NCBI RefSeq assembly: GCF_932294415.1
Contig: NC_065538.1
Location: forward strand, 80,985,834-81,049,833
Origin: Quercus robur
Lineage: Eukaryota; Streptophyta; Magnoliopsida; Fagales; Fagaceae
DNA length: 64,000 nt
Direction: 5' to 3'
Below, in pieces: positions 1 to 64,000 of this stretch. Each line of letters starts with the position of its first letter. The first letter of the stretch is position 1. The translations under genes and the position numbers were made by a program. The notes under the pieces are model-generated. The model had not been told where the DNA came from, did not search any database, and saw only the letters and a list, made by a program, of their open reading frames with translations.

Positions 1-2817
1 TTTTGGGAATGTGAGATTGGAATTGAACCGTTTGAAAAAGGACCTAGCTAGAGAAGAGAGGGCAGCCATGGTTAGTGGGAGTAATATTAAGGTGGGACAA
101 ACTAAAAAAAAAAAAAAAAGAAAAGAAAAAGAAAAAAAGATTGAGGTGTTGCAAGATAGAGAAGCTATGATGTGGGCTCAATGATCATGAATTCTATGGG
201 CAAATCAAGGGGATAAAAATACAAAGAGATATAGAAGGAACTCCATGGAAGGTATTAGAGATGAGGGAGGTGTATGGAGAACTAGACAGAAGGATCTTGG
301 GGAAGTGATGGTGAATTATTACAAGTCTTTATTTACCTCAACAGATGGGAGGGTCTCCATAGGCATCTTAGATTGTGTGCCTCCAATGATAGATGAGGAG
401 ATGAATGAAAGTCTATGTAGAGAGTTTGAAGCAAGTGAAGTAGCTACTGCCCTCCAACAAATGGCGCCCCTTAAAGCACCTGGACCAGATGGCATGCCTC
501 CACTCTTTTATCAACATTTTTGGAGCACAGTAAATCATGATGTCACCTCATCCATCTTATCATGGTTGAACTTAGGTACTATACCTACTCCCCTGAACCA
601 CACTTGTATCACACTTGTTCCAAAAATAAACTCCCCTAAATATGCACACCAATTTCGCCCTATTAGCCTATGTAATGTCCTTTACAAAATTTACTCCAAA
701 GTTCTTGCAAATTGCCTCAAAAAATGATTCCCATCCATTATCATAGAACACCAATCAGCCTTCACTAAGGGTAGATTAATTTCTGATAATATTTTGGTGG
801 CCTTTGAGACTTTGCATAGTCTACAAAATTATAAGGGGGGTAATTATGGTTATATGGCACTAAAACTGGATATGAGTAAAGCGTATGATCGGATAAAATG
901 GTATTACTTAGAGGGGATAATGAGGAAGATGGGTTTTAGGGAGAGGTGGATAAATCTTGTAATGGGTTGTGTGAAAACATTATCATATTCTGTTTTGGTA
1001 AATGGAGAGTCCTGTGGGATGATTTTTCCTACAAGGGGGATTAGGCGGGGAGACTCACTTTCCCCCTTCCTATTCCTTCTTTGTATGGAGGGGCTGAATG
1101 GTTTAATTAAAAAGGCGGAATTATAATGTGATATCCATGGCTACTCCCTTTATAGGAGGGGCCTAAAACTAACGCATCTACTTTTTGTAGATGATAGTCT
1201 TATTTTTTGCAGGGTAACAATGGAGGAGTGTGACAATGTCTTGGAGATACTAAAAGAGTATGAAGTAGCCTCGGGTCAAAAAATGAATAGGAGTAAAACC
1301 TCCTTGTTCTTTAGCAAGTCTATTCTGGAGGAGGTGAAGCATGGAATTACGGTGGCTTTAGGTGTGCCAGAAATCTTGCACTAAGAAAAATACCTTAGGC
1401 TACCCTCCTTAGTTGGGAAAGAAAAAAAAAGAAAGTTTTAACTACATTAAGGAGAAGGTTTGGTAGAAACTTCAAGAGTGGGAAGCAAAATTACTTTCAC
1501 AAGCCGAAAGGGAAGTGCTCTAAAAGGCGTCATACAAGGCATCCCCACTTACACTATGGGATGTTTCAAATTGCCGGTGAGTTTGTGCAATGAAATCAAG
1601 GCTCTATTCAAAAGATTTTGGTGGGGTCAAAGGGGCGACCATAGAAAAATCCATTGGATTAAATGGGAAGAGATGACAAAATCTAAAACTATTGGAGGTA
1701 TGGGCTTTCGAGATCTTGCTATGTTCAATGATTCCCTCTTAGCAAAGCAAGCATGGCGGCTTTTGCATAATAAAACCTCACTCTACTACAAAGTATTTAA
1801 AGCTTGTTTCTTCCCAAATTCATCGCTTATGGAGGCTGTCAATTCAAGGATGGGGTCTTATGCTTGGAAGAGTATCCTTAGAGGACGAGACCTCATTCAA
1901 AGTGGGGCATTATGGAGGGTAGGAAGTGGAGAAAAAATAAACATTTGGCAGCAACGTTGGCTGTGAAGAAAACATCAAACGTATCTTCCTACTTGCCCAT
2001 TGGAGAGTTTTGAAAATCATACCGTAGACTTACTTATTGACCCAAGCACAAGAAGATGGAATGAAGAGATGGTGGATGGATTATTTGTAGAATAGGATGC
2101 TAAGTTGATCAAGAAAATTCCCCTAAGTCGACATGTGCCAAAAGACACTTTGTATTGGCCTTACTCTACCTCAGGAACTTACTCTTGCAAGTCCGGATAT
2201 AGGTTCCTTAAAGAAGAAGAGGAGCTGCAATTAAATTCCAAACTCGTCCAATTTGTCATAAGCGGGTTTGGAAGGAAGTATGGTAGATGCAAGCTCCACC
2301 AAAGATAAAAAATTTTCTTTGGAGAGCATGCCGTAATGTACTTCCAACCAAACAAGCATTGATGAGTAGGAAAATTTTAGAGGATCGGATCTGTGAGAAG
2401 TGTAAACTGGCAATAGAAGACTCGGTGCACACAGTGTGGTCATGTCTGGAGTTGGATGTAGTGTGGGCTGATCAGGAAAAATGGGGGTTTAGGTGCGAAA
2501 TTGAGTTCACATGTGTAAGGAAGCTGCTGTCATGGATGATAGAGGAAGGAAAGTCACTGGAGCTGCTAGCATACACGGCCTGGACTGTTTGGAATCAAAG
2601 GAACAAGGTGAGGCTCAATTTGCAAGCCTATTCGCTGCACCAAGTTACTGAACAGACAACTAAATTGTTGGCGCAATATAGAGCCAACACAGAAGCATCA
2701 AGTGCGCAAGTGAGGAGCCACAAAAATGGAGGAAACAGGTGGAGAGCATCGCAAGCTGGTTTTGTGAAAGTTAACTTTGATGGAGTGGTAAAACAAATTA
2801 TTTCTCTATCTTGTTAA
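1..2817 (+). mobile_element. Plant L1-type LINE remnant (reverse transcriptase, zf-RVT, start of RNase H)
   Basis: Plus-strand remnant of a non-LTR retrotransposon ORF2. In order I see the RT fingers motif PLKAPGPDGMP (about 470-505), the FRPISLCNVLYKI block (about 650-690), LKLDMSKAYDRI (about 862-897), the catalytic FVDD (1184-1195), the thumb/connection IQGIPTYTMGCFKLP (about 1530-1575), a zf-RVT-like stretch KIKNFLWRACRNVLP (about 2305-2350), and the first residues of a plant-type RNase H, VNFDG (about 2768). The endonuclease would lie to the left of the window edge. Reading is mostly in one frame but is interrupted by stops, for example near 725, 1124, 1382, 1964 and 2093, plus one frame change near 2240-2285, so it is inactive. 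The 3' end is also missing: RNase H stops after about 20 residues and no UTR or poly-A tail follows. That is unusual for a LINE, which normally loses its 5' end. Confidence 0.9.
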
Positions 2818-4094
2818 ACTGTTAAATCAAGTAATTTCATTAAAATAATACTTTCACCCATTTATCTTTCAAATTCTTTTGAAAAAAAAAAAATTGACTC
2901 CATGTTTTATCCTTCTTTCATTTCACACCTTTTTTGCCAATTAAAATAGTGAGCTTTCACACAAATACACCATTAATAGTTATATTAATAAGTTAGTGAC
3001 AAAAATATAGTAAATAAGAAATATAATTTTAAATCAAAGATAAAAATACAATTAAAATAATTTAAAAATTACTATTCAAATATCATTAAATTTTTCTTCA
3101 TAAATTTTTGTATATAAATATTTAAACTTTATTTATTAAAATACATACGAACTCATATTTTTGTTTTTTTGTTTTTTTTTTTTCCAAATAAATGATTAAA
3201 TTGCGGTATTTAGCATGTTAGTTTGTGTTTAGTCTTATGTTAATGTTTCCTTGTGAGAAATATATATACGCTTTTGGCATTAACCTTTATTTTTAAATAG
3301 AAGCAGACTTGTCACTAACATGACAATCACATTGAGAGTGTTGGGCAACAAAAGTACTTCATAAGTGTATTTAAGAGAGGCATAGCCAAGTAAATGGTCC
3401 AAAATAGTCCCTAAAGGGAAAAGTTTAGCAACTATAGTCAACCATATTAGTGAATACTTAAACCCCTTAAGAAACCAATTAAATTTTAATATTTTCCAGT
3501 ATGAATTTTTTTTAAAAAAATAATATCCTAAATAACTTTCTAAGTGATATTAACCAAGGAATTAATTCTAAAATAAAAATAAAAATACTAAGGGCATGTT
3601 TGGTATACTATAATGGTTATTACAATGTAATAAGAACCAGGATAACAAGGAATGAAAGAAGTTGTACTGGAATAAGTATTCATATTCACCGGTTTGGTTA
3701 TAATAAATTAGTAAGATGATGGAATGATATCATTTTTAGTCAAATTTTCTAAGGTGCCCTTTTAAAGAAATTATATATTTACCCTTTTTTTTGTTTTAAT
3801 TGTATAGGGACTAATATTTTCATAAATAGTTAAAATGTATGTAAAAAATTGATAACATATTATACAGGTTAAAAAATTAATATCAATACTATTTTATAGT
3901 ATAAGAATATAGATATAATGAACAATTTTTCTTTTAAAAGAAAATCTAAATCAAATTGTAAAAATGAAATACATGACATCTAGCATGCAAGTGACGTCTT
4001 TTCAATAATGTTCACTGTCATTTTGTTAGACAGGAAGCTTGTGAGAGGACAAAGCCATATTTTGTTAGAGGAAGAGGTTGTTGCTGTGGGGCTA
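2818..4094. other. Gene-poor AT-rich spacer
   Basis: No coding signal. The stretch from about 3300 to 3480 is a repeat block shared with 50811-51000 (listed separately). At about 3592 a GGGCATGTTTGGTA start resembles the end of a MITE, but I could not find its partner terminus. Otherwise this is low-complexity A/T sequence. Confidence 0.6.
3300..3480 (+). repeat. Spacer block A, copy 1 (paralogous to 50811-51000)
   Basis: The stretch with 'agagaggcatagccaag', 'tccaaaatagtccctaaa' and 'atacttaaacccctta' recurs in the same order and orientation at 50811-51000, with scattered differences. The right-hand copy lies downstream of the intact S-receptor kinase gene (minus strand). I infer that block A marks the 3' flank of a duplicated RLK unit. 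No kinase exon survives next to copy 1. Confidence 0.7.
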
Positions 4095-4315
4095 GGAGCT
4101 AGGGACAAATAGGGAAATACCACCAGGGTCATTAACTTTAAAGTTTAAAAGACTATCTGAATTCTCAACCAAGCATATGAGATCAATGTATCATGTATAT
4201 TCTATATGAAATTTAAGGCTTAAGTACAAGGTACAGGACAAGGTAAAATGTATTGCACGCACAATCAATACACATGAATTTATAATTTCTTTTGTTGATC
4301 CTTTAATCTATATAT
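4095..4315 (+). repeat. Spacer block B, copy 1 (also at 29293-29490 and 48938-49130)
   Basis: Shared strings include 'gggacaaatagggaaa', 'aaaagactatctgaattc', 'gcatatgagatcaa' and 'cttaagtacaagg', followed by a conserved 'ttgacc/ttgatcctttaat'. The same order occurs at 29293-29490, upstream of the RLK copy at 25282-28491, and at 48938-49130. I infer the block is the 5' flank of a duplicated RLK unit. Confidence 0.75.
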
Positions 4316-4823
4316 AAAATAATAGGTGAAGTAGAGAGAGTGTGAAATTGAATTCCAAATTAGAACTCTAATTTTGTGCCATATGTCTAGAATCTGAAAT
4401 TGAAGTTGAATTTTGCATCATGTAGCTAAATGTATGTGAGTTCATTCTCATTAAAACCACTTCTATGTATCGGGTCAAGTGAGTTACTATGCTAATTAAG
4501 TTTTTTCTTGATTTTGTAGTCAAACGTGAAAACCAAAGAGATTAATATCTGTGATAAGAACTTGGTTTGGGTACATTGCATAATTTCCAAAAAGATAGCA
4601 AAGCTAGAGTTTACATCTTTGTTATAAATTGCTTACAAAGTTTGCATCTTTACATTTGCACTGAGTTTCGGATTAAAGTGTTTTCTTCTTAGTTCTGACA
4701 CTGAGTTTTGTTTACTATTCACTTACAAAGTTTGCATCTTTATATTTGTTATAAATTGCTAATATGTGATTAGATGCACATTATGCCTAAAATTCACTAT
4801 CCTTATATTTGGTTTTTTGTTCA

Positions 4824-4964
4824 GGTTTGGCACCTATAACAATGAAGAAATCACTGCTGTGGACCGATGGATGATACTTTTTGCAGGCTGCAAAGGAACT
4901 TAGTGATCAATGGAATCTCACGCGAATTGGAGAGGACCCGGCTGTAGATGTCTGGATGGCAGAT
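4824..4964 (+). pseudogene. Exon-like fragment, function not recognised
   Basis: A short stretch reads as protein and has splice-like borders. After 'ttttttgttcag' the reading is FGTYNNEEITAVDRWM. After an internal 'ttttgcag' it becomes AAKELSDQWNLTRIGEDP, then AVDVWMAD, followed by a good donor, 'gtgagt', near 4963. Compact charged-aromatic composition like this is rare in the surrounding A/T-rich DNA, so I take it as one or two exons of a host gene. No neighbouring exons were found, so it is probably a relic or a transposon-carried piece. I do not recognise the family. Confidence 0.45.
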
Positions 4965-5829
4965 GTGAGTTACTATGTTTTTAAAATGTTCAGTGAAGGT
5001 AAATGTTATGAACAATGTAAATTTTCCGGAGAGAGATTTATTATTCTATATTTACGCAAGTTTGGTCGCCTTCTTGGAGTGGATCACTCCACCCTGTCTT
5101 TCTACCGGAATTTTTTATGCAGATTGTTACAATTTAATTCGAAATTTTATTTGAATTTTCCTATTGTTGTTACTATCATATATTATCATTCCAATTGTTC
5201 AATTAGAATCTGAAATTGGAGTCCAATTTTACTATACACGTATACAATCTAATTATTTTTAATTTTGCTGTCATGTGCAGAAGCCAATGAGATGAAATTA
5301 ATAACACATTAAACACTCATGCTTTGGAAATTGGTAGTACCAATCTAAATCCATTGGACCTGCTTCGTGATAATACAACTATGAAGGATGTATAAAAACA
5401 CGCACAAACCCCTCTCTCTATAAAAAGAGATTGGAGAGAATTTCTTTTATCAGCCATGGAACTTCAAAGGTTTTTTCTTCACACAAATGCCCATCATGTT
5501 ACAAAATGACCCATCGTAAACTACAAAATGAGTACAATTCTAAGGGTTTTTTTTTTTTTTTTTTTAAATTTTTTAAGCTGCGAAAATTTCAATCACCAAT
5601 AGAGATTGAAGATTCAAAAGCGTGAATGGATCTTTTGGATAAACATTGTCACCAAGGTTCATCTTTCTATGCAAAATATATATACTCTAAGTTTTGTTAA
5701 TGAAATTTTCTGGTTAATAATATGAATTTAGACTTAACTGAGCCTTTTAAACATGAATAAATTCATGATTAATAATATATCCAATCTCGTGCGATAGCAT
5801 GGGGTTACATACTAGTAGTGTAATAATCG

Positions 5830-6260
5830 CCAAGCTTTGTAATTCAATGGCATAACCACCACACCCCCCCCCAAACAATCCCCCCCCCCCCCCCCCCCCC
5901 CCCCCACCTTATTGTTGTAGCTAGTGAATTATCAAAAAAAAAAAAAAATTTACGTATAGTCACCTCATTTGTTGTACCATATACGCATCCAATGAAAAAT
6001 CTGCTATATGAAGAAAGCAGATATAGAGAACTTTATACAGCTGGCGTTTTTAGCATTTTGGTGGATAAAAAGCACAATATTCGCAGTAATTTCCATACAT
6101 TGTAAAAGGACTTGTAAAGCTAAGTCAAAATAATTCAAAAAAATCTCTTTCAATTACACAAACACAAACAGACAAAAAGTAAAATCACAAATATTTCTAG
6201 CAGTACTCAAGCAATAAACAATAGTAAGAAATGTGAATTAAAGAATGGCATGATTAAGTA
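5830..6260 (+). repeat. Spacer block C, copy 1, with RLK-unit flank
   Basis: 'tagctagtgaattatc', 'tagtcacctcatttgttg' and 'catccaatg.aaaatct' recur at 49150-49275 and, more diverged, at 17735-17830. The end, about 6205-6260 ('agtaagaaatgtgaattaaagaatggcatgatta' read with differences), matches 29640-29690, 31380-31441 and 19023-19050. In two of those places a chaperonin-60 exon fossil follows. Here the homology stops just before it. Confidence 0.7.
5868..5906. repeat. Poly-C tract
   Basis: Nearly uninterrupted run of cytosines with two short breaks (ccaaacaatcc), followed at about 5933 by a run of adenines. Such long C homopolymers are uncommon in plant DNA and error-prone in sequencing. Confidence 0.9.
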
Positions 6261-6703
6261 GCTATAGAACATAGATGTGTCCACGTGATATTACTGATAC
6301 AAACGATGACGTTTAATAAAAGCCTTTTAAGTATTGCACCAAACGGTGTTGTCTCCTAATGTAGCTGTTAGATTTCAAAGTTAGTTACAGTAGCCTGTGA
6401 ACCAGAACCTCTATGTAATACTCTTGTTTGTGGCGAAATAAAAGTGAGGATAAATATTAATTCAAAAGTTTTCATTTAAACTCATTTTGTTAATTATGCG
6501 GATTAATTAACAATGATTTGGTTAGACCAATTTGGTGATCACAGTATTAATAAAGTTTACCACAGCTACAATATAAACTAAAGCTAGAGATTGAAGCAGT
6601 CGACACAAGAACACATAATTGATAATGAAATGAGAAACCAACTTCAAAGGAAAAAACACTCTGATATTACCTCTACCTCAATAAAGTAATCCACCATATG
6701 AAG

Positions 6704-7888
6704 TCATAGGGGTGGGTTTGGGTGGGTTTTGGGTGGGCATAATTAGGTTGGGTATATAAAACTCATTTACCCATTAAAACCCATTTAACTAATTGTTTCT
6801 AACCCAAATCTAACCCAATCCAATTATTATCGGTAAACCCCAACTTACCCAATTACCCAATTATCAAAATTACTAAAATGCCATTACAGTGAAAACCCCA
6901 ACACTTTCTTGGATTTCCTTTTTCACTCTCTCTAGTCTCCATTCTTGGAATTAAAAAATTTTCACATAAGCACATCCACATCAGCAATTATATTAAAAAT
7001 CCAAATAAAAAAATATTTTCTTTTCTTTTCTATTTTCTCTCACTTTCTTGCCAACCATACAGTGCAACAAATACAAAGAAATGTCATTTCAAGCTCAAAA
7101 CATTCCGGGAAAAAGAAAAAACTTTTCTTTACAATGGCCTCAGTTGGATACAAAGAAGAGAGGAGGAGATTGTGGAATGAGGCTTGGGATGTGAGAAGCT
7201 TGAGAAGCTTAGCGTTAGTGAGGCGGAGCTCAGTGTTCTCGTGGCAAAGAGACTCTGCCTCAAAGAGAAGATCGATGAGGCAAGCTCGGTAGAGATCGCA
7301 GTGTTCATTGAGTTCTTGGTACTGGAGGATCAATCGAGCTTGGTTGAGGCGATTCTGAGTGGATGAAACGACATCGTCGATGGAGGATGAACACATGGAA
7401 GGGCTGCTCATGAGGGAGATCGAGGTGGTGGTGGTGGTTGATAATGGTGATTTTGACGGGAAAATAGAGTGGTAGAGGGAAGCAAAGTCGGTGCCGAAGT
7501 TTTGGTTTTCGAGGTGAAGAGTGGTTTTGACAATTTCTTCATGCGGTGGAGTTGATGATGCGGTGGTCGTGTTGGTGGTTGATGGAGGAGACGCGTCTTT
7601 CTCCATTTGTCTAAAATTTTCCCGAGAAATAAACAGGGAAAAGAAAGTGAAGGGTCTCTTTTTTCTTTTTTCTTTTTTAATTTTTTTATGGGAAAGGCTG
7701 AGTTAAATTTTGGTAAATTGTTTTTGTGTTAAATGGGTCTTATTGGGTTTTTAGTTAAAACCCAATAATCACTGGGTCTAATTGAGTTGATGCTCATTTA
7801 ACCTAACTAATACTTGGGTGGGTTTGGATTTAATTAGAGCGGATGGGTTTGGGTGGGCAAATAGGTTTGGGCTTACTTTGTCACTCCT
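6704..7888. mobile_element. hAT-type non-autonomous element with captured host exon (Pack-type)
   Basis: The 1185-bp unit is flanked by an exact 8-bp target duplication, ATATGAAG (6696-6703 and 7889-7896), the size typical of hAT insertions. Its ends are related but imperfect: 'taggggtgggtttggg' on the left and, reverse-complemented, 'taggagtgacaaag' on the right. Both subterminal regions are packed with GGGTT/TGGGT repeats, as in many plant hAT elements. It has no transposase. The middle carries a 188-codon open reading frame on the minus strand that looks like a captured host first exon (next entry). Confidence 0.75.
7040..7606 (-). pseudogene. Captured first exon resembling N-terminus of a plant CCCH zinc-finger protein (C3H14/C3H15-like)
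   Basis: 188-codon uninterrupted frame inside the hAT element. It begins MEKDASPP, has Ser/Thr-rich stretches, a FASLYHSIFPS motif (about residues 41-51), and a helical, leucine-rich segment, RLNQARLILQYQEL to AESLCHENTELRLTNAKLL (about 86-135). This resembles the leader and coiled region ahead of the tandem CCCH fingers in the Arabidopsis C3H14/C3H15 group (from memory, not searched). No CCCH finger is present. The homologous-looking part ends near residue 160 at a GTAAAG that could be the donor of the original exon 1. What follows looks like intron or element sequence. The frame may be transcribed from captured promoter DNA, but no evidence of function exists. Confidence 0.5.
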
Positions 7889-7896
7889 ATATGAAG

Positions 7897-8626
7897 AGAA
7901 GTTGTACAAGTTAGTTCAAACCCAGGACCCTAGACTGTACTTGTTAGATAAACTTATTGACGTGACATAATCGCCTCACACTAGCTTTAAACCTTTTGAT
8001 CTGTTATGTATGAAATTATGAATACCTTGTCTCACGAACTGCATCTATGATCACAATTAGATCTTCTAGCCGATTCGAAGGTGGTCTAGCCGATTCCAAG
8101 GACCACCTTAAAGATTTGTGCCCTGCATCAACTTATTGGGATTATAAACTTTGTGCCTTCAGCTCTTGTTTACCAAAAGACCAACTTCGTTCTTGAATAA
8201 AGATTTATGAGACATAAGTTGATCAAAACTAGGTACAGGTTTTCTCTCATTGGCACATGAAAATAGTCTCTAAACCTCTTGTTGAAGTCGTGCTATAATA
8301 AACCTTTCATATATTTGCATGTGGGGCACAAAAAACAAGGCAATAGCATACTCAATTATAATACGTAAAATTTTGTTTTAATAATTTTTTATCGATCTAG
8401 TCACAATCGAACATCTATTGAAAATCATTTTTAATTGACAGAGCATTGATCGAATGGCTACTGAAATTACAAAATACTCTTGAAAAACTGTCTTGTTTTG
8501 GATTGCATCTTAGGCCTTTTGAACCTAGAATTTGACACATATTACAAAATCAATAAAAGATATTACAAAGTCATGGAATTTGCCAACTTAAATCCTAACA
8601 ATTTCCCCATTTGGCAATTTTGTGAC
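7897..8626 (-). other. Degenerate Ty1/copia-like LTR or 3' region (tentative)
   Basis: Read on the minus strand, 'gccaaatggggaaat' followed by TGTTAGGATTTAAG (about 8600) looks like the polypurine-tract/LTR junction of a copia-type element. The sequence down to 7897 would then be its LTR, continuing left of the inserted hAT element. There are no coding domains and no partner LTR, so this is only a suggestion. The 861-bp solo LTR at 8627 is inserted next to it. Confidence 0.25.
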
Positions 8627-9487
8627 TGTTAGGTTCTAAGAATTTAGGAACTAAATGTATTAGAACTTCAATTTATAATGTGTTGGCAAACCATGATCAA
8701 AACTTAGAGTCTAGATTTAGGCTGCTCAAAGTGTATTTATTTGTAAAGTTGGAATCGAATGAATTGTAGGATTTATTGGCTAAATCTGCAAGGCTCAATC
8801 GATCGAAAATTAGGCTCGATCGATTGAACCTCGTGCAGATTGTTTTTTTATAGAATTTCTAACTCAGCCCAAGCCTAGTTTGACGTGTAGGGTTTTATAT
8901 TTTACTCCAATTATAAAAGGAAAAACCCTAGCTACGTTTTAGAGGTTGTTAATATACTGTGTGTTGAATCTCTTATGAGATCAAAAAGTGTTTACCTTTG
9001 TACACACTTTAGGGTTATCAAGATTCATCTCAAGAACTTGGTAATCGCTTCAGTTGCTGCATAAAGAATTTAAGAAGATCTGAAACCTTCAAGTGGAGTC
9101 TCAAAGTCATAAGTGGGAGTACTTGTGGTTGCAATGGATCAAAGAAAGAAGTAATTCGTAAACTCGGAGCTGTCACGTGGTCGTAGTAGTAAGTTTTCTA
9201 CACGAGGTAGCAATAGGATGTTAGTGGTCTAAGTCTTATTCTACAAACTTCAATTCTTTCATAGTAGATTTGTTTTACTTTGAGGATAGTTAGGTTAAAT
9301 CATTCTCAGGTTTTTTACCGGTTTGGTTTTCCTGGGTTATCATATCATTGTGTTATTTACTTTTCCGCTTTATTTACATGATATGATTTGATTGTATTAA
9401 CCTATATCTAAATAATTATCTAAGTAATCACTTGGCTAAATAACTAAGTTAAACAACTTTTGTTTTAGGGGGTTCTAAAAATGAACA
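8627..9487 (+). mobile_element. Solo LTR (861 bp) with 5-bp target duplication
   Basis: Starts TGTTAGGTTCTAAG and ends TTCTAAAAATGAACA (TG...CA). It is bounded by identical 5-bp copies of GTGAC at 8622-8626 and 9488-9492. Removing it restores a continuous 'caattttgtgacaaaact'. No internal domain remains. The family is not determined, and orientation was chosen from the TG...CA reading only. The exact target duplication suggests moderate age. Confidence 0.75.
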
Positions 9488-9492
9488 GTGAC

Positions 9493-10048
9493 AAAACTGA
9501 AAAACCACAAATTGAACCAAGACTGACTGACTTATAAGACTTAAAACAAAGTAGAAAACCTATCTTTCATGAAAACATGAGCAAACACATTAACGCATTG
9601 CACTATGCAGAAAGCATAATAAGCTATATCATTAATTGCTAAAAATGACGGGCTTACATAAATCCTTTATCAGATAGCAAGATAATATAGGCAATAAGCA
9701 TAACATATATGAAACAAACCCATATTAATAATAGATTAACATTCAGCACAATTTGATGTCAAAACTAATGTTGGTTAAAAAAAAAAATTCAAAGGTACAT
9801 AATTAAAAGCTAACAAGTCCCCCCCAAACATCAGTAGTCGAAGAAACACGATAGGGGGAAGGACTAGGATTGTCTTCGTCAAAAAGGGTAGCTTCATCCG
9901 TAGCATGAATGTCTTTAATTGGAAACATCAATAGGGTTTGAAGAAGAAGATTGAGGTCAAGGTCATATCAACTGAGATCTATTAAGTTCCATAGTACCAC
10001 AATCAATAGTAGTGGAAGTTTAAGAGGATTCAGACCAGGAGGGATAAA
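9493..10048. other. Non-coding stretch, no feature recognised
   Basis: Contains short purine-rich segments and a 'cccccccaaacatc' run, but no reading frame, repeat pair or splice pattern I can support. It may continue the copia-like remnant on the left. Confidence 0.4.
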
Positions 10049-10561
10049 TAGGGGTGGAGCTATAGCAAAGCTTGGGGGGCATGGACCCCCTAAATTTTAA
10101 AAATTTATTTTATATTATGAATAAGTATTAAAATTTTAAATATTTAGCTACAAAAATAGAAGTTTGCCCTCCAAATGTTTCAGTTAGTCCAATGATACTC
10201 TTAAAAACCAATAGAATTTGTCATTTGGTCTATAGTTCTAGAGACAATGTAGTTTTTGTTTTCTCTAATTTGTTTTTTTGTACATGTTTAATATCAAATT
10301 AGATTGCTTTTATATAGTATTGGAGTTTAAAAGATGATAAGTTCTCCTAAAAAATTATCTTGCAAATATGCATACGTGAAAGTTGTTAATTTTATATATA
10401 ATATATTTATAAATTATGGCCTACTCTAGTATCAAAATATTAATGTTTATATTTGTGTATGTATATTTAGGCATGTGTGTGATGATTTATCTTGACTTAA
10501 GACTAATAAATTAGTAACAAAATTTGGCTCCTCCAAACAAAAAATCCTAGCTTCGCCCCTA
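10049..10561. mobile_element. hAT-like MITE
   Basis: Left end TAGGGGTGGAGCTA and right end, reverse-complemented, TAGGGGCGAAGCTA form a 14-bp imperfect terminal inverted repeat of the widespread plant 'AGGGGCGGAGC' type. The interior is A/T-rich and non-coding. Flanks (ggataaat / gatgataaa) are similar but not an exact 8-bp duplication, so the insertion looks old. Confidence 0.65.
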
Positions 10562-10597
10562 GATGATAAAATTGAAGTGCAAGAAAACTGAGTCATC

Positions 10598-11794
10598 ACA
10601 CAAGGAAACCCTTAAAGGCTACATCTTTATTATGTAGGAGTGTAGTATAATAACCTGTGTTACAATGAACCCAAACATGAGTATATATAGGTGACTAAAT
10701 ACTATACTACTAGTACAAGTAGGAGTGATTTTGGCCTAATAAATTGGGTTAATATGTCTAATATATCTCTAACACCCTTCTCAAACTCAAGGCGGAATGA
10801 TGCTAACGAGGCGACATTGCTGACGTAGCGAGCTTTCGTGCATGCTAATGTGGCTAAAGCTAGCGTGTTTACTGACGCGGTGTGCTCACGTGTCTACTGA
10901 CGCAACCTAGTGACATCATTGAATGACATCGAATGACATCAACATGGATTCTTCAGCATGTGCATGGCGTGTGATGGCAACGACATATAGCAAGAACTCC
11001 AGGTGGTGTGTGTAGACGCATGTTATAGCAGATGACCGTAGGATTTCATGGTTTTGTAGATCGAGGGACAACAACGCTGACAGAGCGGCACATATATTTA
11101 ACCGATGAACTGCACTTGAGATCCAAGAAGGTGTGTGGGATGAGATTACGGAGCCTTTGGCAGCGCGTGGTGGCATGTGCAGCTACCGATGTGGACCTGG
11201 TTCCTGGGTTTTGACCGTAGAAGGCCATGGAACATGTCTGTGTGGTTGACTTTGTCAGGCGAAGGCTTGATGTGCACAAATCTAACAAGTGAGTCACAAG
11301 TTGCTTGTGTTTGTGGATCTTGGACATAGCAGTGACCTATGGCAGCTGAGTGATGCCATGGAGTCTAGATTTAAAATCACAAAAAAGCTCCTATGATTTT
11401 AATTGGTGGTGTGCACGTGGGAAACTTCTTTGCTATGTAGAGTTAGTTGTTTAATGCCATGAACGAAGTTTGGTTTGATACCATGTTAAATATATTAGGA
11501 ACGTGATGTATTATACCATGTTGTATATACTACAATGGATGTAGAAGGAGAAGCATAGAATAGGAATACTGAGAATACGTGGGTTACGTGGTTTAGCCTT
11601 ATCGGTCTACATTCACAGAGGAAACCCTTAAGGGCGGCTACATCTTTATTATATAAGAGTGTAGTATAATAACCAGTGTTACATTGAACACTAACATGAG
11701 TATATATAGGTGATTAAACCCTAGATTACTAGTACAAGTATGAGTGGGTTTGGGCCTATTACATTGGGCTAATATGTCTAATATATCTCTAACA
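10598..11794 (-). mobile_element. Small non-autonomous LTR retroelement (TRIM/LARD-like fossil)
   Basis: Read on the minus strand, the 5' LTR spans 11794-11484 (311 bp, TGTTAGAGATATAT ... TTTAACA). It is followed at once by a TGGTATCAAACC primer-binding-like site (11483-11472), the usual initiator-tRNA-Met pattern. A related LTR starts at 10774 and continues to about 10598, shorter than its partner. A purine-rich tract (TTGAGTTTGAGAAGGG) sits just before it. The roughly 700-bp interior has no gag or pol similarity. The two LTRs differ at many positions, so it is a fossil of some age. Confidence 0.75.
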
Positions 11795-11933
11795 CAAATG
11801 TGATTACAAATCAATATATTACTAAAAGCTGAAGCGTGGCATTTATAGTTGCTGAGCTCCTGTTGCGCCACCCCATCACCACGTCATTCGCTACATAATT
11901 AATATTTATTCCTTTTTTTTTTACAAATATAAA

Positions 11934-11964
<31 letters not shown>

Positions 11965-12099
11965 ACTTTACATATTCATCTTTGTCGGTTTTAACATCTA
12001 TATATAATTAATATTTATTCCTATTTTATATATATAAATAAATAGATTATTGACTTTACATATTCATCTTTGTCGATTTTAACACTATATATATTTCTT

Positions 12100-12334
12100 T
12101 TTTTTTTCCAATTTTCCTATAATTTTTTTTTACATTCACTTATTTTTTTAAATATTTACATTTTCTTCAACCTTTCTTCTTCCCTCACCTTTTCATCTCC
12201 CCACTCCCCTCTACTTTAATATTGCTATTCATCCTTCTCTTCATCTTCTTTTATTTGTCTCTTCTTATCCCTTCCCTCTTACTATAAATTTGTCACTCTT
12301 TTCCATTCTTTGCATAGTTTTCTCTCACAAAAAG

Positions 12335-12387
<53 letters not shown>

Positions 12388-13490
12388 GTTTTGGTGGATC
12401 TTTATCTCTCTCAATGTTTTGGTGGATTTTTATTTTTTATTGCATCTCCGCTTTAGGTTGATAAAATTTTGTATTTTTAAGAACTCTAATTTTGTTGATA
12501 CGATTTAGTTTTGTGTTTTAAGTTATTATTATTATTATTATTTTGCTCTTTGATTGTTAAATTTTATCCGATTACATTATAAAAAATTAAAGATAGTAGA
12601 TAAAAATAAAATAGTATTTCATTACATAGCATAATTTGGATAATTTAGTGTTTATTGTTATATCTTTTAATTTTTCTTATTTTTTTCTTCTCTTCCATTT
12701 TACTCAATATTGAAATTCAACCACATCCTCCTTATCATTAAATTATTTATATTTTCTCTCTTTTTGTTTTAAAAAATAAAAAATGTAATATTTTTCTTAA
12801 ATTCAAATAAAAGAAAATTGTGCTCATCAAATTGTACTCATTTTTTTTTTAACATTTACACTTTCTTCAACCTTTCTCATTCTCTTTACCTTTTCATCTC
12901 CCCAAAAATTCTACCTTGATATCACTCTTCCTCTTTCCTTTTATCTTCCTTTATTTTGTTTTTTTATATTATCATCCTCTTAATATGAATTTATCATTCA
13001 CTCTTCTATTCTTTACATAATTTTATCTCACAGAAAAGTGGTTATTTCCCACTCTTTCTCCCTCAATTTTTTGGTAGATTTTTATTTTTATTTTTCTTGC
13101 ATCTCTATTTTAGCCTGATAAAGTTTTGTATTCTTTAGAGCTCTATTTTGGTTTATGGGATTTAGATTTGTGTTTTAAGTTTTTTTATTTATTTTCTATG
13201 TCTTTGATTGTTAAATATTATCATATTTCATTATAAAAAATTAAAAATAGTATATAAGAATGTACTATTATTATATTACATAGAATTATTTGGATAAGTT
13301 AGTGTTTATTGTTATGTATTTTATTTTTATTTTTTTTCTCATATCATTTTATTTAACATTTAAATTCAACCACATCCCCCATATATATCATTAAATTATT
13401 TATATTTCCACTCCTTTTTTATTTTTAAAAATTTTAAATATAATATTTTGCCTAAATTAAATAAGTAAAATTGTCCACATTAAGTGGAGT
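12100..13490 (+). repeat. Two tandem copies of a ~0.65-0.73-kb unit
   Basis: Unit 1 (about 12100-12838) and unit 2 (about 12839-13490) share the same series of landmarks in order: 'ctttcttcaacctttct', 'ccttttcatctcccc', 'tttttggt.gatttttat', 'gataaa.ttttgtatt', 'ctttgattgttaaat', 'ttagtgtttattgttat' and 'aattcaaccacatcc'. Unit 1 carries the (CT)n array that unit 2 lacks. Divergence is visible throughout, so the duplication is not recent. Both lie inside the probable Helitron. Confidence 0.8.
12331..12384. repeat. (CT)n microsatellite
   Basis: About 26 perfect CT dinucleotides inside unit 1 of the tandem duplication. Confidence 0.95.
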
Positions 13491-13652
13491 AATGATAGGG
13501 AAACACTCATTCTCACACCCAATGCATCAAAGGAAGAATGAAATACAAAACAAATCAAGTTAGAAACACTAAATTAAAAAAAAAAAAAACTAATAATGCA
13601 TATTTAATGTCATAGAATCATCATCAAATTTTGGAAAACGATAGGTTGCCAG

Positions 13653-13753
<101 letters not shown>

Positions 13754-14139
13754 TATAGAAAAAAAAAAACCAATACAAAGTAATAAAGAGTAGATAAAGA
13801 AAAAAAAAACCAAACGTCAATTAGTAATCGTTGATTGGAAAACAAAGAGGTTGTTAGGAGAAGTAAAAAATAAAATAGAGATTACCGTATGGAGAACATT
13901 AAAAACTTTACAGTGTAGTAACATAAACTGTTTAATTCACTTAAAAAATTAAATCAACAATCAATAAATAATTACAATCATAGTACTAAATTTAAATTTA
14001 AAACTAATCAAATTCTAACTATGGAAACCATATTAATCATAACTAAAAAAGAGATGTTCTCTGATAGTAGTAGAAATTGAATAAGAAATAAAGTTAGAAA
14101 ATTTAAAAATCCATTTTTTGACATTTCATTTAACCTTAT

Positions 14140-14141
<2 letters not shown>

Positions 14142-14210
<69 letters not shown>
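14142..14210. repeat. (TA)n microsatellite
   Basis: About 34 alternating AT dinucleotides. It is followed within 300 bp by a short (TG)n and by A-rich runs at 14476-14516. Confidence 0.95.
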
Positions 14211-14216
<6 letters not shown>

Positions 14217-14481
14217 TGCACTATTACTTTCGAAAATCTAATGAACAATGCTACCTCTCATTTATCGTCTTTGTTATGCAAATCATCAGTTAGTAAATAT
14301 ATGATAATGGTAAGAAACGTTACAAATGAGATCACTAAAACAAAATATAATATTAATTAGCCACTATCATTATGGAGTAGTAATCTATAATTTTACGCAT
14401 CCAAAAAAGTGGAATATATAGAATTTTTTTAAAGGTATGTGTAAAGATTCACTATGTGTGTGTGTGTGTAAAGGTAAAAAA

Positions 14482-14513
<32 letters not shown>

Positions 14514-15533
14514 AGAGGTATATTTAAGGTTTTTGTTAACTTAAAAACTAATGAAAATCAAATGGTTAATAACTAAAATTATAGTATTAATAAAATATTT
14601 AATGAGACCATCCTAAAAAAATTACCGCAGGCAACGCGCGGGTATGCGACTAGTGTTAATTAATAGCCACATCCATCAACAAAGCATAAAGTTTATAAGA
14701 ATGATTCACCATCACAGTCTTGACATGAGAAATGAGAGATAAGTTAGGACAAACGATTTAGCTAAGTAACTGAAACTCATCACTGTAGGCCGTGATTTTA
14801 AAGAGCAAATCAGTAGGACTTGGTTGAGACATAGATGAATATGGAAATAGAGGATCAGCTACTCTAGGAATGCACTGGATTGTGGATACTATATATTGAG
14901 AAATACGATAATAACGACCACTAATATAGACACAGAAGGAAGAGTCATAGATATGCTCGAGAAGAACTCAATGATGATGAAAAAATTGGCGGAGAGGAAA
15001 AATCAAAACACAAGGGCTCCTACCCACTAGAGACAAACACATGAAGGATACACATGTCGACTATCTCAATTAGCTTGTATCTCTTTCTTCGTTTCATCTT
15101 CTTCCTTTTTCTTTATTTCATCCACTATAAACTCTCTCTCTCTCTCTCTCTCTCTCTGGTGTCCTTCAAAACATCAATTCTGCACATATCTATATGCTCA
15201 ATCTATTGTCGTGTTATGCTGCAATGACACTACCTCTCTGCCTCTTTTCTCAGTTTAGCGTCTTTCACACTCTCAATTAGGGTTTTTTTTTTTTTTTTTT
15301 TTTTTTTTGGGAATTTGATGGAAGGACCAAAAATTCAAATTTAGATTAGTTTTGTTTCAAATTTTTTTAAGGTCTAGAATTTTTTATTTTGTTAAAATTG
15401 AGAGATTGGGCTAATTTTTGTAACTTTGCTATTGGTGATTTTGTTATTAGGCTTATTATTTTGGAGTTTGCTATTTTAAAGGGGGTTTAACTGTAATTTT
15501 ATTGAACTAAATTGCTAAATTAGTACCTATACG

Positions 15534-15735
15534 TGGAATACAAATCTCTTGTACAATTTTTTTATTCCATTTTATGTTCCACCAATTACAACTTGTTATA
15601 CATTTATTTGCCTTTCCTTATAAAATAGCCAAAGTTTAAAATAGAAAAAATAAATAAATAAATAAGCACATGATAAGTTGTAATTGGTGGAACATAAAGT
15701 GGAACTCAAAAGGTGGTATAAAAGATTTGTATTCC
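15534..15735. mobile_element. MITE with ~70-bp terminal inverted repeats
   Basis: 'GGAATACAAATCTCTTGTAC' on the left and, reverse-complemented, 'GGAATACAAATCTTTTATAC' on the right, both continuing into TTATGTTCCACCAATTACAA (palindromic partner at about 15688-15707), form a 202-bp fold-back. Flanks cctatacgt and ctatatgcgt resemble a degenerate 9-10-bp target duplication, which would fit a Mutator-type MITE. Confidence 0.75.
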
Positions 15736-16984
15736 CTATATGCGTATACTAATAATTATTTTTTAAAAACAATTTAGGGGGGGCCATTGCCTCCAAAAAC
15801 TTAAGAATGGCTCTGGCACTATGCACGATGTGCCATAAGGATGGTCCAAGAAGATAGGAATGTGGAGCCCTGAAGGATTTGGAGTCCAACTTAATTGATT
15901 TGGGAAAGAGAGAAAAAGGAGTCAAGCCACATGAGAGAGAGAGAGAGAGATCTAACCATGAAAGATGAGGGGATCCAAAATAAGAATCTAGAATTTCAAT
16001 CGATTTTCGGACAATGCTACTATTGTGACAAGTTTTGATCGATTGAAGGTTAATCAAGAGTCAGTCTAAAAATAGAAAGTCCCTATGAATTTTTTGATCA
16101 ATTGAGAGTTGATCAAAGTGATCCGAAAAAAAAAATAAAATAAAATAAAAAATAAAAAAATAAAATAAAATTCGGTTGATCAAAAAGTGATCAGGAATGT
16201 GCAAATTAGAAAAATGTATAATAGATTATTCACCAAAAAAAAAAATGGCAACAAGAACATGCTTGAAATAGAGTTCAATATGTTGAGTGTGCATGTATGA
16301 GTGAAGTCTCACATTAAATAAGAATATCATATAGCGGTTAATAGAACATTGTTGAGCCTACATAGGCTTAAGTCTTTTTGGTCAAATGGTGTTCCTATAT
16401 GTTATATTAACTACTCAATTGGAGGCTCTTTTTGTAAGGAAGATGCACCCCCCCCCCCCCTAATTTTTCTCCTTTAGCTTAATGAATTGTAGTTAAAAAA
16501 AATAAAAATAAATAAATAAATAAAACTACTCAATTGGCGGCTCCCCAATGTGTTATCTCCTCAACAAGTGAAATAAGAGCTATTGGTGTTATGAATTGAA
16601 GGTGGTGAGGTGTTCATGGTCCCCCCTCCCCCCTAATGTGATAGATTAATGTCTAAATGGCTCATACAAATGATCCTAGATAAAGGCCCAACAAAGGAAT
16701 ACTGTCAATACTCAATAATGCTAAATAAAGCTAGATCACAATGATACAAATACATAAAAATGCACTATTATAAATCAACTCAACAATGGCTTTCTCTTGA
16801 CCTTATTGCACAAGTTAATGATTCCACCTTATCTAAATCTAAAACCATTACTATTATAATTTTATCCATTCCCCTTTCATTTATTTATTTAAAATCCAAT
16901 GAATTTTCAAAAGAGGCATTCAAATGGTTTCTTAATCACCTTCCTAGCTAGTCTTAGGAATTGGCTATCCCAAAAAAGGCATTC

Positions 16985-17233
16985 AAAACATGCTTGAATT
17001 TGGTCCCCATTGAATATACGAGTTATCCCGAAATCCAAAATTTTAGGATTCATCTCACCATCTAAGAGAACATTGCTAGTTTTAAGATCCCTATGTATTT
17101 TTTTTAATCTTAAGTCTTGATGAAAATACAAAATCCCACGAGTGATCCCAACGATGATTTCAAAGAGTTTCCCCCAATTAAGCAATGAACTTCTTGTATG
17201 ATCTACAATAAAATTTAACTTCAGTATACTCAA
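16985..17233 (-). pseudogene. SD1-type receptor kinase fragment (catalytic-loop exon)
   Basis: Reads [39 protein letters not shown] and [14 protein letters not shown]. It therefore contains the catalytic loop HRDLKTSN and the DFG of a Ser/Thr/Tyr kinase and matches exon 5 of the RLK at 25282-28491 almost residue for residue. No other exon is beside it. Immediately upstream (17235-17400), sequence jumps to the promoter region of that same gene ('aggactaagta/cgcatctttt', 'gtagcatatcaaaatggat'), matching 28600-28725. So exons 1-4 were deleted from this copy. A non-functional relic of an RLK duplicate. Confidence 0.85.
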
Positions 17234-17734
17234 AATGTGATAGAAGGGAGAGAATTACGAAGTTTCATTTCTCTTATCTCTATCTATAAATATTTTTATT
17301 TTAGGACTAAGTATCCCTTCTTTCAATCCAAAGAGTAGCATATCAAAATGGATGTTGGGTCAAGTCAATAAGTCAGCTTACACAGTCACTAAGCATCGCA
17401 AGTCTAGAATTGCATCAAGGGACTGAAGGCATTCTAGGCATCAATTTTAACTGACTAGCAGATTAAATATCATAATACTTATCTTAAATATATTTTTCTT
17501 AAGTTTTAGAGAAACTTAATGATGGCTAGAGTGACATGATAACTTTTGGCATGTATTCCCTACTTTAGTGAGTAACTGATAGTTTGAATAGGTTGGCAAA
17601 TAAGGGGTGTAGAAAATGGGCTAAGATTGGCTTAATGGGTTCGAGCTGTGAGGTTAACGATATGTTGTAAGTTGTAACTATCTCACAACCAAAATACATG
17701 GACATAATAAAGTCTTTTTATTGACTCTTTAATA

Positions 17735-17960
17735 GTGTAACATAATAATCATCTCACTTATTGTACCATATCTCCCATCCATTAAAAAATGTGCCATATG
17801 AAGAAAGCACATACGGAAAACTTCAAAATGATTGATCTTTTGGTCTAAAGTAAGTAGAAAGACCAATGCTAGTCAAACTAATTATTGAGACGTTATTAAA
17901 GAAAGGTCAGAAATATTATTGAGACATTATTAAGGAATGGTCAAAAATATGAATTAAGTG
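17735..17960 (+). repeat. Spacer block C, copy 2, upstream flank of the RLK fragment
   Basis: 'attgtaccatatctcccatcc' and 'atatgaagaaagcacata' match 5950-6025 and 49195-49260. The following 'gatcttttggtctaaagt..gtagaaa.accaatgcta' matches 29565-29610. It is interrupted at 17959 by a solo LTR and resumes at 19023. Confidence 0.7.
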
Positions 17961-19022
17961 AAACTCGGATTTGTACTAAAACCCAAGAGCTTATTCAGAC
18001 CCCCAAATAAAAAATATGGCTAGGTTGCTAGCACTCTAACTTAAATTAAATGTAGAACAAGAGTAAATAAGAGCAATGAATCGATAAAGCTACCCTAAGC
18101 CATATTCATCCATCATCAATAATAAAATGAAAGCTTAAAGAGTAGGGAAGAGAGATGCAAACACAAGATAACACCAAGATGTGTTATCGAAGAGGAAACT
18201 AAAGAACTCGATGAAAAATCTCTCCGCAACCCTCCAAGTCAAAATCGATCCCCTAGAAAATAAATTTGGAGTACACGAATAACAAAAAACCCTCCAAGCC
18301 TAGTTTACCCCATGTACTTGAGCCTTCCAAACTCCTGCTACCAACGAACTTCTTGGAGTCTTGTCTTCTCTAGCTTTCCAAATCCCATAATTCAGCCTAA
18401 TTGCATCTATTAGTGATTGGCTCCTTCCAATGCTTCCCAACAACACCAAAATCTCACTTAACACTCAGAATTGGTGTGGTAAGTATTTGGGCTAACAACC
18501 TCTCAAGGATTTAGAGATGGAGAGGTAGGAGTTAAGGAAAACCACAAGGAAATGTGTAGATGATCGTGGGTATAACAATCTCTAACTCTCAAGTGTATTT
18601 ACTAGGGTTTTCTCTCTGAAAAGCACTCCTTACAATTCGTGGATAATGAGGGTATTTATAATGTGGGTAAATAATTTGGTAAAGCATCGCAACTTTTTGC
18701 CAAACAGAAACTTTCATGGGTACTTTGCGGGATGACCCTTCTCACAAAACACTCGTGAAATTGATAGCCTGGCACGACTCTTCATCTTCCAGTCATGTGC
18801 TCCACACGTGGCATTTTCGCAAGTTGCTTCTCGTGAGCTACTTGTGAGCTAGTCGTGAACTCCACAAATTCATCATTTGAAGCTTGATTCTTCATCAATC
18901 TCTCATACTCATCCCTTACAAATAAACCCACATACATATAGGGAAAATGACTAAAGAAATTACAATCAACTTTGGCACAAAATTAAAGTCAACACAAGAG
19001 AGTTGGAAATCACAACTTTACA
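17959..19022 (-). mobile_element. Solo LTR, family X copy 1 (1064 bp)
   Basis: Bounded by 5-bp direct copies of TTAAG (17954-17958 and 19023-19027). It begins TGAAACTCGG and ends AACTTTACA on the plus strand. On the minus strand a 'TATAAATACCC'-like promoter element lies near its centre (about 18650), which fixes the orientation. Shares long homology with 23950-24907, 33251-34358 and 34443-35538 ('gatgcaaacacaa', 'gtgttatcgaagaggaaac', 'accctccaagcctag'). Inserted into the RLK-unit spacer. No internal domain. Confidence 0.85.
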
Positions 19023-19195
19023 TTAAGGAATGGTGTGATTAGGTAGCTAAAGAATACCTTAGGACCCATGGTGACTTTGACAACAACAGAAATTTCCTCC
19101 ACACACTTTAGCATAAGACAAAGAGCCCAAGTCAAAAGCCCAAATTTTATATCTTTGGCTTCATAGTTTCTTCTCCAACTCAATCTATTACACAT
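19023..19195 (-). pseudogene. Chaperonin-60 (mitochondrial CPN60) exon fossil
   Basis: The minus strand reads RLSWRRNYEAKDIKFG, then LMLKCVEEISVVVKVTMGPK. This matches the presequence end and first mature residues of plant mitochondrial chaperonin-60 (consensus SWSRNYAAKEIKFG ... LMLKGVEELADAVKVTMGPKG). It is one short exon-sized stretch, with no downstream chaperonin sequence, so it is a pseudogene fragment. A second copy lies at 29695-29790 upstream of another RLK, which shows it was carried along in RLK-unit duplication. Confidence 0.75.
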
Positions 19196-21528
19196 CTAAA
19201 TCACACACATACACATAAACAAAACACAAGACATAGAGAGGGGGATCATTACAAAGATTAACTAACATAGATAATCCTACAACCACTACTTAATTCTCTT
19301 ACCTACTATTGGGTGCAATTCTTAGTGACCCATCCTTCTTTCTTAACAATACCACAATGCAATCACAAACAGAACACTCTCAAGTCTCAACAAGCTTGCA
19401 TTTTTCTTCAACAATGGAGTTGTGTAGTACCGTACAGACATTTACAAATTTTACCATATTGAGCTTATAAAAATAATGTCCCACTAATCATAAAGAGACA
19501 ATTCAAATATTTATTTATGAGGAGGTATAAGCCTAATCAATATAATTGGTATATCGGTTTGTAAGTTTTATCACTTTATGTAGTAAAATTTATAATACCT
19601 TTAGCATTGTTCTTAATGTAATAGAACCTATGTTAAATGATTGATCTTCTATTTACCCAAAAAACCGAAAGGCAAGTATCTCTCTCTCAAAAAAAAAAAG
19701 GTAGGTAATGTCACGGCCCACACCCAAAAGGGTCCAAAGCATAAGAAAGGAACAATCAAGAGAGAGACTATAGTATATTTTTCTTTTCTTTTCCATAGGA
19801 TAAGAATATATAACCATACTAAAATCTCCACATTACAAGTCAGAGCTCTCTAACAAATTTACGAACAATAATAAAAAAAGCCATGTGCCTCCACATAATA
19901 CATGAATATATTACAAAACTCCAATTGGATTACACAAACTCACAATCTTACCAAGAATAAGGAACCTTAACACCAAATCTAGGCCTACCATGCCTAAGGC
20001 TAACAAACCTCAAGCGACCAACCTCCAATAGAATAAATTAAGGTTTTGTTGGACATAGCAAGATCGAGTCACCAACCATTTACAACAAAAGTCTCCAAAT
20101 TTAACATAGCACTCCAACCGTCATCAATGAAGTAAGCTTCATACTCAAGGTATAGCTAATTAATATGAAAAACTATTAAAGGGTGGGATGAGCTAAAACC
20201 TAGTAAGTAGCATAATTGATGGGGGTGAGGGAAATGCAAGTTTCATGACAATAAATAGTTTACAAATCATGTTTTAATTAATTTGGGAAATTCTAATTGA
20301 ATACCGGAAGACCATTTCAATAATAGTATGACAAAAACGATTAAATAATGGAACACAAAGTTTCTCAAAGTAAATGCCTAGAAACTATATACTATAATTT
20401 GTGAGCACTAGCAATATAATTCCAAAGCCATAAACTTAAACATAAGGTAATTTATCACAAATATACCATACTACCACATAGACCGATCAAGGAATCCAAC
20501 CATTCACAACTGGCATGATATTGTCCTCTTTGGTATGCAGTCTCTTGGCCCCATAGGCAGCAACCTCACCCACACATAATCAAGGAACCTCTTCTCCCCC
20601 TTAGCAGCAGGGAAGAACGTGTCATCCAAAGTGAAAGTGCACTAACCTAGATCTGATTCCATTGTCACAAAGACTACGGAAACCAATTTGGTAATCATCG
20701 GGAAATCACACATGGCATAAGGTTAAAACAACATAAACCTCACAAGTATAAATGTACTTTCAAATACATAGTTTATATCCACGTAATTTCAAAAAAAAAC
20801 CTTAAATAATCTAACTTCCACAAATTTTGTAAGATTTTCAACTTCATTCTTATCAAAAAGATTTTTTTATCAATTTCCCAAACAATAAGACAAGATAAGC
20901 ATCTTTAAATTTTCTAATATACCATAAAATCCATAATTTCCTTATCAAAGATTAAATAAAAGATGCTCATTTTCTATGTCAACAATTCATGCATTTCCCC
21001 AAATGTAATACCAAATATGATACATTTTTCATAAATAGTCATATACATTTAAGGTTATGACACAATAGTTTTCAGGAAAATATAGTTTCCATAAGTAGTT
21101 TCCAAAAACGTGTCTAATCCAAAAATAACATTTATGCAACATGATTATTTTCCAAAAATCCCATTAAAAAGCTACTTACCTTACAACCTGCAAAAAGCCT
21201 ATTTCTCCAAGCTCTAAAGGAGATTAGCTAGAACCTAAACAATATCAAGCAAACCTATCACAATAAGCATAGAGCTTGAAATTGTATCTAGCTATAAATT
21301 AGAAATTTCCAAATAAGCACTTAATTAGGCAAGCCTAGTATTTAACCTCATAAATAGTATATTCCACTTCCAAAGTTCTTCAAAAATTTAATTCACAAGG
21401 CATAGGCTCCAATTTATAAAGTTAACCCATTCAATATCATCTTCAACATTATGACTAGCTTCCATAAGATTTACACAATATCATCAAGAGACCCATGAAA
21501 GCAAAATCACAATATCCTCCAAGACAAG

Positions 21529-23286
21529 TGTTGAGGATCAAAATTTCACTAGAAAGTCCATTCCATGAATAGTAAGGAAAGACCATGGACCTTAACAAGA
21601 GAAGGCCCAATCCATGAAGTTAAGAAGGATCATGAAGTCCCAAAGTTCCAAAAAGAAGGAAAAAGAAAGAAATAATAATAAAGAAAAAAGAAGAGGATCT
21701 TGACCAAGCCAAAGGAAGGATCTCGGTCTGGCCAGAGGATATGTAGCAAGAAGAAGGATCCCAGTCAAACCATAGGATATGCAAAAAGATGTATGTTCAT
21801 ATTTCCAACAAAAACCATTAAAAAATCTAGCAAAACTAGATATTATCTTTGTAACCCATGGTCCAAGCCCATGGGATCTCGAGTGGATAGTAAGGGAGAA
21901 ATAGTTTGGTTGGTAGGGGAGTGATTTCTAGTGGAAGGAGGATCTCGAGGGTTTCCCTTGGTTCATATATTCGTTTGGAATACATGACCCAATGGAAAAC
22001 TCAGTTCCCCCATATGCATGACACCTCCACACAATTTCTTCTCAATTGTCATTTTCAACTAAAACTGTCACAATACACTGAGCAACCCACCCACTCATTT
22101 GACTTTCCAAGGAGGAATCTTTCATTTATAGCTAAAGCCAAATGACCCTTTTAAGTTATAATTGCCTAAATAAACTAAACCTCTACCCAATGTACATTTT
22201 CAGGTTCTAGAGGACATGGTTTTACCTAACAGACTCGGGAAGTCCTCACCCAGGTACTAGACTAGATCTGCTATAAAAAGAGCACAAAGGCATAGCAGTA
22301 GGGGGGGTTTTGGAGGGGGAGAAAAATGGGGATTTAGAGGGATAATTCAGAGGTTCAAAAGATATTTTTTTTAGAGCTTTAATAGCCTAGCAGGGAAGAG
22401 AAAGAAAAAAAAAAAAAAAAAAGAGCCAAGGTGAAGGAATTTGTCCTATATCCTTGAGATCATTCAAAATATCACTTAGCCTCCAAAGAAACATATGTCA
22501 AAACATGCACACATCATATATCACTCTCTCCCACAAAAATCCTCCTCACCTAACTATCTTGGAAGGCAATGCCCAAGCAAAGCCACTTGGACTTGAGTTC
22601 CAAATCCCACAAATCTTGTGCAAAAGCACTAAGTCTGTGAGAATTGGGGTTAGGATTCTCGTGGCTGAATCATTCTCATGAAATTCATTTACATATGTAT
22701 ATGTATTAAAATGTATATCCTAATCTAAGAAACTAACAATTATTTAAAGATATGTATATTGTATGGTGTGTTCTTATGCAGGACCTATAAAGGTAAAGGG
22801 AAATGACAAAACTCTATTGCATAATAAGCATGGAGAAAGATTGTATAATTCAGAGAATCAGCATTCTGGGTTTTTATAGGCCCAATACCCCTGGGAACCA
22901 CGACAGTACGCCTAGGGTACCATAACAGTACACCTGGGGTACCAAGTGAATGAACCTTTTTAAATGTTTACACAATAAAAAATAAGCCTCAAATACTCTA
23001 TTTCAATCTCTTTCTCATTGTGAATATTATGAATAATTATTTTACTTGTTTCGTAAGAGTAAAGGGTCATTTTATGAGACTAAAACACTTATAATTGTAT
23101 TTTATTACTTAGGAGGAATCACATTTTTGCCTTGAGAAGCTTTATGTGACTTGCGTATAACTTGGTTTGTAATCAGCCCCCATTTAGTTGCAGTGAACCA
23201 AGCCCAGTCCACCAAACAACAAGTAAAGTTCCCAAGATCCTTGTTTCTACTTGGGCCAGGGTATTGTCTAGAAAAGGACCCTCACA
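21529..23286 (+). mobile_element. Nested solo LTR (1758 bp) with 5-bp target duplication
   Basis: Begins TGTTGAGGATCAAAA and ends GGACCCTCACA. Exact 5-bp copies of ACAAG flank it (21524-21528 and 23287-23291). A TATA-like 'gctataaaaagagc' at about 22270 marks a probable promoter on the plus strand. Not related to family X. It interrupts an older repeat, giving a relative age order. Confidence 0.8.
22271..22284 (+). promoter_or_regulatory. TATA-like box of the nested LTR
   Basis: 'ctgctataaaaagagc', with a transcription-start-like region downstream, sits centrally in the solo LTR as expected for the U3/R boundary. Inference from position and sequence only. Confidence 0.4.
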
Positions 23287-23949
23287 ACAAGAAATTTAGA
23301 ACTTCAACTAACTCCAAATAAACTCAATAGCAATGGAAAAATTAGATTTACCAACCATCACATGTTATAACTCAAAACTCTTAAATTTCCACAATAAATA
23401 AACCTTAGATAGCCACCATTAGTACAAACCACAAACTCACTCATCAAATAAATCCACCAAGATAAAATTCATACATATTAACACATGAATATTACTTCCA
23501 AAGCTCATAAATCACATGATTATCATTATCAAAACTTAGACTAAAGAACCTCAAGCAAAAGCATATAAAACCCACCAAAAAGATTAGAAATTTTTACCTC
23601 AAATAAAATATGTGAAGGTGCTTAGAAGTTCCTAAGGATTTTCAGGTGATTTTGCCGGAAAGATGATGGTGGAGATGGTGGTTTGGAGTGGAACCCGGTG
23701 GGAGAGTATGGGAAATGAGTGTGTGTGTGTGTTTAAGTGAAGAGAAAAGAAAGAAAGTGAAAAGAAAAGGGATGGCTGGCCAAAAGAGAGAAAAGAGATG
23801 GTGTGAAAATGAGTGGTGGGGAATGGTGAGTAGGTGGGGGGCACGTGTGAATTTAAATAAAAATTTGACCGTGCCCTTTTTCTTTTCTTTTCTTTTTTTT
23901 TTTTTTTAAAAAAATTTTAAAAGCTGGGACATTATAGGTGAAACCTATA

Positions 23950-24907
23950 TGAAAGTTCAATTAGTGTGAAAAACAAAATGAATGTTTAAATCCCCAATTT
24001 CAAATTTAACCAATACAAGCTTATACCCAAATAATAGATGTGTGGAATAATAGGTACAAGCAAAAACCCAAACAAATAAACAACTCTACACCATAATTAA
24101 TCACAACACAGCAGCAATTAAAAGGCAAGAGTAACGGTTAAAGAGATGCAAACACAAAGATAACACTAGCATGTGTTATCAAAGAGGAAACCAAAGAACT
24201 AGGCGTAAAACCTCTCTACCACCCTCCAAGCGGTAAAATTATTCACTAGAGAATAAAGTTGGAGTACATGAATAACAAAAGACCCTCCAAGCCTAGTCTA
24301 CTCAATGTACTTGAGTCCTCCAAGCTCCTGCTACCAACTGGTTAAGCCTAACTGTGTCTTCTCTAGCTTTCCGAATCCCGCAATAAGCTCCATATTGCAT
24401 TCGCCATCCTTGGTATCTTCCAATGCTTCCTAAGCTCCCAAAACACTCAACACTTTGAATGGGTGTGGGTAGTGTTTGGGTACAAATCTCCTCTCAAAAG
24501 GTATAACAATGGAAGAGGGAAGGAGAAGAGACTACATAGATTTCTCTCTAAGAATGTGTAGCTCTCTCTAATAAGGTGGGCGTGTTGTAGAAACCTCTCT
24601 TAGGGTTTTTCTCTCAATAGGCTCCTTACCATTTCTGTGAGTAATAAGGGTATATATAGTATAAGTGATGGGAATACGAAAAGTCACAATTTTCAGTAAA
24701 ACATGGGAACTTCACAGGTCACTCACAACTAGTGCAAGTTGCGAGTTACCTTCCTGGACAGGCTGTACTGAGCTAGACCCTAGCCTAACTATTCACCTTC
24801 CTGCATATGCTTCTCATGTGACCTTTAGCTGTCTTGATCAAATCTTCACTACTTTTTGTCATGGAATAAGCCAACACTAATGTTATGAGATAAATCATAA
24901 CTTAACA
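23950..24907 (-). mobile_element. Solo LTR, family X copy 2 (958 bp)
   Basis: Flanked by exact 5-bp copies of CTATA (23945-23949 and 24908-24912). Starts TGAAAGTTCAATTAG and ends CATAACTTAACA on the plus strand. The body aligns with the other three family-X copies. Located about 370 bp beyond the 3' end of the RLK at 25282-28491. Confidence 0.85.
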
Positions 24908-25281
24908 CTATACGAATAATTTACTAGGCCACAAATGAGCTTAACACTGTAAATAACTTCTTGTTTCTATATGAAATGTATTTATTTCATAATTTGAATT
25001 AAATATTATATATTTAAAGCTGTATTGAGAGAATCATTTTCACTTTTTCAAGCCAAAAACCACCAAGAAGCTAGCAACCCAAGCCAAACATCACAGTCTT
25101 AAGCCTCGCCAGTAATATCGAAAAGAGACAAAGAATAAGAATAATGAATCATGTTCATTCTTAAATACAAAAAGAGTATATGTTAATTTTTCCTACAAAT
25201 CCCTATAGAAGCAATCTAGATGCAGCTAACTAGAATCCTTATAGGAGCAAATCAAATGCAGCTTAACTACAATCTTTGCCT

Positions 25282-28491
<3,210 letters not shown>

Positions 28492-28799
28492 GTTTGTGTG
28501 ATTAGTCTTTCACTTAAAATAACTTTTTTTGGGGTTTGGGGCAAAAAATATTGACATTTGGTTTGATTGAGAATTATGAAGTCTTTCTACCGTGAGAAAG
28601 GGAGAATTATGAAGTCTTCTCCCTCTGGTCCCTGTCTCTGACTATTCTCTCTTTTTAGGACTAAGCGCATCTTTTTTGAAACAAAAAACTAGCATATCAA
28701 AATGGATATTGCATCAAGTCAATAAGCTTAAATATCAAATTAAAGCATCAATTTTCGGTGAAGGCTTTTTTTTCTACCAGAAAATGACTATCAAATTAA

Positions 28800-29067
28800 G
28801 TGCCGGTTTGGATCCAACTTATCACGTTCACGTTTTGCTTTTTCTGTGTTTTCCTTCTTTTTTTTTTTAGCCCGCATTTGTTGACTTTTTTACGGTGAAC
28901 AGTGCACCCGTGTACTGTTTACGGACCTACAAATTTCACTTTTAAGCAACTTTTTCATTAAAAATGGGTCTCACGGTATTATTTACACATTTAAAAATTA
29001 TTTTGCTACAGTGTTTTCAGTTTTCAGGTTTCAATTTCAGCAAAATAAGTTCTATCCAAATAGACCC
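28800..29067. mobile_element. PIF/Harbinger-type MITE (268 bp)
   Basis: Left end GTGCCGGTTTGGATCCAACT and right end, reverse-complemented, GGGTCTATTTGGATAGAACT form an inverted repeat. A TAA target duplication is present at 28797-28799 and 29068-29070. The 'GGGTCNGTTTGGATA' end also forms the right terminus of the 9.8-kb Harbinger at 36903-46714, and both contain 'tttgctacagtgttttcag' near the right end. That larger element is therefore a plausible source of mobilising transposase. Lies in the promoter-side flank of the RLK at 25282-28491. Confidence 0.8.
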
Positions 29068-29292
29068 TAAATGTCCCAATACCTGATCTTAAATATCTTT
29101 CTGTATAGTTTTAGTGCAATTTAATGGATGGATTGAATAACGTGTTAGGAAAATCTCAATGGCTTTCATGAATCAACCTACTACCAGTAATTAGTCTTTA
29201 CAATCTAGTACAGACTATGCAATCTACTAAATGCTTTGATTGTATCCAAAAGGAAAAAGTAAGAAAATCATGTCCTAAAAGGGGAAAAAAAA

Positions 29293-29690
29293 TGGGACAA
29301 ATAGGGAAAAATAATACAGCTAATTGGAAGCACAATTTTAAAATTAAAAAGACTATCTGGATTCCCAAGCAAGCATATGAGATCAAAGTATATTCTATCT
29401 GGCATGTAAGCCTTAAGTACAAGGTAGTGGACAAGGTAACCTTTATTGCATAACTAAAACACATGGATTTTATAATTTCCTTTTTTGACCAGTGAAAGTA
29501 AAATCACAAATATCTTCAGCACTCAAGCAATAAGCAATTTGACATATGTCTATTATACAACAAATGATTCATTTTTGGGCCCAAAGTGAGTAGAAACACC
29601 AATGCTAATCAAACATATTTTTAAGATATGAATTGCATAGATAGCAATAGTCAGAAATATTAACGAAAGAATGGTGTGATTAGGTAGTCA
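29293..29690 (+). repeat. Spacer block B copy 2 and following flank
   Basis: Matches 4095-4315 and 48938-49130 (block B). From about 29500 it matches 6160-6260, 17840-17960 and 31360-31441 ('gtaaaatcacaaatat', 'caagcaataa', 'gaatggtgtgattaggtag'). Upstream flank of the duplicated RLK unit. Confidence 0.75.
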
Positions 29691-29694
29691 GAAT

Positions 29695-29790
29695 TTCTTA
29701 GCCCTTAGGACCCATGGTGACTTTGACAGCATCAGCAAGCTCCTTCGCACCCTTTAGCATAAGTAATAAGACTAAAAGGACTGGGCCTAA
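29695..29790 (-). pseudogene. Second chaperonin-60 exon fossil
   Basis: The minus strand reads LMLKGAKELADAVKVTMGPK then G and a stop, preceded by a decayed IWGLGPVLLV that aligns with FGVEARALM of CPN60. It sits in the same position relative to RLK spacer block B as the copy at 19023-19195, and is less changed at the protein level. A fragment only, with no further exon. Confidence 0.75.
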
Positions 29791-30375
29791 ACCCCAAATA
29801 AAACACACACACAAACACTGAACAAAAACAAATAAATAAATAAATCACATGCACACAAATAAAACACAACACACAAAGAAAACTGTGGGACAACAATAGA
29901 GAAAAACATGAGTTGAACTTAGAATCACACATTGAGTACCTAAAATTGTGACTTTCATGTGAAATCGTTACTTTTAAAATAACGGTGAATCTCCTCCTCC
30001 CATTTCCTTTTTTGACCATGATACCAAAAAAAAAAAAAAAAAATTCGAATGGTGTGGTAGTAAGGTCAAAGGTGTTAAACAAGAAGACCAAGACAACATC
30101 GTTTTAGCCCAATAAAAGCAACATAAATGTACATAAAAAATAAAAAATAAAATAAAAAGAGGTTAAAATGAAAATCTCAAATTTGGTATTTCAATTCTTT
30201 AACTTTACTTTCCTTCCATTGGGTCTTCTAAATTTCAAATTTATTCAATTTAAGACTTCTTTCCAATTTCGTTAAAAAATTGCCACTAAAAAAATATTAT
30301 TTTAACATGAAATAAATTATAAAATTGATAAAAATATTTTATAGATTTTTTATGTGATAATTTTTTTTTCATTAG

Positions 30376-30633
30376 TTAATTGCATACTTAATGGTTTTTA
30401 AAACAGAATTGGACAAAATGTCTCAATTGAATAAATTTGAAACTTAAAAGACTTAATTAAAAGAAAATAAAGTTAGTGTAATAAAATGAAAATTGTCATG
30501 GAGGTTAATTGCATACTTAATGGTTTTTAAAACAGAATTGGACAAAATGTCTCAATTGAATAAATTTGAAACTTAAAAGACTTAATTAAAAGAAAATAAA
30601 GTTAGTGTAACAAAATGAAAATTGTCATGGAGG
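30376..30633 (+). repeat. 129-bp tandem duplication
   Basis: 30376-30504 and 30505-30633 are consecutive copies ('ttaattgcatacttaatgg' ... 'attgtcatggagg'). I could see only a single base difference (taataaaatg versus taacaaaatg), so the duplication is recent. Confidence 0.95.
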
Positions 30634-30639
30634 TTAAGG

Positions 30640-31110
30640 TTTCCAAACTGGTTGATGGGGAGAACTCCAGAGGAATCATTGATAGGAACACTATCGCCTT
30701 CAGCGCAAGCTTATAAGGCATAGGGGGAGCGCTTCTCTAAGCGATGTGGGACTCTTGCACAATGAGCATGCCCACACTCGCTAAGAGAACAAAACCGTGC
30801 GGGTGTCAAGCCAAAATCCAATATCGGCTACAAGGCAAGCCCTTGGCCTGAGGTGAGGCGAAAATCCCCAAAGCGGACAAATAGATTTGTGTCACTACAC
30901 AACCCAAATGACAGTTTGTTTTGTCACTTTGACATACCAAATACCAAGATACTGATAGCTGGAGTTGCCGGGGCTGAAGAAGCCTAAGGCAAAATTATTT
31001 TCTTTGGAAACCAAAGATTGGCTATCCTTGATGAATTGGTCTGGTGTTAAGGTGTCAAGTGAAGTGCAAAATGGGAAGAAAAGAATGCTCAGAATCAGAG
31101 TCATATCCAT
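30640..31110 (-). pseudogene. 5' fragment of an SD1 receptor kinase with a ~205-bp insertion
   Basis: 31110-30895 encodes signal peptide and B-lectin start (MDMTLILSILFFPFCTSLD; LGFFSPGNSSYQYLGIWY), very close to exon 1 of the gene at 25282-28491. Just past TVIWV the reading is broken by an unrelated segment (about 30692-30896). It then resumes for about 50 bp (30640-30690), matching 28200-28255. Nothing further of the gene follows. The 5' flank (31111-31180) also matches the promoter side of the other copy. A truncated duplicate. Confidence 0.85.
30692..30896. mobile_element. ~205-bp foreign insertion of unknown class
   Basis: GC-richer than its surroundings. Contains 'gcgcttctctaagcgatgtgggactcttgc' as separate motifs (agcgcttctctaagcga; gatgtgggactc) and 'gaggtgaggcgaaaatcccc'. 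It interrupts the RLK fragment exactly where the paralogue is continuous. The 'agtcccacatcg' word is frequent in plant TRIM/SINE-type repeats, but I see neither terminal repeats nor a poly-A tail. Confidence 0.5.
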
Positions 31111-32720
31111 TTTTTGAGGGAAAAATATATTGATATGTGGTTTGATTGAGGATTATGAAGTCTCCCTACCAAAAGTGAAAAGACAGAGAGAGAACTTTAT
31201 ACAACAACCATTTTTACTTTTTTATCAACCTATGATTCAAAAGTCTTTATTCAGCAATGGAGTTGGTATTTTGGTGATCAATAGCTGAAGTCACAGTCTA
31301 TTAAAAAATAATCAGAACAATTAATAAAAAAAAAAATGACAATCACACTAACACAAACAGACAAAAAGGAAAATCACAAATATGAAATATCTACTGCAGT
31401 ACTGTAGCGATAAACAAAAGTAAGAAATATGAATTAAAGAAGGGTTCGGTTTTTGCTTTTTCACAAGACAGGAATGATTTTTTTGAGAACAAGTGAAAAG
31501 CATCTGAAAATTTATATTTTTTCATAAAGACTAAACTACCCTTTACTCATTTCTCTTTCTCCTCGAAAGTTGAAACACAAGTTACAAAACTCAAATAAGT
31601 TAACCGAAAACAACACTTTACCACCAAACAACCTCTTACAAAAATTCTCATTAAAAAAAAAAAAAAAAAAAAATCCTCTTACAAAAATTACAACTCCTAC
31701 AAATTTCAGATGTTACTAGAACAAAACCAGAACATATAATCAATAATAAAAAAAATTATGACTTAAATATTTTTTAAAAGAAATTGATATGGGTTTTAAA
31801 TAGTTGTGAATCTCGGTGCCAGAACTATTCAAAGCTGAACAACTATTTGTTGCCGACGACAGGAGGGACCTTGAAATGGGTGCGTTGGCCAGGCGTGGTT
31901 CATAATCAGGTGTTCCTTGAAGCCATCCCCATTTCGTGCTTGAGTTCTCTTTAATTTCAGTGGTCTCTGTCTATTGAGGGAATGAAAGAAAGAAAAAATA
32001 TAGAGAAAGAGATGGAATCTGAGAGAAAATGAAGGAAAGAAAGAAAAAAAAAAATGTAGTGAATCTGAAAGAGAAGAAACACTACCATCAAAGACCAACA
32101 CTTTCCTCCCTCACACTATCCTCAGTTGTAGTTATAGTGGTGTAGCAATTGAAAGTAAGACAACATTTCTGAAACAAAGTTCTACCTATGTGGATACATG
32201 GTAAAAAAGGAGCCACACCACACCACCCTTTTTTTTTTCCCCGTAAAGGCTACATAGTGAATAACTTTTGGACTATGGATCCTTGTCTCCTTGCTACAAA
32301 CAATTAATTATTAAATAATGCTACCAATGCAACTTTTTATAAGTATTTGTGAAATTATTTAAGTATTTATATCACAGTAAATTATTTTAACCATAATAAA
32401 GTTTTTTGTGAAATTTATTATAAGTTTTTGTGAAAAACTAAATTTATTATAAGTATCAATTGTGTCTATTATTCATGTCATTTTTATTCTACCATTTGAC
32501 AGTATTTTATTGGACAAACTAAACTCGTGTAACATTATTTTGTCACACTTAGTGGAAAAGTATAAATGAAGAGGCTACTTATGCAAACAATGTACATCTT
32601 CAAGAGGTAAAATCAAAATTCTAAAACTTTAGGATGTAAAATCCAAAAACACCCAAACATTAAGGATGTAGTTTGCACTTTAGCCTATTTTGATATCAAA
32701 ATTAGTTTGACTTTTTTTTA
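31111..32720. other. Spacer with no supported gene
   Basis: 31111-31441 is RLK-unit flank (homologous to 28500-28600 and 29500-29690). The rest is A/T-rich. A 90-codon minus-strand frame at 31829-32101 is Phe/Ser-rich low-complexity sequence and I do not accept it as a gene. Confidence 0.5.
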
Positions 32721-32973
32721 GGGTAAATTGCAAATTACACTCCTAAATTTTGAGAGTGTTTGGATTTTACACTCTGATATTTCAGAATTTAGATTTAACT
32801 TCCAGAAGTTTGGGGGTGTTTGGATTTTACACTCCCAAATTTAGAAACTTCAGGGTGTAAAATCCAAATACCCAAAACTTTAGAAAGTAAGAGGTAAAAT
32901 CCAAATTTTGAGTCGTTAAGGTGTAAAATTCAAGCACCCCAAAACTTTAGGAGTATAATTTGCAATTTACCCC
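32721..32973. mobile_element. Fold-back MITE with 8-bp target duplication
   Basis: GGGTAAATTGCAAATTACAC on the left pairs with the right end (reverse complement GGGTAAATTGCAAATTATAC). The palindrome runs nearly through the element, with inner repeats of 'tttggattttacactc'. Flanks are TTTTTTTA on both sides, compatible with an 8-bp duplication although low-complexity. Confidence 0.8.
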
Positions 32974-33250
32974 TTTTTTTATATCAATTGTGAGTTTGGA
33001 TTTTGCTTTAAATAAACTTTCTTTTTGCTTTATGCAAATAATCTAACTTTAAAATAAAATAACTTTTAGCTTTTTATCACACATTTAAGAAAAATAAAGA
33101 TCACATCAATAAAATATTTAAATTTCAAGTTTTTATTGAATGTGAATTTTGACAAATACACAGTTGCATTACATTTTCTTCTTATAACATCTATGCTTGT
33201 AACATTTCAAGATGATATGAGGTCAATAAGTATCACAACAATAAAATCTT

Positions 33251-34358
33251 TAAAAGTTCAAAAACGTGTACAAAACACCTTTGAACGTTTAGACCCCCAA
33301 ATTACAACTTAACCAATACAAGCAATATGTCAAACAACTAGTGTGTGGAAACTTAACACATGCTATAATACGAAATTGGTTAAAGACTATCTAAGCCATA
33401 ACAAAATAAAACCACAGCAGATAATAAAAAGGCAAAGATAGAGAGGAAGGAAGATGCAAACACAAAGACAACACGCGATGTGTTATCGAAGAGGAAACCG
33501 AAGTCCTCGGCGAAAAACCTCTCCGCCGCCCTCCAAGCGGTAAACAATCCATTAGAAAATACAGTTGGGATACAAGGACAGCAATAGACCCTCCAAACCT
33601 AATCTACCCAGTGCACCTAAGCCCTCCAAGCTTCTTGCTCCAACGAGGTTGCGCCGAACCTTTTTCTTTTCTAGCTTCCCGGATTCCGCTACTAGACCGT
33701 AGCATCAACCAATGAAGATTGGTTCCTTCCTAACTGCTTCCCAGAAATCCAAACAACTGTCTCACAGTGATGATGATGGTGAGAACCAGGTTTGGTATAA
33801 TGCCTCTCAAGGATTTGACAATGGAGAGGAAGAGAGTAGAGGAATTTGAAGAGACTCTAAGGTATAGATTGTGGGTGAAACAATCTTGTTTTTCTTTAGG
33901 GTTTCTCTCTCAAAATTCTCTCTGGAAGCTCTCTTTCAATCGTGGGTAAAAGGGGTATTTATACTGGAGTGGGAGAGGAATGTGAAACGTCAAGTTTTAC
34001 AAAACAGGGGTGGCTCGCGGCTTGACCTCGCGGCTTGACTAAGTCGCGAGATCCAGTCGCGAGTTAACCGTATGGCCAGTTGTCCTGTTTTGTCCTGTAG
34101 TGCTCCAGCTAGCATGACTGTTCATCTTCCAGCATGCTTGGCACGTGTGCTGCTTCTGGCGGCTTGCAGCCGCGAGTCACCCGCGAGTCCCAGCCGCGAG
34201 TCTCTGTTTTCTTGCACACTCTTAAGCAATCTTCACTCTATCTCACTCACTACCCTTACAACAAACCCACCTAAATACAGGGTTACTAAATGCTGAATTA
34301 CAAGCAAATTTGGCACGGAATAAAGCCAATTAGATGGTTGAATAAATTCAACCTTACA
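33251..34358 (-). mobile_element. Solo LTR, family X copy 3 (1108 bp)
   Basis: 5-bp duplication ATCTT at 33246-33250 and 34359-34363. The right end reads TTCAACCTTACA as in copy 4. The minus-strand promoter-like 'tataaatacccc' is at about 33950-33963. Interior words shared with copies 1, 2 and 4 include 'gatgtgttatcgaagag', 'ccgccctccaagcggt' and 'ctccaacgaggttgcgccg'. No internal domain. Confidence 0.85.
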
Positions 34359-34442
34359 ATCTTGTTTCTTGCAACAATGACCAATTCCTTTTGAGTCTGC
34401 AATTTCTATTTATATATGTGATGGCACAAGCTGGAGTCATTG

Positions 34443-35538
34443 TGAAAGTTCAAATAGCATGTAAAACACTAATGAGCATTTAGACCCCTAAATACAAAAT
34501 TACCTACACAAGCTTATACACAAACAATATATGTGCCGAAAGATGAATATAAGCTAAATCCAAATTGGTAAAACGCTCCAAACCGAAATTAATCACAACC
34601 ACAAGAGTAATTAAAAGGTAAAGAGTAAGGGAAGAGAGATGCAAACACAAAGATGACACGGCGATGTGTTATCGAAGAGAAAACCAAAGTACTCGAAGAA
34701 AAACCTCTCTACCGCCCTCCAAGCGGTCAAATAATCCACTAGAGAATGAAGTTGGGATACATGAATAGCAAAAGACCCTCCAAGCCTAATCTACCCGGTG
34801 CACCTAAGCCCTTCAAGCTTCTTGCTCCAACAGGATTACGCCGAACCTTGTTTTCTCTAGCTTACCGGATCCTGAAATAAGCCCATTGCATCAACCAAAC
34901 GAATTGGTCCTCTCTAAACTGCTTCCCAAGTACCAAAACACCTCGTCACTGATATGGGTATGATGAGATAAGGATTTGGCAAATGTATCTCTTAAGGATA
35001 TGTCAATGGAGAGGGTGAGAGTAGAGAAATTTGGAGAATCAATGATGAAGATTGCGGATGAGTCAATCTTGTTTTCTTTAGGGTTTCTCTCTCAAAATTC
35101 TCTCTGGAAGCTCTCTACATTTTGTGGGTATAAGGGTATTTATAGTAGTGTGTGTGAGGAATACAAAAAGTCAGTTTTCATCCAAACAGGGCATTTTAAC
35201 GACTCAACCTCATGACTAGAACGAGTCGCGAGTCTAAGTTGCGAGCTAACTGTTTGGCCAAACTGTCTATTTTGTCCTGTAGTGCTCTAGCTGTCATGAT
35301 CCTTTAGTTCCCCTACATGCTTCACACGTGTGCCACTTTGGCGACTTGCCAGTTGCGAGTCAGTTACGAAATCCAGTCGTAAGACTCCTTTGATTGCACA
35401 TCTTGAGTTTTCTTCACACTCTCTCACACACAACCCTTACATAAATCTCACCTAAATACAAGATATCTAATTGCTAAAGTGCAAGAAAATTTGGTACGGA
35501 ATAAAGCCAACACATGATTGAATAAATTCAACCTTACA
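34443..35538 (-). mobile_element. Solo LTR, family X copy 4 (1096 bp)
   Basis: 5-bp duplication CATTG at 34438-34442 and 35539-35543. Starts TGAAAGTTCAAATAG and ends TTCAACCTTACA. Only 84 bp separate it from copy 3, but each copy has its own target duplication, so these are two insertions and not one two-LTR element. Confidence 0.85.
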
Positions 35539-35543
35539 CATTG

Positions 35544-36123
35544 CATTTTTTTTCTGGTCCTGTACCACTAGCCTTATCAAAGTAAGTATGTGAGAGGCCC
35601 CACCCTCAGTCCACCAAGTTTTTGTTGGGACAAACCCACATGGATTGGTGGGGTTGTGTTGGTGCCGTACTATATTTGCCCATAGATTTAGGGTTTTACC
35701 TGGAGTCGACATTTATTTTATTTAAATAGTAAAAATAATAAAATCCAAAATGAAATAAATAAAAATATTTATTGATTAGTAGTGGGTTAGAGATGTTAGA
35801 TATTTAGTGTCCTAAGACAATAAAACACAAATAGTAATTTTTAAAATTATTTTAAGTTTAAAAAATAGTACCTCGCTATTTTGTGTTTCAAATGTCATGA
35901 GAAGACTAGTTTGCTTTAGATTGAAAAAGTGTCATGATACATGATATGATATGGGACATTAGATTTTAATTTTAGTGAAACACTATTATTTCTATGGAAA
36001 AATTTTCTATTTTTTCAAGAATGCATAATATTCATTGGCATAATATTGTCAAAATGACAATATAACACCGACAAAAATAAAAAGTTGGTAAACATCATAT
36101 TGGTGATTTTTTAAGCAAAAGAT
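35544..36123. other. Spacer without supported feature
   Basis: A/T-rich. An 81-codon minus-strand frame at 35467-35712 overlaps the solo LTR end and has no recognisable domain. Confidence 0.5.
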
Positions 36124-36866
36124 CTAACATTTCAAATAAAATATTGGGTTCAATCCCATATCTATTAAAGTACAATTTTTCATTTTCTTTGCACCATTTG
36201 ATGAAGTCGAGTTTTTCTTCTCCTTCTCCAGACTTGTAGAGATGTTATGGCCAACATACTTACAAAACCCACAAGTTCTCTTTTGCTTTCCCAATTCTTT
36301 TCCACCATTCATTCCTTTTCACTTTGGGCGACCTTTCATCTTTGAGAGCGGAGGACAACGAACAAAACAATCTCCATCAATTGCATCATTACCATTAGCA
36401 TCAACCATATTTTCCTTGTCCACCAAATTTTCACCATTCAACACTATCAATTCTTTTCCACCTAATGATGTTTCGCAACACCAACGTTGTGAAAGATACA
36501 AAGATGGAATTCGGTAACAATCGTTGTGAATGAATACACTAAGTGTGTGACGACAAAGTGTACCCCAAAATTCAAAATTCTTGCAACTACAACTAGTCAT
36601 CTCACCGTCCGATAAGACCAAGTGCTTTTGACTAGTTTTTTCTTCATAATATTGCAACACAAATTCAATACCTTTTTCTTGAAGCACCGAATATTGTGTG
36701 GCTCTTCCAAACTCCTCTTGAAAATTTTTGAAAGCATAAGGTGTCAACACACTATGTGCTTGTTCTTCTATCGGTGACAATGTTCTTAAAGAAGAACATC
36801 TACATTTCTCCAACATTGCATCATGTGATTGTGTTTGCTCAATATCTTCAATGGCAAGGTCAACCT
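36124..36866 (-). pseudogene. FAR1-related / MULE-derived pseudogene, C-terminal part (SWIM zinc finger)
   Basis: The minus strand starts after a plausible acceptor (ttttag|GTTGACC at about 36866) and reads LSPIEEQAHSVLTPYAFKNF, then QKHLVLSDGEMTSCSCKNFE and GTLCRHTLSVF, which is the SWIM C-x-C-x(n)-C-x-H zinc-binding motif of FAR1/FHY3 proteins. A tail follows with a C-x2-C-x4-GH knuckle (TCGFCKYVGHN, about 36230-36275) after a frame change near 36315. The N-terminal part of the same gene lies at 46793-48576. The two halves are separated by the Harbinger insertion. FAR1 proteins are transcription factors derived from Mutator transposases; this copy is broken. Confidence 0.85.
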
Positions 36867-37030
36867 AAAATTACAAATTTAAATAATTTAAAGACACATA
36901 AAGTGAGCGTTTGGATAGTCAGTTTTCTGGCGTTTTGCTGCGTTTGCGTTTTGGAGTGCTGGGACCCACGCGCACGCGAGCTGAAGAAAACGCAAGTCTG
37001 GGTGCTGCTGAGAAACGCAAGTTTCCTCGT

Positions 37031-37096
37031 TACGCACCGTTTCACTTATCCTTCTACACGCACCGTTTCATTTAAAAGGCTCTACGCACCGTTTCA
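37031..37096. repeat. Three 26-bp-spaced subterminal repeats of the Harbinger element
   Basis: 'acgcaccgtttca' occurs at about 37032, 37058 and 37084, at an even 26-bp spacing, 130-190 bp inside the left terminus. Regular subterminal repeats are typical binding sites for the ORF1/transposase proteins of this superfamily. The binding role is inferred. Confidence 0.6.
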
Positions 37097-37519
37097 ATGC
37101 AAGAGCTGAAACAATCAACCCATTTTGCCTCTTGCGCGTACTGTTCATGTCTCAAAATGCTGAGGAAAACGGTGCACAAGCAGAAGCTGTCAAAACAGAG
37201 CATCAACGGTACGCTGTCTGTGTAACGGCTATCTCCATTCTCACGGCTTCTGCTTTTTCTCTCAACTACCATCTGTATAATGCTTTCAATCCCCTTCAAT
37301 GCTCCGTCCAATTCGCCTTCAATGTCGTTCACCTACCCACCAACCAGCTTTGGGTCAAAACAGAGCACACATATTGATTACTGCAAACCCAGTAGGCAGA
37401 ACCAAAAGAGAAGATCCCCTCTGTTCAACAAACACTCGAGCTCACCTTCTCTCCGCTTGGGTCATCGTCGCCGCCACTCCCCATCTTTGCATTCACGGGT
37501 ATGTTATTTTCCATGAAGC

Positions 37520-38292
37520 TTCATCATTTTGTGTTTTTTTGGGTTTAACCGTTTGTGTGTGGTTTTTGTATTCAACTTCTGTGTGTTCTCTGTTGTGTTT
37601 TCCATGACACTAGTGTGGGTTTATTGATCCTTTGTCTAATATGAAAACGCTCACTTAGTGCCTCTGTTGGATATACCATTGTTTACTTTGCATTTTTCAG
37701 ATGAGTTTATTTTGCATTTGGATCCATCATTTCTGTTACTTTGCCTAACTGAATGCACCCAAACTGTTTGTTTAAATGCCTCAACGAGTATAGAAGGTAG
37801 TTGTCCAATGCTTCATCAATTTGTGGTTTTTTGGGTTTAACCGTTTGTGTGTGGTTTTTGTATTCAACTGCTCTGTGTGGTTCTATCATATTATTGCATC
37901 ATAATTATGAAATATATATTTGATTTTCTTAATTATAGTCAAATCAAAGTTCAAAATTTGTAAAATTCTTCTTAATAACAGTTTGTAGACTTTTTCCCTA
38001 CTAATCATATAAGGGTGGAATAAGATTTTTTTTGTTGATCTTTTGTTCTGTTTTCCATGACACTAGTGTGGGTTTATTGATCCTTGTCTAATACCATTAT
38101 TTCTCTTAGTGCCTCTGTTGTATTTGGATATACCATTGTTTACTTTGCATTTTTCATATGAGTTTACTTTGCATTTTTCATATGAGTTTACTTTGCATTT
38201 GGATACACCATTTCTGTTACTTTGCCTAACTGATTCTAAAATGCACCCAAACTGTTGGTTTAAATGCCTCAATGAGTATAGAAGGGAGTTGT
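37520..38292 (+). repeat. Duplicated leader segment upstream of ORF1
   Basis: 'gggtttaaccgtttgtgtgt' (37539 and 37836), 'ccatgacactagtgtgggtt' (37602 and 38055) and 'gatataccattgtttacttt' (37668 and 38130) recur in the same order, ending 'gagtatagaagg(g/t)agttg' just before the ORF1 ATG. The second unit is longer, with an extra A/T segment and a local triplication of 'atgagtttactttgcattt'. Confidence 0.8.
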
Positions 38293-38299
38293 AGGAAAA

Positions 38300-39367
38300 A
38301 TGGTTAAGCAGAAGAAATCAATGGAGGGTGGTAGTAATGATGAAAGAGCTGACTGGAGTGACCCTAAGGAACTAGAGGCTTTTTGTCGGTTTTGTGCTGT
38401 TCAAGTCATGGCGGGCCAAAGGAAGCCTACTGGATTTTTGTCCAAAATTGGCCAAAGTGAAGTGATTCGGCAGTTGGGTGAGATTGAAAAAGTAGTGACT
38501 TGGCTGCAGATTAAAAACAAATGGGATCATTTGAGAAAAAGGTGGAAGATTTATACCAAGTGTTTGGAGAATGAGACTGGGTTGGGTTATGATTCTGTAA
38601 CTGGGATGTTTGATGCACCTGATGAGTGGTGGACTCGAAAGATTGCGGTTAGTTTTGATCAATACATAATTGTTAAAAAATTTAGTGTCTAAAACTATAT
38701 TCTTATGTTCTAACTACTGGTTGTCCACATGTAGGCATGTCCCGATGCAAAAACCTTGAGAACGAATGGTTTGCCTAATCGTGACCTTCTGAACATCATG
38801 TTTGGAGGCACGACTGCAACGGGAAAAAATGCATTCTGCACGAGTGGTCCAATACCAACGGCAACCACCGAAGGGTCTGGGGACTCCGGTAATAGCATAG
38901 AATTTGTTGACCCCCAATGTGAACCCGTTGTGAATGTTGACCCAATGGAGGTTGAAGGTCCATCATTGTCGAGGGTAGGACTAGCAGTGAATAAGGGGAA
39001 AGGCCTAGCAACCAGTGTCCACATCTTCAAGCCAATTTCCAAGAAACCAAAAAAAAGGCGTTCAACCGCGCAAGAGATGTCGGACTCTTTGAAGAGTATC
39101 TCAAATGTTATTGTTGAAAGATCTAGTCTAAGTGCCCGTACACCATCTGCTCCCACAGCAACGGCTCAGGTTAAAGAAATTATGGACATGGTGTTGAGTC
39201 TTCCTGGGGTGTACTCGGGTCATTACCTTCATTTGTTCAGCACTATCTACTTCATGGAAAAAGAGTCGGGTAGACACATGTTTGCAGCACTTTCCGATAA
39301 CAAGGATATCCAGCTAAAGTGGCTAGAAAAAGAGTACCAAAGGCACCCTGATTATCATTTTTCGTGA
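38300..39367 (+). CDS. Harbinger ORF1, Myb/SANT-like DNA-binding protein (two exons)
   Basis: Exon 1 38300-38647, exon 2 38735-39367 (GT at 38648, AG at 38733-38734). Joined they give 326 codons plus stop with no interruption. The N-terminus carries the plant Myb/SANT-like (Myb_DNA-bind_3) pattern: FCRFCAVQVMAGQRKPTGF, WLQIKNKWDHLRKRWKIYTK and FDAPDEWW (residues about 32-112). A basic stretch KPKKRR (about 217-222) could act as a nuclear signal. The C-terminus has conserved FSTIYFMEKESGRHMFAALS and ends at about 39367. In PIF/Harbinger elements ORF1 binds the ends and brings the transposase into the nucleus. It shares strand and element with the transposase 2 kb downstream. Alternative: a domesticated host MSL gene, unlikely given the context. 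Confidence 0.85.
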
Positions 39368-39769
39368 AGGAACAATAGATTGTCTCGATAGGGTTGTGTA
39401 GGCTTGGTGTAGTAATCAAACTTTCAGTGTTGTATCTATTGCACTATTATATTTCTTTCTTTTTTATTCGTAGGAACTAATGCTTGTTATGAGTGTGTAT
39501 GTAAGACAATGCTCATCATTCCTATGTGTTTGAGCTATATTTATATATGTTTGTCCAATGCGTCTTTTATCTGAATTTTGCATTTAATATTTTAGAATTC
39601 AGCCCTTCTCTTGCTGGTAACTGGAGTTTGTGATGGATGGTTGACTTTGCTAGACGCAAGTTTTATATTAATGGAGAAAATGAGCCATTTCACAGTTTTG
39701 GTAATAAGAGCTGCCCTGTGTGATTTCGTACATCTGTTGGTCTGCATATTTTTTGAGATGCCTGCATAT

Positions 39770-40640
39770 TGCTACCTGCATTGCTGGTTCTGTATTGCTG
39801 GTTCTGTATCTGTATTGCTGTCTGTATTGCTGGTTCTGTATTGCTGTCTGTATTGCTGGTTCTGTATTGCTGGTTCTGTATTGCTGTCTGTATTGCTGGT
39901 TCTGTATTGCTGTCTGTATTGCTGTCTGTATTGCTGTCTGCATATTTTTTTTATTTTTGAAATCAAAGATTATTTATTTCATGAAATTTGTGGAGTGGCT
40001 TTTGAGAATGTTTGCTGGTTCTGTTTGCTGGTTCTGTATTGCTGGTCTGTATTGCTGGTTCTGTATTGCTGTCTGTATTGCTGGTTCTGTATTGCTGTCT
40101 GCATATATTTTTTTTTTTTTAAATCAAAGATTATTTATTTCATGAAATTTGTCGAGTGAAATAAGAGAATGTTTGCTGGTTCTGTATTGCTGGTTCTGTA
40201 TCTGTATTGCTGTCTGTATTGCTGGTTCTGTATTGCTGTCTGTATTGCTGGTTCTGTATTGCTGTCTGTATTGCTGTCTGTATTGCTGGTTCTGTATTGC
40301 TGTCTGTATTGCTGGTTCTGTATTGCTGTCTGTATTGCTGTCTGTATTGCTGTCTGTATTGCTGGTTCTGTATTGCTGTCTGTATTGCTGTCTGTATTGC
40401 TGGTTCTGTATTGCTGTCTGCATATTTTTTTTATTTTTGAAATCAAAGATTATTTATTTCATGAAATTTGTGGAGTGGCTTTTGAGAATGTTTGCTGGTT
40501 CTGTTTGCTGGTTCTGTATTGCTGCCTGCATATTTTTTTTATTTTTTAAATCAAAGATTATTTATTTCATGAAATTTGTGGAGTGGCTTTTGAGAATGTT
40601 TGCTGGTTCTGTTTGCTGGTTCTGTATTGCTGCCTGCTTA
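39770..40640 (+). repeat. Higher-order minisatellite (14/12-bp units) between ORF1 and transposase
   Basis: Alternating TTGCTGGTTCTGTA and TTGCTGTCTGTA units occur in dozens of copies. Four blocks of a longer spacer interrupt them ('tcaaagattatttatttcatgaaattt' in parts near 39962, 40126, 40443 and 40551), followed by 'gagaatgtttgctggttctg'. This is a nested repeat-of-repeats. It creates long but meaningless frames on both strands (YCWFCIAVCIAG-like or QTAIQNQQYRQQ-like). Confidence 0.95.
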
Positions 40641-41328
40641 ACTGTTTAATATTTGCTTAACTGTCAAAGAAACCAAATAGAGAATGTTTTGAGCCGGCAC
40701 TATAGAAAAGGAAAGTGCCGGGCCTTTTAGAGTTTTATGCAATGTGAAATAATAACAGCAACAAAGCATCTAAATTTGATTTTAGGAGTTATTATGCCAC
40801 AATTTGTTTTTTGGTTTAATGGTAGTCATCTTAAAATTTTGTCCAGAAGAGCATGCTCATTGTTAGAGTTTGTAACTTTTGAAATGTCCCCATAACTCCA
40901 ATGGCTAGTCATATGAGTTAGCCCAATTTCATACCTTTTTATGTAATTAGTGTTTTGACAACCTTTCTATTGAGGTGTATTTTAAAGTAAGCTTGTTTTT
41001 GACATCCTTTGTTTTCTCAATGACCATGTTTTCTACAGAAAGTTATATTAGTTGCAACATTCAGCTTGAGGTGGTTTTGTTTGGTTGGCCAAATATGAAC
41101 CAGTTCATTTTTAGAAACTTCTACATTAAATATATATATATATATATATATATTGATGTCTACCTTGAATGTTTTATTGTTATTGCTTAGACTATTTTCT
41201 GATTATTATTTTTTATTGGTTGTATAGCATTAGATATCATCCGTATTTCAAGGCTCTGAATTGTAAGCTCGATATCTTTTGGATCATTGTTCAATATCTA
41301 TAAAGCAGTCTCAAGGTATACAAAAAGG

Positions 41329-42955
41329 ATGGATTTGCTAAACGACTCATCTGATTCCCAGCACAAGTGAGTTTCTATACTTTCCCTTGTAGATGTGAAT
41401 CTATAATTTTTAGAAATATTGGATGAAATCATGAAAGCATATGCTTAGAATTGTTAATTTATTGGTACGACCATAGTTTGAGCCTAGTACCAGTTTGAGT
41501 TCCAATAAAATTTAACAACTTGTTTTTAGGTTACATATTATAGTATCACATGAATAAATGTACATGCAATTAAAGTCGGTAACATATGCAGTGACGCAGA
41601 CTTCGATCTGAGTGACGACATTGTACTCGCAGCATATCTAGCCGGGTGTGCATGTCTAGCTTACGTGAATACCTATATGACTAAAGTACCATTGCATACG
41701 AATATACAAACTGGCTTAGAATGGGTACAATATATTTTAACTGGACATGAGAAGAAATGTCGAAGAATTTTTAGAATGTCAAGCTATGTGTTTAGACAAT
41801 TGTGTAATACACTGCGCCAGTATGGATATTACGGTACCAGAGGTGTTTGCGTGGAAGAGTCTCTGGCAATGACATTGATGATACTTGGTCATGGTGAGGG
41901 TAACAGAATGGTGCAGGAAAGATTTCAGCACTCGGGTGAGACAGTGCATCGACACATGGGCACGGTAGTTACATTATTAGCCACCGTTATGGCACGGGAC
42001 ATTATCCAACCTGCTGATCGTACATTTCGGGACGTGCCAGAACATATTCAACATTCAGATCGATATTGGCCACATTTTAAGGTATTTTGTGAATTTAGTA
42101 TCTTCACTTGATTTAAGTTAAATTATCTTTATGGTCATACTACGTATTTTATTTCACATGGTATTTTTGTCCCAATGATTAGGGTTGCATTGGTGCAATT
42201 GATGGGGTCCATGTCCCCGTGGTCATTGATGTTAAGGACCAGCTCCCATACTATGGCAGGAAGGGGATCACCACAACAAATTGCATGTGCGCATGTGACT
42301 TTGACATGAAGTTCACATTCGCATGTGTTGGATGGGAAGGATCGGCGCATGACACGAGGATTTTTTACAGCTGCGTCAATAATGAGAGTTACAACTTTCC
42401 GAACGCTCCAGCTGGTTTGTAAATATTCAGTTTAATTACAGTATTAAAGTATGTATTAATGTAGTGAAAATACTAATGTAATAAACGTTTTCATTTGCAG
42501 GGAAGTATTATTTGGTTGATTCAGGATACCCTATGAGGAAAGGGTTCCTTGCACCATATAAGGGGGAGAGGTACCACATTGGAGAATTTCGGCCTTCTGA
42601 AGTGCTGCATCGTCCAGAGGAGAGGTTTAATTATCTCCATTCATCACTCCGTTCAGTCATAGAACGAACTTTTGGAGTTTGGAAGAATAAATGGAGAATT
42701 TTGAGACATATGCCACCTTTTAAGATGCACACTCAAAACTTGGTCATTGTTGCTACAATGGTTCTTCACAATCTCGTTAGAACACATGAGATAAACAATG
42801 ATGCTGAATGTTCAGGATCTACAGAGGCCACATCATTTGGTAGTGAGACAGGTCATTACGATGCCATGGCAGAAACAATCTCAATCTTGGACGAACCTCA
42901 GATGAAACAGGTTCGTATGCGTATCACAAGATCGATATGTGCGGACGATAACTGA
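41329..42955 (+). CDS. PIF/Harbinger DDE transposase (four exons, apparently intact)
   Basis: Exons 41329-41366, 41592-42081, 42183-42414, 42501-42955, all GT-AG, total 1215 nt = 404 codons plus stop. DDE_Tnp_4-type nuclease: first Asp in GCIGAIDGVHVP (D183), second Asp in GWEGSAHDTRIF (D233), Glu in RSVIERTFGVWKNKW (E308). Upstream is a helix-turn-helix-like region, RIFRMSSYVFRQLCNTLRQY and VEESLAMTLMILGHGEGNR (about 91-145), then GETVHRHMGTVV. All three catalytic residues and all splice junctions are present, and no stop or frame change was found. Start chosen at the only upstream ATG that keeps frame through the first intron. In this superfamily the transposase works with the Myb-like ORF1 and cuts at 3-bp A/T-rich targets. 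Whether it is expressed is unknown. Confidence 0.9.
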
Positions 42956-43599
42956 CTTTTGTGGGGATCATAACTGATGGTTTTTTGAGTTCGTGGATTT
43001 GTTTTGTTATGAATCATAAGGATCAAGTGTTAAATCTGTATCTTAGAAACTTTCAGGACACTTGATAGTTTATCCAAATTCACACAAAAAGTGTTTTGTT
43101 GTTGGCACCTTTTTATGTATTTTTCACAAGTACAAATAAGACCAATTATCACTTTCGTACTACAGTGCTCGCATTGTACTCTTTCTGATACGTTAGTGTG
43201 AAAAGATGAAGTTCACACTCAAAACAGATTTCCAATGAGTTTTAAAATAAATTTGCATAATATAAAGGTAAAAACAAATACACAACGTGTTCAAATAGAT
43301 TGTAAAATATTCCAAATAAATGACATTAATCAGGAAACTTGATTTTAAAAAAAAGCCATTCAGGCAAAATAATATCAAATAGAAATGAATCAATAGAATA
43401 ATATCAAATACAAAAGAATCTACATGAACCCCTAAACAAATTTTAGCTATTCCTAATAATTAAGATTGTACTCTTTCTACTACTTTGCAACCTAGCTTTG
43501 GCGAAGAGACACTACTACTCTGTCTAACATTATAGAGCAAAGCATCACGCCCAATTAAAACTACATGAAAAAAGCCATCATATTGGTTTGTACGAAGAT

Positions 43600-43860
43600 C
43601 TAGTCCCTCTGAAAGTCCACACCATCTTGGATCATGGGATACAATTTCTTTACACTTGTATTAACTGCTTCGAGCTCTTTCAAAACTGTAAATCTTCCAG
43701 TTGAATATAAATTTCTAATTTCGCTATTAATGCTAGTTTGCAAACCGGTCAAAGCTTGTGCCCACAAATATTTGTCATCAACATTCAAATCAAACAACTT
43801 TCTTCGAAAATCGGAGAAGGCTGAAGCACAGACACTGCAGATAACAACAGAAAACTTCAA
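43600..43860 (-). pseudogene. 86-codon frame of unknown origin inside the Harbinger element
   Basis: Reads FSDFRRKLFDLNVDDKYLWA then QALTGLQTSINSEIRNLYST and ends KKLYPMIQDGVDFQRD. Its composition is that of a globular, helical protein, unlike the A/T-rich frames around it, and it lies 650 bp past the transposase on the opposite strand. I do not recognise the family. It may be a further captured host exon. Upstream, a 'tgcag|tgtctgtgct' junction at about 43838 could be an acceptor. Confidence 0.4.
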
Positions 43861-43892
43861 TCAATAAAAAACTTCACGCATATTTAGCCCAA

Positions 43893-43958
43893 ATTATCAA
43901 AACCCACCAACAAAACCCAACATCTATAGCATACAAAAGTGCGATTCTAAAAATCAGT

Positions 43959-44001
<43 letters not shown>

Positions 44002-44775
44002 GGAAGACAAATTGACACACATATAACTTATTTCAAAATCGCTCAGCTGTGTCCAAAACAAAGAAGCAACGATGCCGTTTCCCATTCCCAGAGCCACTTT
44101 CTCTTGGGTTTCTTCTTTCCGCTCAAGCTCTCTATCCCATTCCCATCTCCTTCCAATCCCTCTCTGTCTCTCTTCTCTAACTCACTCTCTCACTCCAATG
44201 CGTGCTTTCGATACCCTCACCTCTCTCTCAAATACTACTGCTCATAACCCATCATCCCCTCATACAGTCCATAAAGTAAGTAAGAATCGTTGGAAGCCCA
44301 TGTGTTTGTACTACACGCAAGGAAAGTGCACTAAGGTAAGCCTTAACTCCTAACCCACCAACCCCATCACTCTTAAACCCCCATTTTTTGCTGCATTTGA
44401 TGTTTCTATCTCTCTAGCTTCAGCTTTTGGTTCTTCTATCGTGTACATGTGTTTTTTGTAATTGAATAGCCTTTATGTACTATTGTTGTCAAACAAAGAT
44501 ATTTTTTTCTTTGTTCTGTTTTTTGTCTTTTGGGTTATCAAACTTGGCTTATAATTGACCATGTCGTATTCAATACATATGTCAATAACTACTGAAGTAT
44601 GTGACTGTATAAAAACAGGTAGATAGATAATAAAAAGGATGGAAAGAAAAAAGGGGAAAAGAAACTTGTAATCTTCAAATGCTACTGAATTTCCCATTTC
44701 TTCTTGAATCTTTTTCCCCCTAATTAAACAGATTATCAAAACCCACCAACAAAACCCAACATCTATAGCATACAA
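43893..44775 (+). repeat. 44-bp direct repeats flanking a captured exon
   Basis: 43893-43936 and 44732-44775 are identical over 44 bp ('attatcaaaacccaccaaca' ... 'atctatagcatacaa'). They enclose a long A-run (43964-43999) and the captured exon at 44072-44335. They could be a very large target duplication, or the scar of a duplicative repair event that brought the exon in. Confidence 0.9.
44072..44335 (+). pseudogene. Captured host first exon (CLYYTQGKC-type), identity uncertain
   Basis: 88-codon frame from ATG at 44072 to a consensus donor (ACTAAG|GTAAGC at 44335). The N-terminus is Ser/Arg-rich and acid-free (FSWVSSFRSSSLSHSHLLP), like an organelle transit peptide. The end, NRWKPMCLYYTQGKCTK, is well conserved in style and would continue across the intron. 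I recognise the pattern as belonging to a plant gene with a C-x(7)-C motif but cannot name it. There is no second exon in the element, so a fragment. Confidence 0.5.
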
Positions 44776-46232
44776 GATAAACAAAAAGAACTTATGCATG
44801 TGTGTGAGTACATATACAAAAATGGATACATAAAAAATTCTATATGTAGATGAAGATCTGAAAAAAGAAGTTATTGGAGCTGGGAAAATTAGGGTTTTTG
44901 GAGGTGGAAAGTGGGGAGAGAGGAGGACTCACCTTGGACTTTGAAGAATTTGAAAAACATGTTCTCTTTCTCTCTCTGTGTTTCTCTGATCAAACCTTGG
45001 CTTGGTGTGAGTGTGGTCTTTTTTTCTCGGGGGCTGAATGTAATCAAAAACTATCAGAATATCTAATAATAATATATCGAGCAAATTCACACTGATGTCC
45101 AAGAAAAACCAGCAGAAAAACCATAAGACAAAGCACCAATTTCATGCACTTATTTGAACACGTCTTTAACTAATTTATGCACATGGGCTAAGTAAGTAAC
45201 TGACTGCAAGCTGTGTGCATCTCAATAAAATTCATAACCAACAATCCAGTATTACTTTAACCCAAAGCACATAATAACAATCCAGTAATCCACATATAAA
45301 TCGTATCATCTTCAAAAGCAGGATATTTAAGAATAATATAGGATGCTATCAATCCAGTATTACCTTATGTTACGAATTTTATAATGGCAAACTTTTCCAT
45401 AATGAAAGTATGAATGAATCTGCCTTCCTTTGCAACTACATTCAGGAAATGAAAAGGACTCAGATTTCACACTCCAGTCCACACATTTCAGGTATAAAAC
45501 CTCTAGCTCTAAAAAACCAATAGGGTCAGGACTCAGCTCTATCAGATTATTCTAGCAATCCACAATCCCTAATCAAAGGAGAAAGATCATCTAGAAAATA
45601 TTAAAAATAATAATTCATGAAATGCATATGATAAATGTCTTTAAAATATTTAAATGCTAAAGTCACTCAACACCAGTCCGGCAATGCCCTGTTACTTGGA
45701 AAGTGCATTTTTATCAAAGTGCAAAACTCTTTTTCATTTGAAGCACAGAATGAAGAACACCACAATTGAAAATCAGATAAAGAGAGGGCATTCACAATTC
45801 TAACATCTTTGTTGAGAATATTTGGGACCACAGTATATGTCAAAAATAAAATTAAAAGAAAAACATTGTCAAACGAAACAGAGAGATTGAAAGAAACATT
45901 ACAGTTTCTGAGCAACCATTGCCAGCCTTCTGAACACTTTCAATGGTTAACTGAAACAATTAAATTATGGGCACTGCAAAAGACAAAACCAATGGATTTT
46001 ATCACTGGGAAAAAAAAAAATTAAAAAAAAAAAAAAAAACGGAGCAACATTTATGGAATTATAAAAATCGATTGGAAAGGGGAAAAAATTACCTTCAGTA
46101 CTGGGTAATATGACATCCATTTGCAGATAAAACCAAAAATCGAAAAATTCAATATCACTAACCCATTTGCAAGATACCCTGACCGCATGTGTTGTGTTCA
46201 ATTTCCGGTGGGAGCTCGGAGCCGAAAATCTC
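44776..46232. other. Interior of the Harbinger element without recognised gene
   Basis: Mostly A/T-rich. Short frames at 44874-45095 and 45667-45915 have no domain I recognise. The A-run near 46010-46040 is low complexity. Confidence 0.5.
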
Positions 46233-46554
46233 GGCGGTGCCGTTGAGGAGGGTCCGATGGTGCACACCAGCTTGGTCCTTCGGGTGCTCCTGAACCCGTT
46301 CTCTTTCAGCTCCGTCTCAGTGACGGCGTCCACTTCTATGGAACCCGCCGCCACCGGGTACTCCTCCTCACGAGATATTACAGCGCCTTTGCCGTTATCG
46401 GAGACAAGGAGTGGGGAAGATGAGTCGAGATCTGAGGAGGAGGAGGAGGAGGCTCTGATTGAGATGAGAGGGAAGCGGCGATTGTAGGTGGTGGAACTCT
46501 CGGATGGGCGTGGAACTCTCCGCTTCAGAGGCTTAGCTAGGTACGGTGAGGAGT
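46233..46554 (-). pseudogene. Captured N-terminus of plastidial pyruvate kinase beta subunit (PKP2-like)
   Basis: The minus strand reads continuously about 107 codons: a transit-peptide segment ([40 protein letters not shown]), a linker ([20 protein letters not shown]) and the start of the mature enzyme ([20 protein letters not shown]). TKLVCTIGP is the conserved first strand of pyruvate kinase. The stretch before it matches plastidial beta-type isoforms (from memory). Homology stops right after TIGP, long before the catalytic core, so no enzyme can be made. It lies within 160 bp of the right terminus of the Harbinger element, oriented outward-to-inward. GC content is clearly higher than the surrounding DNA. 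Confidence 0.8.
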
Positions 46555-46792
46555 GGAAAAGAAAATCAGAGAAAAATTTTGTAATTTATATGCTACAGTA
46601 ACTTCAGCAGCGCTACAGTGCTTTCAGCTAAATTTGGGACACGCGTTTTCCTACTTATTTGCTACAGTGTTTTCAGCAACTTTCAGCAACAATAAGCTGT
46701 ATCCAAACGGACCCAAAGACTACAAATTTGTAATTAATTTAAAGACACATAAAGACTACAAATGTTAACAAATAAAAAAAATAAATCAAATT

Positions 46793-48576
46793 CTACAATA
46801 AAGGAAAGCAATGATAAATAATGACTTGTTCAATAAATTGGGTCAAGTTTATGTGGGAACTAACAAACCGTTTGATAAATGCATTTACACATTCGGATCT
46901 TCTGGTTATTGTCATTCCCCCAAAAAAATAGTCATGAAGGTAACAAGGTACCCAAAAATGCTTGATTTGATATAAACCACTTACATGCTTGTTGGTAAGC
47001 ATGTCATATTTTGCCATAACTTGAGACCATTGATGCTCAAATTATTCACATGAGTCTAACTTATATAGCTTGTAGAAATCCATGCACCAATTTGAATATT
47101 GACTACGAAGAATTGCCGTAAACCAACCACTAAATTTAGCAGTAATGTGCCATATACAAAAAGCATGTTTTGTGGATGGCAATTCTTTTGATATTGCCTT
47201 TGTAATCTATAGATCTTGGTGTATTAAAATTGCCTTAGGTGACTTCTTCATTAAATTTGCAAAAGTCTATTAATCAAATACAAAGTTATTAGCACATGAA
47301 AAAATATAGAAGGATATATACCATTAAACTACTAGTTAATCAAATAAAATTGAAAAATAATTGCACAACCTTACAAGATTATTAAATAATTTACGTACCT
47401 TCATTAACCATTGAAATGCACTAGTTGTTTCATTTCGAAGTGCACAACCAAAGAGAATTATCTTTCCATGATTATTGATACCAACAAAAATACCAAAAGG
47501 CATGTCATATGCATTTACTTTGTAAGTAGTATAAAAAAACAACCACATCTCCATATTTTTGGCACCAATTAAAACAAGGAGTAGGTGCCTAAAAAATATG
47601 CTCCAACCTACTAACTTTATCAATTGTAAATACATATTGAAACTTAGAATTCTTTTCCTTAGCAACTTTGTACAATTGTAAGAGATCCATAGCATAATTC
47701 ATTGCATGCATCCTTCTCATTTTCACATAAAGTTTATGGATATCTCTTTTAAAAATGGAAGATCTCCATGCTTCACAACTTTCTCAAGCTCCATAACACG
47801 TATTATTTGCATACCGAAAGTCCACACTTTTTCAATAAGAAAATGCGATCTTTATCTTCTTGAGTGATAACTCGATTGGCCGGAAGAAATCTCACTTCCA
47901 AATGGGACAACAATTCATGATTGTGATCTATAACAAACTTAGTGACATGCCATTCTCGTGGAAAAATGTCAAATGCCTTTCGCAATGTGATTCTTAAATG
48001 AGCTTTGCGTCCACATTTTGTAGATATCCTATTTTGTTGCTCCTTACATGAATCCACTCTTTTTAATTGTTGTCTACCTTCTCGACGACAAAAGAAATCA
48101 CATCTTACATTTTCTCCATTTTTTGTGACAAAACGACCTTTTCGAATTGTAACACCATATCAATTTGCATAATTTTTATAGAAAATGAAATCCTCTTCTT
48201 CACTAAGAAAACATTGACCAACAAAAGGTTCAAACTCATTCTCTATTGAATTAATATCTTCATTTTCTTCAATAACTCCTATTTCTGCCATTGGATATTC
48301 ATTCCAAACCACTATTTCCTCCCCACAAATGTCATTATTTTCTCCATCATTGGGAAGCTCATTTAAGTCAACACAATTCCTTGAAACTCTTTGATAAATC
48401 TTACTTGCAATTACAATATCATTAATCTGTTCTATGTTGTAACAAGGATTAAAAAAATAATAAAAATCAACATCATATTTCAATATATTTGAAAAACAAA
48501 TTAAGAACAAAAGAAATATATGTACCTTATATATAATTTCTTGAACACTATATTCTTGTAGACATTCTTTGATCAT
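46793..48576 (-). pseudogene. FAR1-related / MULE-derived pseudogene, N-terminal and transposase-core part
   Basis: In order on the minus strand: acidic N-terminus with FEPFVGQCFLSEEEDFIFYK (about 48170-48230); the FAR1 DNA-binding region TKCGRKAHLRITLRK and WHVTKFVIDHNHELLSHLEV (about 47900-48020); the MULE core AYDMPFGIFVGINNHGKIIL then FGCALRNETTSAFQWLMKV (about 47400-47520); IWHITAKFSGWF (about 47130); and TITRRSECVNAFIKRFVSSH followed by QFIEQ (about 46800-46900). It contains an in-frame TGA near 48158, a frame change near 47805 and others, so it is a pseudogene. A GT after FIEQ could be the donor of the intron whose acceptor is at 36866. The Harbinger element sits in that intron. Confidence 0.85.
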
Positions 48577-48937
48577 TCATTGAACTCATCTTTCTTTCTT
48601 GTCTTTTTGCTAAACATTGAACTTATCTTTTAGTTTTTTCTATGATATTGGTAAAGTGGGGGAAAAGAAAAAGTAAATATTTGTAAAGTAAGTATTAGTG
48701 GGAGATGAAATAGAAAATGGAAGGAAGTTGCAAAAAGTACATTTTTGTCTTGTTAAAAAATTTTGAGGACATCATAGTAATTTTGTTTTGTTAGATCCGG
48801 CCATATCAAGAGATTGTTGGCAAGATAAAAAAAGACCCCTTCTCAACTTATTTCAAGTTTCTATGCAAAGGGGCAACCACTATCATTGGCATAAATGTCT
48901 ACCCTAAGGGCACACGATAACAAATGCCAATATAAAA

Positions 48938-49275
48938 TAGGACAAATAGGGAAAAACCACACGGGTCATTAATTTTAGTTTAAAAGACTCTGAATTCTCA
49001 ACCAATCATATTTATGAGATCAATGTATATTTTATTTGGCATTTAAAGCTTAAGTACAAGGTAAACTGTATTGCACATCCAAAACACGTGTTCATAATGT
49101 TTTTTGTTGACCCTTTAATAGTGTTATAACGGTTCAAGTTTCTCTCATTGTTGAAGCTAGTGAATTATCCAAAACAAAATGTATATAGTCACCTCATTTG
49201 TTGAACAATATCTCTCATCCAATGCAAAATCTACTATAAGATGAAAAAAATGTAGATATAGAGAAATTCATCTAA
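48938..49275 (+). repeat. Spacer blocks B and C, copy 3, adjacent
   Basis: Here B ('ggacaaatagggaaaaacca', 'gcttaagtacaaggta') and C ('agctagtgaattatcc', 'tagtcacctcatttgttga') lie directly side by side. At the left end of the window they are separated by about 1.5 kb. This is the most compact copy and probably the ancestral order. Confidence 0.75.
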
Positions 49276-49879
49276 TTTAACTCAAATACCCCAAACTAAA
49301 GCATTCTTACCCAAATTCCTTAGTCAAAATCAAATTTAATCCAAACACCTAAATCGATATCAATCCAACCAAAATAACCAAATTTAAATAACAATTAATC
49401 CATAAATTTTAACAATGAAAAAAAAAAAAAAAAAAAAAAAAAAAACTTTACTGAGTCTAATGGTGGACAGAACTCTATGAACTCTATTTCACGATTTGGA
49501 TTTGCGTATTAGAGAGTGGTAGCAAGAAGAAAGATGGATGAGAGAGGGGATAGGTTATGTGTATCATAAATCCAACCAAGAAATTCAAACAAAATTATAT
49601 TCAATTCCCAAATTTGAAAAGGATAAAAACAATAACAATAACAATTACTTTATCGGTTATGGGTACACAGCCTACCTCTCTGATGGTGGCAGATTTTTCT
49701 TTCTCTATGTGCTTGCAGTTCTGGTGGTGTATGTGGCGAGGAATCGAACGAGTATCCTCAAATTTTTTTTTTTTTAATATCGTAAGTTTTTTTGGGAGCA
49801 TTGCAAGTCTTGTATTTTAACTGGTTATTTTTTATTTATATACTGAGAAACTATCAAACGGTGTTTTAACGTGAAACGG

Positions 49880-50445
49880 TATAATTTATCGCTTTTTAAG
49901 TGTGAACATGGCTGAATTTTAGATGGGCATTTTTCCTACATCGCAGCACCTCCTTAATTGCAGGAAAAAGGCTTCTGCTATTATATATAGTATATGATAT
50001 AAAATTCGCCGGTTTGTGTTTAGTTTCCTCAATCTCTTGTTCTTCCTCTATCTCCACACAGTAAGCAAGTCTTTTGGTTGATCGAACTTTAAAGTTTAAA
50101 GGGTGCAGTTGAGTGAATAATTATGTTGGTCACAGGGTAGTTCTATTCCTTAATCTCAATTCTTGTGTGCCTTACGAGCTGTATCTATGTCTCTCTTTTC
50201 TTTGTATCTATCTCTCTCTATCTTCGTATCTCAATACCTCTATGGACCTTTCATCGTATTTAATTTTGACTGGTGAGTTTTTATTAAACTAGGAAACTAC
50301 AAAAATGTCGCTGCAAAAATAATATAAACTTTCACTTTTTAATTGCAAGCGTGGCGGAATTTTAGATAGGCATTTTTCCTACATAGTAGCACGGCCTTAA
50401 TTGTAGGAAAAAGTTTCTGCTATTATATATAGTATATCATATTGA
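49880..50445 (+). repeat. Pair of ~120-bp imperfect direct repeats
   Basis: 'gcatttttcctacat.g.agca', 'taattg.aggaaaaag' and 'tctgctattatatatagtat' occur in the same order at 49930-50005 and 50365-50440, about 435 bp apart. Possibly the two ends of a small element or an old local duplication. Confidence 0.75.
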
Positions 50446-50632
50446 TATGGATTCATTTAGTTGTTTTACTTTAATAGATTATTAAATTGTTGAATTTAGT
50501 GTGTGAGTTTGTGTTTATGTTTATATTTATGTTAATGTTGTTTTGTGTTGTGTGTGTGTGTGTGTGTGTGTGTTGGGGGGGTGGGGGGCGATTTACCTTT
50601 GTTGCTGGCCTTTATTTTAACGAAAAATGCAT

Positions 50633-50793
50633 TACTACAAAAAAGGCACAACTTTTGCCACATGCAATTCTCCATGTGACTAACTATGATTGGTGAAGAA
50701 AAAGTGAGGTTTATGTGAAAGTGACAAACAACCAGTTAGAGTTTGCTACATAGGAGAATTGTGGCAAAAGTGGTGAGTTTGGTTGTGATAGTA
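50633..50793. mobile_element. MITE with TACTAC/TACTAT ends
   Basis: The left half, 'acttttgccacatgcaattc' then 'tccatgtgac', pairs with the right half (reverse complement 'acttttgccacaattctcct' then 'atgtagc'). The ends, TACTACAAAAAAGG and TACTATCACAACC, are CACTA-reminiscent. About 160 bp. No certain target duplication. Confidence 0.6.
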
Positions 50794-50810
50794 GAACCCT
50801 TATTTTAAAC

Positions 50811-51000
50811 TAGAAGTAGATTGAACGCCCATGTGTCCTTCACATTGAAAATGTTGACCAACAAAAAAGCTGTCCAAATGTGTTCAAGAGAGGCATAGCC
50901 AAGTTAAAGTTCCAAAATAGTCCCTAAAGGTAAAATTCTAGCAACTATACTCATCCATGTTCACGAATACTTAAACCCCTTAATGACTATGGGAAAAATA
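50811..51000 (+). repeat. Spacer block A, copy 2
   Basis: Same ordered words as 3300-3480. Lies about 1.6 kb beyond the 3' end of the intact RLK gene. Confidence 0.7.
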
Positions 51001-51118
51001 TTTCAAATCAAAGTACAATACCTAAGCTCTAAATAACCAAAATTCAATGAGAAATTCAATTCCTAGCTAGTGTTACATTAGGTAAAAACCAAAAAGGTAA
51101 ATTTTGTCAATTTTTTAA

Positions 51119-51288
51119 GAAAAGTGATTCATCCACAACATTTTTACAACAAATTATAGGTGGTAAGTGTTACTGTTTGGTTCTAATTGAATCTACCACT
51201 TAAATTATTTTTTTACCCACTTGTAATAGTCAATAATAACCTTTCACTCAATATTTGTTATGAAAATGTTGTAGACATAACATTTCTC
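51119..51288. mobile_element. MITE with ~40-bp inverted repeats
   Basis: The left end 'catccacaacatttttacaa' then 'caaattata' and the right end (reverse complement 'tgtctacaacattttcataa' then 'caaatattg') pair. The interior has the common plant MITE words 'ataggtggtaagtgtta' and 'tttggttctaattga'. Flanks caattttttaa and caattttcaa suggest a degenerate 9-10-bp duplication. Confidence 0.65.
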
Positions 51289-52633
51289 AATTTTCAAACT
51301 TGATCTCTTTTCTGGTCTTAATTAATTTCACCCTTTACATTTTGCTAAATTATATTGTTTCCCTTAACTAATGCTAATACATCTTGGAATCAATCCATCT
51401 TAGAAAATAAAATTATAAAATAGTGACCTAAACAAATCCTACTCTCAATAGAATTTCTTACCTTGATTGGTTTCTTGATTTCCTTTTGGCTCCTAAAAAT
51501 GGATCTTGCACCCTTCTTAACATTTTTTTTTCCTCAAATTTTGATGGTCATTAGATACCAAATATCTAGTTTCAATAAATATCTTGATAGAAATCAAAAC
51601 CTTAGTGGTATGGTATGAGTTAACCCTGAAAACCAGTTCATCAAAAACCCTAAAGTTTTGAAGGCTCGCCATCACCAAGATTGGGGTTTCTCCTTCCTAG
51701 CCGTCTGTCACCTCTTTCTATGATATATGTTTAATGAAGGAACCTAAAGAGTCCTAAATATCCCACCCAGATTTTCTAAATCTATAATTGTCCCTAATTT
51801 ATTCAGGTAGATTTGGACTCAAAGTTTATCTTAATAACTCTAAAGTCCTAGTCAAATTAAATTTCATTCACTTATCATTTCTTAAGCAGCACATAAGTAG
51901 TGGAAAATAGAATCCGAGTTAGAACACAAATTTCTAATCTCTATGTTGTTTTTTTTTTTTTTAATAAACAATAATGATACTAATAATAATTAAAAACAAT
52001 CGTGCAGGGTGTAACATGGACAACTAGGATATTTCTTAAAATAATATAAGAATTTTTCTCTCTACAGGTTTCCCTTTTGATTGAAAGCATAGTTTTGTAG
52101 GAAAAATTAGGACTTCACAATTGTCCAAATAATGCAAAAAAATATTTTGGATGGTTGAGATAAGTCTTCCAAAGACTTTAGAAGCCTAAGGTTAGCCAAA
52201 TTTGTGAGAAATGAACTTGAATCAATTTTAAGAGATTCTGTAACTTCTCTAGTTGCACAATAGGTTCAACTTATAAAAAAATCATATCACACTTATTTCC
52301 TGTCCAAAATCGATCAAATTTGTTATCATTCATGAGCTACAAAGAGATAGGTGAGTATGTTCCTCAAAAGGAAAGGGGCAACAATGGAGAATACAGGAAT
52401 ACCCTACAGATTAAATCCTATAATTCTCTCTCTCTCTCTCTCTCTTTTCCTTTTCCTTTTTCTTTGGTCAAATTTGAGTAGCTTTCTAAGGATCTCATAA
52501 CCACAATGTACATAAGTGGATCTACATGCTTCAAATCAAGCATGGTATGGTATATCTGTTGACTGTTGCAATGCAAATTCAGATAGAATAATTATTTCCA
52601 TCTTCTAGGACAGTGAGTGGCACAAACCATATC
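51289..52633. other. Spacer between MITE and RLK gene
   Basis: No gene or clear repeat. A (CT)n array is at 52427-52446, immediately beyond the presumed 3' UTR of the RLK. Confidence 0.5.
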
Positions 52634-55600
52634 CTAACGACCCTCTAACAATGTATCAGTTATCTCATTTGAACTGGAATTCATTCTATCATTTAATGAT
52701 GGATATGTCTCTGGAAGGCACCTTTCTGCATAAAATCCGGGTCGTCCAGGCTGAGCTAACAACACACTTTCACTATCCAACATCAAAAGCACAGATGGCA
52801 TTGTTGGCCTCTCTTCAGGGCGCTGTTGGACACACAAAAGACCCACTTGAATATATCTTAGTGCTTCAGAAGCAGGGAATTGATTCTCAAGCAACACATC
52901 CATTAGGTCCAAGGCGTTTCCTTCTTGCCAAAGTTTCCATGCCTAAAACAATATCAAGTTATATCAAAGCACAAAAATAAAATTTCCCTGTAAAGTAAAA
53001 ATTATTTTCAACAATTTGGATAGGATCATATTTATTTTACTCACATGACCAAGGAGATTTAGTTTGTGGTCTGGATGAAAAAACAGCCTGTTCTTCTTGC
53101 CACTGAGCATCTCTAACAGTATAACACCAAAGCTAAAAACATCAGATTTGAAAGAAAAAAGTCCATCTATTGCGTACTCTGGAGACATATAGCCACTGCA
53201 TCCAACACAAAAAAGAGAGATTTTAGTAGCAAAATACCAAAATGATGTAAATAAGGTAAGCATGTGTTTACTCACTAAGTTCCAACAACTCTCTTCGTCT
53301 TTGATTCAGTTTGATTTCCACCAAATATTCTTGCCATTCCAAAATCTGAAATTTTGGGATTCATTTCACTGTCTAACAGAATATTGCTGACTTTTAGATC
53401 CCTATGGATTACTCTGAGTCTTGAATCTCTATGAAGATAAAGAAGTCCTCGAGCTATCCCAATAACAATGTCTAATCTCTTTTGCCAGTTGAGTGAACGA
53501 CGCCTTGCTTCATCTGCCCAATCATTACATTGTATACAAGTTGACTTCCAATGGTTTGAAACTATGGCATTTTAGCCAGTTTGGAAATATAACTTATAGG
53601 ACTAGAAAATCAATAAGAGAGACCAAATGACCAATATGCTGCACTAAATTCAAACATACATATGTTTGTGTGTGTGCGTGTATGTGAGAGTGAGAGAGAG
53701 AGAGAGAGAGAGATACAAACCAAAGATTAAGGAGTCTAAGCTTCTGTTTGGCATGTACTCATAGATTAACATTCTTTCTTCTCCTTGAATGCAACAACCT
53801 AGAAGCTTTACAAGGTTCCGATGTTGAAGTTGGGAGATCAAGATGACCTCATTCTTAAACTCCTGTAGGCCTTGTCCAGAATTTTCTGCAAGCCTCTTTA
53901 CTGCTATTTCTTGCCCTGATAGTAGCTCACCCTACAATCATAACAAGAAAGTGCTTATAAAGAAAATTGCAGCTTGTAGGGCCATTTTAGGATTTTGAAA
54001 GTGTCTGAATGAGAACCAGCCGGTGAAACTGTTATATTTTACCTTGTACACTAGGCCAAATCCACCTGCTCCAATCTTATTGGCGGCAGAGAAGTTGTTT
54101 GTGGCAGCTTCAATGGTAGCCATATCGAATAATGGGAGCTCAAGGTCATCCCTTTCTCCTTCAACTCCACTAACGTTTGCTTGATTATCTGGCCTACTGG
54201 CTATTTACAAGAACACAGACAACTTAATAAAAATGATAGGATTGAAACTTCCATGAAATGCTACAATGGAACTATCAGAATTTTGTGGCAAATTTACATT
54301 TGTTTCTTCTCGTCTTCCAAATAATGAACCAGCTGATTGAAGCCAATATGATCACTGCTGAAGCCACAGAAACAGTCACTGCAATTATTATTCGCCTCTG
54401 CTTCTTACTTCTATCAGCATTTGCCTCTAACAACCACAAACAAAAAATAATACAGTATATTAGTTGTTTCAATAATTATAGAATAAAATAGGCAATAGTT
54501 GACCAATTAAGTTAAAATACAAATAGTCATAAGACAACATTTCCATCCCAGCTCCATGTTAGGCCAGAGCTGGGCTGTTTCGAGCCTTTCTTGAGCAAAC
54601 ACAATGCTTGGTTTAAGAGTCTATCATGACAGCATGTGTGGTGAGACAAGCATGTTCATTGCCTATAACAGCAAAGTAGAGATCTTAAGATTATAACAAC
54701 AACAAAGCCTTAGTCCCAAGTTTTGAGTTCCCTAAATAAATTACAGCTGAAAACTGAGAGGTAAAGGTCACAGACTCAAGAATTCTTACCTAATTCTGAA
54801 GCTGCCACTCTCACATAGAGATCTTGCCCATAATTAGCAACCTCTCTGATATCAAGTAGATCTCCAAACCAGGTCACACAGCCACTGCCACTGCCACTGA
54901 TGTCCAGTTTAGCATAAGCCGTACAAGAGCAATTCTCCAAGCACTCTGCCTCACAATCTTCAATACTCATACTGACATTTACGCTAAATTGTGATGCATC
55001 TGGCAGTTTCAATCCTGTTAACTTGATAAATCCCTCTCCATTTCTGCAAATACGATGATCATTTCGAACACATCCATCTAACCAATCAAGCAATTTCCAG
55101 TCTTGGGGTGATTTGGGTTTAAAACCCTTTAAGCACTCACAATACAGTGTATTGTTAACTTTACAGCTACCATAACTACCACAATAACCATAACTGTCAC
55201 AGCGGTCTTCTTGAACTGTGAACAAGAGATTCCAACTAGAGTCTTTATCATTCCAAGAGAAATGCTGAACGAGACCGGATTGACCCAACACAAATCTTGA
55301 AGTGATATTGTCTATAGTTTCATATATATAATAAACTTCTTCAGCACTAGAGACAAATATGGGTTTGAAAACCGTGTTTGCCACCAGAATTTGATCGCCA
55401 CTAAATTGTTCCCCATACCAAGGCCCACTTCGGAATAGCTTCTTTGATCCTTGACGAAGAACAAGTTGAGGAAGCCCACGGGGATCCACACTGTAAGTGT
55501 AGTCTCCAGGAGAAGGATCATCTGAGCTTTTCCATGACCTCAAAGATCGATTCAACCCACTTGTCAAGTTCCACCCAAGCTTCATGGTAGGCAACAAAGT

Positions 55601-56071
55601 ATCATATGGATGATCAAAGCTCTGCCATAGGTAGTTCTCAGAGTTGTCATCACCCATATCTTTCAGAACAAGATTTCCAGAGTCTAAAAGCTGTACAACT
55701 GGACTTCTTGCTGCTTGTGAAATATTTGAAGACCAAACAATGCTTCTTGATTGATTGAGAAGAACAAGATTTCCATCATAGTTGAATGTTAAGAAACCAG
55801 AAGAATTCTGAAGAGGGCTGTCTCTGTTTGCAACCCAAACTTTAGTCTTACCTGGGATATTCTTGTACCATATTCCTAAATATAGATCACCAGAACCTCC
55901 AGCACTGAAGAAGCCAAGTTCAAATTTTTGGCCTGATGAAACCAATGTTTGGCTATCATTCATGGACTGTGTTGCAGTTATGCTGTCAGCTGCAATTGAA
56001 CTTTTTGGAAACAAGGATATCAAAGTGAAAGAAATAGTGAGAAACAAGAGGCTGTCTTTCTGCTTCTCCAT
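52634..56071 (-). CDS. SD1-type G-type lectin S-receptor-like serine/threonine-protein kinase (complete)
   Basis: Exons 56071-54790, 54426-54298, 54200-54043, 53931-53721, 53513-53276, 53195-53045, 52942-52634. All are GT-AG and total 2478 nt = 825 codons plus stop. Signal peptide about 1-27. B-lectin domain with [18 protein letters not shown] and [11 protein letters not shown]-locus glycoprotein region with [22 protein letters not shown]-like Cys cluster [16 protein letters not shown] domain [17 protein letters not shown] helix [20 protein letters not shown]. Kinase with [30 protein letters not shown] and the C-terminal DUF3403-like tail ending ITDTLLEGR. It is an RD kinase, so probably active. 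Such plasma-membrane receptors act in defence and symbiosis signalling; the ligand is unknown. The promoter lies right of 56071, and the next RLK on the same strand starts its 3' end 1.2 kb away. Start ATG is followed by a good hydrophobic signal. Confidence 0.95.
53688..53713. repeat. (GA)n microsatellite in RLK intron 4
   Basis: A (GT)n stretch followed by about 10 GA repeats directly 3' of exon 4 of the intact RLK, starting 8 bp from the donor. Confidence 0.85.
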
Positions 56072-57313
56072 CAGTTTCTTGATCTTTCATTTTACTTGCT
56101 CAAATAAATCTCATGCCTCAAAACTTTTTCTTCTGTTTCAAAGTGTAAAGTTGAATACTTTCAAGGCACGTGATATACCTGCTAAAGAATGCAAAGACTT
56201 TGTCAAGTGCAGAATAGTTGTATGTCATGTGCCCGGCCTTCCAAATAATGGAAGTCTCAATTAGAAAACAGCAAACTCTACCTATAATAATAATTTGTTA
56301 ATAAAAATTCCTGAGTCACTTCAATAATTCAACAGGAAATATGCAAATTTTATATGCCTGAAAGATTGATAAATGTGCAAATATTAAAACTAAAATCGAC
56401 TTATAAAAACTCAGACCATTGGTGTTGCCATGTTGGCATGGAAAGTTCATGGTAAAGTGACACTTGAACATGGGTTCATCTGTGATTAACATCATTTTTA
56501 GGAGGTACATACTGGGAAAACTGGAAGGAGCAGATAGGGACCCAAGTTTGCCAGTGTGAACCTGTTGAATTTTGATTATCCCATGACTTTCAACTCACAG
56601 GTCTTTGTCCATTATTTAATATAAAGAACCTTCTTGGTTTTTTATTTTTTATTTTTTTGGATAAGTGATGAAGAATTTTCTTAACGCAATGACTAGTGGT
56701 AATATATTATTTTTTAAAGGTCATAATCATCTATCAAGTCCACCACTTGTCCTGCGATTTTTGAAATTTCATTTAAAAGATGATTAGGACAGACCACCCA
56801 TCTGCTTTCATTTGCAAATGCGTAGTTGACATTATTCTTATTTTAATCAATACTTTGAGTTGAAATTTTTACTTAAATGTATTGGTAAGTATATGTATTA
56901 TTCTTGAGTATAGAGCAAATAAGAATAAAAAATTTAAAAAAAAAAAAAAAAAAACAGTCAACCTGTGTCCCCAATCTTTTAGTTGTAAGCACAATCTTTA
57001 GGAACATTTGATAAATTTTGCTGTTTTCACACCTACCAGAATTTTTGTTCCAGATATTATATTCAAAGAAAATACAGTTTAACTATATGATTAGTGCAGC
57101 TAAAAAATAATTTAAATCACCTGTTATCTCAGTGGTTTTGAAAATTTGTTGGTATTTTGAGTTACTGGTGTGCAGCAACATCCCAAATGAGTACAAACAA
57201 AATCCAGAAGAAAACATAAAAGGCTGCTCTGTCATGACATGAGCATAAGCATTATACACGTTATTTATCTATCTTATTAACAGTTCGGCAAAAAATTTAT
57301 TCTAAGAGTGTTA
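56072..57313. other. Intergenic region between two RLK genes
   Basis: No reading frame with a domain. Should hold the promoter of the RLK at 52634-56071 (left part) and the 3' UTR of the one at 57314-61010 (right part). A-run at about 56937-56955. Confidence 0.6.
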
Positions 57314-61010
<3,697 letters not shown>

Positions 61011-61838
61011 GTTTCCACTTATAACTTTATGCCGTCTGAAAGTTTAGATTTTAAGCATTGGACTCACCTTCCAAAAGTCATCAAGCCGCCATGATTTGTT
61101 CAGCAATATAAGTAAGAGAACTTATACATATGAGATCTAAGGTCATATTATTTTCCTTTCATGGCTTTGAAAAAAGAAAGGTGTAGTCTTACTTTATCAC
61201 CAAATTTTGGCTTTTGATACATATCCCTATAATTGCTTTCAAAGTTTTCAACCTTGTTGACAATAAACGACAAGGTGACAAAATTGACAATTGTTCAAAA
61301 CAAGAAACACGGGTTGACTAGATCTTTCTATATGAGTCACAAGAAATTATAGATTTTTAGTTTGGTATACTTATTCTGTGATCAGTGAGAATGAATATTG
61401 CAATCTGCACAGAAAAATAATAGGTTGAAAAGGCTTCATTATCTTCACTGTCCTTTATCTTAAACTACTGTACTGAAGGGGCAATTTCAGAGGACAAAAT
61501 CAAATTCATATGAAAAGATAAAAACTTTTAGGTCGCATTAAAATTTGCCTTTGATTTTGTTCTTTATGTCAGTGATGTGCTAGGCCTACTAATCACAGAA
61601 TGTGTATTTGGAGGCTTTGACTGGCTTGGTAGTGGTTCACATCTTCACAAGTATATTGTGATCAATTCCAAATTGCTTCATTTTTAACAAAATAAGATTT
61701 AACTATTACATAGTAATAACCAAAGAATATATATATCTTCCTAAACCTTGTACATTTTAGATTTTGGAGGAAAATAGATTGAATATACAAAGCTACATAT
61801 GCTTTGTGAAGAACATATACAGAGTTCTAATCACCATG
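61011..61838. other. Intergenic region between RLK genes
   Basis: No gene. Contains the promoter of the RLK at 57314-61010 (left part) and the 3' flank of the one at 61839. Confidence 0.6.
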
Positions 61839-63322
<1,484 letters not shown>

Positions 63323-64000
63323 TGTCAAATTAAGAAATCATTAAGTGAAAATACACGCAGACAAAGGTTCTCTAGCACATACAAGTTCAAGGGTGACAAG
63401 CCAAATGAGATGTTTGATTACACATGCAACAGTTTTATTTGATCAGATTACAGCAGCAGTATATCATGGAAAAGTTTCCTTATGTTGCCTGAAAAATCTT
63501 ATTTAGACCCCTAACCACTTACACAGCAGATTTATTGGATTGATTGCACACAGACCTCACAAGCAATTATATCAACAACAGTTACACTGCCGAATCTAAT
63601 TAACAACACACATAATTGATAACAAAGTGTAAAACCAACAACAAAAATACCACGGATCCAATCTTGGAAGAAAACCCACAATAGAGGAATAGTTACAATA
63701 GCCTATATTTACAAATCCCTTGCAGCAATCTCTGAAATCCTTCTATATGGAGATCTTCTCCACGAATGAACCTTATTCACACGAACTAAAACTTCTGGCA
63801 CCGCATGGAACTCTTCAAAGATTTGCGGAAATGAACCCATTGGGAAGATCTGTGTGGTTTCAAACAAATCTCACAATAACTCTCTCTTTGGGATCACAAG
63901 AAGAGTAAATACATCAAGGTATTTTCTCTTTGGCTTAAGAGAAAGAAGGGATCAAATTTGGAGTTGTTTAGCTTTGGTATGGCACTTTTCCTTGGATCAA
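63323..64000. other. Sequence upstream of RLK exon 3, possibly a retroelement in intron 2
   Basis: No TM or lectin exon is visible. From about 63540 the style changes: 'acacacataattgataacaa' and 'aaaccaacaac' resemble 6612-6645, in the flank of a copia-like remnant. Pyrimidine/purine blocks with GGATCC and AGATCT sites follow. I suspect an LTR-type insertion that continues past the window edge, but no terminus is visible. Confidence 0.35.

Follow-up and report, generated by a model that had tools for sequence, protein, structure and literature searches.

A 2008 study of grapevine reported PIF elements that have a transposase and carry transduplicated host sequence (PMC2528002). In the sections of that paper available here, the PIF family Pifvine-3 (Benjak et al. 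2008, PMC2528002) is listed with both a transposase and ORF1, and it very frequently has a long 5' region, up to 3.5 kb, that mostly matches host exons or introns. This region is sometimes common to several copies, from which the authors concluded that transposition was not abolished. The same sections describe grapevine MULE and CACTA elements combining a transposase with host cargo (ULP or PPR sequence), which belong to other superfamilies. Pack-TYPE transposons, including PIF-type members in maize and rice, also hold gene fragments between their ends, as in the present element, but they are by definition non-autonomous (PMC8903248). Because the pipeline in the accessible part of that source files any transposase hit as autonomous, cargo on transposase-bearing elements goes uncounted. 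The Medicago elements MtMaster and MtPH-A6 (PMC2213677) have ORF1, a transposase, a 3-bp duplication and terminal inverted repeats (GTGYRTGTTTGGYA and GGGTCCGTTTGG) that resemble the left and right ends described below; their duplications are TTA/TAA, unlike the AAA found here, and its text uses none of the words capture, captured and gene fragment. Among the papers listed on oak, Harbinger, MITE and gene capture and on ORF1 binding, no closer case was found.

The window, a 64,000-nucleotide stretch of the Quercus robur genome, contains one PIF/Harbinger element of 9.8 kb at 36903-46714, and its limits are exact, GTGAGCGTTTGGATA...TATCCAAACGGACCC (Table 1). The terminal inverted repeats (15 bp, 12/15 matching) fit the range of 14-25 bp and the GGG/GTG...GTTTGG type given for this superfamily in the consulted part of PMC2213677. 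Matching 3-bp duplications, as expected for PIF/Harbinger, flank each of the eight copies, the window's included, for which the DNA read covers both ends, whereas random pairs of flank 3-mers match at a frequency of 0.028, and other end offsets (up to six bases either way) gave at best 4/8 matches. It is very unlikely that such ends and duplications arose by chance. The eight duplications (TAA 2, AAA 2, ATA 2, AAT 1, TAT 1) consist entirely of A/T and are looser than the canonical TAA/TTA, with TAA in only two of them. The limits proposed in the sequence-only reading are upheld by the ends, by AAA on both sides and by these duplications.

Table 1 Features of the element and its flanks, in window coordinates.
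Feature	Position	Strand	Remarks
Left target-site duplication, AAA	36900..36902	.	Flank read
Left terminal inverted repeat, GTGAGCGTTTGGATA	36903..36917	+	Common to the copies
ORF1, Myb/SANT-like, 326 aa	38300..39367 (exons 38300-38647, 38735-39367)	+	PF12776 5.7e-12; open, GT/AG
Minisatellite, TTGCTGGTTCTGTA/TTGCTGTCTGTA units	39770..40650 (limits approximate)	+	Length differs between window and sibling
DDE transposase, 404 aa	41329..42955 (exons 41329-41366, 41592-42081, 42183-42414, 42501-42955)	+	PF13359 2e-27
Old host fragment, 3' part of BPS1/ROH1-like gene, frame broken	43463..43844	-	Also in old subfamilies
Filler, duplicate of 44733-44775 in the element	43894..43936	+	Left edge of CCCH-like fragment
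CCCH-like gene 5' end (first exon with upstream DNA and some of intron 1)	43933..44658	+	Captured
Probable older host fragment, gene 5' end, MFFKFFKVQ/GT	44684..45070	-	Matches C38, C39
Filler matching C39:39760210-39760243 (97%)	46169..46203	-	Sequence match
CLP1-like exon, 51 bp	46201..46251	-	100% to C2:76688698-76688748
Pyruvate kinase first exon, 249 bp	46247..46495	-	99.2% to C6:54432167-54432415
Right terminal inverted repeat, GGGTCCGTTTGGATA (read inwards)	46700..46714	-	12/15 as left end
Right target-site duplication, AAA	46715..46717	.	Flank read

A composite origin, in which an autonomous Harbinger ended at about 43085 beside or nested in a non-autonomous element that supplied the right end, is suggested by a string at about 43065-43085, reading TGTGAATTTGGATA inwards, that weakly resembles an inverted repeat. 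By eye, the three bases outside this string are unlike those outside the left end. In five copies besides the C6 sibling described below (C4a, C39a, C1a, C4b and C39b), the sequence continues from the transposase past 43086 as far as 43893, and in a further one (C39c) as far as 43618. Older copies, for example those at C1:2.46 Mb, C2:51.43 Mb, C37:9.75 Mb and C40:24.28 Mb, keep the order of transposase, BPS1-like piece and right end, and the duplications match in 8/8 copies when the element is taken from 36903 to 46714. A right end at 43085 was rejected on the evidence of the copies that cross it and of the duplications at 46714, and none of the copies read ends near it. The copies read in effect refute a composite origin, which we regard as extremely improbable.

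The two-protein machinery proposed earlier is borne out: ORF1 and the transposase are both open with clean splice sites, and both have Pfam matches, that of ORF1 to the Myb/SANT family lying over the cut-off. The transposase, of the DDE_Tnp_4 type, has the acidic residues D183, D233 and E308 and GT/AG introns. A genome search for copies with the same ends and cargo found a sibling at C6:6619217-6628895 (C6a), flanked by the duplication ATA, that combines both genes with the same cargo as the window. The two differ by 31 substitutions over the element and by two amino acids in the transposase, and their DNA is identical over the ORF1 region (38250-39400). The cargo-bearing form has therefore transposed. 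Substitutions are clustered at the termini of these two copies.

On sequence grounds, the window element looks able to move itself. It is unlikely, though not strikingly so, that the window and C6 copies are instead defective passengers moved in trans whose frames are open through youth. Such a reading would account for ORF1, in which purifying selection is not visible on the branch to the two copies because 11 replacement changes and one silent change were gained there (the transposase gained one replacement and two silent changes). Related transposases are also abundant in the genome, with at least 158 matches (103 of 1123 candidates scored); one, at C6:38088775-38090137, has its two largest exons without a stop; the match of its third exon includes a single TAG, which may be intronic. 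Against it, only the window and C6 copies, among the seven aligned over the transposase, have an open frame with every splice site, and ORF1 is open in both.

The right third of the element holds host DNA, comprising BPS1-like, CCCH-like, CLP1-like and pyruvate kinase pieces. At least two host exon fragments had been noted within the ends; source loci elsewhere in the genome confirm their presence and reveal more. The element thus holds host gene fragments between its ends as Pack-TYPE transposons do, but with an intact-looking transposase in both the window and C6 copies. The BPS1-like piece is old, and its 43600-43840 part is found at 20 genomic places. In the C41 copy, where its frame is longer, PF05633 is matched at 22.0 bits (cut-off 21.5) and PF03087 is just missed at 23.4 bits (cut-off 23.5); neither was matched in a Pfam search of the window's own pieces, and a search for a known fold from the exon sequence gave an unconvincing best E of 0.037. 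The segment 44684..45070 is probably also of host origin, judging from the matches of 44688-45070 to C38:14471809-14472184 (95%) and of 44684-44860 to C39:1161915-1162091 (99%). A third, minus-strand element gene joining the MFFKFFKVQ exon to the BPS1-like exon was rejected, because the six relatives covering the first exon are without the window's ATGTTTTTC (C4a, C1a, C39b and C37a have AGG where the window has ATG), and because the BPS1-like exon shows 10 replacement against 2 silent changes between the window and the C41 copy.

The remaining pieces allow the order of capture to be followed. The fragment that we take to be CCCH-like, without a match in a Pfam search, occupies a slot that holds 383 bp in three relatives. 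Its nearest genomic match, C37:25101969-25102614, differs by about 5%, gaps not included, and seven more loci have a 385-bp part of the fragment at 95-96% identity, so that its direct source is uncertain. The pyruvate kinase piece adjoins the CLP1-like exon, and it fills a slot that holds 206-207 bp of other DNA in six relatives; its listed matches (40 of 646 candidates scored) are the window, the C6 sibling and the source gene only. An intermediate state is seen in C37a (C37:10870354-10877038), where an internal deletion with breakpoints at 40925 and 44295, meeting at AGCCCA, has removed the transposase and left cargo, giving what resembles a Pack-type element. Of the CCCH-like piece it carries the part that begins at 44295, and it keeps a 207-bp slot, as in other relatives, where the window and C6 copies have pyruvate kinase. 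These two copies have 12 derived sites in common with C37a (3+1+6+2 in the four regions that it covers, conflicting sites left uncounted). Capture was stepwise, since two of the slots are still in their earlier state in relatives. Pointing the other way, raw distances over the left end and ORF1 place C37a nearer C4a and C39a than the window, which itself sits on a long branch.

The cargo might have been acquired second-hand, by gene conversion into an autonomous copy from a non-autonomous relative that captured it first. The patchwork in which the cargo lies and the multi-copy 385-bp part of the CCCH-like piece are in keeping with this, and the clustered terminal substitutions fit conversion or error-prone synthesis. 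Nonetheless, we consider it improbable, as the pyruvate kinase piece was matched only in the two copies and its source gene among the candidates scored, and C37a, the sole transposase-less cargo-bearing relative read, has less cargo rather than more.

The joints between pieces overlap by 3-5 bp: GGAGG between CLP1-like and pyruvate kinase, GTGGA between pyruvate kinase and the element's own backbone, ACAA between the own copy and the CCCH-like piece, and 3 bp between the C39-matching filler and the CLP1-like exon. Together with sources spread over C37, C6, C2 and C39, these overlaps suggest template switching during repair. A different route is documented for Pack-CACTA in the accessible parts of PMC13317346 and PMC8903248, in which a pair of neighbouring copies, their terminal deletions complementing each other, transpose as one unit and enclose the intervening DNA. 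DNA enclosed in this way would form a single contiguous stretch of chromosome, so the mixture of short pieces from several unlinked contigs, with sources still in place, argues against this route, as does their position in a backbone whose other state is shown by relatives. We hold it to be quite improbable, above all for the two young slots, and possible for the older right-hand backbone.

We propose that this is, quite probably, a cut-and-paste PIF/Harbinger element with intact-looking ORF1 and transposase that took up host fragments in at least three steps and transposed again afterwards. ORF1 and the transposase would excise the element, and the break would be mended by copying from the sister or homologous copy. 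Where synthesis stalls, the free end may copy short stretches of unlinked genes through microhomology and then return to the element (interrupted gap repair with SDSA-type template switching), a step that we infer from the junctions alone. As these changes touch neither the two genes nor the ends, the element could stay autonomous, and the cargo would be copied along with it. Non-autonomous Pack-like derivatives such as C37a would arise later through internal deletions.

Two earlier proposals about the surroundings call for correction. The target had been taken for a FAR1-like intron; it is a dispersed repeat. When the flanks were joined without the element and one AAA, a 28-bp string occurred twice, against once in the window, and 35 of the 42 listed matches span the join (two of the other seven are the window's own flanks), these being paralogues rather than an empty allele. 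Both results also support the element as delimited here. The MITE at 28800-29067, suggested as a possible client of the transposase, was rejected as a derivative: 67 terminal columns align (76%), and the only other likeness is a pair of short internal matches that overlap. With only the termini similar, its mobilisation by this element is conjectural.

An autonomous-looking PIF element with cargo had been expected to be unusual. Both are indeed combined here, but the element is not unprecedented, given the grapevine PIF elements with transposase and host cargo (PMC2528002). The likeness to Pifvine-3, as described there, extends to transposase, ORF1 and host cargo, whereas the cargo lies in the 5' region in Pifvine-3 and downstream of the transposase here. 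Here, unlike in that description, the capture order, the other state of the slots and the joints can be made out, as can a deletion derivative. The window element is a newly found, unusually readable case of a type already reported from grapevine; what is new is that the genome still reveals in which order the pieces were taken up and, for the most part, from which genes.

The uptake of gene pieces by plant DNA transposons has been argued mostly from end products. Here, within one small family, the slots are seen in both their earlier and their captured state, the sources survive and a transposase-less derivative has kept cargo; rival capture models therefore differ in checkable predictions. 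More speculatively, and on balance rather doubtfully, autonomous elements may be the capturing agents in this family through interrupted repair of their own excision gaps, with Pack-type elements following by internal deletion; in the window and C6 lineage, the same repair episode, or selection, may have changed both termini and the DNA-binding ORF1 but left the transposase almost unaltered, so that a copy with altered end recognition split off. Surveys that exclude every transposase-bearing element would miss cargo carriers of this type.

The element is 9,812 bp long, starts with GTGAGCGTTTGGATA, ends with TATCCAAACGGACCC, and is flanked by AAA on both sides. In the genome (785.7 Mb, 42 contigs; the window lies on contig C5), the leftmost 357 bases yielded 30 matches; apart from the window itself, one of them, on C6, is 100% identical. 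We compared ten copies, i.e., the window and nine further places, named by contig. Eight have both ends within the DNA read; the right end of C39c and the left end of C35a were not found in the stretches used. All eight two-ended copies have matching 3-bp duplications exactly at these ends (AAA, ATA, TAA, ATA, AAA, AAT, TAT, and TAA), against a match frequency of 0.028 for random flank 3-mers and 4/8 copies at the best alternative offset. With the element and one AAA removed, the joined flanks restore a tandem repeat unit. At least 35 of the 42 listed genomic matches to the joined flanks span the join (40 of 43 candidates were scored), and two of the seven non-spanning matches are the window's own flanks. 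The matches are 77–90% identical, most being shorter across the join than the query; those that span it are paralogues, not an empty allele. Therefore, the insertion target is no single-copy FAR1-like gene; it belongs to a dispersed repeat that has SWIM and MULE domains, and the FAR1-like intron proposed in the sequence-only reading is abandoned. A MITE in the window (ends GTGCCGGTTTGGATC and GGGTCTATTTGGATA, read inwards; TAA on both sides) has right 66 bases similar to the element's right end.

Coordinates of the element, its cargo, and other features (window positions unless a contig is named)
Feature	Position	Remark
PIF/Harbinger element	36903-46714	ORF1 (326 aa), transposase (404 aa)
Sibling copy C6a	C6:6619217-6628895	own ATA duplication
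FAR1-like flanking frames	36319-36816; 47336-47695	SWIM and MULE domains
Backbone common to window, C4a, C39a, C1a, C4b, C39b	36904-40785; 40782-41124; 41122-43893; 44658-46141; 46498-46714	
Extra DNA in relatives	40782; 41124	~0.8-0.9 kb; ~0.23 kb
BPS1/ROH1-like piece	43463-43844	3' part of gene
CCCH-like slot	43894-44657	
Original of 43-bp self-copy	44733-44775	
Nearest match to CCCH-like piece	C37:25101969-25102614	
Putative gene fragment	44684-45070	resembles the 5' end of a further gene; matched on C38 and C39
Pyruvate kinase slot	46142-46497	
Match to 35-bp stretch	C39:39760210-39760243	97%
Pyruvate kinase source	C6:54432167-54432415	PF00224, 6.5e-20
MITE	28800-29067	
G-type lectin receptor-like frame	54776-56071	B_lectin, S_locus_glycop, PAN_2
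Frames similar to it	27226-28158; 59739-61010	by eye
LINE-type reverse-transcriptase-like frames	245-2817	by eye

All exons of ORF1 (PF12776 in Pfam) and the transposase (PF13359) are open in the window, with GT/AG introns. ORF1 is open in four of the ten copies (window, C6a, C4a, and C35a), and the transposase, with all splice sites, in two of the seven aligned (window and C6a). Its first acceptor is lost in C39a and C1a, a stop is present in C4a, C4b, and C39b, C35a keeps the start alone, and C37a has no transposase match; C39c, with two stops in exon 2, lies outside this alignment. That only the window and C6a are intact holds for the copies read. In a copy outside these ten (C6:38088775-38090137), the two largest transposase exons are stop-free, and the one TAG in the third-exon match may fall in intron sequence, so that this transposase may be open too. 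Two nearly equal-scoring Harbinger transposases, C35:4025741-4027103 and C6:14838995-14840357 (74% and 67% identical to that of the element in the two largest exons, and stop-free there), perhaps represent another young family.

Two slots differ in content between the window and C4a, C39a, C1a, C4b, and C39b. The first measures 383 bp in three relatives and 1,114 and 2,238 bp in others; in the window and C6a it holds a 43-bp self-copy followed by a piece of a presumably CCCH-like gene that spans upstream DNA, exon 1, and part of the first intron. A 385-bp part of this fragment (44276-44660) occurs at seven further loci (95–96%) with nearly the same left boundary, and may be carried by another mobile family. 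The second slot is 206–207 bp in six relatives (these five and C37a). In the window and C6a, it contains a 35-bp stretch, 51 bp identical to an exon on C2 that we take to be CLP1-like, and 249 bp of a pyruvate kinase first exon (247/249 identical to its source in the window, 245/249 in C6a), and then a short stretch that repeats GTGGAACTCTC of the element itself. The extra DNA of the relatives at 40782 and 41124 is absent from the window and C6a; that at 40782 is present in C37a.

C6a carries ORF1, the transposase, and the CCCH-like and pyruvate kinase pieces. Its ORF1 DNA is identical to that of the window over 1,151 bases and its transposase differs by two amino acids; the whole elements differ by 31 substitutions, nine of them around a poly-A tract (43943-43994), and 11 gaps, mostly in a minisatellite. 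Two unlinked insertions with the same cargo show transposition after capture. The sequence-only reading is thus borne out in describing one element between one pair of ends, with both proteins reading through and at least two host exon fragments (here CCCH-like, CLP1-like, and pyruvate kinase pieces matched to genomic loci), and a further copy combining transposase and cargo exists.

The BPS1-like piece is older; it was recognised via a longer frame in a C41 copy, where PF05633 exceeds its cut-off and PF03087 falls just short of its own. A 241-base query found 20 places, ten at 98–100% and the others at 89–94%. At C1:2.46 Mb, C2:51.44 Mb, C37:9.75 Mb, and C40:24.28 Mb, a transposase with 73–81% protein identity (two largest exons) lies ~0.57 kb away; given this divergence, the piece has long been carried by transposase-bearing elements. 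In old subfamilies, the DNA of 43615-43844 is 89–90% identical against 73–81% for the transposase, and neighbouring 43456-43618 is 76–77% in six and 87–88% in two others. Protein-level selection was not evident in the block (10 replacement and two silent changes, window versus C41); recapture, conversion, or another constraint are candidate explanations for its high identity.

C37a is 6,686 bp long and contains the CCCH-like piece from 44295 onwards. It has 12 derived sites in common with the window and C6a (four regions covered, conflicting sites not counted), keeps the relatives' 207-bp form of the pyruvate kinase slot, and is missing 40926-44294, deleted between a pair of AGCCCA strings. 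The order of events is acquisition of the BPS1-like piece, then the CCCH-like piece, the C37a split, the pyruvate kinase slot, and the jump separating the window and C6a. C37a effectively amounts to a Pack-like derivative of a carrier, despite two stops in its own ORF1.

As follows from the superfamily, ORF1 and the transposase would move the element by cut and paste. Short joint overlaps, several unlinked sources within a single slot, sources still in place, and self-copied filler suggest that cargo was captured by template switching during gap repair. Filler DNA is described for rice sites from which DNA transposons have excised (PMC4423477), and homology-dependent repair for yeast sites left by PIF/Pong/Harbinger excision (PMC10288884); the yeast paper also describes lower excision frequency of larger elements, a point that would weigh against a carrier of 9.8 kb. 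The Pack-CACTA model of capture accounts less well than template switching for the two young slots. On the branch to the window and C6a, ORF1 has 11 replacement changes and one silent change (neutral expectation ~2.5 to 1; fractions 0.691 and 0.274), and the transposase one and two, respectively. Substitutions fixed in this pair reach 5.1% in 36904-37500 and 3.3% in 46498-46714, many clustered, against 1.6% in 43086-43893 and 0.1–0.35% in the transposase. Termini and ORF1 thus changed fast while the transposase hardly changed, a pattern that counts against our own reading; the excess may stem from synthesis that was error-prone, from conversion with an unsampled copy as donor, or from selection acting on how the ends are recognised.

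An autonomous-looking carrier of cargo had been considered unusual. The element is real, but it has a clear precedent of the same kind in grapevine Pifvine-3. In this PIF family, which has both transposase and ORF1, a region of up to 3.5 kb contains exons and introns of host genes, in some cases common to several copies (PMC2528002). The Pack-TYPE survey treats elements as autonomous whenever they match a transposase (PMC8903248), which would explain why carriers are seldom counted. What the oak element adds to the Pifvine-3 precedent is a resolved capture history.
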